A stretch of 51,760 nt of DNA from Bdellovibrionales bacterium RIFOXYC1_FULL_37_79 (GTDB taxonomy: Bacteria; Bdellovibrionota; Bacteriovoracia; Bacteriovoracales; Bacteriovoracaceae): assembly GCA_001770015.1 (NCBI GenBank), contig MEQB01000019.1, forward strand, positions 1-51,760, written 5' to 3'. A program made the position numbers and the translations under genes. How positions within the stretch are numbered: position 1 is the first letter of the stretch; the number at the start of each line of letters is the position of its first letter. Shown piece after piece: positions 1 to 51,760 of this stretch. The notes beneath the pieces are model-generated. The model did no database searches, was not told the origin of the DNA, and saw nothing but the letters and a program-made list of their open reading frames with translations.

Positions 1-146
1 AATATTGTTTCATTTTCATTAAAGGCCCTCCCTTCAAAAAATTATTATGAATCTTCGCTTTGATCGGCACAGTTGAAATTTGACCTTAGGGTAAATATCA
101 AAAAGCCGATAGGAAAATGAAAATTCGTTGTGAATTTAGATATAAC

Positions 147-151
147 GGAGG
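147..151 (+). promoter_or_regulatory. Shine-Dalgarno GGAGG that sets a TTG start
   Basis: A full GGAGG lies five bases before the in-frame TTG at 157. The upstream in-frame GTG at 130 has no such site, so the TTG is the better start for the PilZ gene. Confidence 0.65.
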
Positions 152-156
152 ATTGC

Positions 157-810
157 TTGAAACTAAACAAGAAATGGTATTTGCCAAACGTTGAAAACTT
201 TGATGCAAAAGGGCCATTTTCAACTGAGGAAATCGAACGACAATTAAAGATCAAAGAACTCGCCGTTGATGATTATATATGGAGTGATGATAAAATTGAA
301 GAAAAATGGTGCAGAATATTTGAATGTGCCGAGTTTCATTCATTTTTACCCCAGTATCCCAAATGCAAACTCCCCAAAAAGCATAGTAAAGGACTTGCAT
401 CACAAGTCATAAAGGTCATGTTTAAACACGAAGGCAGGGGCGAATATGGATACGAGAATAGTTATCGCCGGTATCCTCGGGCACCCATTTCCTCTCAATC
501 AATTGTTCACAATCAAAAGATTTACATCGAGGCCTATTGTGTTGATATCTCAGAAAAAGGCGTTCTGGTTGAAGTCACTGACTTATCTGTTTTTAAAGAA
601 GGTGACGAAGTAGTATTAACCATACTTGAACATAATGTGCTTGGCACGTTTTGTGTCAGCGCTGTGGTCATCCACAAAACCAATAATAATGGAAAAAACT
701 TGTATGGGTTATTCTTTTTAAAAATAGCCCCCCAGATAAAAAGAAAAATAGCCGAATATGTTATTTCCAAACTTGAACACGCTAAGAATATGGAAGAAAA
801 AACTGCTTAA
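157..810 (+). CDS. GYF-like/PilZ domain protein
   Basis: Predicted cytoplasmic c-di-GMP-responsive protein of 217 residues. The N-terminal ~60 residues (WYLPNVENFDAKGPFSTEE onwards, with Trp and Gly-Pro-Phe) resemble the GYF_2 fold, a peptide-binding module often fused to other domains in delta-type proteobacteria. The C-terminal half is PilZ: it has RRYPR (the RxxxR arginine pair) and about 30 residues later DISEKG (DxSxxG), so the ligand-binding residues are present. TTG at 157 is chosen because GGAGG precedes it at ideal spacing; GTG at 130 is the alternative. It ends 2 bases before the giant TPR gene, so the two are probably co-transcribed and may act together in motility or envelope control. 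That link is inference. Confidence 0.75.
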   Translation: MKLNKKWYLPNVENFDAKGPFSTEEIERQLKIKELAVDDYIWSDDKIEEKWCRIFECAEFHSFLPQYPKCKLPKKHSKGLASQVIKVMFKHEGRGEYGYENSYRRYPRAPISSQSIVHNQKIYIEAYCVDISEKGVLVEVTDLSVFKEGDEVVLTILEHNVLGTFCVSAVVIHKTNNNGKNLYGLFFLKIAPQIKRKIAEYVISKLEHAKNMEEKTA

Positions 811-812
811 TT

Positions 813-3800
813 ATGAAATATTATTTAATACTTTTACTAGTTGTCAGTTTTACAGGTGCTCTTTTTCAATTAAGCGCCAGCGAGATATTAAATATTCTTG
901 ATGGTAAAACCGAGATAAACCTCAAAGATGTAAAAGTGGATGATCCTTTGTATCCTCCAATGATTTTAGTGGATTTATTAAAAAAATCTAAAATCGAAAA
1001 CCCTGCGTTGATGATAGAAAAATTGGAGGCGATCTTACATACTAAGGATTTTTCCAATCAAACACTCGGCAAATTAGCCTTCAGTAATAATACCTTCATC
1101 GTGGGTACCGCTGATTCATTTAGATTATGGCGCGAACTTTTATATATTTGCCTGGGAAGGGCATACTATGAAAATAACGATCCGGAAAAAGCCATTTTAT
1201 ATCTGCAAGGTATTCCCATTGATTCTCCTTTTTTCTCCCTCGCCAAGCTGGAACTGGGATGGGCCTATTTAAAAGGTCATAAATTGAAGGAATTACCCAA
1301 GTTAATCAATGAATTTAAATCGAAACATGTTGATCAATTATCAACTAACTTGAAAAATGAGTTTGCGCTTTTAAACGCATATTACCTCGTCAGCATAAAA
1401 GATTATAATGAGGCAATTAAATTGGCCGAAAGTTTCAATTTAAATCATGATGATGAGCAAAGTAATCTGCAACACAAACTGCTTGCTGAAGCTTGGTTTG
1501 GAAAATACTTAAAAGAGTTAAACGATCTGGATTTCAATAGCAAAGTAAAAATGCTTACCCAAATTACTGATCTTACCCAAACAATTGAAGAAAAATATTA
1601 CGATGCTGAATTTGCTTTTCTTGCCGGAGAAACCAATTGGCATCTGGCCAGTGTTTACCGGGTGATGGACCCTGATAAATTCAAGGACGTATGGTGGAAA
1701 CATCTGGTACGGGCCCAAGAATGGATGGAACCTTTTATTGATAAATCCATAAGCGACAATACCGCCTATATTTCCGAGGAAGCTATGTTTTTTTCCATAG
1801 CCCTCTTGTGGGAAATGGCAAAATTTGATGAAGCCAGTATTCGCTTGGTAGCACTCCCTCAACTTTTTCCCCAAGGCGAATATCTGGAAGACGTTTATCA
1901 GATGCTGGGCGATTACCATTACGACGAAAAAAGATTTGAAAAGGCGATCCATTACTACGACAAGCTGACCAAACATGGACAAGAGGACAAAACGGCATAT
2001 GGCGTTTATAAAGCCGCCTGGAGTTTTTACAATCTGGATAATAAATGGACTGCCTTAAGGCATCTGGAACGGCTTTACATCCATTACGCAAAAGAAACCA
2101 ATCAAAAGCCGCAGGAGCAAAGAGGACTTTTTAGAGAAGTCAGGGAAGATTTATTATCACTTATGGCCGAATTGATGGATTGGGACAAAGCATTGGAAGA
2201 AATTGAAATTTTTGGAGAAAAAAAAGATCAGAAATTAAATTTTAAGGCCGATTTAGCCTTGAGCTACAATAAAATTGGTAAGTATGATTATGCGGTAAAC
2301 ATCTGGATGCAATTATTAAAACACAACTATGCGCATCCCGCTTCTCCCCAGTGGCTATCCAGCATAGGCAAGGCGTATTTAGCTGCATCAAAAAAGCCCA
2401 AAATTGCCGATGTTTTCAATACTCATTTAAAATTAGTCATAGGTGCCCATAAAAATGAAAAAACTTTGTTGGAATTAGATGAGGAAATTTCAAAAATTAT
2501 CTTAACCGTCCACAAGGAAGCTAAGAAGTCTGAAAACCAGGAAGACTTCGTAGCAGTCGACCGTCTGTACAAGATTTATGAGGCTAACCTGCCAGACTCT
2601 TCTAACGCCAAAATCTGGTATTACGGGGCACAAAGATATGAAAATCTCTCGAATTTATGGCAAGCGATCAGCTGGTACAAAAAGGCGGCCATGATAAAAG
2701 ATTATGAAAATTTCCAGGATGCCGCTCATAGCGTAATCCGCATCACCAGCGGAATAAATGATCGACTAAGTCTTTCCCTCACTCCGCTTACCGAGCGGGT
2801 AAAAGAATATCGTAAGATTGTGGAAATAACCAAATGGTATATAGAAAATTTTCCCAAAGAAGAGTCAAGAAAATTAGCTGAATTCATTCATGTGGAAGCG
2901 CTTTATCATCAAAATGACCCCCAAGGTGCAAATGATTATATCGCCACCAGATTTAACAACCCCCATGCCGACCTTGAAACATCATGGAATATCTACTTGA
3001 GTCACAACAAACGGCTTTATGGTAACAAGGAATGGGTATTGACTAATGAATTGGCGGAAAAAGTCTTTTTAAATATTCATAAATTGAAAGAGCAATGGGC
3101 CAATGCCCTGGCGAAAATTTATCAAGAAAGTGCTTTTCAAGCAGCCTACCTTCTTGAGAAAAAAGAAAATGTATCAATTGAGGAAATGATCACATGGTAT
3201 CACAAATCGGGTTATAGAAAGCACCACAATTATTTTGATCTCAATTTGAGTCTACGGTCATGGCATAATCTTTTTGCTTTTTCCCTTGAACATTTAAAAC
3301 ACCATGATTTCCAAAAGCAGCTTGAACTTTTCAAACAAGTTAAGGAAATTCAAACTTCCGAGGTTTTTGATAATAAAAATTTACTTTTTAACATCCACAA
3401 CATGGCAGCCAAATTTCATACCAGGACTAATGCAATTTATTACAAGGCCCAGGATTATTTTCTGGCTTCCCAATTTACCGCTGAAAAAGAAGAAAGTATC
3501 TCTCTCATTTGGGATGCCATGCTCATTTTTGCCAGTTATCATGATGAAAAAAACTTTCTGACATGCCTTGATATCATCTCTACCCAAATGCCATCCTTTA
3601 TCAAAAGAGCCGATCGACAAATCATGCTGGGTCGCTTGTATTATTATTTAAAAGATTATAAAAATGCTTGGAATATTTTAAAACCTCTTATGCAAAAGGA
3701 ATTGGAAACCAAAACTGCCCTACTTTTTCTGGACATCTATACCAAATCAAAAAATACTAATGCGAAGGTCTTTGAAGAAATGGAAGAACAAAAAAAGAAA

Positions 3801-4589
3801 ATGCATGATGCCTGGATAAAAACCCCCTATTTTTCGCATCTATGGGCCTTTGATCATGATAAGCAATACAAAGCTTTAATAGATAACTGGACGAGCAATA
3901 ACCAAAGCCGCCAACCGGCTTTGGACAATAACTCGCTTAAGGCCCTTGCCGAGAATGTAAAAAATGAATTGACAACACTCACCTCCACTAAAAATGAAAT
4001 GGAAAAGGCTTTGCTTTCTTACGCACCCCAACTGTCAGTTAAAGTTTTTTGTGCCGCCGTGGTGGTCACTTCAAACACAATTGAAAATCTCAAACACATC
4101 GGTAAAAAGAAGTTAGAAGACCCCCAATGGGAACAATTTGCCTTAAAGCTTGAACAAAAAATACAAGACTTGGAAAATGAAAGAAAAAAAGAACAGGAGC
4201 TCTGTGTAACTCAAAAAAATAATTACCTCCATTATCCCCACCAACTGGCAGGTAAGATTCCTTGCATGGATTTAGTTTGCTTTAAAGATCAAGGTACCAC
4301 CGAGGATATTTTAAAATATGAAAAAAACCTGGAGACTCAGGATATTATTTCCAAGGTGGAAGGGTATTTACAAATTGGGGCCCACTCCAGAGCCGAGTAC
4401 GTCATCAGCGATATCAAGGACACCAAGAAGGCTTCTTTTTTAATGGGGATGGTTCGTCTGGCACAAGCGGATACCACCAACGCTGCGATGGTATTTAAAG
4501 CACTGGAAAATGAAAAAGAGTATACTGACAAAGCAAAATTATATTTAAAATACATTGCGTCGGTTAATAGTGATGATTCAAACTTGTAG
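813..4589 (+). CDS. large secreted tetratricopeptide-repeat protein
   Basis: A 1258-residue protein with a signal peptide at residues 1-23 (hydrophobic core LILLLVVSFTGALF, probable cleavage after SAS). The rest is almost wholly alpha-helical with many TPR-like units, clearest around residues 365-430 (YQMLGDYHYDEKRFEKAIHY and the following helices) and near the C terminus. No enzymatic motif is visible. Such long periplasmic TPR proteins usually act as scaffolds; gliding-motility and envelope complexes of myxobacteria and Bdellovibrio contain proteins of this build. It starts 2 bases after the PilZ gene, which suggests translational coupling and a c-di-GMP-linked function (inference). Its 3' end overlaps the convergent DoxX gene by 12 bases. 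Confidence 0.7.
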   Translation: MKYYLILLLVVSFTGALFQLSASEILNILDGKTEINLKDVKVDDPLYPPMILVDLLKKSKIENPALMIEKLEAILHTKDFSNQTLGKLAFSNNTFIVGTADSFRLWRELLYICLGRAYYENNDPEKAILYLQGIPIDSPFFSLAKLELGWAYLKGHKLKELPKLINEFKSKHVDQLSTNLKNEFALLNAYYLVSIKDYNEAIKLAESFNLNHDDEQSNLQHKLLAEAWFGKYLKELNDLDFNSKVKMLTQITDLTQTIEEKYYDAEFAFLAGETNWHLASVYRVMDPDKFKDVWWKHLVRAQEWMEPFIDKSISDNTAYISEEAMFFSIALLWEMAKFDEASIRLVALPQLFPQGEYLEDVYQMLGDYHYDEKRFEKAIHYYDKLTKHGQEDKTAYGVYKAAWSFYNLDNKWTALRHLERLYIHYAKETNQKPQEQRGLFREVREDLLSLMAELMDWDKALEEIEIFGEKKDQKLNFKADLALSYNKIGKYDYAVNIWMQLLKHNYAHPASPQWLSSIGKAYLAASKKPKIADVFNTHLKLVIGAHKNEKTLLELDEEISKIILTVHKEAKKSENQEDFVAVDRLYKIYEANLPDSSNAKIWYYGAQRYENLSNLWQAISWYKKAAMIKDYENFQDAAHSVIRITSGINDRLSLSLTPLTERVKEYRKIVEITKWYIENFPKEESRKLAEFIHVEALYHQNDPQGANDYIATRFNNPHADLETSWNIYLSHNKRLYGNKEWVLTNELAEKVFLNIHKLKEQWANALAKIYQESAFQAAYLLEKKENVSIEEMITWYHKSGYRKHHNYFDLNLSLRSWHNLFAFSLEHLKHHDFQKQLELFKQVKEIQTSEVFDNKNLLFNIHNMAAKFHTRTNAIYYKAQDYFLASQFTAEKEESISLIWDAMLIFASYHDEKNFLTCLDIISTQMPSFIKRADRQIMLGRLYYYLKDYKNAWNILKPLMQKELETKTALLFLDIYTKSKNTNAKVFEEMEEQKKKMHDAWIKTPYFSHLWAFDHDKQYKALIDNWTSNNQSRQPALDNNSLKALAENVKNELTTLTSTKNEMEKALLSYAPQLSVKVFCAAVVVTSNTIENLKHIGKKKLEDPQWEQFALKLEQKIQDLENERKKEQELCVTQKNNYLHYPHQLAGKIPCMDLVCFKDQGTTEDILKYEKNLETQDIISKVEGYLQIGAHSRAEYVISDIKDTKKASFLMGMVRLAQADTTNAAMVFKALENEKEYTDKAKLYLKYIASVNSDDSNL

Positions 4590-5018
4590 ATCTATTTTAC
4601 TTTTTTGACAGAATTTATTTTTTATCCAATAATCCACCGATATTTTTCCAGGCCCGGTTAATAATATAGTTAAAAACGAAAACAGATATAAAAGCGCTAT
4701 TTCTTTTTCCACAAATGTTTGTGCCCCATGCACAATGAGGACTGCCACCGACATAGTGAAAATTAGTGGTATGGCTGCCCATCTGGTGAATAAGCCGACC
4801 ACCACCATAAGAGAAAGTATAAACTCGGTAGTGCCTACCAAATAAAATGAAAGGTTTGTCCCGATGCCAATGGGGTCTGCAAATTGAATCTCTCCCCCTT
4901 GAAAAAACTGAGAAAATTTCGCCAAGCCATGCCCCAGACTCATCATAAGACCTATCGATAATCTTAATACCAACAATCCAACATCTTGCAAATATTCATG
5001 GCAATTACAATATTTCAT
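4578..5018 (-). CDS. DoxX family membrane protein
   Basis: A 146-residue integral membrane protein with about four hydrophobic segments. It has the DoxX hallmarks: LRLSIGLMMSLGHGLAKF near the N terminus, then a GxxTRWAAIPLIFTM segment. DoxX proteins are small quinone- or redox-associated membrane proteins; the exact role here is unknown. An ATG 15 bases further upstream is in frame, but the run GGGGGGCGGA between the two is a better ribosome binding site for the ATG at 5018, so the shorter form is chosen. It converges on the TPR gene and overlaps it by 12 bases; no terminator hairpin is visible at that junction. Confidence 0.8.
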   Translation of the reverse strand: MKYCNCHEYLQDVGLLVLRLSIGLMMSLGHGLAKFSQFFQGGEIQFADPIGIGTNLSFYLVGTTEFILSLMVVVGLFTRWAAIPLIFTMSVAVLIVHGAQTFVEKEIALLYLFSFLTILLTGPGKISVDYWIKNKFCQKSKIDLQV

Positions 5019-5139
5019 AAGTCCGCCCCCCATCCAATATGTTTATATAAGTGTTAAAAAGATAAAAATTATTTCAAAAAAATTATTATTTACAACTACT
5101 GATCTACTTGATGAAGTTTTGGGTCAGTGAACGTTACAT

Positions 5140-6030
5140 TTATTGGAGATCAGTATAAAAAATCAAATGATTGGGATATTGGGATGATACCTTGTATTTT
5201 ACCGGGAAATCTTCTGTGGGACGAGTCAACATATGTCTATATACCCTAGTAACGTATCTCTCTCTGGAACTCTCATTGGTGAAAAAATGTCTATGTCCGA
5301 AAAAACTCAACCTATCAAAATCCAGATAATAAAACTTGACCGGTGCATCCAAATCCCATCTGACCGGGTCTTCAAATCGAGTTCCCAAACGCCTCGTTCC
5401 CTCGCTAGAAAAATCAATAAACGTGGATGCCGCTAAAACTATATCATCATCATTGAGGGTGACATACACCTGTGGTGCAAGATCCAGTTTTTCTAGCCAG
5501 TCATTATGATTCTTGCTAGGTACATCAGCTGCATTTAAAATCACACTATTAAAAAGTTTCTGATCTAATTGCATGGTTGGATAATTTTCTAAAATTTCTT
5601 TTAAGATAATATTACCCATACTGTGGAGAATAAAATAAGAAAGTCGATTTTTCAAAAGGGCTCTGTTTTGATTTTTAAACCTTTGAAACTCCTCCAAACA
5701 AGTGATCAAGCGAGGGGCAACACTCAAAGCATTTTCAACAGGTCTAGTGTACCAATTAATCCAGGAGTCCCAGGTGAACATCATGGTAATGACGTTATAT
5801 TCCGATTGGAATTTGGGTAAATAATCAAGGGCCTTTTTAGGATGTTCCCCTCGGCCATGAACATAAAATACAAAATTCTTCTTGGGATTTTGGACCAGTA
5901 ATGGTTTCAAATTTTCTTGCATATTCTCACACGAAAACAAGTCAGGCTGGCCCAGGATAAAAAGCTCCCTCGCATGTGTTTCATTTAAAAATATTAGCGA
6001 ACATAATCCAAAGAATAATCTAAGCTTCAT
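5140..6030 (-). CDS. secreted alpha/beta hydrolase-like protein
   Basis: A 296-residue protein with signal peptide MKLRLFFGLCSLIFLNETHA, then a mature domain. Two alpha/beta hydrolase signs are visible: FVFYVHGRGEHPKKA (the oxyanion HG motif after a beta-strand) and FILHSMGNIIL (a nucleophile elbow in the form H-S-M-G-N, Ser nucleophile). It resembles the DUF900 branch of secreted lipase/esterase-like hydrolases; the substrate is unknown. The frame is open for 42 more codons upstream, but that stretch runs into the astacin gene and lacks a signal peptide start. GAG six bases before the ATG at 6030 supports the short form. Same strand as the astacin gene, 94 bases downstream of it. Confidence 0.65.
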   Translation of the reverse strand: MKLRLFFGLCSLIFLNETHARELFILGQPDLFSCENMQENLKPLLVQNPKKNFVFYVHGRGEHPKKALDYLPKFQSEYNVITMMFTWDSWINWYTRPVENALSVAPRLITCLEEFQRFKNQNRALLKNRLSYFILHSMGNIILKEILENYPTMQLDQKLFNSVILNAADVPSKNHNDWLEKLDLAPQVYVTLNDDDIVLAASTFIDFSSEGTRRLGTRFEDPVRWDLDAPVKFYYLDFDRLSFFGHRHFFTNESSRERYVTRVYRHMLTRPTEDFPVKYKVSSQYPNHLIFYTDLQ

Positions 6031-6124
6031 ACACATCTCATTTATAAAATTTAATTTGCGTGTCAATATAAGCGTATTTGATTCCCCTGAGGAAATAATT
6101 GATGTTTGCAAAGAATTAAAAACA

Positions 6125-7081
6125 TTATTTCCCATATATCCTATCAATTCGCTCAATATCTATTTTACCAAGATTGCCAGCAGGTAGAACAAACTGCCCT
6201 GCCCCTTTTGCTTGCATGGTTTTCATCCCGTCAAGTTTGGCAAAGGAATCCGGCTTATAAAGCATAATTGAAGAAAAATCAAAATCCGTCCCCTCCACTG
6301 TCACCATATAGTTATCAGGAACCATTTGAAATTGACTAAAATATTCAGGTATAATATTTTCCCACAGGATGGTGATAAATTCATCTCGATCACTTCTTGA
6401 TTGCTCATGAATAAACCCAAGTGCATGTAATATTTCATGCAAGATTTCAATCACCTTGCACTGAGGTGCAAGCATAACAGGCTGTATTCCTCCAATCTTT
6501 CCCAGATAAGAATAACAATTCTTCTTACCTGCTCTAAATACAATTCCATCCACCTTTGACGAGTCCAAAGGAACAAATTCCATAACGGTCGTTTTATTTA
6601 TTATCCCTATGGCCTGCTCAACTTCTATTTTATTCGCCAGGTCTGGCTCAATATAATAAGGAATTATATTGCTATCCCATAGATTAATCGCCGTCGCTTC
6701 AACATACAAATCATCTGGCACACTGTTGCCCACCGTTTCCATGTCCACCTCTCCCAAAAGAACATCGCCATAAGCAATAGCAAAACCATCCTCCACTCTT
6801 ACCTGGATAATTTTTTCTCTCTTTAATTTTTTTATAAAACTTGCCTGTGGGTGCTCAACGGGTAAAACCTCTTGCATGCTGGAAACCATCTTCAAATTTT
6901 TAGGTTTCCCTTCTTTCTTATTTTCCGCCACATGAGAAATGAGAGCTAGAGTCTGGGCCGGTACCGGCGCAAACTTGATATTATTATAACCACTTTTACC
7001 CGGTCTTTTCATTTCTAGGGTGGACAATGTCAAATAAACCACCGACAATAAAATACATATTACAACAAGAAATTTTTTCAT
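6125..7081 (-). CDS. astacin family zinc metalloprotease (M12A)
   Basis: A 318-residue secreted or membrane-anchored protease. Residues 5-21 form a signal or anchor helix. A pro-segment follows with AYGDVLLGE near residue 105, similar to the FxGD aspartate switch that keeps astacins latent. The zinc site is complete: HEILHALGFIHEQSRSDRD with His215, Glu216, His219 and His225, and a Met-turn SIMLY near residue 275 (usually SxMHY). No CUB or EGF domains follow, so this is a minimal form. In predatory bacteria such enzymes are candidate prey-digesting proteases (inference). The gene is divergent from murB with only 23 bases between start codons. Confidence 0.9.
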   Translation of the reverse strand: MKKFLVVICILLSVVYLTLSTLEMKRPGKSGYNNIKFAPVPAQTLALISHVAENKKEGKPKNLKMVSSMQEVLPVEHPQASFIKKLKREKIIQVRVEDGFAIAYGDVLLGEVDMETVGNSVPDDLYVEATAINLWDSNIIPYYIEPDLANKIEVEQAIGIINKTTVMEFVPLDSSKVDGIVFRAGKKNCYSYLGKIGGIQPVMLAPQCKVIEILHEILHALGFIHEQSRSDRDEFITILWENIIPEYFSQFQMVPDNYMVTVEGTDFDFSSIMLYKPDSFAKLDGMKTMQAKGAGQFVLPAGNLGKIDIERIDRIYGK

Positions 7082-7104
7082 AATTTAATCATAATGTGTA
7101 ATCC

Positions 7105-8043
7105 ATGCCAGATAAAATAAAAAATCTCATCACCCGCCATTGCCCATGCAAAATCATCAAGTTTAATGAACCCATGGCCCCTTACACCTCCTTTAAAATT
7201 GGTGGCATCGCAGATATTTTATTGATTCCCAATTCAATTTTACAATTAACCCAAACGATCAACTTTCTCAAGTTACAACAACTCCCCTTTGTCATCGTTG
7301 GAGGCGGCACCAATTTATTGATATCCGACCTTGGAATAAGAGAGATTGTTATTTTAACCACATCCCTTGATAAGATACAAATTACTAATCATGAAATTAC
7401 TGCAGAATGTGGTACCCAGGTAAAACAGATTTGCGAAGCCGCTCAAACCCATGCACTAAGTGGTCTTGAGTTTATCTACGGTATGCCAGGAACAATTGGT
7501 GGAGCGGTCTGGATGAATGCCAGATGCTATGGAAATGAAATCGCTGATATACTGAAAAGTGTCTCTTATCTGGATCATAATCAAAACACCGTCGAATATG
7601 TTTTAAACTCGCAAGATTTTTCGTATAAAAAATCCCCTTTCCAAAAATCATTACGACCTATATTACAAATCACCCTCTCGCTTAAAGACGATGATAAAAT
7701 AAAGATTGACCATACCATGCAACAAAATATGAAAGACCGAGAAAAAAAAGGACATTTCAAATATCCCAGTGCGGGCTCAATATTTAAAAATAATAAAGAG
7801 TTTAAAATTCCAACAGGAAGAATACTTGACGAGCTGGGGCTTAGAGGTTTTACCGTTGGCGATGCCCAGATCGCCCCTTATCACGGAAACATTTTTATCA
7901 ACCGTGGCCACGCTAAAGCAAGCGATGTATTAGGTCTTATAAAGCACGCCTACCATTTAGCACTTGAAAATCAACAAATCCGGCTGGAGCCAGAAATTTG
8001 TTTTCTGGGAGAATGGGGTTCCAACGAATTGGATTTTTTGTAA
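7105..8043 (+). CDS. murB: UDP-N-acetylenolpyruvoylglucosamine reductase MurB
   Basis: A 312-residue flavoenzyme that reduces UDP-GlcNAc-enolpyruvate to UDP-MurNAc with NADPH, the second committed step of peptidoglycan precursor synthesis in the cytoplasm. FAD-binding signs: YTSFKIGGIAD, VGGGTNLLISD and GLEFIYGMPGTIGGAVWMNA. The catalytic serine lies in YPSAGSIFKN and the late acid in RLEPEICFLG. Length fits the short (type II) MurB class. It stands alone on its strand, not in a mur/fts cluster. No clear ribosome binding site precedes the ATG, and the 23-base gap to the divergent astacin gene means its promoter must overlap that gene. Confidence 0.95.
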   Translation: MPDKIKNLITRHCPCKIIKFNEPMAPYTSFKIGGIADILLIPNSILQLTQTINFLKLQQLPFVIVGGGTNLLISDLGIREIVILTTSLDKIQITNHEITAECGTQVKQICEAAQTHALSGLEFIYGMPGTIGGAVWMNARCYGNEIADILKSVSYLDHNQNTVEYVLNSQDFSYKKSPFQKSLRPILQITLSLKDDDKIKIDHTMQQNMKDREKKGHFKYPSAGSIFKNNKEFKIPTGRILDELGLRGFTVGDAQIAPYHGNIFINRGHAKASDVLGLIKHAYHLALENQQIRLEPEICFLGEWGSNELDFL

Positions 8044-8052
8044 GCAGTTTTC

Positions 8053-8511
8053 TTACTTATATTTTCCAGTAGAAATTTTTCCACCACATTTTGAAGATTT
8101 CACAGACCTAGTGAGAGACTCGCTCGACAAGGCGTCGGTTATTCTTTTTCCTTTTTCTTTTTTGATAACTAACAATAATGATTTGCTCACATTATCATTA
8201 CCCGCAAAAGTCAGCTCAAAAGAGTCGGACAACGTTTTATCCCCTTCTTTGGACGAAACAGGAATGATCGATAAAATATTATAATCCAGCCTAAACAGGT
8301 TTTTAACCTCCTTCTTGGTCTTATAATCAATTGCTTTCAATAATTTCATCCCGTCCAGATTTTTACTATTTTTCTCTTTGAAAATAATCTGATGATTAAC
8401 CGTGATTCCTTCCAGCTTCACCCCATCATCTAAGGCCACTTCAACATATTCTATACAGGCATGACTTAAGCCTACCAAAGATAAAAACAAACCAAGATAT
8501 AATAATTTCAT
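8053..8511 (-). CDS. small secreted protein, function unknown
   Basis: A 152-residue protein with signal sequence MKLLYLGLFLSLVGLSHA followed directly by Cys; it is not a classical lipobox, so ordinary Sec export is more likely than lipidation. The mature part is mixed beta/charged with no recognised motif. GGAGG four bases before the ATG at 8511 decides the start against an ATG 60 bases upstream. It converges on murB with 9 bases between stop codons. Confidence 0.6.
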   Translation of the reverse strand: MKLLYLGLFLSLVGLSHACIEYVEVALDDGVKLEGITVNHQIIFKEKNSKNLDGMKLLKAIDYKTKKEVKNLFRLDYNILSIIPVSSKEGDKTLSDSFELTFAGNDNVSKSLLLVIKKEKGKRITDALSSESLTRSVKSSKCGGKISTGKYK

Positions 8512-8615
8512 TGAACCTCCCATGAATATAAATAATAAATATAAAAGTATAATAACTTTGAGAAATCCCAAACGTCCAGAGAAACGCCAAGTTTAATTAA
8601 AATTACAGCAGCAAA

Positions 8616-10889
<2,274 letters not shown>

Positions 10890-11120
10890 TCAGCTTGTTC
10901 AAGCATGGATATTATTAGAGATCTATCCATTCGCCAAGAAAGCAATATATTAATTTTATTGAATGATTGATACGAATAATGCGATTTAATTATAGCCCTC
11001 GTCTCTCCTTCTGATTAACGCACGGCGTTTATGATTGCCATATTTTTTATAATCCAGGTGGTTTTCATAGAAAAATAATAATACTATCATTTGAAACATT
11101 TCTACCAAGGACTAAAATCT

Positions 11121-11819
11121 ATGAAAACTCTAGGATTAATCGGCGGAATGAGCTACGAATCCACCTTGGTTTATTACAAATTGATTAACCAGGAAATTAA
11201 AAACAGATTAGGGGGACTCAACTCAGCCAGACTCCTTCTCTACTCCGTCAATTTTGAAGAAATCATGAAAATACCTACTACTGAAAATTGGGAGCAACTG
11301 GGAAGCCATATATCAGATATTGCCCTCACCTTGGAAAAAGCCGGAGCTCAGGTCCTGGCACTTGGAACCAATACAGTTCATAAAATTGCCCCTCAAATTA
11401 TGCAAAAAATCTCCGTTCCTTTCGTCCATATTATTGATGCCACGGGAGAAATGATTAGAAAGGAAAATATCAAAAATATAGGTCTCCTTGGCACTAAAAC
11501 CACCATGAGTGATAGTTTCTATAAGGATCATTTAAAGGAAAAATTTAATTTAAATGTTTTTATCCCTCCGATGACCGACCAGAGCGAAATTCATCGAATT
11601 ATTTTTGAAGAACTATGCCATGGAATCATCAAAGATGCCTCCAGGTCTGTTTTACAAAAGGCCATTGGCGATCTTCAACTGCGAGGATGCAGTGGTATCA
11701 TTCTCGGTTGTACAGAACTTCCGATGATTGTTAGAAAGAATCATCCCACTTTAAAAATTTTTGATACCACTGAAATTCATGCCCGGGCATGTGTGGATCA
11801 TATGCTTAAAGAAGACTAA
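11121..11819 (+). CDS. aspartate/glutamate racemase family, YgeA-like
   Basis: A 232-residue PLP-independent amino acid racemase. The start MKTLGLIGGMSYEST and the two catalytic segments fit the Asp/Glu racemase superfamily. In the first segment, LGTNTVHK, Thr83 stands where classical aspartate racemases have Cys; the second, GCTELPMI, keeps Cys197. This Thr83/Cys197 pair at the same numbering matches my knowledge of Escherichia coli YgeA (L/D-Glu/Asp racemase). A role in making D-amino acids for the wall or in recycling D-Glu is possible (inference). A TTG 30 bases upstream is in frame, but the ATG at 11121 gives the family's normal N terminus. The 3' end overlaps the convergent gene by 14 bases. 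Confidence 0.85.
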   Translation: MKTLGLIGGMSYESTLVYYKLINQEIKNRLGGLNSARLLLYSVNFEEIMKIPTTENWEQLGSHISDIALTLEKAGAQVLALGTNTVHKIAPQIMQKISVPFVHIIDATGEMIRKENIKNIGLLGTKTTMSDSFYKDHLKEKFNLNVFIPPMTDQSEIHRIIFEELCHGIIKDASRSVLQKAIGDLQLRGCSGIILGCTELPMIVRKNHPTLKIFDTTEIHARACVDHMLKED

Positions 11820-12159
11820 GGTCTTTTAAAATTCCCTTAAAAATACTAATAGCACGGTACCACTCTCTTTGGCGTACATTTATTTTGACTCTTTTAAGTC
11901 TCTTAAAAGTAGACTCAAGCATAGGAACAGATTGATCTAATTTAGCGGTAATAGTATCAATTAACGCCATGGAATCAGCTCTTTTACGCTCCCTTACCAG
12001 TTGATAGGCATCTAATAATTCTTGGGCCATTTCGTTGTCAATCACGTCAGAATATACTGCTGTATGGTCAGCTTCCCCAATACCGTTCGCATAACATTGA
12101 TTAACACCCGTATTCAACAGGAATAAACAACCAACTGAAAAAATTAATGCTTTGATCAT
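11806..12159 (-). CDS. small secreted protein, function unknown
   Basis: A 117-residue protein with signal peptide MIKALIFSVGCLFLLNTGVNQCYA; the mature part is helical and basic at the C terminus. No family is recognised. GGGGGAAGG three bases before the ATG is a strong ribosome binding site, which supports a real, well-translated gene. It converges on and overlaps the racemase gene. Confidence 0.6.
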   Translation of the reverse strand: MIKALIFSVGCLFLLNTGVNQCYANGIGEADHTAVYSDVIDNEMAQELLDAYQLVRERKRADSMALIDTITAKLDQSVPMLESTFKRLKRVKINVRQREWYRAISIFKGILKDLSLL

Positions 12160-12239
12160 ACCTTCCCCCTTAGCTTAAGTCCCTTAAAACAATTCTCACA
12201 ATATAGTGAATAAAAAACCACCTGTAAATTATTTATCTC

Positions 12240-12299
12240 CTCCCCAAAAGCCACTCAAAATCAAGTGGTTAGATTAAACCACCGGGGAGAATTTTTTTC
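12240..12299 (+). terminator. terminator-like leader hairpins before the pseudouridine synthase gene
   Basis: CTCCCC (12240-12245) can pair with GGGGAG (12284-12289), which is followed by A then seven T. Inside, CCACT/AGTGG can form one hairpin, and GTGGTT can instead pair with AACCAC just before the GGGG run, or with another AACCAC near 12216. It lies 82 bases upstream of the start at 12381 on the same strand. It may be an attenuator or simply a terminator for read-through from the racemase gene. Confidence 0.4.
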
Positions 12300-12380
12300 A
12301 AATGACTTATAAAAATAGATCATTCTGAATTAAAAGTGTAAAAGTGCAAACAATTGTTAAATAATTACCCAGGTCTTAAA

Positions 12381-13046
12381 ATGCAACCAGAATGGATTAT
12401 CTACGAAGATGAAATACTAATTGCGATTAATAAGCCCAGCGGACTCTCAACCCAAGGTACAGAAAAATCAGCCACCAACAATCTCTATTACCAATTACAG
12501 GAATTTCTAGATAAAAGGGGGCACCAAAAAACATATCTGGCCTTACATCATAGATTGGATTCGGCAACCTCGGGAATTATTATTTTTTGTAAAAATAAAA
12601 ATTATAATAAATATATTTCTGAACTCTTTAAAAATCACCAAATCAAAAAAACCTATCTTGCCATCTCTGAGATACTTGACCAAAAAAATCTTTCCAACAC
12701 TTGGACTACGGACGCTCCACTTATCACCTACCCGTTCAAGCATTATAAAAAATCAAAAATTTCGAGCAAAGGAAAAACCAGTATTACGCATTTTAAACTT
12801 ATCAAAACCCTCAACCATTATGCACTCATTGAATGTCTGCCTCAAACAGGACGACTGCATCAAATCAGGGTCCACCTAAATAGCTGCCAGCTACCTATTG
12901 TCGGGGATTATCATTACAACAAAAATTTTTCCAAGACTGCGCTTATGCTCCATGCTCTAAAACTTGAGTTTAATCATCCCCTAAGTGGAAAAACCATGAC
13001 CTTAGAAGCAAAAACACCTGATTATTTTCTACTTTTTCCTGATTAA
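12381..13046 (+). CDS. RluA-family RNA pseudouridine synthase
   Basis: A 221-residue enzyme that isomerises uridine to pseudouridine in rRNA or tRNA. The catalytic motif HHRLDSATSGIIIF carries the Asp of HRLDxxTSG, and TGRLHQIRVHL is the conserved C-terminal motif III. INKPSGLSTQG near the N terminus is motif I. There is no S4 RNA-binding domain in front, so it belongs to the short RluA/TruC-like group; the target site cannot be told from sequence. A TTG start 27 bases upstream is in frame, but the ATG at 12381 with AGG before it is preferred. A terminator-like leader precedes it. Confidence 0.88.
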   Translation: MQPEWIIYEDEILIAINKPSGLSTQGTEKSATNNLYYQLQEFLDKRGHQKTYLALHHRLDSATSGIIIFCKNKNYNKYISELFKNHQIKKTYLAISEILDQKNLSNTWTTDAPLITYPFKHYKKSKISSKGKTSITHFKLIKTLNHYALIECLPQTGRLHQIRVHLNSCQLPIVGDYHYNKNFSKTALMLHALKLEFNHPLSGKTMTLEAKTPDYFLLFPD

Positions 13047-13175
13047 ATCATCAATTTTAGTAAATCATTAATCATGAATTCATAATAGACTGTAACCACA
13101 TTTGCCTGACATTTACTTTAATCTCATAAAGCATGAAAATAATATTAGGTTCAATCAAAGGGAATAGTTAAGTCC

Positions 13176-14792
13176 ATGCGTTTATCCAAACATACCAACA
13201 TCTTGTTTTTGTGCTTTCCCCTTTTGGTGAGCTTATTATTTGTTAATCGTTATCATCACCATCAAAATGGTGAAAACCAACAGCGTTTGAAAACATATGC
13301 CAACTTTATATCTCTTCACCTTTGGAATTTAAACCAGGAGGCCATCAGCAACTATCTGACCTTGCTGGAGGAAGCCGATATATTTCATGGGTTCGAAGTA
13401 TTGGATGAAAACAATGATGTTTTTTTATCCCTCCCCCCTAAACATCGCCCTGGACCTGCCTCAACTTTCCATCAAAGATTTATCAACGTTAAACATATGC
13501 ACCTCCAAAGTGATATCAACTTCAACAATCAAAAAATTGGTTTGATCAAAACAACCTATACTTGTAATTACCTGCGGGTTTTTATTTATACCCTTATCTT
13601 CACCTCAATCTTTACCGCATTGATCTTTTATTACCTCAAGGGCGTACACCTCTCTAAAAAACTGAAAGATCGGGAGGCAAAATATCGCACGATTGTTGAA
13701 AACATGCGAGATGTTATTGTTGTAACCAGCTGCAAGGGAAAACTTCTCCATATCTCGGCTTCTGCACAAAAACTAATGGGATATACGTCTGAAGATCTTT
13801 TTTTAAAAAAATCACTTTTAATTATTAACGATCAAAAAAAAATATTGAAACAATTCTTATCCCAGATCAAAACTCAAAACAACGGCATGCTCGATGAATA
13901 CCGGATTGAAACTAAAAGTGGGGAAATTAAATGGGTACTGCATACCTGGCAAAAAATTTTCAATTCCGGCAAGCTTTTCAAACATTTTGACCACAACCAG
14001 GATATCATTATCAACCTCATCCGTGATATCACGGATCTTAAAAATGCCCAAATCAAACAAGACAAATTAAAAGAGCAGATGATCGAAAATGCCAAGTTGG
14101 CATCCCTGGGAACCATCGCTGCAGGTATAGCCCACGAGCTCAATAACCCCCTGACCATCGTGTCTGGCTACTTCCAAATTCTCTCCAAGGCAAAAGAATT
14201 GAATATTTCCGCAGACAAAATTATAGCTTACCGCCAGGCCATCGAAGTTGCCTTGACCCGCATGCAGACGATTATCAGTCACATCAAGGTTTTTGGCAAG
14301 GACACCTCCAACGAACCGATGGCCTTATACTGTATCAATAAAGTCATTAACAACTCTCTTATTTTATTAAATAAACAGTTAGTCAATCATGACATCCAAG
14401 TCCACTTGCTTTTGGATGAAAAAATCCCTGAAACGTTAATTAACATAAACAAATTGGAAACCGCATTTCAAAATTTATTTATCAATTCAAAGGATGCCTT
14501 TGATGCACATCCTGGCATTAAAAACAAAACCATTACCATCACTAGCCAATCTAATGAAAAAGAAATTATTATCAGATACCAAGATAATGCCGGTGGCATT
14601 TCCTCTGTCAATATGGGGAAAATATTTGACCCCTTTTTTACGACCAAGGAGGTTGGCCAAGGTACAGGTCTTGGGCTTTCCATCACCCATGGAATTATAA
14701 AAGAACATAATGGCACCATCAAAGTGAGTAGCATTCTGGGTGAAGGCAGTGAATTCACCCTAACCTTGCCCATCATCACTCATAAACAATAG
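13176..14792 (+). CDS. membrane PAS sensor histidine kinase
   Basis: A 538-residue two-component kinase. TM1 lies at about residues 9-25, a periplasmic sensor of about 100 residues follows, and TM2 lies at about 131-153. No HAMP domain is evident. A PAS domain spans about 168-288 (YRTIVENMRDVIVVTSCKG to IRDITDLKNAQ). The HisKA phospho-acceptor is His320 in AAGIAHELNNP. The ATPase domain has the N-box (FQNLFINSKDAFD), G1 DNAGGIS, FDPFFTTKEVGQGTGLGLSI and a terminal GEGSEFTLTLP. No response regulator is adjacent. Eight bases downstream begins a periplasmic solute-binding protein gene, which may supply the ligand-sensing partner (inference). Confidence 0.9.
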   Translation: MRLSKHTNILFLCFPLLVSLLFVNRYHHHQNGENQQRLKTYANFISLHLWNLNQEAISNYLTLLEEADIFHGFEVLDENNDVFLSLPPKHRPGPASTFHQRFINVKHMHLQSDINFNNQKIGLIKTTYTCNYLRVFIYTLIFTSIFTALIFYYLKGVHLSKKLKDREAKYRTIVENMRDVIVVTSCKGKLLHISASAQKLMGYTSEDLFLKKSLLIINDQKKILKQFLSQIKTQNNGMLDEYRIETKSGEIKWVLHTWQKIFNSGKLFKHFDHNQDIIINLIRDITDLKNAQIKQDKLKEQMIENAKLASLGTIAAGIAHELNNPLTIVSGYFQILSKAKELNISADKIIAYRQAIEVALTRMQTIISHIKVFGKDTSNEPMALYCINKVINNSLILLNKQLVNHDIQVHLLLDEKIPETLININKLETAFQNLFINSKDAFDAHPGIKNKTITITSQSNEKEIIIRYQDNAGGISSVNMGKIFDPFFTTKEVGQGTGLGLSITHGIIKEHNGTIKVSSILGEGSEFTLTLPIITHKQ

Positions 14793-14800
14793 GATTCCAC

Positions 14801-15541
14801 ATGATTAAAATTAAATCATTTTTTATAATCATCTCGTTTCTAACCAGTCTTAATGCATTTTCAATGGTGCTGGCTTATGTTGATTTCCCCCCCTATTCGT
14901 GGCAGGAAAATGCCAGTGCCAAAGGTCTCCAGATTCAAATCGTCAATAGTATCTTTAAAAATGCCCGTCTTGAGCTTAAATTGATCCATCTCCCTTTTAA
15001 ACGGGCCTATCAGAATGTCAAAGAAGGAAAAATTGATGGTCTCTTTAATTTCTACCAAACTCCTGAACGCTTACAATGGTTTGATTACAGTCTGGGTTTT
15101 ATAAAAAATCCCCTAGTGATTTTCAAAAAAACCAACCGACAAATAGATATTAACAAGCTTGCCGGCTTAAAAGTGGGTGTTATGAGAGGATACACTTATG
15201 GAAGTGAGTTTGATCATGCTAGTAATTTCACCCGCTACGTTGTGGATTCTCATGAAAGTGCCTTTTTGTTACTTAAAAAAAACCGCATTGACGTCTACCC
15301 GTGTGATTATCGGGTGGGTAATTGGCATATAGAGAAATTATCATTACAAAACGAAATCAATTCAATCTCAAAGCCTTTAAAAATCATGGATGGCCATATC
15401 GGCTTTACCAAGGACGTCCATCAAAAAAATATTCAAAAAATCAATAATGCTATTAAAAGCATGATAAAATCTGGAGAAATCGATACCATCATCAAAACTC
15501 CTCTGGATCCCGAACCCATTAACCAAGCGGAAGAAAAATAA
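14801..15541 (+). CDS. periplasmic family-3 solute-binding protein
   Basis: A 246-residue exported protein with the type-2 periplasmic binding fold (SBP_bac_3). It has a signal peptide at residues 1-22, VLAYVDFPPYSWQENASAKGLQIQIV (the usual opening strand and ligand loop), FKRAYQNVKEGKIDGLFN, and LAGLKVGVMRGYTYGSEFD at the second lobe. Such proteins bind amino acids or similar polar ligands. No ABC permease or ATPase lies nearby. Its position 8 bases after a sensor kinase gene suggests a signalling role rather than transport. The 3' end overlaps the convergent phoR-like gene by 23 bases. Confidence 0.82.
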   Translation: MIKIKSFFIIISFLTSLNAFSMVLAYVDFPPYSWQENASAKGLQIQIVNSIFKNARLELKLIHLPFKRAYQNVKEGKIDGLFNFYQTPERLQWFDYSLGFIKNPLVIFKKTNRQIDINKLAGLKVGVMRGYTYGSEFDHASNFTRYVVDSHESAFLLLKKNRIDVYPCDYRVGNWHIEKLSLQNEINSISKPLKIMDGHIGFTKDVHQKNIQKINNAIKSMIKSGEIDTIIKTPLDPEPINQAEEK

Positions 15542-16598
15542 TAAACTCACATCCATGGCCAGCCTCACTCCTTACGTCCACTCTCCCCCTATGAATTTGA
15601 ACAATATGTTTTACAATGGAAAGCCCCAATCCGGATCCCCCGAGCTCTCTGGAACGTGCCTTATCAACCATATAAAACCGTTCAAATATCCTTTGATGAT
15701 GTTTTTTTAAAATTCCAGGGCCTTGGTCAGCCACTATCACACTTAATTCATTTGCCACTATTTTCACCCCAACATTTACAACGGATTCCTCCTTGGAAAA
15801 CTTAATGGCATTATCCAGCAAATTATAAACCGCTTGCTCCATCAGGCGAATATTCATTTGAATATCCATTTTTTCGATAATAGTGAGTGATATTGTAATT
15901 TTTTTCTGCTTGGCCTTTTCTTCACATTGCAAGATAGCTGCCTTCACCACTTCTTCAATATCCCCACCTATCATTTCCAAATCACCCGACTCTGACATAT
16001 TTTCAATCTTAGACAAAGACATCAAATCATCGATAATCCCCCGTAATCTTATCGTCTGATTATAGACCACTTGTAAAAAATTTTTTTGCATCTTCTCATT
16101 ACTGACTAAGCCATCTAAAATGGTTTCCATGTAACCTTGGATGGAGGTCAACGGTGTTCGCAGTTCATGTGAAATATTGGCGGCAAAAGTTCGTCGCATC
16201 CCTTCCAATTCTTTCACGCGTGTAATATCGTTAACCACCAGCAGAGCACCAATCATCTGATTTTCGTCGGTCACAAACTGGGAGGCCTTAATATTTAGAT
16301 ATTTTCGATCAATCAACCGGATATCCTGCTCGATCAGACCGCATTTTTCATTTAAAATAGTATCAATAATATTTTCAATTTCCGGAATCTGCAACACCAG
16401 GCTCACCGACCTATGATAATAATCCGTATGCGGGTCCAAATTAAAAATATTCATGAAAGTCAAATTCATTTCACATATATCGCCGGAGAGGTCCGTGATC
16501 AACACACCTTCTTTCATACTATACAACAAGGATTTTAAAATATTTTTTTGATTCAAAAGATCTGAGCGAACATTTTTTTTGTTCTTAAAAATAAACAT
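15519..16598 (-). CDS. phoR: PhoR-like sensor histidine kinase
   Basis: A 359-residue kinase in an operon with the PhoB-like regulator, 7 bases downstream of it. Order: short basic N terminus with no membrane helix, PAS at about 20-125 (KSLLYSMKEGVLITDLSG), HisKA with His144 in NISHELRTPLTSIQGYMETI, and an ATPase domain with NLLDNAIKFSKEE, ADQGPGIL, FERFYMVD and GSGLGLSIVKHIV. The sequence matches the PhoR/ResE cytoplasmic core closely. Absence of transmembrane helices is unusual for PhoR and implies sensing through another protein or a cytosolic signal. The frame is open upstream into the regulator gene, but ATG 16598 fits the operon spacing. Confidence 0.85.
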   Translation of the reverse strand: MFIFKNKKNVRSDLLNQKNILKSLLYSMKEGVLITDLSGDICEMNLTFMNIFNLDPHTDYYHRSVSLVLQIPEIENIIDTILNEKCGLIEQDIRLIDRKYLNIKASQFVTDENQMIGALLVVNDITRVKELEGMRRTFAANISHELRTPLTSIQGYMETILDGLVSNEKMQKNFLQVVYNQTIRLRGIIDDLMSLSKIENMSESGDLEMIGGDIEEVVKAAILQCEEKAKQKKITISLTIIEKMDIQMNIRLMEQAVYNLLDNAIKFSKEESVVNVGVKIVANELSVIVADQGPGILKKHHQRIFERFYMVDKARSRELGGSGLGLSIVKHIVQIHRGRVDVRSEAGHGCEFIIFLPLG

Positions 16599-16605
16599 AC
16601 ACCAA

Positions 16606-17298
16606 TTACCACATTTCCTTAAACCGATACCCCACCCCTCTGACCGTTTCAATGTATTCGGAACAAGTATCCAGTTTTTTTCTAAGGCCCACGATCTGCA
16701 CATCCACAGCCCGGTCCGTTATCGCATGGTTGGACCCTCTGATAAGGTTGACAATTTGATTTCTGGTAAACACTTTCCCAGGGTTTTTTGCCAAGAGATG
16801 CAGAATTTGAAATTCGGAATAGGTCATTTCAACTTCTTTCCGATTACAAAATACTTTCCGTTTGATATTATTAATTTGGAGATTTTCAATTGATAAAATC
16901 TCTGAGACCTTTTCTGCCTCCACCTTGTACTGATTAACTCTTCTTAAAACGCTATTAACTCTGGCGACCAGAATTTTGGTAGAAAATGGCTTAGTAATAT
17001 AATCCTCGGCACCCGCACTTAAACCCTTAACAATATCAGTCTCTTCTCCTTTAGCCGTCATCATAATTATGGGAATCAACTGGGTTAATTTGTTTTGTTT
17101 TAACAGTTCACATATGTCAATACCACTCATGCCAGGCAACATCAAATCGAGAAGAATGAGATCAGGCTTTTTATCCCTAGCAGTAGCCAAACCATTGTTC
17201 CCATCCAAGGAGCAGATCACATCATATCCCGCATCCATAAGATTAAACTGGACCAGATTGGCAATATCCCGGTCATCCTCGATAATCTGAATAAGCAT
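16606..17298 (-). CDS. phoB: PhoB-like OmpR-family response regulator
   Basis: A 230-residue regulator. The receiver domain (1-120) has the acidic pair Glu7/Asp8, phospho-acceptor Asp51 in LILLDLMLPGMSGID and Lys near 104 in DYITKPFS. The winged-helix DNA-binding domain (about 130-228) has EVEMTYSEFQILHLLAKNPGKVFTR, RAVDVQIVGLRKKL and ETVRGVGYRFKE at the end, all typical of PhoB. It forms an operon with the kinase and is divergent from a PiT phosphate transporter; the intergenic region carries two Pho-box-like repeats. Together this supports control of phosphate uptake and autoregulation. Confidence 0.88.
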   Translation of the reverse strand: MLIQIIEDDRDIANLVQFNLMDAGYDVICSLDGNNGLATARDKKPDLILLDLMLPGMSGIDICELLKQNKLTQLIPIIMMTAKGEETDIVKGLSAGAEDYITKPFSTKILVARVNSVLRRVNQYKVEAEKVSEILSIENLQINNIKRKVFCNRKEVEMTYSEFQILHLLAKNPGKVFTRNQIVNLIRGSNHAITDRAVDVQIVGLRKKLDTCSEYIETVRGVGYRFKEMW

Positions 17299-17369
17299 GT
17301 TTCCCTCCTGATCATTTGAAATTTATTCTATAACTTATAATTCACAAAATGAATAATCCTAAGCCTCCT

Positions 17370-17387
17370 CTAATCGCTTTCTAACAA
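17370..17387 (+). promoter_or_regulatory. Pho-box-like direct repeat, copy 1
   Basis: CTAATCG - CTTT - CTAACAA: two 7-base half sites with 11-base periodicity, the spacing of PhoB sites (CTGTCAT-N4-CTGTCAT in enterics). It lies between phoB and the phosphate transporter gene. Confidence 0.5.
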
Positions 17388-17430
17388 TCAGCACCCCTTT
17401 GATATTATTTGCCATGAAAAGGTTAAAAAT

Positions 17431-17448
17431 CTAATAAAATCCTAACAA
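17431..17448 (+). promoter_or_regulatory. Pho-box-like direct repeat, copy 2
   Basis: CTAATAA - AATC - CTAACAA: same architecture and near-identical half sites as the copy 61 bases upstream. A TATATA stretch follows about 22 bases later and could be the -10 region of the transporter promoter. Confidence 0.5.
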
Positions 17449-17529
17449 TGTCGGCTTGACTGGTCGCTTATATATAGTAGATCTTAAAAACAGGACTAAC
17501 TCAAACCTAATTCTTGCAGGTATTTAAAA

Positions 17530-19764
17530 ATGGAAACAAATATTTTTTTAATTGGAGTAATTGTTTTAATTTTATTTGCAATTTTTGACATTACCGTTGG
17601 AGTTACCAATGATGCGGTCAATTTTTTAAACTCTTCCATAGGTTCCAAGGCAGCTCCGTATAAGGTGATTTTAATTGTAGCAAGTCTGGGTCTTTTATTG
17701 GGAGTTACCTTCTCTGCAGGTATGATGGAAGTTGCCAGGAAGGGTATCTTCCACCCATCTTTTTTTACCATGCCGGAATTAATTATGATTTTTTTGTCAG
17801 TCATCATAACAGATGTCATTCTCCTTGATTTGTTCAATACGTTCGGTCTTCCAACCTCCACCACCGTCTCGGTGGTTTTTGAATTGCTAGGAGCAGCCGT
17901 AGCTATCTCTCTAATAAAAATTTTTAATAGCAACGAATCTATTATAGAGCTTGGAAAATATATTAACACCGCCAAAGCTATGGTGATCATTTTCGGTATT
18001 CTTATCTCTGTTATTGTGGCCTTTACGGCAGGAGCTATTGCTCAATTTTTAACAAGACTGGTATTTACGTTCGATTATCAAAAAAGAATGCGGCGCTACG
18101 GAGCCATCTGGGGTGGAATCTCCCTTTCCATGATCCTCTTTTTTATCCTGGAAGAGGGAGCGAGTGGAGCCTCGTTTATTTCCAGAGACACCATCAATTT
18201 TATCAAACATCACCCCGGCCAAATTATTGGCAGTAGCTTTTTATGTTTTACTCTTTTATTTCAAATTCTCATGATTTTTTTTAAAATTAACATACTAAAA
18301 CTAATTGTCCTGATCGGAACTTTCGCTTTGGCCATGGCTTTTGCTGCCAACGATTTAGTTAACTTTATAGGTGTACCTTTAGCTGGGTATCACGCATATA
18401 TCAATGCCATGGCTTCCACTTCCCCACTTGAAATTAAAATGGAAGCCCTGACCCAAAAAGTTTCTGTTAATACCCCTGTTCTACTCTTTGCAGGAATTGT
18501 TATGGTTTTAACATTATGGTTTTCCAAAAAAGCCCATACTGTAACTGAAACAGAAGTAAGTCTGGGCAACCAAGGGGAGGGAATTGAAAATTTTGAATCC
18601 TTTGGGTTTGCCAGACTCATTGTCAGACAAACTTATAATTTTTTTGAATTAATTAAAATTTTAATCCCTAAAAAAATTCGTCTGTTTATTTTTAATCGAA
18701 TTAACCCGGCTTCTGCCAAAACACTTCATAACAAAAGTGAAAATACTGCCTTCGACCTGGTACGTGCTTCAGTTAATCTGGTCATCTCCAGCGCCTTAAT
18801 TTCTTTTGCCACCTCTTTGAAACTTCCATTATCCACCACTTATGTTACATTCATGGTAGCGATGGGATCATCTTTTTCAGATCAGGCTTGGGGCAGAGAA
18901 AGCGCTGTTTATCGAATTTCTGGAGTGATAACCGTTATCGGTGGTTGGTTTTTAACCGCCCTAATTGCATTTAGCTGCTCGTTTATTTTTGCCAACATAA
19001 TTAATTATTCCAACATCGTCGGAGTGATTTTTTTGCTTTGCCTTACCGCTTTGGTCATTTGGAAATCCAATCATAAACATAACGATCGTCAACAAAAGAA
19101 AAATAGTTACACTGTTTTAAACCTAAAAAAAATTAAGGACGCTGGCAGTGCTAAAAATATAACCTTTGACCAGATAGGGTTATACCTGCGCGAAATCAAA
19201 AATAATATGGACACGTCTCTTGAATGCCTATTTTTACAAGATCTATCGGGACTCAAAAGACAAGTGCGATCCAAAAGAAAAATTCAAGAATGGTCAAACA
19301 TAATCACTGCCAATATTTTTAAAATAATGAGACTATCCAAGATTGATTCAGAAGGGATAAATCACCGCTACGCAATCACCACTCGATGCCTGCAAAAAAT
19401 TGCTGACGCTCACCGTGATATTTTACTTAGATCCCATACGCATATCAGCAACCATCATGCAGGGCTTTTGCCTTCACAGGTGCAAGAGTTACGAGAGGTA
19501 AAAAAAGTTTTTTGTGATATTTTAAACGAAGTGGAACTTAGTTTGACCCGTAAACAAAACATCAATTATCAGACCGTCATTCAATTTAACGAAAAACTTA
19601 ATTACCTGGCCGATGAATTGGACAAAACCCAGGTGAAACGGATACTCGATGAAAGTTCAAAAACCAGACTTAGTATTCTTTACTACTCAATTGTCGGGGA
19701 CATCATGACCATCTCCAGAGAAAATATCAAGCTCCTTAACATCTTTCATGATTCATTTGATTAA
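17530..19764 (+). CDS. pit: PiT-family inorganic phosphate transporter with C-terminal PhoU-like extension
   Basis: A 744-residue membrane protein. Two PiT repeats are visible: GVTNDAVNFLNSSIGSKAAP near residue 25 and AANDLVNFIGVPLAG near residue 265 (the paired G-N-D signatures that bind phosphate and the driving cation). FGLPTSTTVS and LKLPLSTTYVT are the conserved helix breaks. About ten or more membrane helices run to residue ~520. The last ~220 residues are soluble and helical, and look like the PhoU/DUF47-like tail found on some long PiT proteins. Divergent from phoBR with Pho-box-like repeats between, so probably phosphate-regulated. Low-affinity, proton- or sodium-coupled uptake is the family role. 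Confidence 0.88.
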   Translation: METNIFLIGVIVLILFAIFDITVGVTNDAVNFLNSSIGSKAAPYKVILIVASLGLLLGVTFSAGMMEVARKGIFHPSFFTMPELIMIFLSVIITDVILLDLFNTFGLPTSTTVSVVFELLGAAVAISLIKIFNSNESIIELGKYINTAKAMVIIFGILISVIVAFTAGAIAQFLTRLVFTFDYQKRMRRYGAIWGGISLSMILFFILEEGASGASFISRDTINFIKHHPGQIIGSSFLCFTLLFQILMIFFKINILKLIVLIGTFALAMAFAANDLVNFIGVPLAGYHAYINAMASTSPLEIKMEALTQKVSVNTPVLLFAGIVMVLTLWFSKKAHTVTETEVSLGNQGEGIENFESFGFARLIVRQTYNFFELIKILIPKKIRLFIFNRINPASAKTLHNKSENTAFDLVRASVNLVISSALISFATSLKLPLSTTYVTFMVAMGSSFSDQAWGRESAVYRISGVITVIGGWFLTALIAFSCSFIFANIINYSNIVGVIFLLCLTALVIWKSNHKHNDRQQKKNSYTVLNLKKIKDAGSAKNITFDQIGLYLREIKNNMDTSLECLFLQDLSGLKRQVRSKRKIQEWSNIITANIFKIMRLSKIDSEGINHRYAITTRCLQKIADAHRDILLRSHTHISNHHAGLLPSQVQELREVKKVFCDILNEVELSLTRKQNINYQTVIQFNEKLNYLADELDKTQVKRILDESSKTRLSILYYSIVGDIMTISRENIKLLNIFHDSFD

Positions 19765-19886
19765 AATAGGCAACTAATCAAGAAAGACATATCCATGCCC
19801 CTCTATGCTTTTATCCTCAAATAACTTATAATTTTATAAACGTTATTATTTAGAGATCGATGTCTTGTAACCCTGCTATGTAATAC

Positions 19887-22800
19887 ATGAAAAATACGCA
19901 AATTGACATTAACCATCCCATAGCAATTATCGGGATGGAGTGTTACTACCCGGGTGCTCGTAATTGCCAAGAATACTGGAAGACCATTGTCAATGGGGAT
20001 GTTTTCATTAAAAAAATTGAAGATCTGGCCACTGGCATCCCCCAGATATATGATCCTGACCCCAAGGCATACAACAAAACCAACTCCAATCTCGGAGCAC
20101 TGGTTGATGATATGGAATTCCCATACAAGAAATTCATGGGACTTCCTCCGGTAACAGTTAATACACTTAACAAAATGAGCCGTCTGTCGCTCATGGTTGC
20201 CCAGCAAGCAATTGAAAATGCCAATATTTCAAAAAATTCTCCCACCAATGAAAAAACCTATGTAGTTATCGCCAATAAAGAATATGATGCCCCTCTGGAA
20301 GGCTATGCTGATAGCAGTCTTTATTACCGGCTTAATTATTTAAAAGAAACCATAAGTTTTAAAAACCTTTCTTTCCACCAACAACAGCAACTACTCGAAA
20401 CATTAAATCGCGATTTTTTTAAATTGCATCAGCCGAAATCCCTAGATGAACTGATACATTCAACAGCCCCAGCTTTAGCCGCTAGAATTTCCAAATTCAA
20501 CAATTTTTCAGGGGGAATTACTTCAGTGGATTCCGCCTGTGCCTCTTCATTTTCCGCCATGGATCTTGCCATTAAAAAACTGCGTTCCAAAACATCTGAT
20601 GTAGCAGTGGTGGGAGGCATTGGCAGAATTGTGCCCATGCTTTATGTCTATTGTACCAAGGCACTCACCATGTCAAGCAAGGGAAGTTTTCCTTTTGACG
20701 AGAATGCTGCCGGTTTTGTCTCTGGTGAGGGGGTTGGTTTCTTTGTTTTAAAACGACTGGAAGATGCTTTTTTAGACAACAATAATATTCATGGTATTAT
20801 CAGAGGCATTTCTCCATCCTCTGATGGATCAAAGACCGGTCCCTGGGCCCCATGCTGCCAAGGACAGAAATTAGCAGTCAAAAGAGCATTTAAACAAACT
20901 GATTATTCGTTAAATGATATCCAATATATCGAATGTCATGGAACCGGCACCAAAGTCGGTGATCTTGAAGAAATTCAAGGCATCTGTGAATTATTAGAAG
21001 AACACCCTCATCGTTCTCACGAAATCGCCCTTGGTTCATCGAAAGGAGGTATCGGACATCTTTTAACCGGCGCCGGCATGGCAGGTTTATTCAGGACCCT
21101 GCTCGCCATAAAAAATAAAACCTTACCCCCCACCGCCGGCCTAAAAAAGATCAATTCAAAATTACCACTAAAAGAAAATAAACTATTTATCCCCCCCACC
21201 GCCCTTGACTGGAACCTCCCCATTAATCAACAAACCAGAAAGGCCATGGTCAACTGCTTTGGCTTTGGAGGAACCAATTATAATCTTCAAATAGAAGAAT
21301 ACGATCGTGATTATCACCAGCAATACCTCCAAGATAAATCAAGATATAGTTTTAAAATCAATTCTTATAAAAATATCAACAGGGCCAATTTAAAAAGTTC
21401 ATTTAACGCCCCCATAGCTATTACCGGTATGGGTTTTAACATCCCGGGTGCTTCAACCTACGATCAATTCATAAATAACCTTGAAAACCAAAAAAGTTTT
21501 ATTGCCGAGATGGATTCATCCAGATGGGATAGTTTTATTGGTCAATCAAAGGATCAAAGCAAATGGGTCGCCAGTAACCATAAAGGTGGATTTGTCGATC
21601 TTCCCGATCCTAAAGATACATTTAGATGGAAGATACCCCCCACTACCATCAAACATATCGATCCCAACCAATTCCGACTTTTTCTCGCTGTTGAAGCAGC
21701 TTTGAAGCAGGCAGGACTCATCGGAAAAAAGGAAATATTACAAAACACTTCCATGCTTTGCGGAGTCATTTCCGATTCAGATTTTATGATGAGAGAAGTG
21801 ACCAGTTTGCGATATAATTATTTAAAATATTTCATAGAAAACCAGATTGATTTTATTCCCCTTGAGGATCGCCATAAATTGTTAAATGAATTTTTTCAAG
21901 GCATAAAAAAAGATTTGATCGAATACAATCCTGATAACTCTGTATCGGGCGTAGACTCCATGTTGGGCTCCAGGGTTGCAAAATTTTTTGATATCAAGGG
22001 TGGTTCAACCTCCATCAATTCTCTTTGTACGACCGGACTGGTTGGCATCGATCACGCCTGCAACAGCTTGCGTACCAGAGATTTGGATGCCAGTGTGGTT
22101 TGCGCCTCTAATATGGCCATGAGCGGCCCGGTTTTTTGTATGCATAGCGATCTTAAAATGATGTCACCGGATGGCATGCTTCGACCCTTTGACCGGAACC
22201 GAAACGGAATTGTGCTCGGCGAAGGTGTGGTGGTTTTTGTTTTAAGACGTCTGGAAGATGCTCTTGATCACCATGAAAATATTCTGGCTTTGATTTACAA
22301 CACCGACCTGGCCAACGAAGGATTAAGTAACCAGATGGTAACCACGCATAAACATACCGCCAAACTTTGTTACCAGCGCTGTGTGAATGGACTGATTGAT
22401 CCACCACCGGTTGAATATGTTGAATGCCACGGCGTTGGGCTAGGTGTGGGTGACCAGATCGAAATGGAATCAAGCCTTGAAGTTTATGGAAAAAAACATA
22501 TCACCATAGGCAGTATCAAATCTTCAATTGGGCATCTTAGGGTTGCCTCTTCGCTAGCATCCCTATTAAAAGCGGTAGTAACCCTTAAAGAGAAAAAAAT
22601 ATTTCCAACCATCGGCGTATCAAAGCCTGATCAATATTTACTTGATCACTCATCCAATATCACCCTGGCAACCCAGTCAAGGGATCTGGTGGAAAACACA
22701 CCCTTTGTAGCAGTCAGCTCTATCGGAGTATCTGGAACATGTGGACATTTAATTGCCTCCTCTTATAACCCCCAGGATTGGCAGTTAGACCAATTAAAAG

Positions 22801-25800
22801 ACAATTCCCATAACATCCATCATCCCCAAATCATCTCCGGCATCCCGCACAGCAAGGCCCGACAGATCGCTGAAATTTACCGCCACATCTTTATCCAAAA
22901 CGATTGGCTCAAAAAACGCCTACCGGCCCAAATTGCCAAAAGACAAGAAAAGGCATTAAACAATTTAGAAAGACACACCCCTTCAGAATATTTACATGAA
23001 CTCACCTGCCTGGCCCGCCATTTAAATATTGATAATAAAACCCTGATGGAAATAAATGCACTCAGTAGTGTCGTCACTATTAATTATGGTGAATGCATGG
23101 GATTTGCCTGTCATCGTAATGGGCAAATAATTCATGGAGCCAATTACGACTTTCCATTTCTTACTAAAGAGGAAAATGCCCTTGTTCCTCGTTTTTTACT
23201 GGAATATCAAAGCGAAAATACACTTCCTTTCATTGGCCTTTTCCATGCCGGAAGCATTTTTCCTTTGGGAGGAATCAATACCTCCCAACTGGCCATCACC
23301 TACGCAGCCTCCACTGCCCCGAAAGAACTGGGAGATGGAATCAATATCAACGTTTTTATTCGCAAAATTCTTGAAGAGTGTCACAATATTGCTGATTTTA
23401 AAAAACAACTTGGTAATTTTAACTTTGAAGGATCCTGGGTCATTTTGCTTTCCTCAGGAAAAGAAAATGAAATGATCATGGTAGAAGTATTCAAGGACAA
23501 AAAACAAATCACTCAATCCTTTCAATTATTTCACACCAACCATTTTCAACATCTGCAAGATGATGAATTTAAAATCAGTCCCGACTCTCAAATACGACTG
23601 AGTCGCTTACAGCAATTGCTGGCCTGTTTTGATGCAACTACAGAAATCAATAGTAAAAAAATTTTAAGTGATCGTTTCGATATAACCCGCCAGAAAATCA
23701 CCCTGCACCCCACGCAAAACACTCTCAACCGCTATAACACCGGTGCTTCACTTTTTTTTGATCATAGTAATTTTGCCCTTACCGTCTCGCTGGATACCAT
23801 CCCCGCAGGTGACGGTATATTTAAAAAATACACTTTCAATCCTGCTTCGACTTTAGATCGCTGGATTCCAAGCGCCACGACTATCTTTAAACCAGAAATT
23901 GAAAAAAATATCCACTTTCGCATCTTAGTATTAACACCTTTACCTAATAAAATGACCAAGGAATCCTACCAGCAACTCACCAAACAATTAATCACCCTGA
24001 ATTACGATTATATTGATATTAAACATGATCAACCAACTCAAAAAACCTATGACTTTGTCCTCGATCTTTCCATGTATTGTGACAACATCATTAATCCCTT
24101 CGAATATAATTTCCAATCATATATTGAACACATAAACTTCTATAAAACGTTGTACAAAACAATTATTATTAGCAAAAAAATTATCTCCTGCGGTTTTAAA
24201 GATAATCAAACCCTTGACTTGCACGGAGAAGCTCTCCGGGCCTTTTATTTATCCCTAGAAAAGGACTATCCATCTTTCCAAACCTCTCATATCACCCTGC
24301 CCGTCAATCAAACCTGGAAAAATATTTTAAGTATTTTAACAACCTGTGTTTTATCGAAAAATCTTCCCGTTGTTTTAGAACTTTTCAATAATGATCTGTT
24401 TATCAAAAAATTTATCCTGTCCTATCACAAGGATTTTGTCCCCACCAACAATACCTATTACAACGATACATTTTTAATTACCGGTGGTGCCAGGGGAATT
24501 ACCGCAGAAATCGGGATTGCGCTGGCAAAATTATTCAAGGGACGTTTTATTATAATCGGGCGCAGTGACTTGCCAAAACAAGTATTGGAAATATCAAAAA
24601 ATGATTTTTTAAATGAATCCATTAAAAATCATCCTGAATTAAAACCCAAAGACCATATCGCTCTTTTTGAAAAACATGAACGCAATCTTGAAACTGTCAA
24701 AAACTTAAAACGTTATACCGATTTGGGTGTTAACGTATGCTATGAAAATATTGACCTTTCCCAATCAAACTTATCAGATAAAATCCTGGAAATTCAAAAA
24801 AAGTATGGGACCATTGATCATCTTATTCACGGCGCAGGTGTAGAACATTCCAAAAAGTTTTTTGACAAAAATCTAGAGGATTTCAAAAAGATATACTCCA
24901 GCAAAACCATCAGCACAATTGAACTACTTCGTTCTTTTATTCACATCCCATTAAAAACAATCACATTATTTTCATCAACTTCAGGTATTAATGGAAATAT
25001 CGGACAAACCGATTATAGCTCATGCAACGCAGTTCATTTCCATCTGCCTGCCCATCTTAAGAAATATTTTCCAAACACCCTTATTAAAACGATTGCCTGG
25101 CCTGCATGGGGTGAAACCGGCATGGCCATGCATGATTCGGTTTTTTCCCAAATGTCATCCAACCAAATAAAATTTATCTCAATCGAAGAAGGGGTAAAAT
25201 TTTTTCTTAGTGAGTTTAAAAGCATTGAACCATATAGTTCATGCGTATGCACCAATTCTAGTTTGGATGCCACCACTGCCTTTAACTTTTATCAAAACCA
25301 AGATGAACGACACCTGATCAAGGCCAAAAAAAACTCTACCCGTGCCCTGTCATACGTTGATCATATTATTAGTGATTCTAGTGAACTATTTATCACGCAA
25401 AAAATATTCACCGGCAATGAAGTTTTTTTGCAAGATCATTTAATCGGAGAACGCCCCACGGTCCCCGGAGTGGTTTTAACCGAGATCGTGCTCCAGAATC
25501 TCCACCTCTGGTCAGGTAAATCCATTAAGGACATTGGCATTAAAAGCATTTCTTTTTTATCCCCGACCCAAGTGCCAAACCTCCACTTCGCTATTCCACT
25601 GGTACTCACCACAACTTTAAAAATAAATAACCATGAAAGTATTTCATTTGATATTTCAACCGCCAAATACCGAACCGACGGGCAAATGCTTCTTAAGAGC
25701 AACATAAATTGTCAGGGTGAAGCGTGTCTTTTTCCAAACTTCAACCAAGCCACGCCAACATTTTTTTACACCAAGGACCAGCTTCATAAATTAAAGGAAA

Positions 25801-26243
25801 AACCTTTAAGAACCAAGCATGACTTTTACCATTTACTACACGATAAGTTTCCTGAGAAGCTTGGTTTTTCGTTTCAAAGTTTAGAAAAAGTTCTCTTGAT
25901 AGAAGACCATACGCTGCTAGCAACCGCTAAAACTTTACCCTGTACTGCTTTCGGTCCTGGATTGATTTTTTTTACTGGTGGAGTTTTTGATATTATCAAT
26001 CAATTAATGGTTGAAAACCAATTCCTAACCAGCAAAGAACAAACCTTTATTCCAGGCCATTACTTTGACATCAGCTTTTATAAAATGATCACCCCCGGTG
26101 ACGAATATTTTATTTATCTACACGACATCACTTTAAGCACAGATAAAATTATTTTTTCCGCTGAGATCTTGGATGCCAATCTCGAAAACGTTCTTTTAAT
26201 CAGAAGAGCTGAACATATTAAATATTTAAAGAGGAACATATGA
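19887..26243 (+). CDS. PUFA/polyketide-type megasynthase KS-KS-C45(Ntn)-KR-DH
   Basis: A 2118-residue cytoplasmic multidomain synthase. KS1 (about 10-470): Cys218 in VDSACASS, His351 in HGTGT, Lys386/His391. KS2 (about 507-960), at the chain-length-factor position of Pfa synthases, also keeps Cys714 (NSLCTTG), His848 and His883. Then an Ntn-hydrolase domain of the C45/isopenicillin N acyltransferase type (about 1035-1310): ECMGFACHRNG with Cys1070, GANYDF, HTNHF. Ketoreductase with its structural half (about 1340-1520) and catalytic half (1525-1800): TGGARGIT, Ser1697, Tyr1710, Asn1714. Double-hotdog dehydratase (about 1830-2115): His1851, Asp2035 in FDIINQ. No AT, ACP, enoyl reductase or thioesterase is visible. 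Architecture resembles PfaC KS-CLF joined to PfaA KR-DH. The stop overlaps the next start by ATGA. The product is unknown, possibly an unsaturated or hydroxylated acyl chain moved to an amine or other acceptor. Confidence 0.9.
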   Translation: MKNTQIDINHPIAIIGMECYYPGARNCQEYWKTIVNGDVFIKKIEDLATGIPQIYDPDPKAYNKTNSNLGALVDDMEFPYKKFMGLPPVTVNTLNKMSRLSLMVAQQAIENANISKNSPTNEKTYVVIANKEYDAPLEGYADSSLYYRLNYLKETISFKNLSFHQQQQLLETLNRDFFKLHQPKSLDELIHSTAPALAARISKFNNFSGGITSVDSACASSFSAMDLAIKKLRSKTSDVAVVGGIGRIVPMLYVYCTKALTMSSKGSFPFDENAAGFVSGEGVGFFVLKRLEDAFLDNNNIHGIIRGISPSSDGSKTGPWAPCCQGQKLAVKRAFKQTDYSLNDIQYIECHGTGTKVGDLEEIQGICELLEEHPHRSHEIALGSSKGGIGHLLTGAGMAGLFRTLLAIKNKTLPPTAGLKKINSKLPLKENKLFIPPTALDWNLPINQQTRKAMVNCFGFGGTNYNLQIEEYDRDYHQQYLQDKSRYSFKINSYKNINRANLKSSFNAPIAITGMGFNIPGASTYDQFINNLENQKSFIAEMDSSRWDSFIGQSKDQSKWVASNHKGGFVDLPDPKDTFRWKIPPTTIKHIDPNQFRLFLAVEAALKQAGLIGKKEILQNTSMLCGVISDSDFMMREVTSLRYNYLKYFIENQIDFIPLEDRHKLLNEFFQGIKKDLIEYNPDNSVSGVDSMLGSRVAKFFDIKGGSTSINSLCTTGLVGIDHACNSLRTRDLDASVVCASNMAMSGPVFCMHSDLKMMSPDGMLRPFDRNRNGIVLGEGVVVFVLRRLEDALDHHENILALIYNTDLANEGLSNQMVTTHKHTAKLCYQRCVNGLIDPPPVEYVECHGVGLGVGDQIEMESSLEVYGKKHITIGSIKSSIGHLRVASSLASLLKAVVTLKEKKIFPTIGVSKPDQYLLDHSSNITLATQSRDLVENTPFVAVSSIGVSGTCGHLIASSYNPQDWQLDQLKDNSHNIHHPQIISGIPHSKARQIAEIYRHIFIQNDWLKKRLPAQIAKRQEKALNNLERHTPSEYLHELTCLARHLNIDNKTLMEINALSSVVTINYGECMGFACHRNGQIIHGANYDFPFLTKEENALVPRFLLEYQSENTLPFIGLFHAGSIFPLGGINTSQLAITYAASTAPKELGDGININVFIRKILEECHNIADFKKQLGNFNFEGSWVILLSSGKENEMIMVEVFKDKKQITQSFQLFHTNHFQHLQDDEFKISPDSQIRLSRLQQLLACFDATTEINSKKILSDRFDITRQKITLHPTQNTLNRYNTGASLFFDHSNFALTVSLDTIPAGDGIFKKYTFNPASTLDRWIPSATTIFKPEIEKNIHFRILVLTPLPNKMTKESYQQLTKQLITLNYDYIDIKHDQPTQKTYDFVLDLSMYCDNIINPFEYNFQSYIEHINFYKTLYKTIIISKKIISCGFKDNQTLDLHGEALRAFYLSLEKDYPSFQTSHITLPVNQTWKNILSILTTCVLSKNLPVVLELFNNDLFIKKFILSYHKDFVPTNNTYYNDTFLITGGARGITAEIGIALAKLFKGRFIIIGRSDLPKQVLEISKNDFLNESIKNHPELKPKDHIALFEKHERNLETVKNLKRYTDLGVNVCYENIDLSQSNLSDKILEIQKKYGTIDHLIHGAGVEHSKKFFDKNLEDFKKIYSSKTISTIELLRSFIHIPLKTITLFSSTSGINGNIGQTDYSSCNAVHFHLPAHLKKYFPNTLIKTIAWPAWGETGMAMHDSVFSQMSSNQIKFISIEEGVKFFLSEFKSIEPYSSCVCTNSSLDATTAFNFYQNQDERHLIKAKKNSTRALSYVDHIISDSSELFITQKIFTGNEVFLQDHLIGERPTVPGVVLTEIVLQNLHLWSGKSIKDIGIKSISFLSPTQVPNLHFAIPLVLTTTLKINNHESISFDISTAKYRTDGQMLLKSNINCQGEACLFPNFNQATPTFFYTKDQLHKLKEKPLRTKHDFYHLLHDKFPEKLGFSFQSLEKVLLIEDHTLLATAKTLPCTAFGPGLIFFTGGVFDIINQLMVENQFLTSKEQTFIPGHYFDISFYKMITPGDEYFIYLHDITLSTDKIIFSAEILDANLENVLLIRRAEHIKYLKRNI
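22989..23816 (+). other. embedded C45/IAT-like Ntn-hydrolase domain
   Basis: Residues ~1035-1310 of the megasynthase align by eye with fungal isopenicillin N acyltransferase: nucleophile Cys then a strand and NG, G-x-N-Y/W-D, a strand before G-I-x-x-x-G-x-A, and H-T-N-H. In IAT the Cys becomes the N-terminal nucleophile after self-cleavage. The codon for Cys1070 is TGC at 23094-23096, preceded by Gly-Glu. Confidence 0.78.
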
Positions 26244-26884
26244 GCAGTACAGATCGTAAAAAGCCCCAAGCGACCCTGCTTGGCAAACTGATGGTTTTCT
26301 ATCCGGCCCTGATCATCTTTTTAACCCTCTTTGAATTTATCCATCTAATCATCACTCAAAATATTTATCATTTCTTTATGATCATTTTTATTCTTTATTT
26401 TTTACCGGTTATAACCTTTAGAATACATAATTTACTCTTCCCACTCATTGAAGAAAATACCATTTTTCCTTCTGGAAAATATCCCGCATGGTGGGGAAGC
26501 TTGTATATTCAAAGAATTTATCTTTCGATCCCTCTTTTAGAAAATATCCTGCGCATGCTTCCTGGATTTTATAGTTTTTGGCTTAGACTATGGGGAAGCA
26601 AAGTAGGAAAAAATATTTTTTACGCCACCCAGATGGAAATTTCCGACCGGAGCTTGCTCGAAATTGGAGACTTTGTCATTTTTGGCAATCAATCAGGCTA
26701 CTACAGCCACATACTCTCCCCTACCAAAGATGGGAGGATGCTTCTAATGATCAAAAAAATCACCATAGGAAACAACGTTTTTATCGGGGCATGGAGCACG
26801 GTGGGGCCTGGCATTTCAATTCCGGACAATACCAAAATTCCGCTTAAAAGCAATCTGTATCACCAAACCGATCTACGCTCTTAA
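26240..26884 (+). CDS. membrane-associated left-handed beta-helix acyltransferase
   Basis: A 214-residue protein. Two hydrophobic helices (about 17-37 and 41-60) are followed by a hexapeptide-repeat (LbetaH) fold: GSKVGKNIFYATQMEISDRSLLEIGD, then ITIGNNVFIGAWSTVGPGISIPDNTKI. His in SGYYSHILS is the likely catalytic base. Such enzymes move acetyl or longer acyl groups to hydroxyls or amines of sugars, lipids or carrier-bound products. Its ATG overlaps the synthase stop (ATGA) with GAGG just before, so it is translationally coupled and very likely tailors, transfers or exports the synthase product. It converges on the ACP gene with a 12-base overlap. Confidence 0.78.
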   Translation: MSSTDRKKPQATLLGKLMVFYPALIIFLTLFEFIHLIITQNIYHFFMIIFILYFLPVITFRIHNLLFPLIEENTIFPSGKYPAWWGSLYIQRIYLSIPLLENILRMLPGFYSFWLRLWGSKVGKNIFYATQMEISDRSLLEIGDFVIFGNQSGYYSHILSPTKDGRMLLMIKKITIGNNVFIGAWSTVGPGISIPDNTKIPLKSNLYHQTDLRS

Positions 26885-27382
26885 TAAATATTTGGTAACA
26901 TCATTAATCGTTGGAGTACTGCTTAGGACAAAATTATCCTCAATCTTATGATGGTATTTTTCCTTGAGAATGCTTAAAATTTCAATTTGTTTAACGGTAT
27001 CAATCCCAAGATCAGCTTCCAAATCAAGACCCGGATCAAGCATATCTTTTGGGTATCCGGTGATTTCAGAACAAATATCAGTTACGGTTGCCAAGATACT
27101 ATCAGTGTTTAGTGGTTGTACATCCACCGCCTTAGTTTTTACCAATTCGCCCGTCAAATCAATCGGCTCAACCGGCACTTTAACCATGACCATTTCTTTT
27201 TCCTCAACCGAAACTTCACTTAAATTAAAACCAGAAATCAAAAGATCGGCCACCAGCTCTTTTTGAGCTGATAAAAAATTTTGAAATTCCTTATTCTTGA
27301 TTAACTCATTAAATTTTTCGTTGTTTAAAAAAGTTGCCAACATGGCCATCTCAAATGACCTACTACTTGATGTTTTATTCAT
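26873..27382 (-). CDS. stand-alone Pfa-type acyl carrier protein
   Basis: A 169-residue protein. Residues 1-55 are a helical N-terminal region with no known motif, then a linker, then a carrier domain at about 92-169: ITGYPKDMLDPGLDLEADLGIDTVKQIEIL. This is the form seen in PUFA synthases and related type I PKSs (usually LEADLGIDSIKRVE). The residue at the phosphopantetheine site is Thr129 (codon ACC) instead of Ser. GGGAG six bases before the ATG at 27382 decides the start against two upstream ATGs. It is encoded opposite the synthase, which has no carrier domain of its own, and upstream lies a phosphopantetheinyl transferase, so it is the probable carrier. Confidence 0.85.
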   Translation of the reverse strand: MNKTSSSRSFEMAMLATFLNNEKFNELIKNKEFQNFLSAQKELVADLLISGFNLSEVSVEEKEMVMVKVPVEPIDLTGELVKTKAVDVQPLNTDSILATVTDICSEITGYPKDMLDPGLDLEADLGIDTVKQIEILSILKEKYHHKIEDNFVLSSTPTINDVTKYLLRA

Positions 27383-27607
27383 TTTTTTCTCCCACATAAA
27401 ATGATCTCTATCTTCCAAACATAATTTTTAATGCAAAATTAGAGTATTAGACCAACTCTCTGTCTCGACGCAATTTAACATTCAGCGGAAATAAAACAAC
27501 CTCTTTCATCAATCAGTGTAACTTTTATCATCAGATGATTTTTCGTTATGAGCTTTAAGTATCATCATCAAGACGCTCGAATTGACACGTTGTTTCATGA
27601 GATAACT

Positions 27608-28294
27608 TCAATATGCTTTTGCGGCCGTTAAATAATACTGTAAGTGATTATAAGTGAAGCAGCGGCTATTTAACTGAAAAATTTTATTATCGATTTTATA
27701 TTCACCCGTAAAATCCATTTGACCTACATCATTCTCGAAAAAAACAGTTAGTAATTCTAAAGACGCATTACTTTCAAAATTTCTTGTATCAATACTAAGT
27801 CCTTTACCAATAACCTTGCTCATCGCTTCTTTGGCAGTCCAAAGTAAAGTTATAACCTGGTCCCAATGAATAGGTTTTACCTTTGATATCAATTCTTTTT
27901 CTTTAAGGGTGAAATTATATTTATAAAAAGCGTAGTCCCTCGTAGCAACATATTCTAAATCAATACCCGTATTGTCATGCATATCAAAAGTAGCACAGGC
28001 AAGATCCTGGGAATGCGTGATCGAAACTTGTCCAAGAATATTTTGTTGGTAAAAAAGTCGGGGACGCCCCCTGAATTCCCCTATGGGGTCATTCACCACT
28101 TCCAGCTCTACCGGATTGACATTCTTCATGGCCTTTAGACAGGCCAGCTTACAGGCAATCCTTCCGGCCAAAAAACTCATTTGTTTTTTTTTCACTTGAG
28201 TATTCAAATACCGATGCATTTCTTCAAGACCTAGATAATTCCCTATTTGTACTTCACTAACCTGATTTATAGACACAATGCTCAGATGTTGCAT
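27608..28294 (-). CDS. Sfp-type 4'-phosphopantetheinyl transferase
   Basis: A 228-residue enzyme that moves phosphopantetheine from CoA to a carrier protein. Motifs: RIACKLACLKAM and a GRPRL segment early on, VSITHSQDLACATF, GIDLEYVATRD (Mg-binding GxDxE) and WTAKEAMSKVIGKGL (WxxKEAxxKxxG). Length and order fit the Sfp/PfaE group. GAGG before the ATG is a good ribosome binding site. It lies 225 bases upstream of the ACP gene on the same strand and probably activates that ACP. Confidence 0.9.
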   Translation of the reverse strand: MQHLSIVSINQVSEVQIGNYLGLEEMHRYLNTQVKKKQMSFLAGRIACKLACLKAMKNVNPVELEVVNDPIGEFRGRPRLFYQQNILGQVSITHSQDLACATFDMHDNTGIDLEYVATRDYAFYKYNFTLKEKELISKVKPIHWDQVITLLWTAKEAMSKVIGKGLSIDTRNFESNASLELLTVFFENDVGQMDFTGEYKIDNKIFQLNSRCFTYNHLQYYLTAAKAY

Positions 28295-28453
28295 GGTTCC
28301 TCACTAACTTAAGTCGTTTTAGTACTTATGATTTGATTCGTGAAGTGATATTATTCCCTAATTATAAAAAAAAATCACCAGTACCTAAAAATCCTGACAT
28401 AAATCAAGAATTTTTTGAACAGTGAGAAGAATCCATGTATTTTTTCTTCGACC

Positions 28454-28867
28454 TTATTTAATTTTATTTTTAGCCGATTTTGTTAAAAGCAATGGTTTAG
28501 CTGGAAATCCTTCAATAAATCGCAATTGATCTGGACCTATTATTTGAAATTGATATTTTCCAATTAATTTCTCTTCTTTTAACTTCTCTCTTATTTCTTC
28601 TATCTTTAAATTATAGTGATCAACCGAATAGCTTCCCACTCGAGTGTAATTTATCACTGCAATCAAAATGTTATTTGGCTCTTTTTTTATTTCTTGGATT
28701 TTATATTCTGAAATCAAAATACCATCTTCCAGAACTCCTTCATCCATAAATAATACCGATTGTCCCGACACCATCAGTTCAAAAAAACGATCAATTGTTT
28801 TTGAATAATTGAAATTTTCGTTTGCATAACAAATACCACATACAAGCAAAATCCATAACCATTTCAT
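28454..28867 (-). CDS. small secreted protein, function unknown
   Basis: A 137-residue protein with signal peptide MKWLWILLVCGICYA and a mature part of beta-strand and charged segments ending in a lysine-rich tail. No family is recognised. AAGGAAGTGG precedes the start. It follows the NlpC/P60-like gene by 15 bases on the same strand, so the two are probably one transcript and may be an effector with a helper or inhibitor (inference). Confidence 0.6.
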   Translation of the reverse strand: MKWLWILLVCGICYANENFNYSKTIDRFFELMVSGQSVLFMDEGVLEDGILISEYKIQEIKKEPNNILIAVINYTRVGSYSVDHYNLKIEEIREKLKEEKLIGKYQFQIIGPDQLRFIEGFPAKPLLLTKSAKNKIK

Positions 28868-28882
28868 CTAACCACTTCCTTT

Positions 28883-30187
28883 TTATTTAAATCTTACAGT
28901 GAAGGCAGGCAATTCTTCCTCTACCCCCTCCTTCCACGCAAACTTAGTACAATTCTCATTATAGATATTTCTGGTAAATACCCCTAAGGCCCTATTCCCA
29001 TTCCCGGCAGCCTCAATGGTTTTAATCAGAATGCTTCCATCGGGTTGTTTTTCATACTTCATAAAAATAAATATGTGCCCTTTATATACGATAATATCAC
29101 CATATTTAAGCTGAGTCTCACATACTATTTTCTCGAGATTAAAATGCTTTTTAATAATAGCTTGGGCATTTTCCGCCCTTATCCCTTCTCTGGGAAACTG
29201 AGTTGCTACGTCTAGAAAATCTGAAGTTACCAATTTAAACTTCCCTTCCATGGGGACTTTAAAAGCATCCCTGTCTTCAAAACTTCCTTCCCCAAATGCA
29301 CAATATTGGATAAAAGCAGAACAATCCATGCTACTAGGTAACTTATTACTCTTACTCAAATTAAAATCATAACTTTTAGCGCTAAGAAAATATCCATCAT
29401 GTGTGATATATTCGAATTTTAGTCGATCGGTATCATTTTTAAATTCTTGGCTTGGAACTTTAATCCCTATTTGCATTTTTTTTGCAAAATCTTGAAAACC
29501 CTTTATGTTTTTATTAGAGAGATAATGATTTCTAATTAATTCAAAAAGAATGACTTTTGAAATACCAGGAAGAAAATTGTTTTCTTGCGAACTTAACCCA
29601 ATAAAATAATCAGATCCTTTCACTTGATCAAGGAGATATTGGATGGGAGAAACTTTTTCGTTTAATACTTCATACCCCGGACGTTTATACATTGGTTGAG
29701 ACACTTTATCTTGTTCAATAGATCCGGTTAAAGATGCTCTCATCAAAGTCATCGGACCTTGTTTATTAAAATATAAATATGTTAATCCTTTGCCCGGCTT
29801 AACTCCTGATAAGAACTCATATAAATATCCCGGCATAAACAAGGACTCAAAAGCTTTAATTTGAGATTTTTTATCAAGAGAAAGCAGTCCAATTTTTTTA
29901 ATTTCATTATCAATTAATTGAAAATCGTTATGCCTTTTTTCTTTAAAGATTTTCAGTATTGTATCAACACATTCTTCAAATTTTTCCTGTTGTTGATTGA
30001 CGATCTTATTCATCGTTTTAATTTGCATTTCTGGAGAAAGGGAATCTAATTTTAGAGGACAAGATTCAGTTAATAACGCATTATTTAGTGATTTTTCCCG
30101 ATACGATTGTACCTCCTGACAATTTGGCAAGGAGCAAGGTTCCGAGTAAGTTTTAATTGAAAACAATAAAATAAATAAAAAAAGCAT
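28883..30187 (-). CDS. secreted NlpC/P60-like cysteine peptidase
   Basis: A 434-residue exported protein: signal peptide MLFLFILLFSIKTYS, then about 265 residues with no recognised domain, then an NlpC/P60-like papain fold. Cys289 lies in SMDCSAFIQY and His371 in LKYGDIIVYKGHIFIFM, matching the D-C-S-x-F and G-D-x(6)-H-x-x-I patterns of these amidases, which cut peptidoglycan stem peptides or related amide bonds. The start at 30187 is chosen because AGAG precedes it and it gives a clean signal peptide; an ATG 21 bases upstream is possible. The N-terminal region may set substrate choice. Confidence 0.72.
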   Translation of the reverse strand: MLFLFILLFSIKTYSEPCSLPNCQEVQSYREKSLNNALLTESCPLKLDSLSPEMQIKTMNKIVNQQQEKFEECVDTILKIFKEKRHNDFQLIDNEIKKIGLLSLDKKSQIKAFESLFMPGYLYEFLSGVKPGKGLTYLYFNKQGPMTLMRASLTGSIEQDKVSQPMYKRPGYEVLNEKVSPIQYLLDQVKGSDYFIGLSSQENNFLPGISKVILFELIRNHYLSNKNIKGFQDFAKKMQIGIKVPSQEFKNDTDRLKFEYITHDGYFLSAKSYDFNLSKSNKLPSSMDCSAFIQYCAFGEGSFEDRDAFKVPMEGKFKLVTSDFLDVATQFPREGIRAENAQAIIKKHFNLEKIVCETQLKYGDIIVYKGHIFIFMKYEKQPDGSILIKTIEAAGNGNRALGVFTRNIYNENCTKFAWKEGVEEELPAFTVRFK

Positions 30188-30315
30188 TATTTCTCTGCAC
30201 TCTACCATTTCTGCTACATTATATCTGGTAATATTTTTGTTTTCAACAAGTCCTAAATTACCCTCTAAGATTGAAGAGCTTTTTTTATATTGTAAACTAA
30301 ATCAGTCCTCTATTC

Positions 30316-31161
30316 TCATCTAGACACTTGAAGTTTGGAAGATTTGACAACAATTCCTATCATCATCACCACCATAAGTAGTAATCCCCACTTTGAAAAA
30401 TCAAATAGTAAATACCAAAGGGGCGTACCCTTTTTTAATATCTCCAAGGATTCCACCCAAATAACCTCACAGGCTCCATTCCCCGTATCAGTTCGGGTCA
30501 GACTGGAATTACGCCAGCCACTCTCGTTGTTCAAACTGGTATAATTGGCCAGAGCCCCTTTTATTTTTATCTGGTCCCCTACTTTTACGTGGGCAATTTT
30601 TTTTCTTATTTCATCACTTCTTGTAATTAAATGATTATTAGAAATTTCATCAAATTCAAAATTTATCCCCGGGGGATAACGAACATTACACGTCCAGGAA
30701 ACATTCCAAAATTTAACTTTATGAAAATCATTATTAATTAAATTATTTCCCCAGATCACACACAAATCCTTCGTATCAAAAGATTTGCTATCATGATAAA
30801 TATCACCAAACCCAGAAGGATTATTATGGGATACCACCAATCCTGATATTTCATAATCTTGAACGGGCTTGATGAGATATTGAACCCCCATATAATTTAA
30901 GGTAATTTCTTTTTTATCAGTTTCAGTTTGTAAGGGTTGTTTATACAAATCAGCATTGATTTTTTTATAGTCAACCAGTGAGCCTTTCAAAAAAAAGGAT
31001 ATGAAAAAAAGAATGCCCAAGCATGCAATGGCCATCTTTACTTTAAAAAGCATGGCCTTATAAGCAAGTATTTTTTGCTCATTCCTTTTATTTCGCATTT
31101 CTTCTAAAGCTTTTTGTTGCTTTTTCAATGCAATTTGTTTTGCGTTACTTGATTCATTCAT
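30316..31161 (-). CDS. two-TM conserved membrane protein with extracytoplasmic beta domain
   Basis: A 281-residue protein: a basic, coiled N-terminal segment (about 1-40), TM1 at about 44-62 (MAIACLGILFFISFFL), an extracytoplasmic beta-rich domain, and TM2 near the C terminus (WGLLLMVVMMIGIVV). The domain has PPGINFEFDEISNNHLI, VKVGDQIKIKGALANY (OB-like strand) and SSLTRTDTGNGACEVIWVE. I recall a widespread uncharacterised membrane family with this pattern but cannot name it. The frame is open 37 codons further, but ATG 31161 begins the plausible protein. Confidence 0.6.
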   Translation of the reverse strand: MNESSNAKQIALKKQQKALEEMRNKRNEQKILAYKAMLFKVKMAIACLGILFFISFFLKGSLVDYKKINADLYKQPLQTETDKKEITLNYMGVQYLIKPVQDYEISGLVVSHNNPSGFGDIYHDSKSFDTKDLCVIWGNNLINNDFHKVKFWNVSWTCNVRYPPGINFEFDEISNNHLITRSDEIRKKIAHVKVGDQIKIKGALANYTSLNNESGWRNSSLTRTDTGNGACEVIWVESLEILKKGTPLWYLLFDFSKWGLLLMVVMMIGIVVKSSKLQVSR

Positions 31162-31272
31162 GAGTAGTTGACCTTTTTGATTTGACAAAAAAACAATCCC
31201 TGCCCTTATAAATATATTCTCTCTACATACCGATAGGCAAGTCAAGCTGTTGCCAAGGGTTAAAATAACCAT

Positions 31273-32055
31273 ATGAAAAATCTTAAATTTATACTACTAA
31301 GTCTTTTGCTTTATTCATCTTGCTTATATGCATTTAATACTTCCAACTGGAATAAGTTTTTAGATAATTTAATAATGATTATCATAAGGGCGGAATATCC
31401 CCACCAATATGCCAAACCATTGCTAAATTCTATTTTTAAAGTCAGCGATTTTAAAACGCTGACCAAAAAATACGCATACATCTCCGTATCAATACAAACC
31501 CAGCATTCGCAAAACAAGCTGGTAAGTCGCATGGTTGCTGATTATCCAAACCCCTGTGAATTTTTCAAAGAAATGATGCTTGAATTTTATAGCGATCGTA
31601 ATCTGATAGATAATAAATATCGGGATATTACCTTAACCTTTGACGGATTTTCACCGGAAATAGTCCGATTTTTACACACTCAAGACAAAAATACATCCAC
31701 CCATAAATTTTTTTTCGACAAAGAAAAAATTGTCATCGTGCTTAACCAGGATTTTTTTATAAATAATAATCAGCTTTTAAAAGATGGCTTTAAATATTGT
31801 TCCATGAATTCCGGACAACGACTACTTGCTAAAGCCGAAAAATGGTTTCCCCCTCAACTGGCTTACCCTTCTCAAACAGTTATCCAGCGCCACGCCGCCA
31901 TCGCTGAACAAAACCGGTTTGTTGGTAAGATAGAGGAGTCTTCTTCCAATCCAACCACGCCCAGTCCATCGGCAAAAGAACAGTTGCCGCCCTCTTTACC
32001 TGCCAACAAAGATAGCGATAAAACTGGCCCGGTACAAGTCAAAACGAATCGCTAA
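31273..32055 (+). CDS. secreted protein with Pro/Ser-rich tail, function unknown
   Basis: A 260-residue protein with signal peptide MKNLKFILLSLLLYSSCLYA. The mature domain (about 21-215) is mixed alpha/beta with no recognised motif. The last 40 residues are low-complexity (SSSNPTTPSPSAKEQLPPSLP), typical of a flexible tail. Divergent from the two-TM membrane protein gene 111 bases away. Confidence 0.6.
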   Translation: MKNLKFILLSLLLYSSCLYAFNTSNWNKFLDNLIMIIIRAEYPHQYAKPLLNSIFKVSDFKTLTKKYAYISVSIQTQHSQNKLVSRMVADYPNPCEFFKEMMLEFYSDRNLIDNKYRDITLTFDGFSPEIVRFLHTQDKNTSTHKFFFDKEKIVIVLNQDFFINNNQLLKDGFKYCSMNSGQRLLAKAEKWFPPQLAYPSQTVIQRHAAIAEQNRFVGKIEESSSNPTTPSPSAKEQLPPSLPANKDSDKTGPVQVKTNR

Positions 32056-32084
32056 AGACCAAATCCTATTTTTAGAAAAACTTT

Positions 32085-32801
32085 TTATTTTTTCTTGGAA
32101 TAATAAGCCTTGAGGGAATCAAACCATCCACTGGCCATCTTTTTATTGCCCGAATCATTGGGATGAAGTCCATCAAAGAGATCAGCTTTCGGATTCATTT
32201 TACTGTAAAGATCTACAAAAATAACTGGAGACTCCTCCGTTGATTTTTCTTTGCAAAAAACACTTAATCTGCTGTTATACTCTCTGGTCTTATCATCAAT
32301 GTTGGCGTGAAAAGTATCCGGTATCACTCCCGCTATAAAAATAACCACGCTAGGCTTGGCGGTTCTTAAATAATCGACAATCTTATCCATTTCGCCAACC
32401 GTCCCCTCAATACTCTGACCTGCTCCCAAATCGTTAGTACCCAAATGAATAAGCGCAACATCAGGAGTATAAGTGTTTGCCCATCCACCTATATGCTTCA
32501 AAATTCGATCCGTAGTCCATCCCTCATGGCCCTCGTGGTCCACATCAAAATCCCGATGTGGGCAGCCACTGACACCAGGCTCAGTTTGATTCACTTTCGT
32601 GTTCATGCTTCCGACAAAATCAAATTGAGGAAGACTTGACTTTGAAAGCATCCCCCATAAAAAGCACCTATAGGTTGGGGCATTAACTGCTCCCCGGGTA
32701 ATTGAGTCCCCTATTGGCATAAGTTTAAGCGAGGCAGCGTTTGATAAATTTATATTAAAAAATAAAAATACCGCCAGCACCATAATATAATTTTTTTTCA
32801 T
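32085..32801 (-). CDS. secreted SGNH/GDSL-type esterase
   Basis: A 238-residue exported hydrolase: signal peptide ending NLSNAA, then block I PIGDSITRG (Ser nucleophile), block III HLGTNDLG (Asn) and block V FDGLHPNDSG (Asp and His). The HEGHEGWTTDRI segment between is typical of the CE3-like acetylxylan esterase branch. Acts on ester-linked acetyl or acyl groups of polysaccharides or lipids; the exact substrate is unknown. AAAGGAG seven bases before the ATG supports the start. Confidence 0.88.
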   Translation of the reverse strand: MKKNYIMVLAVFLFFNINLSNAASLKLMPIGDSITRGAVNAPTYRCFLWGMLSKSSLPQFDFVGSMNTKVNQTEPGVSGCPHRDFDVDHEGHEGWTTDRILKHIGGWANTYTPDVALIHLGTNDLGAGQSIEGTVGEMDKIVDYLRTAKPSVVIFIAGVIPDTFHANIDDKTREYNSRLSVFCKEKSTEESPVIFVDLYSKMNPKADLFDGLHPNDSGNKKMASGWFDSLKAYYSKKK

Positions 32802-33060
32802 AAGGGAGCTCCTTTAGAAAATACAAGAACATCTATCAATTATATCCTAAAAATCATTTGAATAAATTTTTTACACCCTAATAAAATCATTTTTTTCAAA
32901 TTAACAGGTAATTACCTACTCTTTTACTCAGCTTAGATAATTTATTTTAATGCCCATATTTTGAGGCAATAATATAATATTACTTTGAAATGACAGGTAT
33001 AATTACTACTTAACTGGATGGAGTCATAAACAGTATTCCAAAAGCAGGAGCTAAAAAATA

Positions 33061-34941
33061 ATGGAAAACACTATTCGGGTATTACATGTTGACTGTACCA
33101 CTGGTTTTTATAAACATACACGCTACCAAGTAGGTGAATATTTTGGACCTATTGATTTGGGCCTGCATCTGGCAGGAAAATATCAAACTTTAAATATTGG
33201 TACCGGACTCTTAGCCGGATCGATTTTACCCGGATCAAATCGATTATTTTTTACTGGATTTTCCCCCTGCTGGGGTGGTTTTTATATTTCGTCTATGGGC
33301 GGAGCAGGATTGGTATTTGATAATCTCGGTATTAACATGCTTTGTCTGAGGGGAAAATCTTCAACTCCATCAATCCTCTATTTAAATCGCTTACACGGAG
33401 AGGAGATTCAAGTTCAAATCCATCCGATTGATAACCTTGAAGCAATCTGGCACCAAGACAAATCGGGTGTCTATGCCCTCCAAGAACATGTTTTAAATCT
33501 TTTTAAGGACAAATATCCGAATGATCCTAGAATTTTATGTACCGGACCCGCCAGTGCGCTCACCGATTTCGGGGCAATTTGTTCAGCTCCCATAAAAAAA
33601 GGAAAAATAACCAGCTTTGATACATGGGCCGGACGTGGTGGATTTGGTTCCAAATTATTCAGAGAAAATCAAATTGCCGCTATTATTTACGGAGGCACTT
33701 TTATAGATGATGATTTAAGGGACCGTCAGGTGGTGGATGAATGGTTTATCCAAAAATACAATAAAAAATTAAGCGCCAAAGATGTAGAAGGTACCATCAA
33801 ATACCGGTACGATCCCCAATTTAACACCGGTGGAACATTTGGAGTCAACTACACTACCCTCAAGGGAAAAATTCTCTTCAAAAATTATAACAGTATTTAC
33901 CTGGATGAGACCAAACGCGAGGAGATTCATAAAAAGCTCATCGTTGACCATTATCTCAAGCAATTCAACGAAGACACCATTGCCACCAAAAGCCACGGAA
34001 CTTGTGGTGAACCCTGTGTAGCCGTTTGTAAAAAGACTAAGGGACCTTACAAAAAAGATTATGAACCCTATCAAACCCTGGGCCCTCTGTGCTGTATCTT
34101 CGACCAAAACGCCGCTGAGAAATTAAATCACCACGTTGACAGCATGGGATTTGATGCCATCTCCGCAGGAGGCGTCCTCGCCTGGTTACTTGATTGTATT
34201 GATAAAAATATACTAACACCCGCCGAGCTAGGCATATCAGGTCGTCCCCAATTTGATCTGGAAAATTTTGATATTATCAAGGATTCCTTGCACAACTGTA
34301 ATCTGGCCATCGAACTGGTTGACTCCATCCTAAGAAAAAATGGCGGAATTGATCTATCACAAGGTGCCCGAAAATTTGGCAGAAAATTATCCAAGCAAAA
34401 AGGAATTAATATCCTTGATCATTTTCTCTTTACCGCCAACGCCCGGAATGGATGGATGGTTCCCAATCAATATTGGACTCCTGGTGTATTATCCCCTATG
34501 CCGATAATGGGCAAATATTATAATTTTTATGGTTATGAATATATGCCTCCAAGAGTGTTAGGTCAGGTCAATGCGGATAGAATGATCAAAGAAATCATGG
34601 TGGACAATGCAGGTATGTGCAGATTTCATAGAACCTGGGCAGAAAACATGATGCCCGAAATTATTGACAAACTTTTTCAAAAAGGTGAGGAATATAAAAA
34701 AAGGGCCAGGGAAACCGCCAGTCGGATCAATGGCAGAAACTCATCTTCGCTATGGGAATCACAACTAAATATCAATTTTATTATCGCCTATTTAAAAAGA
34801 CAAAAAGAAGTTGAAAAGGTTTCTAGCGTTGACCTTGATAACTGGATAAAAAAATTTAATGATAATCCCAAAGAAGCGTCTATTGAATATTGGTTTGAAA
34901 TTAGAAAGGGCATCCATGAAGTACTAGTGGAATATAATTAA
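33061..34941 (+). CDS. aldehyde:ferredoxin oxidoreductase family enzyme
   Basis: A 626-residue enzyme of the tungsten (or molybdenum) bis-pterin AOR family, which oxidises aldehydes to acids with ferredoxin as acceptor. The N-terminal domain has NIGTGLLAGSILPGSNRLFFTGFSP and WAGRGGFGSKLFRENQIAAIIYGG (cofactor domain). The [4Fe-4S] ligands are Cys315, Cys319 and Cys323 (CGEPCVAVC) and Cys520 in DNAGMCRFH. The first spacing is three residues rather than the two of Pyrococcus AOR. AGGAG precedes the ATG. It stands alone with no ferredoxin or pterin gene nearby; the physiological substrate is unknown. Such enzymes are mostly known from anaerobes. Confidence 0.88.
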   Translation: MENTIRVLHVDCTTGFYKHTRYQVGEYFGPIDLGLHLAGKYQTLNIGTGLLAGSILPGSNRLFFTGFSPCWGGFYISSMGGAGLVFDNLGINMLCLRGKSSTPSILYLNRLHGEEIQVQIHPIDNLEAIWHQDKSGVYALQEHVLNLFKDKYPNDPRILCTGPASALTDFGAICSAPIKKGKITSFDTWAGRGGFGSKLFRENQIAAIIYGGTFIDDDLRDRQVVDEWFIQKYNKKLSAKDVEGTIKYRYDPQFNTGGTFGVNYTTLKGKILFKNYNSIYLDETKREEIHKKLIVDHYLKQFNEDTIATKSHGTCGEPCVAVCKKTKGPYKKDYEPYQTLGPLCCIFDQNAAEKLNHHVDSMGFDAISAGGVLAWLLDCIDKNILTPAELGISGRPQFDLENFDIIKDSLHNCNLAIELVDSILRKNGGIDLSQGARKFGRKLSKQKGINILDHFLFTANARNGWMVPNQYWTPGVLSPMPIMGKYYNFYGYEYMPPRVLGQVNADRMIKEIMVDNAGMCRFHRTWAENMMPEIIDKLFQKGEEYKKRARETASRINGRNSSSLWESQLNINFIIAYLKRQKEVEKVSSVDLDNWIKKFNDNPKEASIEYWFEIRKGIHEVLVEYN

Positions 34942-34953
34942 CAACTTTTTAAA

Positions 34954-36624
34954 CTACTCACTGATAGGCTCCAACAAGGTCATGGCCCTTCTTTTAAAGA
35001 TCTCCTCTTGGGCATCCTTGGCTTCCAGATTATCCAGATACTTTTGCAATTTACCCCTAATCTCTTTTTTAGCTTCCTCATCTTCAATATTAAAATTCAT
35101 TCTCATTTCAAGAGCACTCAAGGCTGCATCCTTATTCACCATACTGGATTCATCCCCTCCAACATTCATCAGGGTATTCATCAGAATTTCCAAAGCTTTT
35201 GGATCCTTAACAAAACGCAAATTGGAAAGCCCGTCAGGGGTACTGATATCTACCAAATTAAGCAGTTCAATTGCTCCCGCATTCCCCAACGCATCTTCCA
35301 CCACTAGCAGCCTTGCATCGTTATCCTTTCGGTAAGTCTCATGAATTTTCAACAAATCATCAATTAAAATCTGGCTTTGCTCAGGAGATTCGTTGGCAGC
35401 AGATCTGGCTATTGATCCTCTCATTAAAAACCCGGTATCCGACATCTGGTTTCTTAAAAAATTCATGGTATTGGGGTTGGGATTAGTTTCTTGCATAAGT
35501 AGCTGCATAATCCTCTCGGACACTGCCGCTTCATTTTTCTCTGCAAAATAGTTAGAAAGCTCCACCACAAAATCCTGAATTTCGGGTACAATCGGTTTTG
35601 CCAAAACTGGCATCAGCGCCTGAAACAGTTTAGAGTCAGGTGGCATTTTTTTTAATTCATTAATAAGAAAAGTCAGACTATCGATTTTATTAATTTCGAT
35701 AAAGGCCCGCAAGGTTAAGAAATCTTCGTTGGTCAACAGCCCCTTATCATCCAATTGTATAGATTGAAAAAAGATTGCAATATGCTTATTACGAATTCGT
35801 TTTTTCATGTTGGCAATATGGGCCGCCTTGAAATCAAAATTATAGGATAAATCCGTTTTAATCATCCGCTTTTCAACATGTTTCAATTGATTCACATCCC
35901 GCAGCTCATCACACTTCAAAAGAGACTCCTTATTCCAGTCTATTTGGGACGACATGACCGACTGCAGATGGTTTTGCAAGATCATCCTCTCCTCTCCCTC
36001 CAATTTCTTGAAGGGGACGTAATTGAAGGATCCTTCCAAATCAAATGGCATCTTGACGCTTTTCTTCCTTATAACCAGAGCCTCCTCACTCTTATTCAAA
36101 GGCTTTACGTCGTAATAAACCTCCCCAAAAAACTCTTTTCTACGCTCTGAACGACTTGGAAAAGTCAAATACGAGGCAATCTGTTTGATAGCATTCCCGG
36201 GAAGCTCACTTTTTTGCGCTGGCATTTCCAGCCAGACTTTAAACCGGTGATTATAGGAAAGAAAAAAAGGAGAACGCATTTGATATGCTTGCGTGACCAC
36301 GCCGTTTATTTTTACAAAATTCTTATCATCATATATTTTGACGACATGATGTTTAATCCCGTTTAACTTAAAAAAATAAAGTAACAAACTTCCCGAATTG
36401 ATATTTTCCACGAGAATACTTTCGGTGGCATCAATAAAATTCTCTCCCTTGGAGACAATTTTAAATTTTACGCTATAACAACTTTTGTTTTGAGGTTCGC
36501 TGGAACCAGATTGAAATGTCGCCAGATATTTATAAACCGTTGGTAATAATATAGCTAAAATTAAAAAAGCCCCAAAGGTTATAACAAACCGTTTCTTAGT
36601 CAAAATACTCTTTACAAAAATCAT
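34954..36624 (-). CDS. membrane-anchored HEAT-like protein, possibly lipid-transfer-like
   Basis: A 556-residue protein with one N-terminal membrane anchor (about 13-34). Residues ~48-220 are beta-rich; the rest is helical repeats, with VVEDALGNAGAIELLNLV near 450. The order beta-barrel then helical bundle and the A-L-G-N-A-G phrase recall the N-terminal half of eukaryotic large lipid-transfer proteins (vitellogenin type), but this is only a resemblance by eye. It follows the beta-rich secreted gene by 32 bases on the same strand, so they likely work as a pair. It converges on the AOR gene. Confidence 0.5.
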   Translation of the reverse strand: MIFVKSILTKKRFVITFGAFLILAILLPTVYKYLATFQSGSSEPQNKSCYSVKFKIVSKGENFIDATESILVENINSGSLLLYFFKLNGIKHHVVKIYDDKNFVKINGVVTQAYQMRSPFFLSYNHRFKVWLEMPAQKSELPGNAIKQIASYLTFPSRSERRKEFFGEVYYDVKPLNKSEEALVIRKKSVKMPFDLEGSFNYVPFKKLEGEERMILQNHLQSVMSSQIDWNKESLLKCDELRDVNQLKHVEKRMIKTDLSYNFDFKAAHIANMKKRIRNKHIAIFFQSIQLDDKGLLTNEDFLTLRAFIEINKIDSLTFLINELKKMPPDSKLFQALMPVLAKPIVPEIQDFVVELSNYFAEKNEAAVSERIMQLLMQETNPNPNTMNFLRNQMSDTGFLMRGSIARSAANESPEQSQILIDDLLKIHETYRKDNDARLLVVEDALGNAGAIELLNLVDISTPDGLSNLRFVKDPKALEILMNTLMNVGGDESSMVNKDAALSALEMRMNFNIEDEEAKKEIRGKLQKYLDNLEAKDAQEEIFKRRAMTLLEPISE

Positions 36625-36656
36625 AAATTAATAACTCAGCTTAAGACCACCAGAAT

Positions 36657-38048
36657 CTATTGCAGTTTGTTCTTCACTTCCCAAACAGATGTAGCTGGAA
36701 TAAATTTATTAAATACATACCCGCTGGTGGAAACACCACCCCAATCAAAAATCTTCACTCCCCATTTTTTCCAACGAAATCCTAAAAATTTAGGGACACG
36801 GATTTTTGCGTAGGCACCCACCCATCCACTAAGAGCAGATAAAGTATCCAGTCCAGAAATTTGAACACTATAGGCCAAATACTCTCCCTGAGGGCCGGGA
36901 GTAGAAGCAATACCATTAAACCCATAGACATCTATATCATTATTTAGAAAGGTCAAGTGACCTTCCACACCTGCTTTCGCTATCCAAGCATCAAGTCCCG
37001 CATCCACATAGCCAGAAGTATTAATAATCGGCCTAACCCGACCATTGGCCCACATGGAAACCACTCGGGCACCCATTTGAAAGCTGGCATTTCCCTGAAC
37101 TCCTGCGGAAACTGAAAGAGTAAGTGGCCCAATCGGAAAAGGAATCGTTATGCCTTTTTCAATAGCGGCAATTGGCACACTGTCTTCCACCCTTATATCA
37201 GCACCTTTCTTAGGATTGGAATAAAGCTTATTACCCAGATAATAAACATTTCCATTATAACTGACATCACCACTAAGTGGTGCAGTCAAAGTTGCATCGG
37301 CTTTCAACAAATCAAATTTATTTCCAAAGAGGGCCACAAAAAATGAAGCATTATTAAGCCCGTCAACCCGCGCCCCGGCAGGTATTCCAATTCGACAAAT
37401 GGAATTGCCACCTACTTTGGGAACGTAGGTTTTATAGCAAGCTTCTGCCTTGGAACCTACCGCAAAAATAGCGGCATCTCCCAGATCCATCGTATAGGGA
37501 TAACATTCCACTGTCTGAATGCCAATTCCGTCTGGTCTGCAATAACCCATCACCGGAAGTTGATCTTTTTTGGCCTTGGCTGCCTCAAAGAAAACATCCA
37601 TTTGAACTGCATTCAAACCAGGATTACCTTGAGGTTTGTGCTTCATTTTTACAATATTTCCCTTGCGATCCAGATCGCTAGCGGTCTTACATGGACCGGC
37701 AATAACAATAGAGTCATTAGTATTGCTATTTAAACTGAGTCCGCATTGAGAACTTGAATATTTTTCGGCATCAGTCATTTGATTAAAAAAATCGTTAGAT
37801 GGCACTGATTCAGTTTGCGTGCTACCTTCTTCCACAGGGGCCAAAAAATTCGGTCCTAATTGTCCATTACCGTTAGGATCACCAAAGGACTGAACCTTTT
37901 TCCAAAAATCAAATGCCTTAATCGGATGGGTTCCATCGCACTGTTTGGTGTAACAAAAGCCACTTGGAATGTTAGCGCCAAATGCCGTTGAAAGATTTAT
38001 TAGATTAGTTAAAGCAAAAAATAATAATGCCAAGTTTAAATAATTCAT
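36657..38048 (-). CDS. secreted beta-rich protein, function unknown
   Basis: A 463-residue protein with signal peptide MNYLNLALLFFALTNLINLSTAFG. The mature part has several Cys pairs and a long glycine-rich, alternating beta region (about 200-450), as in outer-membrane or lipid-binding beta structures. It ends without the usual C-terminal aromatic of a beta-barrel. GAGGAG lies upstream of the ATG. First gene of a two-gene unit with the HEAT-like protein. Confidence 0.55.
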   Translation of the reverse strand: MNYLNLALLFFALTNLINLSTAFGANIPSGFCYTKQCDGTHPIKAFDFWKKVQSFGDPNGNGQLGPNFLAPVEEGSTQTESVPSNDFFNQMTDAEKYSSSQCGLSLNSNTNDSIVIAGPCKTASDLDRKGNIVKMKHKPQGNPGLNAVQMDVFFEAAKAKKDQLPVMGYCRPDGIGIQTVECYPYTMDLGDAAIFAVGSKAEACYKTYVPKVGGNSICRIGIPAGARVDGLNNASFFVALFGNKFDLLKADATLTAPLSGDVSYNGNVYYLGNKLYSNPKKGADIRVEDSVPIAAIEKGITIPFPIGPLTLSVSAGVQGNASFQMGARVVSMWANGRVRPIINTSGYVDAGLDAWIAKAGVEGHLTFLNNDIDVYGFNGIASTPGPQGEYLAYSVQISGLDTLSALSGWVGAYAKIRVPKFLGFRWKKWGVKIFDWGGVSTSGYVFNKFIPATSVWEVKNKLQ

Positions 38049-38275
38049 AATTGCAAACTCTCCTCGATTAATAATTTTAAGGTGTTAACGATCGCAAATA
38101 AGTAACATATAAAAGATAGACCAACAATAGGTTTGAATTTTTAATAATGTGTTAATCATTAAACATAACTAGCTAATATTAATACCAAATTATTTATTTT
38201 ATTATCTTATTTTAACACTTCTTGTGCTAGGCTTTTATTAGTATCAACTCCAACCCCAAAACCAGGTTGTCCAAA

Positions 38276-39133
38276 ATGATCCCGCTAAAAAAAATTTATA
38301 TTATCCCCACAATTCTATTGGTATTTTTTTCCACTATAGTTAACGCATCGGTTTTTCCTTCCAACCAACTCGAACTGATTAACCAGCCTAAAAGCAATAT
38401 CACCCAAGAGCTGTTTGACGAGATCATTGATCAATTCGAAAACACCTACAAACCAATCATTAAAATGAAGGGCGGTATATTAAAAATTCAGCGGATGTGG
38501 AGTGCCAATGAGATTAACGCCTTTGCCGGGAGATTCTATCCACTTTTTTCAATCACCATCATGGGTGGACTCGCCAGACATCAATTCATGACAAAGGACG
38601 CTCTCACCCTTTCCCTTTGCCATGAAATGGGACATCTGCTGGGTAGCGCCCCCACCAAAAAGAAAATTCCTAATCGCTGGGCCTCCGTCGAGGGACAAGC
38701 TGATTATTTTACCACCTTAAAATGTGCTCGCAGAATATGGGAAAAAGACGACAATATCCAAATTATCAAGGAAATGGAAATTTCCCCCTACATTGAAAGT
38801 GCCTGTCAAAATTCGTTTAAAGTCTTGAATCAAATTGCTCTTTGTATAAGAAGTACCATCGCCTCCTTTCATTTATCAAAAATCATGGAAGGTATTTTTA
38901 ACGATGGCCCCATTAATTTTGATACCCCCGACCAGACCATTGTAGCGGAGACACTACCTAATCATCCCAGCTCTCAATGCCGCTTGGACACCTTTTTACA
39001 GGGCGCTCTTTGTGAAATCGATTATCATGACGAACTAAGCAAAAATAATCCTAAAAAAGGAGCCTGCAACCTTTCAACCAATCATACGTGGGGAATCAGA
39101 CCCTTGTGCTGGTATAATCCCGACCAATATTAA
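38276..39133 (+). CDS. secreted HExxH metallopeptidase-like protein
   Basis: A 285-residue exported protein: signal peptide MIPLKKIYIIPTILLVFFSTIVNA, then a peptidase-like domain with LCHEMGHLLGS (HExxH zinc site) and, 20 residues on, ASVEGQADYFTT, where Glu is the probable third ligand (gluzincin arrangement). Several Cys in the C-terminal third may form disulfides. The family is not named with confidence. ATG 38276 is preferred over a TTG 9 bases upstream. It converges on the zinc-ribbon gene with 1 base between stops. Confidence 0.65.
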   Translation: MIPLKKIYIIPTILLVFFSTIVNASVFPSNQLELINQPKSNITQELFDEIIDQFENTYKPIIKMKGGILKIQRMWSANEINAFAGRFYPLFSITIMGGLARHQFMTKDALTLSLCHEMGHLLGSAPTKKKIPNRWASVEGQADYFTTLKCARRIWEKDDNIQIIKEMEISPYIESACQNSFKVLNQIALCIRSTIASFHLSKIMEGIFNDGPINFDTPDQTIVAETLPNHPSSQCRLDTFLQGALCEIDYHDELSKNNPKKGACNLSTNHTWGIRPLCWYNPDQY

Positions 39134-39134
39134 A

Positions 39135-39650
39135 CTAAACACCCATCATTTTTTTAAACCAAGAACTTAACAGATATTGAATCGGTCTCATCTTTCTTTT
39201 TTCATTTTCCCGACTCATATTAGCGTGACTCTCCTTTGCAGTCTCAGCATAGGCCAACCATTCTGTCCTATGCTTATCTGCTTCCTTAATCCAATGTTCC
39301 CTGTAAATTTGAACTTTTTCCAACTCTTTTTCATCGAGCCAGACCCCATGGCCATTCACACAAGTATCCACAATAACACCTGATTGATAATCATAATTAT
39401 TGGCCCGCATGGCCTTTAAGCAGATCGGACAATTTTCGACTGAACGCTGTTCATCCTGGGGAACTCCGGCAAAATGAGTTACCAACGTCTCTTGCACTAA
39501 TTGATGGTCAAATTTCTCATCATACGAATTGATAATTTTGGTTAACTCCCCAGCATCCAACCACGTTCCTTTACACTTTTCACACTTATCAATTTCAACC
39601 CCTTCATAAACCTGCTTTTTTAAAACCATTGAGCATTTCGGACATTTCAT
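39135..39650 (-). CDS. double zf-TFIIB zinc-ribbon protein
   Basis: A 171-residue cytoplasmic protein with two zinc ribbons of the zf-TFIIB type: CPKCSMVLKKQ...CEKCKGTWLDAGEL (residues 3-35) and CPICLKAMRAN...CVNGHGVWLDEKEL (about 74-112). In the second, His stands in place of one Cys. The rest is charged helix. Function of this common family is unclear. GGAGAAATA before the ATG supports the start. Confidence 0.8.
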   Translation of the reverse strand: MKCPKCSMVLKKQVYEGVEIDKCEKCKGTWLDAGELTKIINSYDEKFDHQLVQETLVTHFAGVPQDEQRSVENCPICLKAMRANNYDYQSGVIVDTCVNGHGVWLDEKELEKVQIYREHWIKEADKHRTEWLAYAETAKESHANMSRENEKRKMRPIQYLLSSWFKKMMGV

Positions 39651-39748
39651 TATTTCTCCAATTTTAAATTGTTATATAGATAAGAAATATATTCTACCAT
39701 TATCTTTTTTTTGTCACCACTCAAACCAATCAGACAAATATATAAAAA

Positions 39749-41860
39749 TTATCGGACATTCATGCCCGTGTAGAGCTTCCCTGCATAAATAATGGGAGGA
39801 ATCGTGCCACCAGATTGAAAACTGGTGGTAAAGTCAGTTAACATGACCGTCCCCGCTTCAGTACCGTCACTTCTGAAAAAATTATAGGCATCATTTTTCT
39901 GGGCCCAGAAATAAATTTTTCCGGCCAGTAACGTGAGATGTTTGGGGGAAGAACCGGTTAAACCTGCTTCAATATCCTTAACAAGAACAGTCCCTCCATC
40001 CGTTCCGTCGCTTTTCCATAACTCAACTCCATGTACCCCGTCATCGGCGGTAAAATAAAAAATACTGTTGGTGGAATCCCAAATCATGGGTTCTTCTCCA
40101 GCAGATGAACCGCTGGCACCCGATCTTATATCTTTTATCATGACTGTTCCACCACTGGTACCATCCGTCACCCATAATTCTTCCCCGTTAATACCGTCGT
40201 TGGCATAAAAATAAACCAGCCCGGAAGGGCTTAAAACCGGACGATTGAATTCTCCCCAGTCAGATGGATCAATGTCCTTAATCAAAGTTCTCACTCCTGA
40301 TGCTATGTAGTGCGGCTCAAATCCCATGCTACTTTCCGCCAGGGTCTTAAAATACATTCTTGAATTTGATGTATCACTGACAAAATTTTTAGCATTATTT
40401 GATGTAGCTGGAGAGGTGGCCTGACTGCCACTATTGAGCGTTCCATCGGTGTAAAACATCGACATCGAAGCTACCGTGGGGCCAAAATTATTATAATAAA
40501 TATTGCTGCCATCTGAACCAATAAAGTTATACTCTGCCAGCATTTCCTGATTAGAAGACATATTGACATTTTTAACCAACTCCCTATTACCGGACACTCC
40601 CGTGGACATATGCAACTCATCGCCATTAACTCCATCGTTGGCATAAAAATAAATTTTTCCAGTATTAGCAAAATAAAAAATCTGGGAATCAAATCCAGGA
40701 TAAGAATCCCCTGACGGATTGATATTATCAACTATCTCTGTCCCTCCCAAGGTACCATCCGTAACCCATAATTCATTCCCGTTTATACCATCATCACTCC
40801 AAAAAAAGGCTTTATTTAAGGCCGTTATAGTTTTAAACCCAGTCGGATTCGAACTGGCTACCCCTGGACTGATGTCCCTTAGCAGAGTCGTGCCCGCGGT
40901 GGTCCCATTACTCACCCACAGTTCATTTCCAGTAACCGCACTTGCCGCAAACACCAAATTGGAACCGGCTAAAGCCATTTGTTTATCCGCTGATATTCTG
41001 ACCTCTTTGAGAGGAGTAATCAAATTGGATCCGTTTTCAATTTTTACGAGGTTAAAAGCCCCACTCCTGGATATGGGCAGATGCAGATCGTACTCATACG
41101 GAGAAATCTGAATTACCCTCGGGTCAAGTTCCGCCGACAAACCCCTGGGAAAGACAAACGACTGGGCCAGTGGCGCAAGACAATTGGGACCAGGGTAATA
41201 TTCAATTATAAATGGAACCCCTGTTCCATTTTGAAGTGGATCAATATCCCAAACAGGCATGACCATGTTCAAGTTATAACTGAAAGGGAACACCCATCCG
41301 CTCCCGCTGGATATTGACAAGCAATCACTGGATATTCCCCTCTGATAGAGAAACTCCCCGGTAAAATTTTTAACAAAGTAACGGATTTTTACTCCTGCAT
41401 CGGTATAAGGTAAATCAGAAACCGGACAAGTAATCCCATCACTTTCACACAAAAGTATTCGAAATTTTCTTGGCAAGGATGAGTTTTGAATGGTTAGTTC
41501 AACAATTTTCTGTCCTCCGGTCAATTGTATAACATCTGTTTGACCAACATACATTTGAGTACTATTTTGAAAAAGATAATTATCATCGCTGGCAAGACCA
41601 TAAAATTTATAATTACCGTTTTTGACCCAAACACCGTCGAGGGAAAGATCTCCTGGTTTATAGTGAATACTTCCACCATCTCCCGGTGATGATAAATTGA
41701 TCCCATAGACATTAAGTCCGCCAACAAGTTCCATAAGAGAGGTTGCACCAGATTTTTGGTCATTGTGGGATACAAAAAAGATTCTGGTGTATCCTTCCTT
41801 GGCAAGTTTATCAGCACAACCAAGTAACATTAAAAGTAATAACCAACTAACAATATTCAT
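39749..41860 (-). CDS. ELWxxDGT-repeat lipoprotein
   Basis: A 703-residue lipoprotein: signal peptide with lipobox LMLLGC (Cys15). Residues ~15-300 are a beta-rich N-terminal region with several Cys. From about 300 onward at least six degenerate repeats occur, e.g. GNELWVSNGTTAGT, GNELWVTDGTLGGT, GEELWVTDGTSGGT and GVELWKSDGTDGGT, the ELWxxDGT repeat that forms beta-propeller-like blades. Surface-exposed outer-membrane location and a binding role are likely (inference). Confidence 0.82.
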   Translation of the reverse strand: MNIVSWLLLLMLLGCADKLAKEGYTRIFFVSHNDQKSGATSLMELVGGLNVYGINLSSPGDGGSIHYKPGDLSLDGVWVKNGNYKFYGLASDDNYLFQNSTQMYVGQTDVIQLTGGQKIVELTIQNSSLPRKFRILLCESDGITCPVSDLPYTDAGVKIRYFVKNFTGEFLYQRGISSDCLSISSGSGWVFPFSYNLNMVMPVWDIDPLQNGTGVPFIIEYYPGPNCLAPLAQSFVFPRGLSAELDPRVIQISPYEYDLHLPISRSGAFNLVKIENGSNLITPLKEVRISADKQMALAGSNLVFAASAVTGNELWVSNGTTAGTTLLRDISPGVASSNPTGFKTITALNKAFFWSDDGINGNELWVTDGTLGGTEIVDNINPSGDSYPGFDSQIFYFANTGKIYFYANDGVNGDELHMSTGVSGNRELVKNVNMSSNQEMLAEYNFIGSDGSNIYYNNFGPTVASMSMFYTDGTLNSGSQATSPATSNNAKNFVSDTSNSRMYFKTLAESSMGFEPHYIASGVRTLIKDIDPSDWGEFNRPVLSPSGLVYFYANDGINGEELWVTDGTSGGTVMIKDIRSGASGSSAGEEPMIWDSTNSIFYFTADDGVHGVELWKSDGTDGGTVLVKDIEAGLTGSSPKHLTLLAGKIYFWAQKNDAYNFFRSDGTEAGTVMLTDFTTSFQSGGTIPPIIYAGKLYTGMNVR

Positions 41861-42008
41861 AGCCTTAAATTATATGTTGAGTAAATCCCCAAGTCTAATA
41901 TTTTGATCAAGCAATTGTTCCGTTTGGAACAAACCAATTCAGTCAGTTTTACTTTTTGATTTTTCAATATTTGAGTTATAATCAAAATAGAGCAATTTGA
42001 GGAAAACG

Positions 42009-42434
42009 ATGAATAACCACAATTTACCTCTAAGTGTAAAATTAAAAATTTATATAAAATCCAAACTGGCTTATGTATGGAGTAAATATCATGTAGCTCC
42101 ACGCTATTATATTGTCATCCCTATTGAAGTGACCATTAACAAAAAAAATGAAAAATTTCATGCCAGCATCATCAATATATCCCGAACTGGCGTGTTTATT
42201 GAAACCAATCAAAAATTACCCAAAGGAACCGTCATCACACTCCATTTTACTTTTCAACAAGAAGAGTATTGCCTGCCGGTTAAGCAAATAAGTGATCATA
42301 CCATTATCAATTCAAATGGAATTGGTGCAAAGTTTATTTCCGATAAATTTCATGGCGATCCTACGGAAGCAGTCAATCAATTGATTGAAACCATCAGTAA
42401 CATGGTTCCACCTGTCCCTGTACAAGGTTCATGA
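42009..42434 (+). CDS. PilZ domain protein (tandem copy 1)
   Basis: A 141-residue protein: a basic N-terminal helix, then a PilZ fold with ASIINISRTGVFIE (N-x-S-x-x-G motif) and GIGAKFIS near the end. The RxxxR arginine pair that clamps c-di-GMP is not intact: RYYIVIP keeps only the first Arg. GAGG seven bases before ATG 42009 sets the start. Copy 2 follows 19 bases downstream. Confidence 0.78.
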   Translation: MNNHNLPLSVKLKIYIKSKLAYVWSKYHVAPRYYIVIPIEVTINKKNEKFHASIINISRTGVFIETNQKLPKGTVITLHFTFQQEEYCLPVKQISDHTIINSNGIGAKFISDKFHGDPTEAVNQLIETISNMVPPVPVQGS

Positions 42435-42453
42435 TTTAACATAAGATATTAGG

Positions 42454-42867
42454 ATGGAAAAGCACTCAATTGGTTCATGGCTTAAAGCTTTATTTTATGA
42501 CCATCTGATGAAAATTTGGGATTCCCATTACCGGCAGACCAGATATTTCCTGATCATTCCCTGCGAAATAACGGAAATCAAATATGATAAAATTTTCGCC
42601 GGAAGAATTGTTAATTTATCAAAATCCGGACTTTTTATTGAAACCGAAAAAAAACTTTCCCTTGGATCATCCATCTATGTTTGCTTTCAATACAAAGATG
42701 ACAATTATCGTTTAGCTGCACGAGTGGTAAGTGATCATTTCGTCGTTCAATCCGAAGGGATTGGAGCAAAATTCATCTACAACCGATTTTACTCCAACCA
42801 AAGATCAATTGTCGCCAACCTGATTAGAACCATTGAGAAAGAACATCCTGCTGTTCCAAAGTCGTAA
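42454..42867 (+). CDS. PilZ domain protein (tandem copy 2)
   Basis: A 137-residue paralogue of the preceding gene: same length and plan, RYFLIIPCEI, GRIVNLSKSGLFIE, SEGIGAKFIY and a closing helix. The second Arg of RxxxR is again absent. The pair looks like a local duplication in one operon. They may form a heterodimer or bind a protein partner instead of c-di-GMP (inference). Confidence 0.78.
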   Translation: MEKHSIGSWLKALFYDHLMKIWDSHYRQTRYFLIIPCEITEIKYDKIFAGRIVNLSKSGLFIETEKKLSLGSSIYVCFQYKDDNYRLAARVVSDHFVVQSEGIGAKFIYNRFYSNQRSIVANLIRTIEKEHPAVPKS

Positions 42868-42880
42868 GCAAGTCCAGCTT

Positions 42881-44017
42881 TTATCTTACTAGAAAATTAA
42901 TTGCCGAATTGACTAAATGGTTTTCCTTGGAAGGATCTCCACTTTCAAAATTAATAAAAACATCTGGCCTAATACCATTTTGTTCCCACTGCTGGCCTTG
43001 TGGACCATGAATTTTTCCGATTGTATATTTAATCGCATATCCATTATCGAGATTTAAAACACTCTCCACAGAGTTTTTTCCTTGCGTAGGATTGCCAATC
43101 ACCGTGGCTTGCTTCAGTGCTTTAAGAGCATTTGAAAAAACTTCAGCAAATGATCCCGTATCTCCATCCACCAAAACCGCCCATTTACAATTTACGTCAA
43201 TCCCGTCTTGCGTAGCCTTGAAGATTTCATATTTACCATTATTTTTTTCCACCTGAAACAGTAAATCTCCTTTATGGGCAAACAGCTCCAAGGTTTTAAC
43301 GCCTTCTTGAAGTGCACCTCCAGAATTGGCCCTTAAATCAACCATGCAGCTACTTGGCTCGCTCTTTTTCATTTTCATAAGAGCTTCTTTAGTTTCGTCA
43401 TAAGTTTTGTTATTGAAAGATTTTATTCTTAGCATCCCAAGCTGGGGACGAGGAAACGAAAGATCAACATTTTTATAAATAATTTTTTTTCTCAAAACAT
43501 TTTTTACCATCAAATCCCCGTTTCTTACGATAGACAATTTCACTTTGCTACCTTCTTTTCCCCGGATTTTAAGAATAACATCACTGATATGCTTGGCACT
43601 GGTAACTAAATAATCATCAATCTTGATAATTTCGTCTCCTGCTTGAATACCTGCATCCCGGGCCCCACCCTCTAATACCTCGGTAACCAGCGGATAACGA
43701 TCTCCTTTATCCTTATCAAATTTCAAGACAGCACCTATCCCGGCAAATTCCCCGGATAATTCGGCATCCAAAAAGTTTTTTTTCTCCGGTATTAACAGAG
43801 TGTTAACTTTAAATTTAGCGGCACCCTGATTTTTTTCATCTAATTTTTGCAAAACCCCCCTGACAGCCCCCTCATAGATTTCACTATCAGTGAGCTGATA
43901 CAGGGAGGTTTGCTTGATAGTCTTAATTACTTTTTCAAATTCTTTTTTACTAAAATCCTCCTGTGCTCTAATATATGTTACAAAAAATAAAAAAATCATA
44001 ATCAGTAATTGCTTCAT
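42881..44017 (-). CDS. S41 carboxy-terminal processing protease with PDZ domain
   Basis: A 378-residue exported serine protease: signal peptide MKQLLIMIFLFFVTYIRAQ, PDZ at about 90-170 (GIGAVLKF, GGARDAGIQAGDEIIKIDD), and the S41 catalytic domain with Ser289 in DGDTGSFAEVFS and Lys314 in TQGKNSVESV. The 25-residue Ser-Lys spacing equals that of Prc/CtpA. AAGGAG before ATG 44017 rules out a longer form that would run into the upstream gene. It follows an ECF sigma and a likely anti-sigma gene in one operon, so it may process the anti-sigma or a sensed envelope protein (inference). Confidence 0.88.
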   Translation of the reverse strand: MKQLLIMIFLFFVTYIRAQEDFSKKEFEKVIKTIKQTSLYQLTDSEIYEGAVRGVLQKLDEKNQGAAKFKVNTLLIPEKKNFLDAELSGEFAGIGAVLKFDKDKGDRYPLVTEVLEGGARDAGIQAGDEIIKIDDYLVTSAKHISDVILKIRGKEGSKVKLSIVRNGDLMVKNVLRKKIIYKNVDLSFPRPQLGMLRIKSFNNKTYDETKEALMKMKKSEPSSCMVDLRANSGGALQEGVKTLELFAHKGDLLFQVEKNNGKYEIFKATQDGIDVNCKWAVLVDGDTGSFAEVFSNALKALKQATVIGNPTQGKNSVESVLNLDNGYAIKYTIGKIHGPQGQQWEQNGIRPDVFINFESGDPSKENHLVNSAINFLVR

Positions 44018-44030
44018 AAAAAACTCCTTT

Positions 44031-44408
44031 TTAAAGTAAAGCCGATTTATTATTTTCCTCCCACACGAGAGGCCTTGATATTTCTTTTTCCATATATATA
44101 CCTGATTCCAACCCATCGCTTGAACCAAGCAATATAAATCTTGCTTCCACCAACAACCCTATCAAAAATGAGATGATCAACAGACAACCGGTAGGTGCCA
44201 CTTTCCATAATAGGTTTTTTTGCTTCGAGGGCACATAGCATTCAGTGGGAGCCAACTTGACTTGCTTTTGAATTTGCCTGATGCTTTCAATTCTTTGCAC
44301 CAAGTTTTGATTATCCTTTAACATCAAATTAATTTTTTCCAATAAGTCAGGAGAGGTATCCCCCATCAAATAACCTAAAATTTGTTCATCAGTGATTTTA
44401 TCTGTCAT
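44031..44408 (-). CDS. probable anti-sigma factor
   Basis: A 125-residue protein with a cytoplasmic N-terminal helical domain (about 1-65; DEQILGYLMGDTSPDLLEKI), one membrane helix (about 71-88) and a short periplasmic tail. No zinc-binding HxxxCxxC is present. It starts 2 bases after the ECF sigma gene, the usual arrangement of a sigma/anti-sigma pair; ACGGAG within the sigma gene's last codons is its ribosome binding site. Confidence 0.65.
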   Translation of the reverse strand: MTDKITDEQILGYLMGDTSPDLLEKINLMLKDNQNLVQRIESIRQIQKQVKLAPTECYVPSKQKNLLWKVAPTGCLLIISFLIGLLVEARFILLGSSDGLESGIYMEKEISRPLVWEENNKSALL

Positions 44409-44410
44409 AT

Positions 44411-44869
44411 TTACTCCGTAAATCTTTTTTTTAAAGTACCAAGCGCCTTGTTTAGCCTACTTTTCACGGTACCTTCAGGTATTTTTAAAACTTCTGAAAT
44501 TTCCAAAATGCTCAATTCTGCCTTTATTCGAAGCAGCAGTACTTCTTTTTGCCTAGCAGGTAAAACCGTCAACATCTCCCATACACCTGCATCATCTCTT
44601 ATAACTTCAAAGGGAAAAATGGCATCCCAATAATCTTTTAAATTAATCATCATTTTTAAAAACCGATTATTGGCCCGAATTTTATTTAACGAACGATTAC
44701 GAACCGCTTTAAACAGATAGGCTTTTTCCACTTGCTTTTTATTTTCAAAGCATTCCAAAAAAACTTCTGAAACAACATCCTGGGCATCTTCAAAGTTTCT
44801 TATAATGGATGCTGAAAAGGTGACTAAAGCCTTTTCGTATTGTTTAAATGTCAAATCAGCATTTTCCAT
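44411..44869 (-). CDS. ECF-type RNA polymerase sigma factor
   Basis: A 152-residue group 4 sigma factor. Region 2 (about 10-75) has IIRNFEDAQDVVSEVFLECFEN and KAYLFKAVRNRSLNKIR. Region 4 (about 95-150) has LPARQKEVLLLRIKAELSILEISEVLKIPEGTVKSRLNKALGTLKK, with the helix-turn-helix for the -35 box. First gene of a three-gene operon with the anti-sigma and S41 protease; probably an envelope-stress or cell-surface switch. Confidence 0.88.
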   Translation of the reverse strand: MENADLTFKQYEKALVTFSASIIRNFEDAQDVVSEVFLECFENKKQVEKAYLFKAVRNRSLNKIRANNRFLKMMINLKDYWDAIFPFEVIRDDAGVWEMLTVLPARQKEVLLLRIKAELSILEISEVLKIPEGTVKSRLNKALGTLKKRFTE

Positions 44870-45017
44870 TTATTATTTCCATGAAACTTATTTTTTAATG
44901 TTTCTTATACCTATAACACCGGAAAGATTAATTAGGTTCATTTTTTTTATTTTTATTTTTAGTGAGTTCAACTTTTTGCGGTCAGTTAAAAGGCAGATGG
45001 TTTTGCTATGAACTTAC

Positions 45018-45686
45018 CTAAGCTGCTTTCAAAAGAATCTTTTTGCCTTTGTAGAAGCAGTAGTTCTTACCAATGAAACTGATTTTATCTTGATCTAAAA
45101 TAATTCCACATCCATCCGGGCACGCATATAAGGGGCGATTTATTTTATTTGAATATTTTTTTAATTCATCTTCATAACGAATCGAGTTTTTGTAATGCGG
45201 AAAAAATTCAAAATCAACCAAATTCATGGAACTTAGGTTGGTTACCTTTTCCTCATTTAAATCACAATCAAAAGAAGGAAATGAAGCGGTCTTCACGTTG
45301 GGAGTCATGATAATGGCCCCAGCACTTAATCCACTAAGTATCCCCCCCTCTAAGGCATATTTTTTAAGTTTAGGAATAAGCCCTGCCTCTTTTAAGGTTT
45401 TTAAAAAATAGAAGGTATTTCCTCCACCTAAATAAATAATATCACTTTTTAAAACTTCCCTAAGCAGGATATCCGTAAAAGGAATATCCGCTGGAAAATT
45501 AATCATCCGAGAAATATGAAATTTTTTAAAATGTCTAGCAAAATAAGAAAATTCAATATCTGCATCATAAGAACAGGCCGGTATGTATGTAACCACCGGA
45601 TTATTTGATTTCACCAACTTAATCAGGGCATGATTCAACGAGATGTTTTCATCCTCATCACCACCACCATAAAAAACAAGTCTCAT
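45018..45686 (-). CDS. peptidase S51 (dipeptidase E-like)
   Basis: A 222-residue cytoplasmic serine peptidase-like protein: GGGDEDENIS at the N terminus, IIYLGGGNTFYFLKTL, and the nucleophile elbow LSGLSAGAIIM with Ser121. S51 enzymes hydrolyse Asp-X dipeptides or cyanophycin fragments. Its ATG overlaps the stop of the SelO-like gene (ATGA) with AGAAGG just before, so the two are translationally coupled. Confidence 0.82.
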   Translation of the reverse strand: MRLVFYGGGDEDENISLNHALIKLVKSNNPVVTYIPACSYDADIEFSYFARHFKKFHISRMINFPADIPFTDILLREVLKSDIIYLGGGNTFYFLKTLKEAGLIPKLKKYALEGGILSGLSAGAIIMTPNVKTASFPSFDCDLNEEKVTNLSSMNLVDFEFFPHYKNSIRYEDELKKYSNKINRPLYACPDGCGIILDQDKISFIGKNYCFYKGKKILLKAA

Positions 45687-47515
45687 ATACCTTCTCTGTA
45701 TGATCTTACAATTTCCAAAAGGTTTTTTACTTCTTTGGTATTTTTAATTTTATGCCTTTCCAGCTTCCTGATTTTGGATGGATCATGATTTTGAAAATAT
45801 AAAAAATCATGCATTATTTTATATATCTCATCAGGTCCATGCTTTATCGACAGTATCTTATCAACAATAATAGTTACCGCATCTCCCGTAATACGGTCAT
45901 ATTTATTAATGACGGAGGAACGCATGGTTAATTCACACAGGATATGCTTGACATTTTTTTTCAGATTAATTGCCACCAGCTTAACCATGTGCATGTATTT
46001 ATCTTGAAATAAACTGATCATTTGTTTTCGATATTGATTTAAAAGCAGATCCTTCCTGGTTGCATAGCTGGATTTTATTATTTCGACAAACTCTTCGTTG
46101 GTCAAAAAGCTCTCCCGAAACTGCATAATCTGTGGATACTCTCTCAAAATATCCCTCATACAAAAAATTGCTGACCAGTTGATGCCATCTGCAACTTTTT
46201 TTATCCCCTTGATTGATTTTATTCTTTCAAAATAGGAAAAACTAGATCGAAAATCCCTTACCATTTTTCTGTGTTTATGAAGCAGATAGGCAACCTGTGA
46301 ATTATTAAACCCTATTTTAAAAAGCAGATTCTTGTCTTTTTGAAATTCAAATATTTTATCAAACTCCTTCAAAAGGCCCTGATGCTCAAAACTTTTGATA
46401 GGGCGCTTGGCCTTATTTTTTAAAAAATCCGTCATTTGGACAAATGTCTGAACCAGATACTTCGCCTTGATTTTTTGTTCGGAGATGGAAGTCGAATACC
46501 GTTCCACATCATCGTATCTATACTCATGGTGAAAAAGACCAAATTGTCTGACTGATCCATAATCGATGATTGAACCATCCATTAATATATTATCCCCGTC
46601 CCAATCTAGCCAACAAAAAATATACTCATCTTCAAACTGAGCCACCATGGTGGCAAATACATTTGCCATCTTGGCTAAAAAATAATCATATCCAGCTATC
46701 TCATCCTTAGGGTAATCCGACCAAAAACCATTTTCTTTTTGTCTTTTTACATAATAATCATACATTTTTTTTAAATACTCATAATTATTTTGCTTAAGCG
46801 GGGCAAAAAAATGAGAAGGTCTTATCAGATTAGGATGGGCCCGGACGTTTATTGCCAGGCCATTATTATGCTCAATGATGGCCAATACTCTTTCTGTTCT
46901 GATACCGTTTAAATACATCACCTCACTAAATAATGATGAAGACACCCCTTCATCTTTTTCTGAGCATCCACACCCATAAGAAATTGAAGGATCACCCGTC
47001 TTAAAAAATTTCTTTTGCTTGGCACTGGCGGGAGAAAGTCTAGTGGCACCTGTTCCGCAACTTGAAATATCCCAGGTAATTCCATGATGCGTAACCTGGC
47101 CGTTCCAAACACTCCTTCCATCTCCGGAGGTTTTCCCCTGTTTGCTCGGATGCTGAAGCTGTAAATACCTGGTTGCCATATAGGTATTTTCCTTTATGGT
47201 ACCCGGCGGATGTTTGATATTATGAATATTATCGTACTCGTTAATAATCACAATATTAAACGTTTCCAAAATCTTTTTTTCCAATCCAGCATTCATTTTT
47301 TCCGGATGATCCTCTTCTAGTAATCCCAGCTGTTTCGCCAAGGCAAAATTGAAATAATAAACCTTGCCGGATTTCTTTTGCCTCACTTTATATTCAACAT
47401 AAGCTTCAGGCACATGGTTTTTTAACGGATGACTCCCGTTTAGTTGTTCAAATTGATCATACGGGTGGCAAATTTTTTTAGGAACAATCTTATTATGATG
47501 TAATGATGTTTTCAT
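45683..47515 (-). CDS. divergent SelO/YdiU-like pseudokinase
   Basis: A 610-residue protein, about 100 longer than usual SelO. SelO proteins are pseudokinase-fold enzymes that AMPylate Ser/Thr/Tyr of other proteins. Recognised stretches: GDGRSVWNGQV, SLFSEVMYLNGIRTERVLAII, INVRAHPNLIRPSHF (two Arg seven apart, as in SelO) and GDNILMDGSIIDYG (Asn and Asp nine apart, metal/ATP site). By alignment the ATP-binding Lys of the KGAG loop is replaced (WDISSCGTGAT), and the GDGRA loop after it by a Cys-containing insert. The C-terminal ~250 residues are helical and unassigned. A TTG start at 47554 is the alternative; neither start has a clear ribosome binding site. Coupled to an S51 peptidase. Confidence 0.72.
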   Translation of the reverse strand: MKTSLHHNKIVPKKICHPYDQFEQLNGSHPLKNHVPEAYVEYKVRQKKSGKVYYFNFALAKQLGLLEEDHPEKMNAGLEKKILETFNIVIINEYDNIHNIKHPPGTIKENTYMATRYLQLQHPSKQGKTSGDGRSVWNGQVTHHGITWDISSCGTGATRLSPASAKQKKFFKTGDPSISYGCGCSEKDEGVSSSLFSEVMYLNGIRTERVLAIIEHNNGLAINVRAHPNLIRPSHFFAPLKQNNYEYLKKMYDYYVKRQKENGFWSDYPKDEIAGYDYFLAKMANVFATMVAQFEDEYIFCWLDWDGDNILMDGSIIDYGSVRQFGLFHHEYRYDDVERYSTSISEQKIKAKYLVQTFVQMTDFLKNKAKRPIKSFEHQGLLKEFDKIFEFQKDKNLLFKIGFNNSQVAYLLHKHRKMVRDFRSSFSYFERIKSIKGIKKVADGINWSAIFCMRDILREYPQIMQFRESFLTNEEFVEIIKSSYATRKDLLLNQYRKQMISLFQDKYMHMVKLVAINLKKNVKHILCELTMRSSVINKYDRITGDAVTIIVDKILSIKHGPDEIYKIMHDFLYFQNHDPSKIRKLERHKIKNTKEVKNLLEIVRSYREGI

Positions 47516-47616
47516 GCTTAGGAAATCGGATCTTGACAAAAAATATTTAGACAATTGAGCTTTAAATGTAGGGAGTTATAAATTTTTCCCCTTTCTAAAC
47601 AGGAATTAGGCATTCA

Positions 47617-47650
47617 TTAATAGTTCAAGCAGTTATGCTTGAACTATTAA
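47617..47650. terminator. perfect 14-bp hairpin
   Basis: TTAATAGTTCAAGC and its exact complement flank a 6-base loop. It lies between the stop of the small secreted gene and the start of the SelO-like gene, both on the minus strand. No T-tract follows on the minus strand, so it is either an RNA-stabilising or weak terminator structure, or a protein-binding palindrome. Confidence 0.5.
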
Positions 47651-47659
47651 CTCAATTTT

Positions 47660-48043
47660 TCAGATTAATGCGCTATCTTTTTTAGGTTCTTTTATCCTAG
47701 GCGTACTTACAATTTCTCCATTAATAATCACGGCAAAATTATTGCCCTTGTACTGTTTTATTCCCCTTTCAAAATCTCTTTGGGTTTTTTCATCTAACTT
47801 TATCAAATCAGTTTTCTTGCTAAGCAATTTCTCGTAGGAAAAGTTTTCAACCCTCAGAATCGGCTTTTTGGTAAGAGGTAGTAAATGTCTGTTATTAAAA
47901 ACCAGTGCATTCTCGTCCTCTGTTTTTAAATTTTTAACCGGCACAATTTCCAAAGTACCCTCTTTGATCCGTTTTATTTTGGACGGGTTCATATTCATAA
48001 GCGATGAGAACAAAAGCGTAAGTAAAATAAGCTTTGATTTCAT
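47660..48043 (-). CDS. small secreted protein with SecD-head-like segment
   Basis: A 127-residue protein with signal peptide MKSKLILLTLLFSSLMNM. The C-terminal part, NNFAVIINGEIVSTPRIKEP, is like the phrase found in the periplasmic P1 head of SecD (V-I-x-G-x-V-x-S-x-P-x-I-x-x-P). The rest has no known motif and no SecD membrane part follows. GGGAGG five bases before the ATG supports translation. Confidence 0.6.
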   Translation of the reverse strand: MKSKLILLTLLFSSLMNMNPSKIKRIKEGTLEIVPVKNLKTEDENALVFNNRHLLPLTKKPILRVENFSYEKLLSKKTDLIKLDEKTQRDFERGIKQYKGNNFAVIINGEIVSTPRIKEPKKDSALI

Positions 48044-48089
48044 AAAGACCTCCCTTGATAATCTAATTAACTTGATTTTCTATGAAAAT

Positions 48090-48386
48090 TTAGACCAGTG
48101 GTGGCGCTCTTATGGATTTAAACGAAAGTTGATACGAACTGATTAAATGTTTTAGATCGGAACAAATCGAACTGGATAATGAAAAGACCACCGGAGATTT
48201 TTCAGCCTCCCAATTGGTTATCATCCAGTTTTCACTGCAGACTTTTAGCTTATCTACTCTTTTTAAGGACGTTTTGTAAAATGAGCTTTTGGACTTTTCT
48301 TTGTCAAGGCATACCTGACAAAAAGGATCAGAGATAAAGACTCCTAAAAAAATGATTAATCCATGAATTATGATTATTTTATTCAT
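48090..48386 (-). CDS. small exported protein with Cys pairs, function unknown
   Basis: A 98-residue protein: hydrophobic N terminus MNKIIIIHGLIIFLGVFIS, then QVCLDKEK and two further Cys (VCSEN, SICSD) that could form disulfides. No family is recognised. GGGAGGGG before ATG 48386 decides the start against a frame-open extension. Same strand as, and 46 bases before, the SecD-head-like gene. Confidence 0.55.
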   Translation of the reverse strand: MNKIIIIHGLIIFLGVFISDPFCQVCLDKEKSKSSFYKTSLKRVDKLKVCSENWMITNWEAEKSPVVFSLSSSICSDLKHLISSYQLSFKSIRAPPLV

Positions 48387-48522
48387 CAATTCCCCTCCCT
48401 TATAAAATGTGATCAATAAAAATTCTGTCAAGGTTTTACAGATTATTTTTTAATTTATCAAAAGTATAAATACGCTTTTTCTTTGCACGACATTATATTC
48501 AGATTAAAATTTCTACAAACTT

Positions 48523-49755
48523 ATGATTAGATATATTAAACCCACTTTGATTTATTTCTGCCTTATTTCACTAGTCGCAATATTGTTAATCGCTACCAAA
48601 TTTCAGGCACGTGAAAATGATTCCAGATTATATACCATTTTTGTCACTCAACTTACTTTAGATAAACCATTATCAGAGATCGTGGCTCTTGAATGGCGTG
48701 GCCAATCCGAATACGCCGATCCCCACAACCCTTACGTGCGAGATCATTTCATTGGTCAATTTATTTTTCCGGTCATACTTTCTAAATTGGGATTTCCCAG
48801 CGAATACTCCCTGTATTTTCTAAACACCCTCTACCGCTTACTGCTGATTTTTATGCTTTACCTTATTGTTAAGGAATTTATTGAAAAAGAAACCGCTATC
48901 ATCATTCTATGGGCCTTACCCCTTACCCCCATCAATTTTTCGTATCAACTTCGGGCAAATCATGAGCAATTACTGTCTCTATGCATTGCACTTTGTGTTT
49001 TAGGCCTGATTAAAATCAACAAAGGCATTCTTTACCAAATCTTGTTTATTACAGGTTTTGTGTTTTCCTTCCTAACCAAAGGTTTAGCTGCCATCATTCT
49101 TTTTCCAACCCTTGCATTTATTTGGTTCGTTTTATATTTTAAACCTAACCAAAAAAAGATGACCAACTTGGTTTGGCTGATCTTTTCATTCTTAGTTTTG
49201 CTTTTAGTCTTTTATCTTTACGAATTATGGTTTAAAAAAGTCACCGGCTATCCCCTAATAGAAGCCTACTATCAAATACAAATTTATGAAAGATCCCTGC
49301 AGGAAGGTAGTACGACAAATTCCTTTTTGATGCAAAAAATCGGCAACTTTCTGTACTACATCAGTCGCACTCTCATTAATGGCCTGCCATGGTCACTTTT
49401 ATTAATAGTTGCCATTATTATAAAGTATCTTAAAACCAAAAAACTTAAAAGCGAATTTCCCAAATCTACCACTATGCTAATCTGGATTCTGGCATCCTTT
49501 CCCGTCATCTACATATTGCTTTTTTCCATCTCCGACCGGCTGGCCCAAAGATACATCTTCCCTGCTTATTATTTCTTTAACACCTTGATCCTGGTGATCC
49601 TTATCCAATATTCACCTGCCCTTAAAAAATTTCAACAATATCTTAATTCAAAAATTAAGCCTCACTATATTCTCATTTGGATGTGGTTTCTTCTGATTGT
49701 ATCGGCTTTGGGAATGTATTTTTTAAAGGGTGGGCATAACCACTGGATAAGCTAA
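48523..49755 (+). CDS. membrane glycosyltransferase, ArnT/PMT-like
   Basis: A 410-residue integral membrane protein with about ten hydrophobic segments. The first periplasmic loop has ARENDSRLYT (acidic residue as in GT-C enzymes), followed by AWR-like EWRGQSEYADPHNPY and later QLRANHEQLLSL. This is the plan of dolichyl/undecaprenyl-phosphate-sugar transferases (GT39/GT83), which glycosylate lipid A, other lipids or proteins at the outer face of the inner membrane. The acceptor is unknown; no sugar-nucleotide genes are nearby. Confidence 0.72.
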   Translation: MIRYIKPTLIYFCLISLVAILLIATKFQARENDSRLYTIFVTQLTLDKPLSEIVALEWRGQSEYADPHNPYVRDHFIGQFIFPVILSKLGFPSEYSLYFLNTLYRLLLIFMLYLIVKEFIEKETAIIILWALPLTPINFSYQLRANHEQLLSLCIALCVLGLIKINKGILYQILFITGFVFSFLTKGLAAIILFPTLAFIWFVLYFKPNQKKMTNLVWLIFSFLVLLLVFYLYELWFKKVTGYPLIEAYYQIQIYERSLQEGSTTNSFLMQKIGNFLYYISRTLINGLPWSLLLIVAIIIKYLKTKKLKSEFPKSTTMLIWILASFPVIYILLFSISDRLAQRYIFPAYYFFNTLILVILIQYSPALKKFQQYLNSKIKPHYILIWMWFLLIVSALGMYFLKGGHNHWIS

Positions 49756-49776
49756 TTCAACAATTAGATATGAATT

Positions 49777-49812
49777 ATATGACCTCGAGTGCTTTTTAAC
49801 TCAAGGTCATAT
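49777..49812. terminator. bidirectional terminator
   Basis: ATATGACCTCGAGT pairs with ACTCAAGGTCATAT (one mismatch) around an 8-base loop, followed by TTTATTTAA. It sits between convergent genes ending at 49755 and 49825. Confidence 0.75.
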
Positions 49813-49824
49813 TTTATTTAACGA

Positions 49825-50343
49825 TTAATTAAAAGGAATGGGGGTTGGCATTGGAATTTCCTCATCACTTACTAAAACCATCACTCCAACTAAAGTCCCA
49901 TACATTCCATATTTTTTTACCGTTGCTTTCCAATTGTTTTTAACATCATCGTAACACATACGAAAAGTATGGTCAGTTAAAACAATCTCAAGCTCAGGTC
50001 TATCGTCAGGCCCTAGGATATGAGCCGTATATTTCTTAGACCCACAAAAATCCTCCATGTTAACTACCGGAACATTTACGCTATACCAGCGAACGTCATC
50101 TTGAGGTCTTGGGATCACAATGTAAGAAAGATTGATAAAAGATGGCATGTCAATGGTCAAAGGTTGTATACCCGCATCCAATAAATGCAGATAAACCGTA
50201 CTCAATCCTTCATATTCCCCACTGGCCTGAACTACCAACATCTTCTTGTTATTTGGTGCATATGTGGTATCCACATTCTCCGTTGCCCATGCTGACAAAG
50301 TTGAAAGAAAACTGAATAAAATAATGATTGCGTGTTTTTTCAT
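49825..50343 (-). CDS. small secreted protein, function unknown
   Basis: A 172-residue protein with signal peptide MKKHAIIILFSFLSTLSAWA, then a beta-rich domain with two Cys (EDFCGSK, FRMCYDD). No family is recognised. GGGGGATTT before ATG 50343 is a strong ribosome binding site; the open frame 22 codons upstream is not used. Divergent from the LysR gene. Confidence 0.6.
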   Translation of the reverse strand: MKKHAIIILFSFLSTLSAWATENVDTTYAPNNKKMLVVQASGEYEGLSTVYLHLLDAGIQPLTIDMPSFINLSYIVIPRPQDDVRWYSVNVPVVNMEDFCGSKKYTAHILGPDDRPELEIVLTDHTFRMCYDDVKNNWKATVKKYGMYGTLVGVMVLVSDEEIPMPTPIPFN

Positions 50344-50466
50344 AAATCCCCCTTTTTGTAGGTTGCTGCTATTTAGCGATTGAACGGGAATATAATTCAA
50401 CAAATACATTATGAATAATTATTACTTCTTATTGATTTTAATAATAAATACTGATATGCTTTTTCA

Positions 50467-51411
50467 ATGCTCATTGATAACATAAATCTTAATTATTTTC
50501 GGGTCTTTGAATCAGTTTACCGGCAAAAAAGCACCATTTTAGCTGCTGAAGAATTGCATCTAACTCAATCCGGAATTAGCCAGCACCTAAAATCTTTTGA
50601 AGGACAACTTGGACAAAATCTATTTGACCGTATCAATCGATCATTGGTACCGACTCCCTTTGCCAGATTACTCTACGAGCAATGCCACCACGGTCTGCTT
50701 TGTTTTGAAAAGGCCCTCAAAGAACTCCTTGACGAAAAAACTTCACCTTCACTGCGAGGGATTTTATCCATAGGATTCCCCACTGAGTTCGGTCATAATT
50801 GTGTGCTTGAAGCTATTGCCCAATTTGCTCATGCAAACCCCACTTTAAAGATTGAAATTAGCTATGGCCTTGCTTACGAAATGAATCATCAACTTTTAAC
50901 CGGACAATTAGATTTTGCCTTTGTTGATAATTTGGCCATGAGTCCTCAAATCATCACCATTCCAGTATATGAGGAAGCCCTGTCTCTTTTCGCTTCAAAA
51001 AAATACCTCTTAAAAATAAAAAAGCAAAACCAGAAAAACAATCCTGATTTTGAATCGCTGGATGACTTTGAATCCTTGGATTATATTGATTATCTACCAA
51101 AGGCCTTGATCCTTAAGATGTGGTTTAAGCATCACTTTAAGACCTTTCCTGCTAATCTCAATGTACGAGCAACTGTTTCGGAAGTACGAGGGGTTTCCAA
51201 ATTAATATTTTCTCATCTTGGAGCTGGAATTTTGCCAGAACATCATGCCACTCTGGTGGATCCCAAGGGAATATTTCTGCACCGTTTTAAAAACAGAAAT
51301 AATATTTTGAAAAATAAGATTTCCATTGCTTCCCTTATTGATCGGACTCATTCACCCGCCGCCCTGGCTTCCGTGGAATATATCAGCGATTTTTTAAAAA
51401 AAATCAACTAA
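50467..51411 (+). CDS. LysR-type transcriptional regulator
   Basis: A 314-residue regulator. The N-terminal winged helix (about 6-65) is typical: LNYFRVFESVYRQKSTILAAEELHLTQSGISQHLKSFEGQLGQNLFDR. The effector domain follows (about 93-310), with LRGILSIGFPTEFG and GVSKLIFSHLGAGILPEH. LysR regulators often control the divergent gene; here that is the small secreted protein at 49825-50343 (inference). Confidence 0.9.
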   Translation: MLIDNINLNYFRVFESVYRQKSTILAAEELHLTQSGISQHLKSFEGQLGQNLFDRINRSLVPTPFARLLYEQCHHGLLCFEKALKELLDEKTSPSLRGILSIGFPTEFGHNCVLEAIAQFAHANPTLKIEISYGLAYEMNHQLLTGQLDFAFVDNLAMSPQIITIPVYEEALSLFASKKYLLKIKKQNQKNNPDFESLDDFESLDYIDYLPKALILKMWFKHHFKTFPANLNVRATVSEVRGVSKLIFSHLGAGILPEHHATLVDPKGIFLHRFKNRNNILKNKISIASLIDRTHSPAALASVEYISDFLKKIN

Positions 51412-51445
51412 GCATGAACTGCGCTTGAAAAAAAGACAAAAAAAA

Positions 51446-51477
51446 AGAGAGGTCCAATATTGCTATTGAACCTCTCT
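51446..51477 (-). terminator. intrinsic terminator of the RRM gene
   Basis: AGAGAGGTCCAATA and TATTGAACCTCTCT pair with one wobble around TTGC. Read on the minus strand the stem is followed by a run of T residues, a strong Rho-independent terminator for the gene ending at 51490; the A-run on the other side is clear on the plus strand. Confidence 0.88.
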
Positions 51478-51489
51478 GGCTAAATAAGA

Positions 51490-51760
51490 TTATCGATCTC
51501 TATTATCTCTTCCTCTACCGCCACCGAAACCGCCTCGTCGTCCACCGCCGAAGCCGCCTCTTCTACCGCCGCCGCCGAAACCGCCGCCGCCAGTTTTTTC
51601 TTTATCGTGTGCAATAGAAACTTTTAAACTTCTACCATCAACTTCTTGTCCATTCATCTTGTCCACAGCACTTTGAGCTTCTTCTTCGCTGCTCATTTCG
51701 ACAAAACCAAATCCACGACTTTTTCCTGATTCTCTGTCAGTGATAATTTTAACAGATTTC
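51490..51760 (-). CDS. RRM RNA-binding protein with glycine-rich tail (5' end missing)
   Basis: The 3' part of a small single-RRM protein; the reading frame runs past the window edge, so the N-terminal part with RNP2 is not seen. RNP1 is clear (KSRGFGFVEM), followed by EEEAQSAVDKMNGQEVDGRSLKVSIA, the closing helix and strand. The tail is an RGG-like repeat (GGFGGGRRGG three times). Such proteins resemble cold-induced glycine-rich RNA-binding proteins of cyanobacteria and proteobacteria. A strong terminator follows. Confidence 0.9.
   Translation of the reverse strand, partial: KSVKIITDRESGKSRGFGFVEMSSEEEAQSAVDKMNGQEVDGRSLKVSIAHDKEKTGGGGFGGGGRRGGFGGGRRGGFGGGRGRDNRDR

Follow-up and report, generated by a model that had tools for sequence, protein, structure and literature searches.

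An apparently distinct branch of SelO-like proteins that lacks the ATP-site lysine and is paired with an S51 family peptidase

The window analysed here, a 51,760-nucleotide contig of Bdellovibrionales bacterium RIFOXYC1_FULL_37_79 (MEQB01000019.1), encodes a SelO-like protein whose gene overlaps that of an S51 family peptidase (Table 1). It is well supported that the protein belongs to a distinct, strictly conserved branch of SelO. The branch drops the lysine and glutamate of the SelO ATP site, regains an aspartate at the position of the kinase HRD motif, and keeps the metal site and the arginine pair. Together, the SelO-like protein and the S51 peptidase suggest a two-enzyme module with what may be a new reaction or substrate. 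The reading we favour, with a probability of roughly 0.4, is that of an active, nucleotidyl-transferring SelO-like enzyme that would share an aspartate- or asparagine-containing substrate with the S51 hydrolase.

Table 1. Coordinates of the gene pair and of the residues and motifs discussed in the text; positions are those of the window.
Feature	Position	Strand	Remark
SelO-like protein, 610 aa	45683..47515	(-)	ATG start at 47515
GDGR motif, residues 131-134	47114..47125	(-)	common to canonical SelO
C153, position of the gamma-phosphate Lys (K113 of P. syringae SelO)	47057..47059	(-)	variable in the branch
Residues 162-182, two-part insert including TGDPSISYGC and invariant C182	46970..47032	(-)	alignment
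S192-S193, in place of helix-C Arg-Glu (R135/E136)	46937..46942	(-)	alignment
R225, equivalent to R176 of SelO	46841..46843	(-)	91/91
R232, equivalent to R183 of SelO	46820..46822	(-)	91/91
K241, branch-conserved basic residue	46793..46795	(-)	K 88, R 3 of 91
Catalytic loop W302-L-D-W-D-G-D-N309 (D304, D306, D308, N309)	46589..46612	(-)	
D318, metal-binding Asp of the DFG-equivalent DYG	46562..46564	(-)	91/91
Conserved tail R-E/D-G-L/I, replacing the Cys-containing SelO tail	45686..45697	(-)	
ATGA, SelO-like stop TGA overlapping S51 start ATG	45683..45686	(-)	4-nt overlap
S51 family serine peptidase, 222 aa	45018..45686	(-)	Pfam Peptidase_S51 E 1e-28

Residues of the SelO-like protein are numbered from Met1 at 47515; alignment A1 and the structure model are without Met1, and positions there are one lower. 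An in-frame TTG at 47554 is an alternative start that would add 13 residues. At the other end of the gene, a GAGAAGG sequence in the final codons is a possible ribosome binding site for the S51 gene. Upstream of the pair lies a small protein (47660-48043, (-)) with a weak match to the SecDF P1 head, which at E 5e-4 is below the cut-off. Just downstream (42881-44869, (-)) are genes for a sigma factor, a small protein of no assigned family and a PDZ-S41 peptidase, and these are not conserved with the SelO-S51 pair in relatives. The window also encodes a protein of 703 residues with repeated ELWVTDGT-type units (39749-41860, (-)) that has no Pfam match at E 1e-3.

Kinship with SelO, proposed in the initial annotation, was recovered both by sequence profiles and by the structure prediction suggested there as a check. 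The NCBIfam YdiU model (NF000658) matches the window protein at E 9e-9, far below the model cut-off, and also matches 22 of 26 aligned relatives. Pfam, searched to E 1, gave no match for the window protein, not even to SelO (PF02696), and the same Pfam family matches several of its orthologues above its cut-off. A profile of the branch aligned by hhalign, at E 3.5e-17, with canonical SelO as represented by 27 proteins from these bacteria, and a sequence profile search of the PDB reached SelO at E 0.09 only. The AlphaFold model, built from an alignment of 26 relatives, has a mean pLDDT of 91.1 and a pTM of 0.90, and the modelled protein has the SelO fold. Its best nine Foldseek matches in the PDB are all SelO/YdiU (E 6e-13), and VIA-align gives Z scores of 26-27 to solved SelO/YdiU structures over 434-457 residues, with the next family at 8.7. 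Chance resemblance to SelO is ruled out by these Foldseek, hhalign and VIA results.

In SelO of P. syringae, Lys113 is supported by Glu136 and, together with Arg176 and Arg183, holds the gamma-phosphate of a flipped ATP; the metal ligands are Asn253 and Asp262 (PMC8097203). A survey from 2012 found the lysine almost invariant and the glutamate invariant in SELO (PMC3281104). Neither residue occurs at its SelO position in any of the 91 branch proteins. The initial annotation correctly reported the loss of the lysine but named serine as its replacement; a gap-free stretch of the hhalign alignment (WELQLKGAGRTPYS / WDISSCGTGATRLS) instead places Cys153 opposite the SelO lysine. Among the 91 proteins the column holds Cys in 78, Arg in five, Ser in four and Val, Gln, Gly and Ala in one each, which together with the alignment rules out a Lys-to-Ser substitution. 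Because the column varies within the branch, residue 153 is unlikely to be catalytic. At column 193, where the helix-C glutamate is expected, Thr (57), Ser (18) and Ala (14) are found and Glu in none. The lysine and glutamate appear to form a single feature that disappeared as a whole from an otherwise conserved metal site, and their joint loss would fit a changed reaction.

Much of the remaining active site is retained. Canonical SelO has 67 positions with at least 90% conservation, and the branch keeps 28 of these, among them GDGR, GxG-T, both arginines, Asp-Asn and DYG. The spacings also hold, as initially described: R225 and R232 are seven residues apart, like R176 and R183, and N309 and D318 are nine apart, like N253 and D262, with all four residues present in 91 of 91 proteins. 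Three further basic residues, R116, K241 and R323, are conserved in the branch (R116 is Arg or Lys in every protein), and K241 is a candidate substitute for the lost lysine. The catalytic loop reads WLDWDGDN in place of HGVMNTDN in SelO. This part of the alignment is also gap-free, and D304, present in 90 of the 91 proteins, falls on the valine of HGV, the SelO motif that stands in place of the kinase HRD (PMC3281104), at the position of the HRD aspartate; D306 is invariant. The loss of the helix-C Arg-Glu, the gain of D304 and D306 and the loss of the C-terminal cysteine were absent from the earlier reading.

The Cys-bearing insert described at the outset is present as two pieces, residues 162-171 and 176-182, in a loop that ends in YGCG, and C182 is found in 91 of 91 proteins. 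An extra C-terminal part of about 250 residues, claimed in the same annotation, did not hold up: the structural alignment extends to residue 608 of 609, against 465-475 of SelO, and roughly 130 additional residues, dispersed as inserts, enlarge the C-terminal part of SelO itself. An additional C-terminal domain is ruled out by these two observations. The C-terminus does differ in sequence. A cysteine two residues from the end, a common but not universal feature of SelO, is found in none of 88 branch proteins versus 26 of 27 canonical SelO proteins, and 75 of the 88 end in REGL, REGI or RDGI. Ribosome binding for the next gene is not the whole role of the tail, as loci with no S51 gene within 900 bp downstream have similar tails (RESL in L099, for example). 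The canonical SelO proteins of these bacteria (L111-L137) have two types of tail, SCSS or FCGT, which suggests that there may be two canonical subtypes.

Orthologues of the SelO-like protein, at 43-57% identity, occur in 29 of 59 relatives. In an alignment search of named genomes, the best 80 of 301 relatives were from Bacteriovoracia and other Bdellovibrionota, and also from Nitrospirales, Scalindua (Planctomycetota), Thiogranum and other proteobacteria, with one record titled Deltaproteobacteria. The distribution in Nitrospirota is patchy, with the gene in 6 of 78 genomes and in one of these in fragments. In a quick tree, in which the position of long-branched intermediate proteins is unsure, all 34 branch members form one clade (SH-aLRT 100) and canonical SelO another (99). 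Phyla are intermixed inside the branch clade, which suggests that the branch may have spread between phyla by horizontal transfer. Canonical SelO and the branch occur together in 17 of the 59 genomes, the branch alone in 12 and canonical SelO alone in 13. No canonical SelO was found in the genome of the window, which is one of the 12. Replacement of canonical SelO by the branch is not the rule, given the 17 genomes that carry both. A pseudogene was ruled out, as the reading frame is open in nearly all relatives and 67 of 610 positions are at least 99% identical among the 91 branch proteins. A phage or plasmid gene was also rejected: phages gave no match, viral contigs none, and two haloarchaeal plasmids only weak matches of canonical SelO type. 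Isolates of Bacteriovorax and Halobacteriovorax have the module in their genome records (L032, L051 and L094), which makes it genetically testable.

The partner matches Pfam Peptidase_S51 (PF03575) with 100.9 bits against a cut-off of 23.9. S121, H164 and D142 are present in all 67 aligned S51 partners, and D191, present in 97%, aligns with Glu192, the third triad residue of PepE. By profile matches in the PDB the closest solved structures are Lmo0363 (E 1.6e-23) and aspartyl dipeptidases, and the matches to PepE and Lmo0363 point to the same Ser and His as the partner alignment. The partner scores far below the NCBIfam equivalog cut-offs for PepE and cyanophycinase. In 68 of 79 SelO-like loci the S51 gene is at position +1 and is the sole neighbour at a fixed place; any other family occupies one fixed place in at most 18 of the 79. 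The translational coupling proposed at the outset is borne out by the overlap of 4 nt, which recurs in 56 loci and is the arrangement of most Bdellovibrionota; in 11 loci the S51 gene lies within 40 nt and in two slightly further, while six have no downstream S51 gene and four are at a contig edge. In Nitrospirota the two genes lie next to each other in divergent orientation (G059, G081, G108 and G095), at L103 the S51 gene is upstream on the same strand, and in G055 it is on a different contig. These differing arrangements lend independent support to the pairing, and a distinct SelO branch coupled to S51, as first proposed, is well supported, and far beyond the genome of the window, by both the single clade and a partner kept across arrangements and phyla.

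Co-occurrence points in the same direction. Among the 59 relatives, 25 have both genes, four the SelO-like gene only, none the S51 orthologue only and 30 neither (Fisher p 8e-13); in the Nitrospirota sample the corresponding numbers are 4, 2, 0 and 72 (p 1e-5). As the compared genomes are related, both p values are too small and overstate the evidence. No S51 orthologue without the SelO-like gene was found among the sampled relatives and Nitrospirota genomes. An S51 orthologue is absent from four of the 29 carrier relatives and from the distant carriers G060, G061, G063 and G065, so S51 is not always needed. A search for known defence systems with PADLOC gave no match. Across the loci, no small ORF was found to be conserved beside the pair in varied contexts, which speaks against a RiPP with a precursor peptide.

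On this basis the SelO-like protein would be a metal-dependent enzyme in which the SelO (kinase) fold is kept and the phosphate pocket rebuilt. That it is catalytically active is very probable, since there is hardly another explanation for a metal site that is invariant across phyla. Its reaction would most likely be nucleotidyl transfer to a substrate, with an NTP or a dinucleotide as the donor of AMP or another NMP; kinship with SelO and the kept arginine pair argue for this chemistry, and we give it slightly less than even odds over others. The aspartate at the HRD position could equally mean phosphoryl transfer. The co-produced S51 hydrolase may act on the same substrate or product, cleaving a form of it that contains Asp or Asn, and the pair could thus be a maker and a breaker, or a modification and a processing enzyme. 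The idea of a shared substrate of this type follows from the specificity of S51 enzymes, which cleave Asp-X dipeptides and cyanophycin (PMC9239234), and is possible but on the doubtful side. In its most specific form, the proposal is that the product of the Lys-less enzyme with its regained aspartate is an aspartyl or asparaginyl compound, either free or protein-bound, that carries a nucleotide or phosphate and is then cleaved by S51. We regard this version as unlikely; if true, it would give the kinase fold a new chemistry of reversible modification or signalling.

The strongest competitor to nucleotidyl transfer is a reversion to phosphotransfer, in which D304 would act as the base, ATP would bind in the ordinary orientation, and R116 or K241, each Arg or Lys in 91 of 91 proteins, would replace the lysine. 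WNK kinases offer a precedent in taking their lysine from elsewhere (PMC3281104). However, both arginines by which SelO holds the flipped ATP are invariant in the branch, and fold and loops resemble SelO rather than kinases (Z 26-27 versus below 9), so that we consider a reversion unlikely, if worth keeping in view. An adenylate-forming ligase, which would activate a carboxylate as acyl-AMP and join it to an amine or hydroxyl, with S51 reversing or trimming the bond, is improbable but has some points in its favour. The siderophore synthetases SbnC and AcsD are the next structural matches after SelO (Z 8.0-8.7), MchC, a remote SelO relative, acts in siderophore-peptide joining (PMC3281104), and S51 enzymes cleave aspartyl amide bonds (PMC9239234). 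A Z score near 8, however, may reflect only a common kinase-like arrangement, and the pair has no conserved precursor-peptide gene beside it.

Two further possibilities fare worse. A scaffold for the S51 peptidase, or a regulator of it, that is itself catalytically dead would agree with the tight coupling of the genes and with the absence of the Lys-Glu pair, a loss that usually marks a pseudokinase, but all 91 proteins keep the metal ligands, both arginines, GDGR and the acidic loop unchanged and several genomes have the SelO-like protein without S51, and we think this reading has little chance. Least probable of all is a hydrolase of NAD or another dinucleotide with S51 elsewhere in the same pathway: SelO/YdiU splits NAD to NMN and AMP (PMC13391479), the model matches NAD-bound YdiU structures and a dinucleotide would make the gamma-phosphate lysine needless, but the C-terminal Cys/Sec reported to be critical is gone. 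With its lost, regained and kept residues, the branch is a natural test of how a kinase fold can change from phosphoryl to nucleotidyl transfer or back, and its S51 partner gives a lead to the substrate and, perhaps, to a dedicated eraser.

The branch can be set against several known systems. It shares with SelO/YdiU (PF02696, NF000658) the full-length fold, GDGR, the GxG loop, the arginine pair and the Asp-Asn and DYG metal site, and differs in lacking the ATP-site lysine, the helix-C Arg-Glu and the C-terminal Cys/Sec, in its catalytic loop and YGCG insert, in its greater length and in its S51 partner. Judged from sequence, it would be a variant of the SelO kind that has gone unremarked; it is not filed as a SelO AMPylase, because defining features of SelO that were tested were not found in it. 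SELO2 of the 2012 survey is an animal paralogue (PMC3281104) and is not this branch, and no paper on the branch or on a SelO-S51 pairing was found in the open-licence literature. Other SelO relatives were encountered in passing. L030 (G022, 1390-3732, (+)) encodes 781 residues with a SelO domain that keeps the lysine (PF02696, E 1.4e-12) fused to a NadD-type nucleotidyltransferase (PF01467, E 1.7e-12), a striking combination in view of the reported NAD hydrolysis by SelO. A SelO-like protein of the same type at L141 (G008:C2, 398733-400085, (-)) has no NadD-like part, has a hydrophobic N-terminus and also keeps the lysine.

Among the more distant systems, the microcin maturation proteins MchC and MceJ, a remote SELO subfamily, likewise work with a partner enzyme and have RP(A/S)HF around the second arginine, as in the protein of L166. 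Unlike the branch, MchC keeps the lysine (QVKGIG), and no peptide precursor was found beside the branch genes; an hhalign comparison of the branch with a single MchC sequence was not significant (E 0.04). A Bdellovibrionota genome (G031) holds an MchC-like SelO relative of about 700 residues at L142 (1327-3429, (+)), with IKGIGQTSLVG, RPAHF and SPSN. The S51 partner shares the Ser-His pair and the family signatures with PepE, cyanophycinase and MccG, and unlike these it is found only with the SelO-like gene in sampled genomes. MccG, an S51 enzyme with a Ser-His-Asp triad, cleaves the carboxamide of aspartyl-nucleotides that derive from processed microcin C (PMC9239234); it belongs to clade V and resembles the partner in having Asp as the third triad residue. 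Finally, WNK (with no Lys) kinases also have a kinase fold without the usual lysine, but they are another branch of that fold, and in the proteins described here the helix-C glutamate is gone as well and ATP is expected to be flipped.
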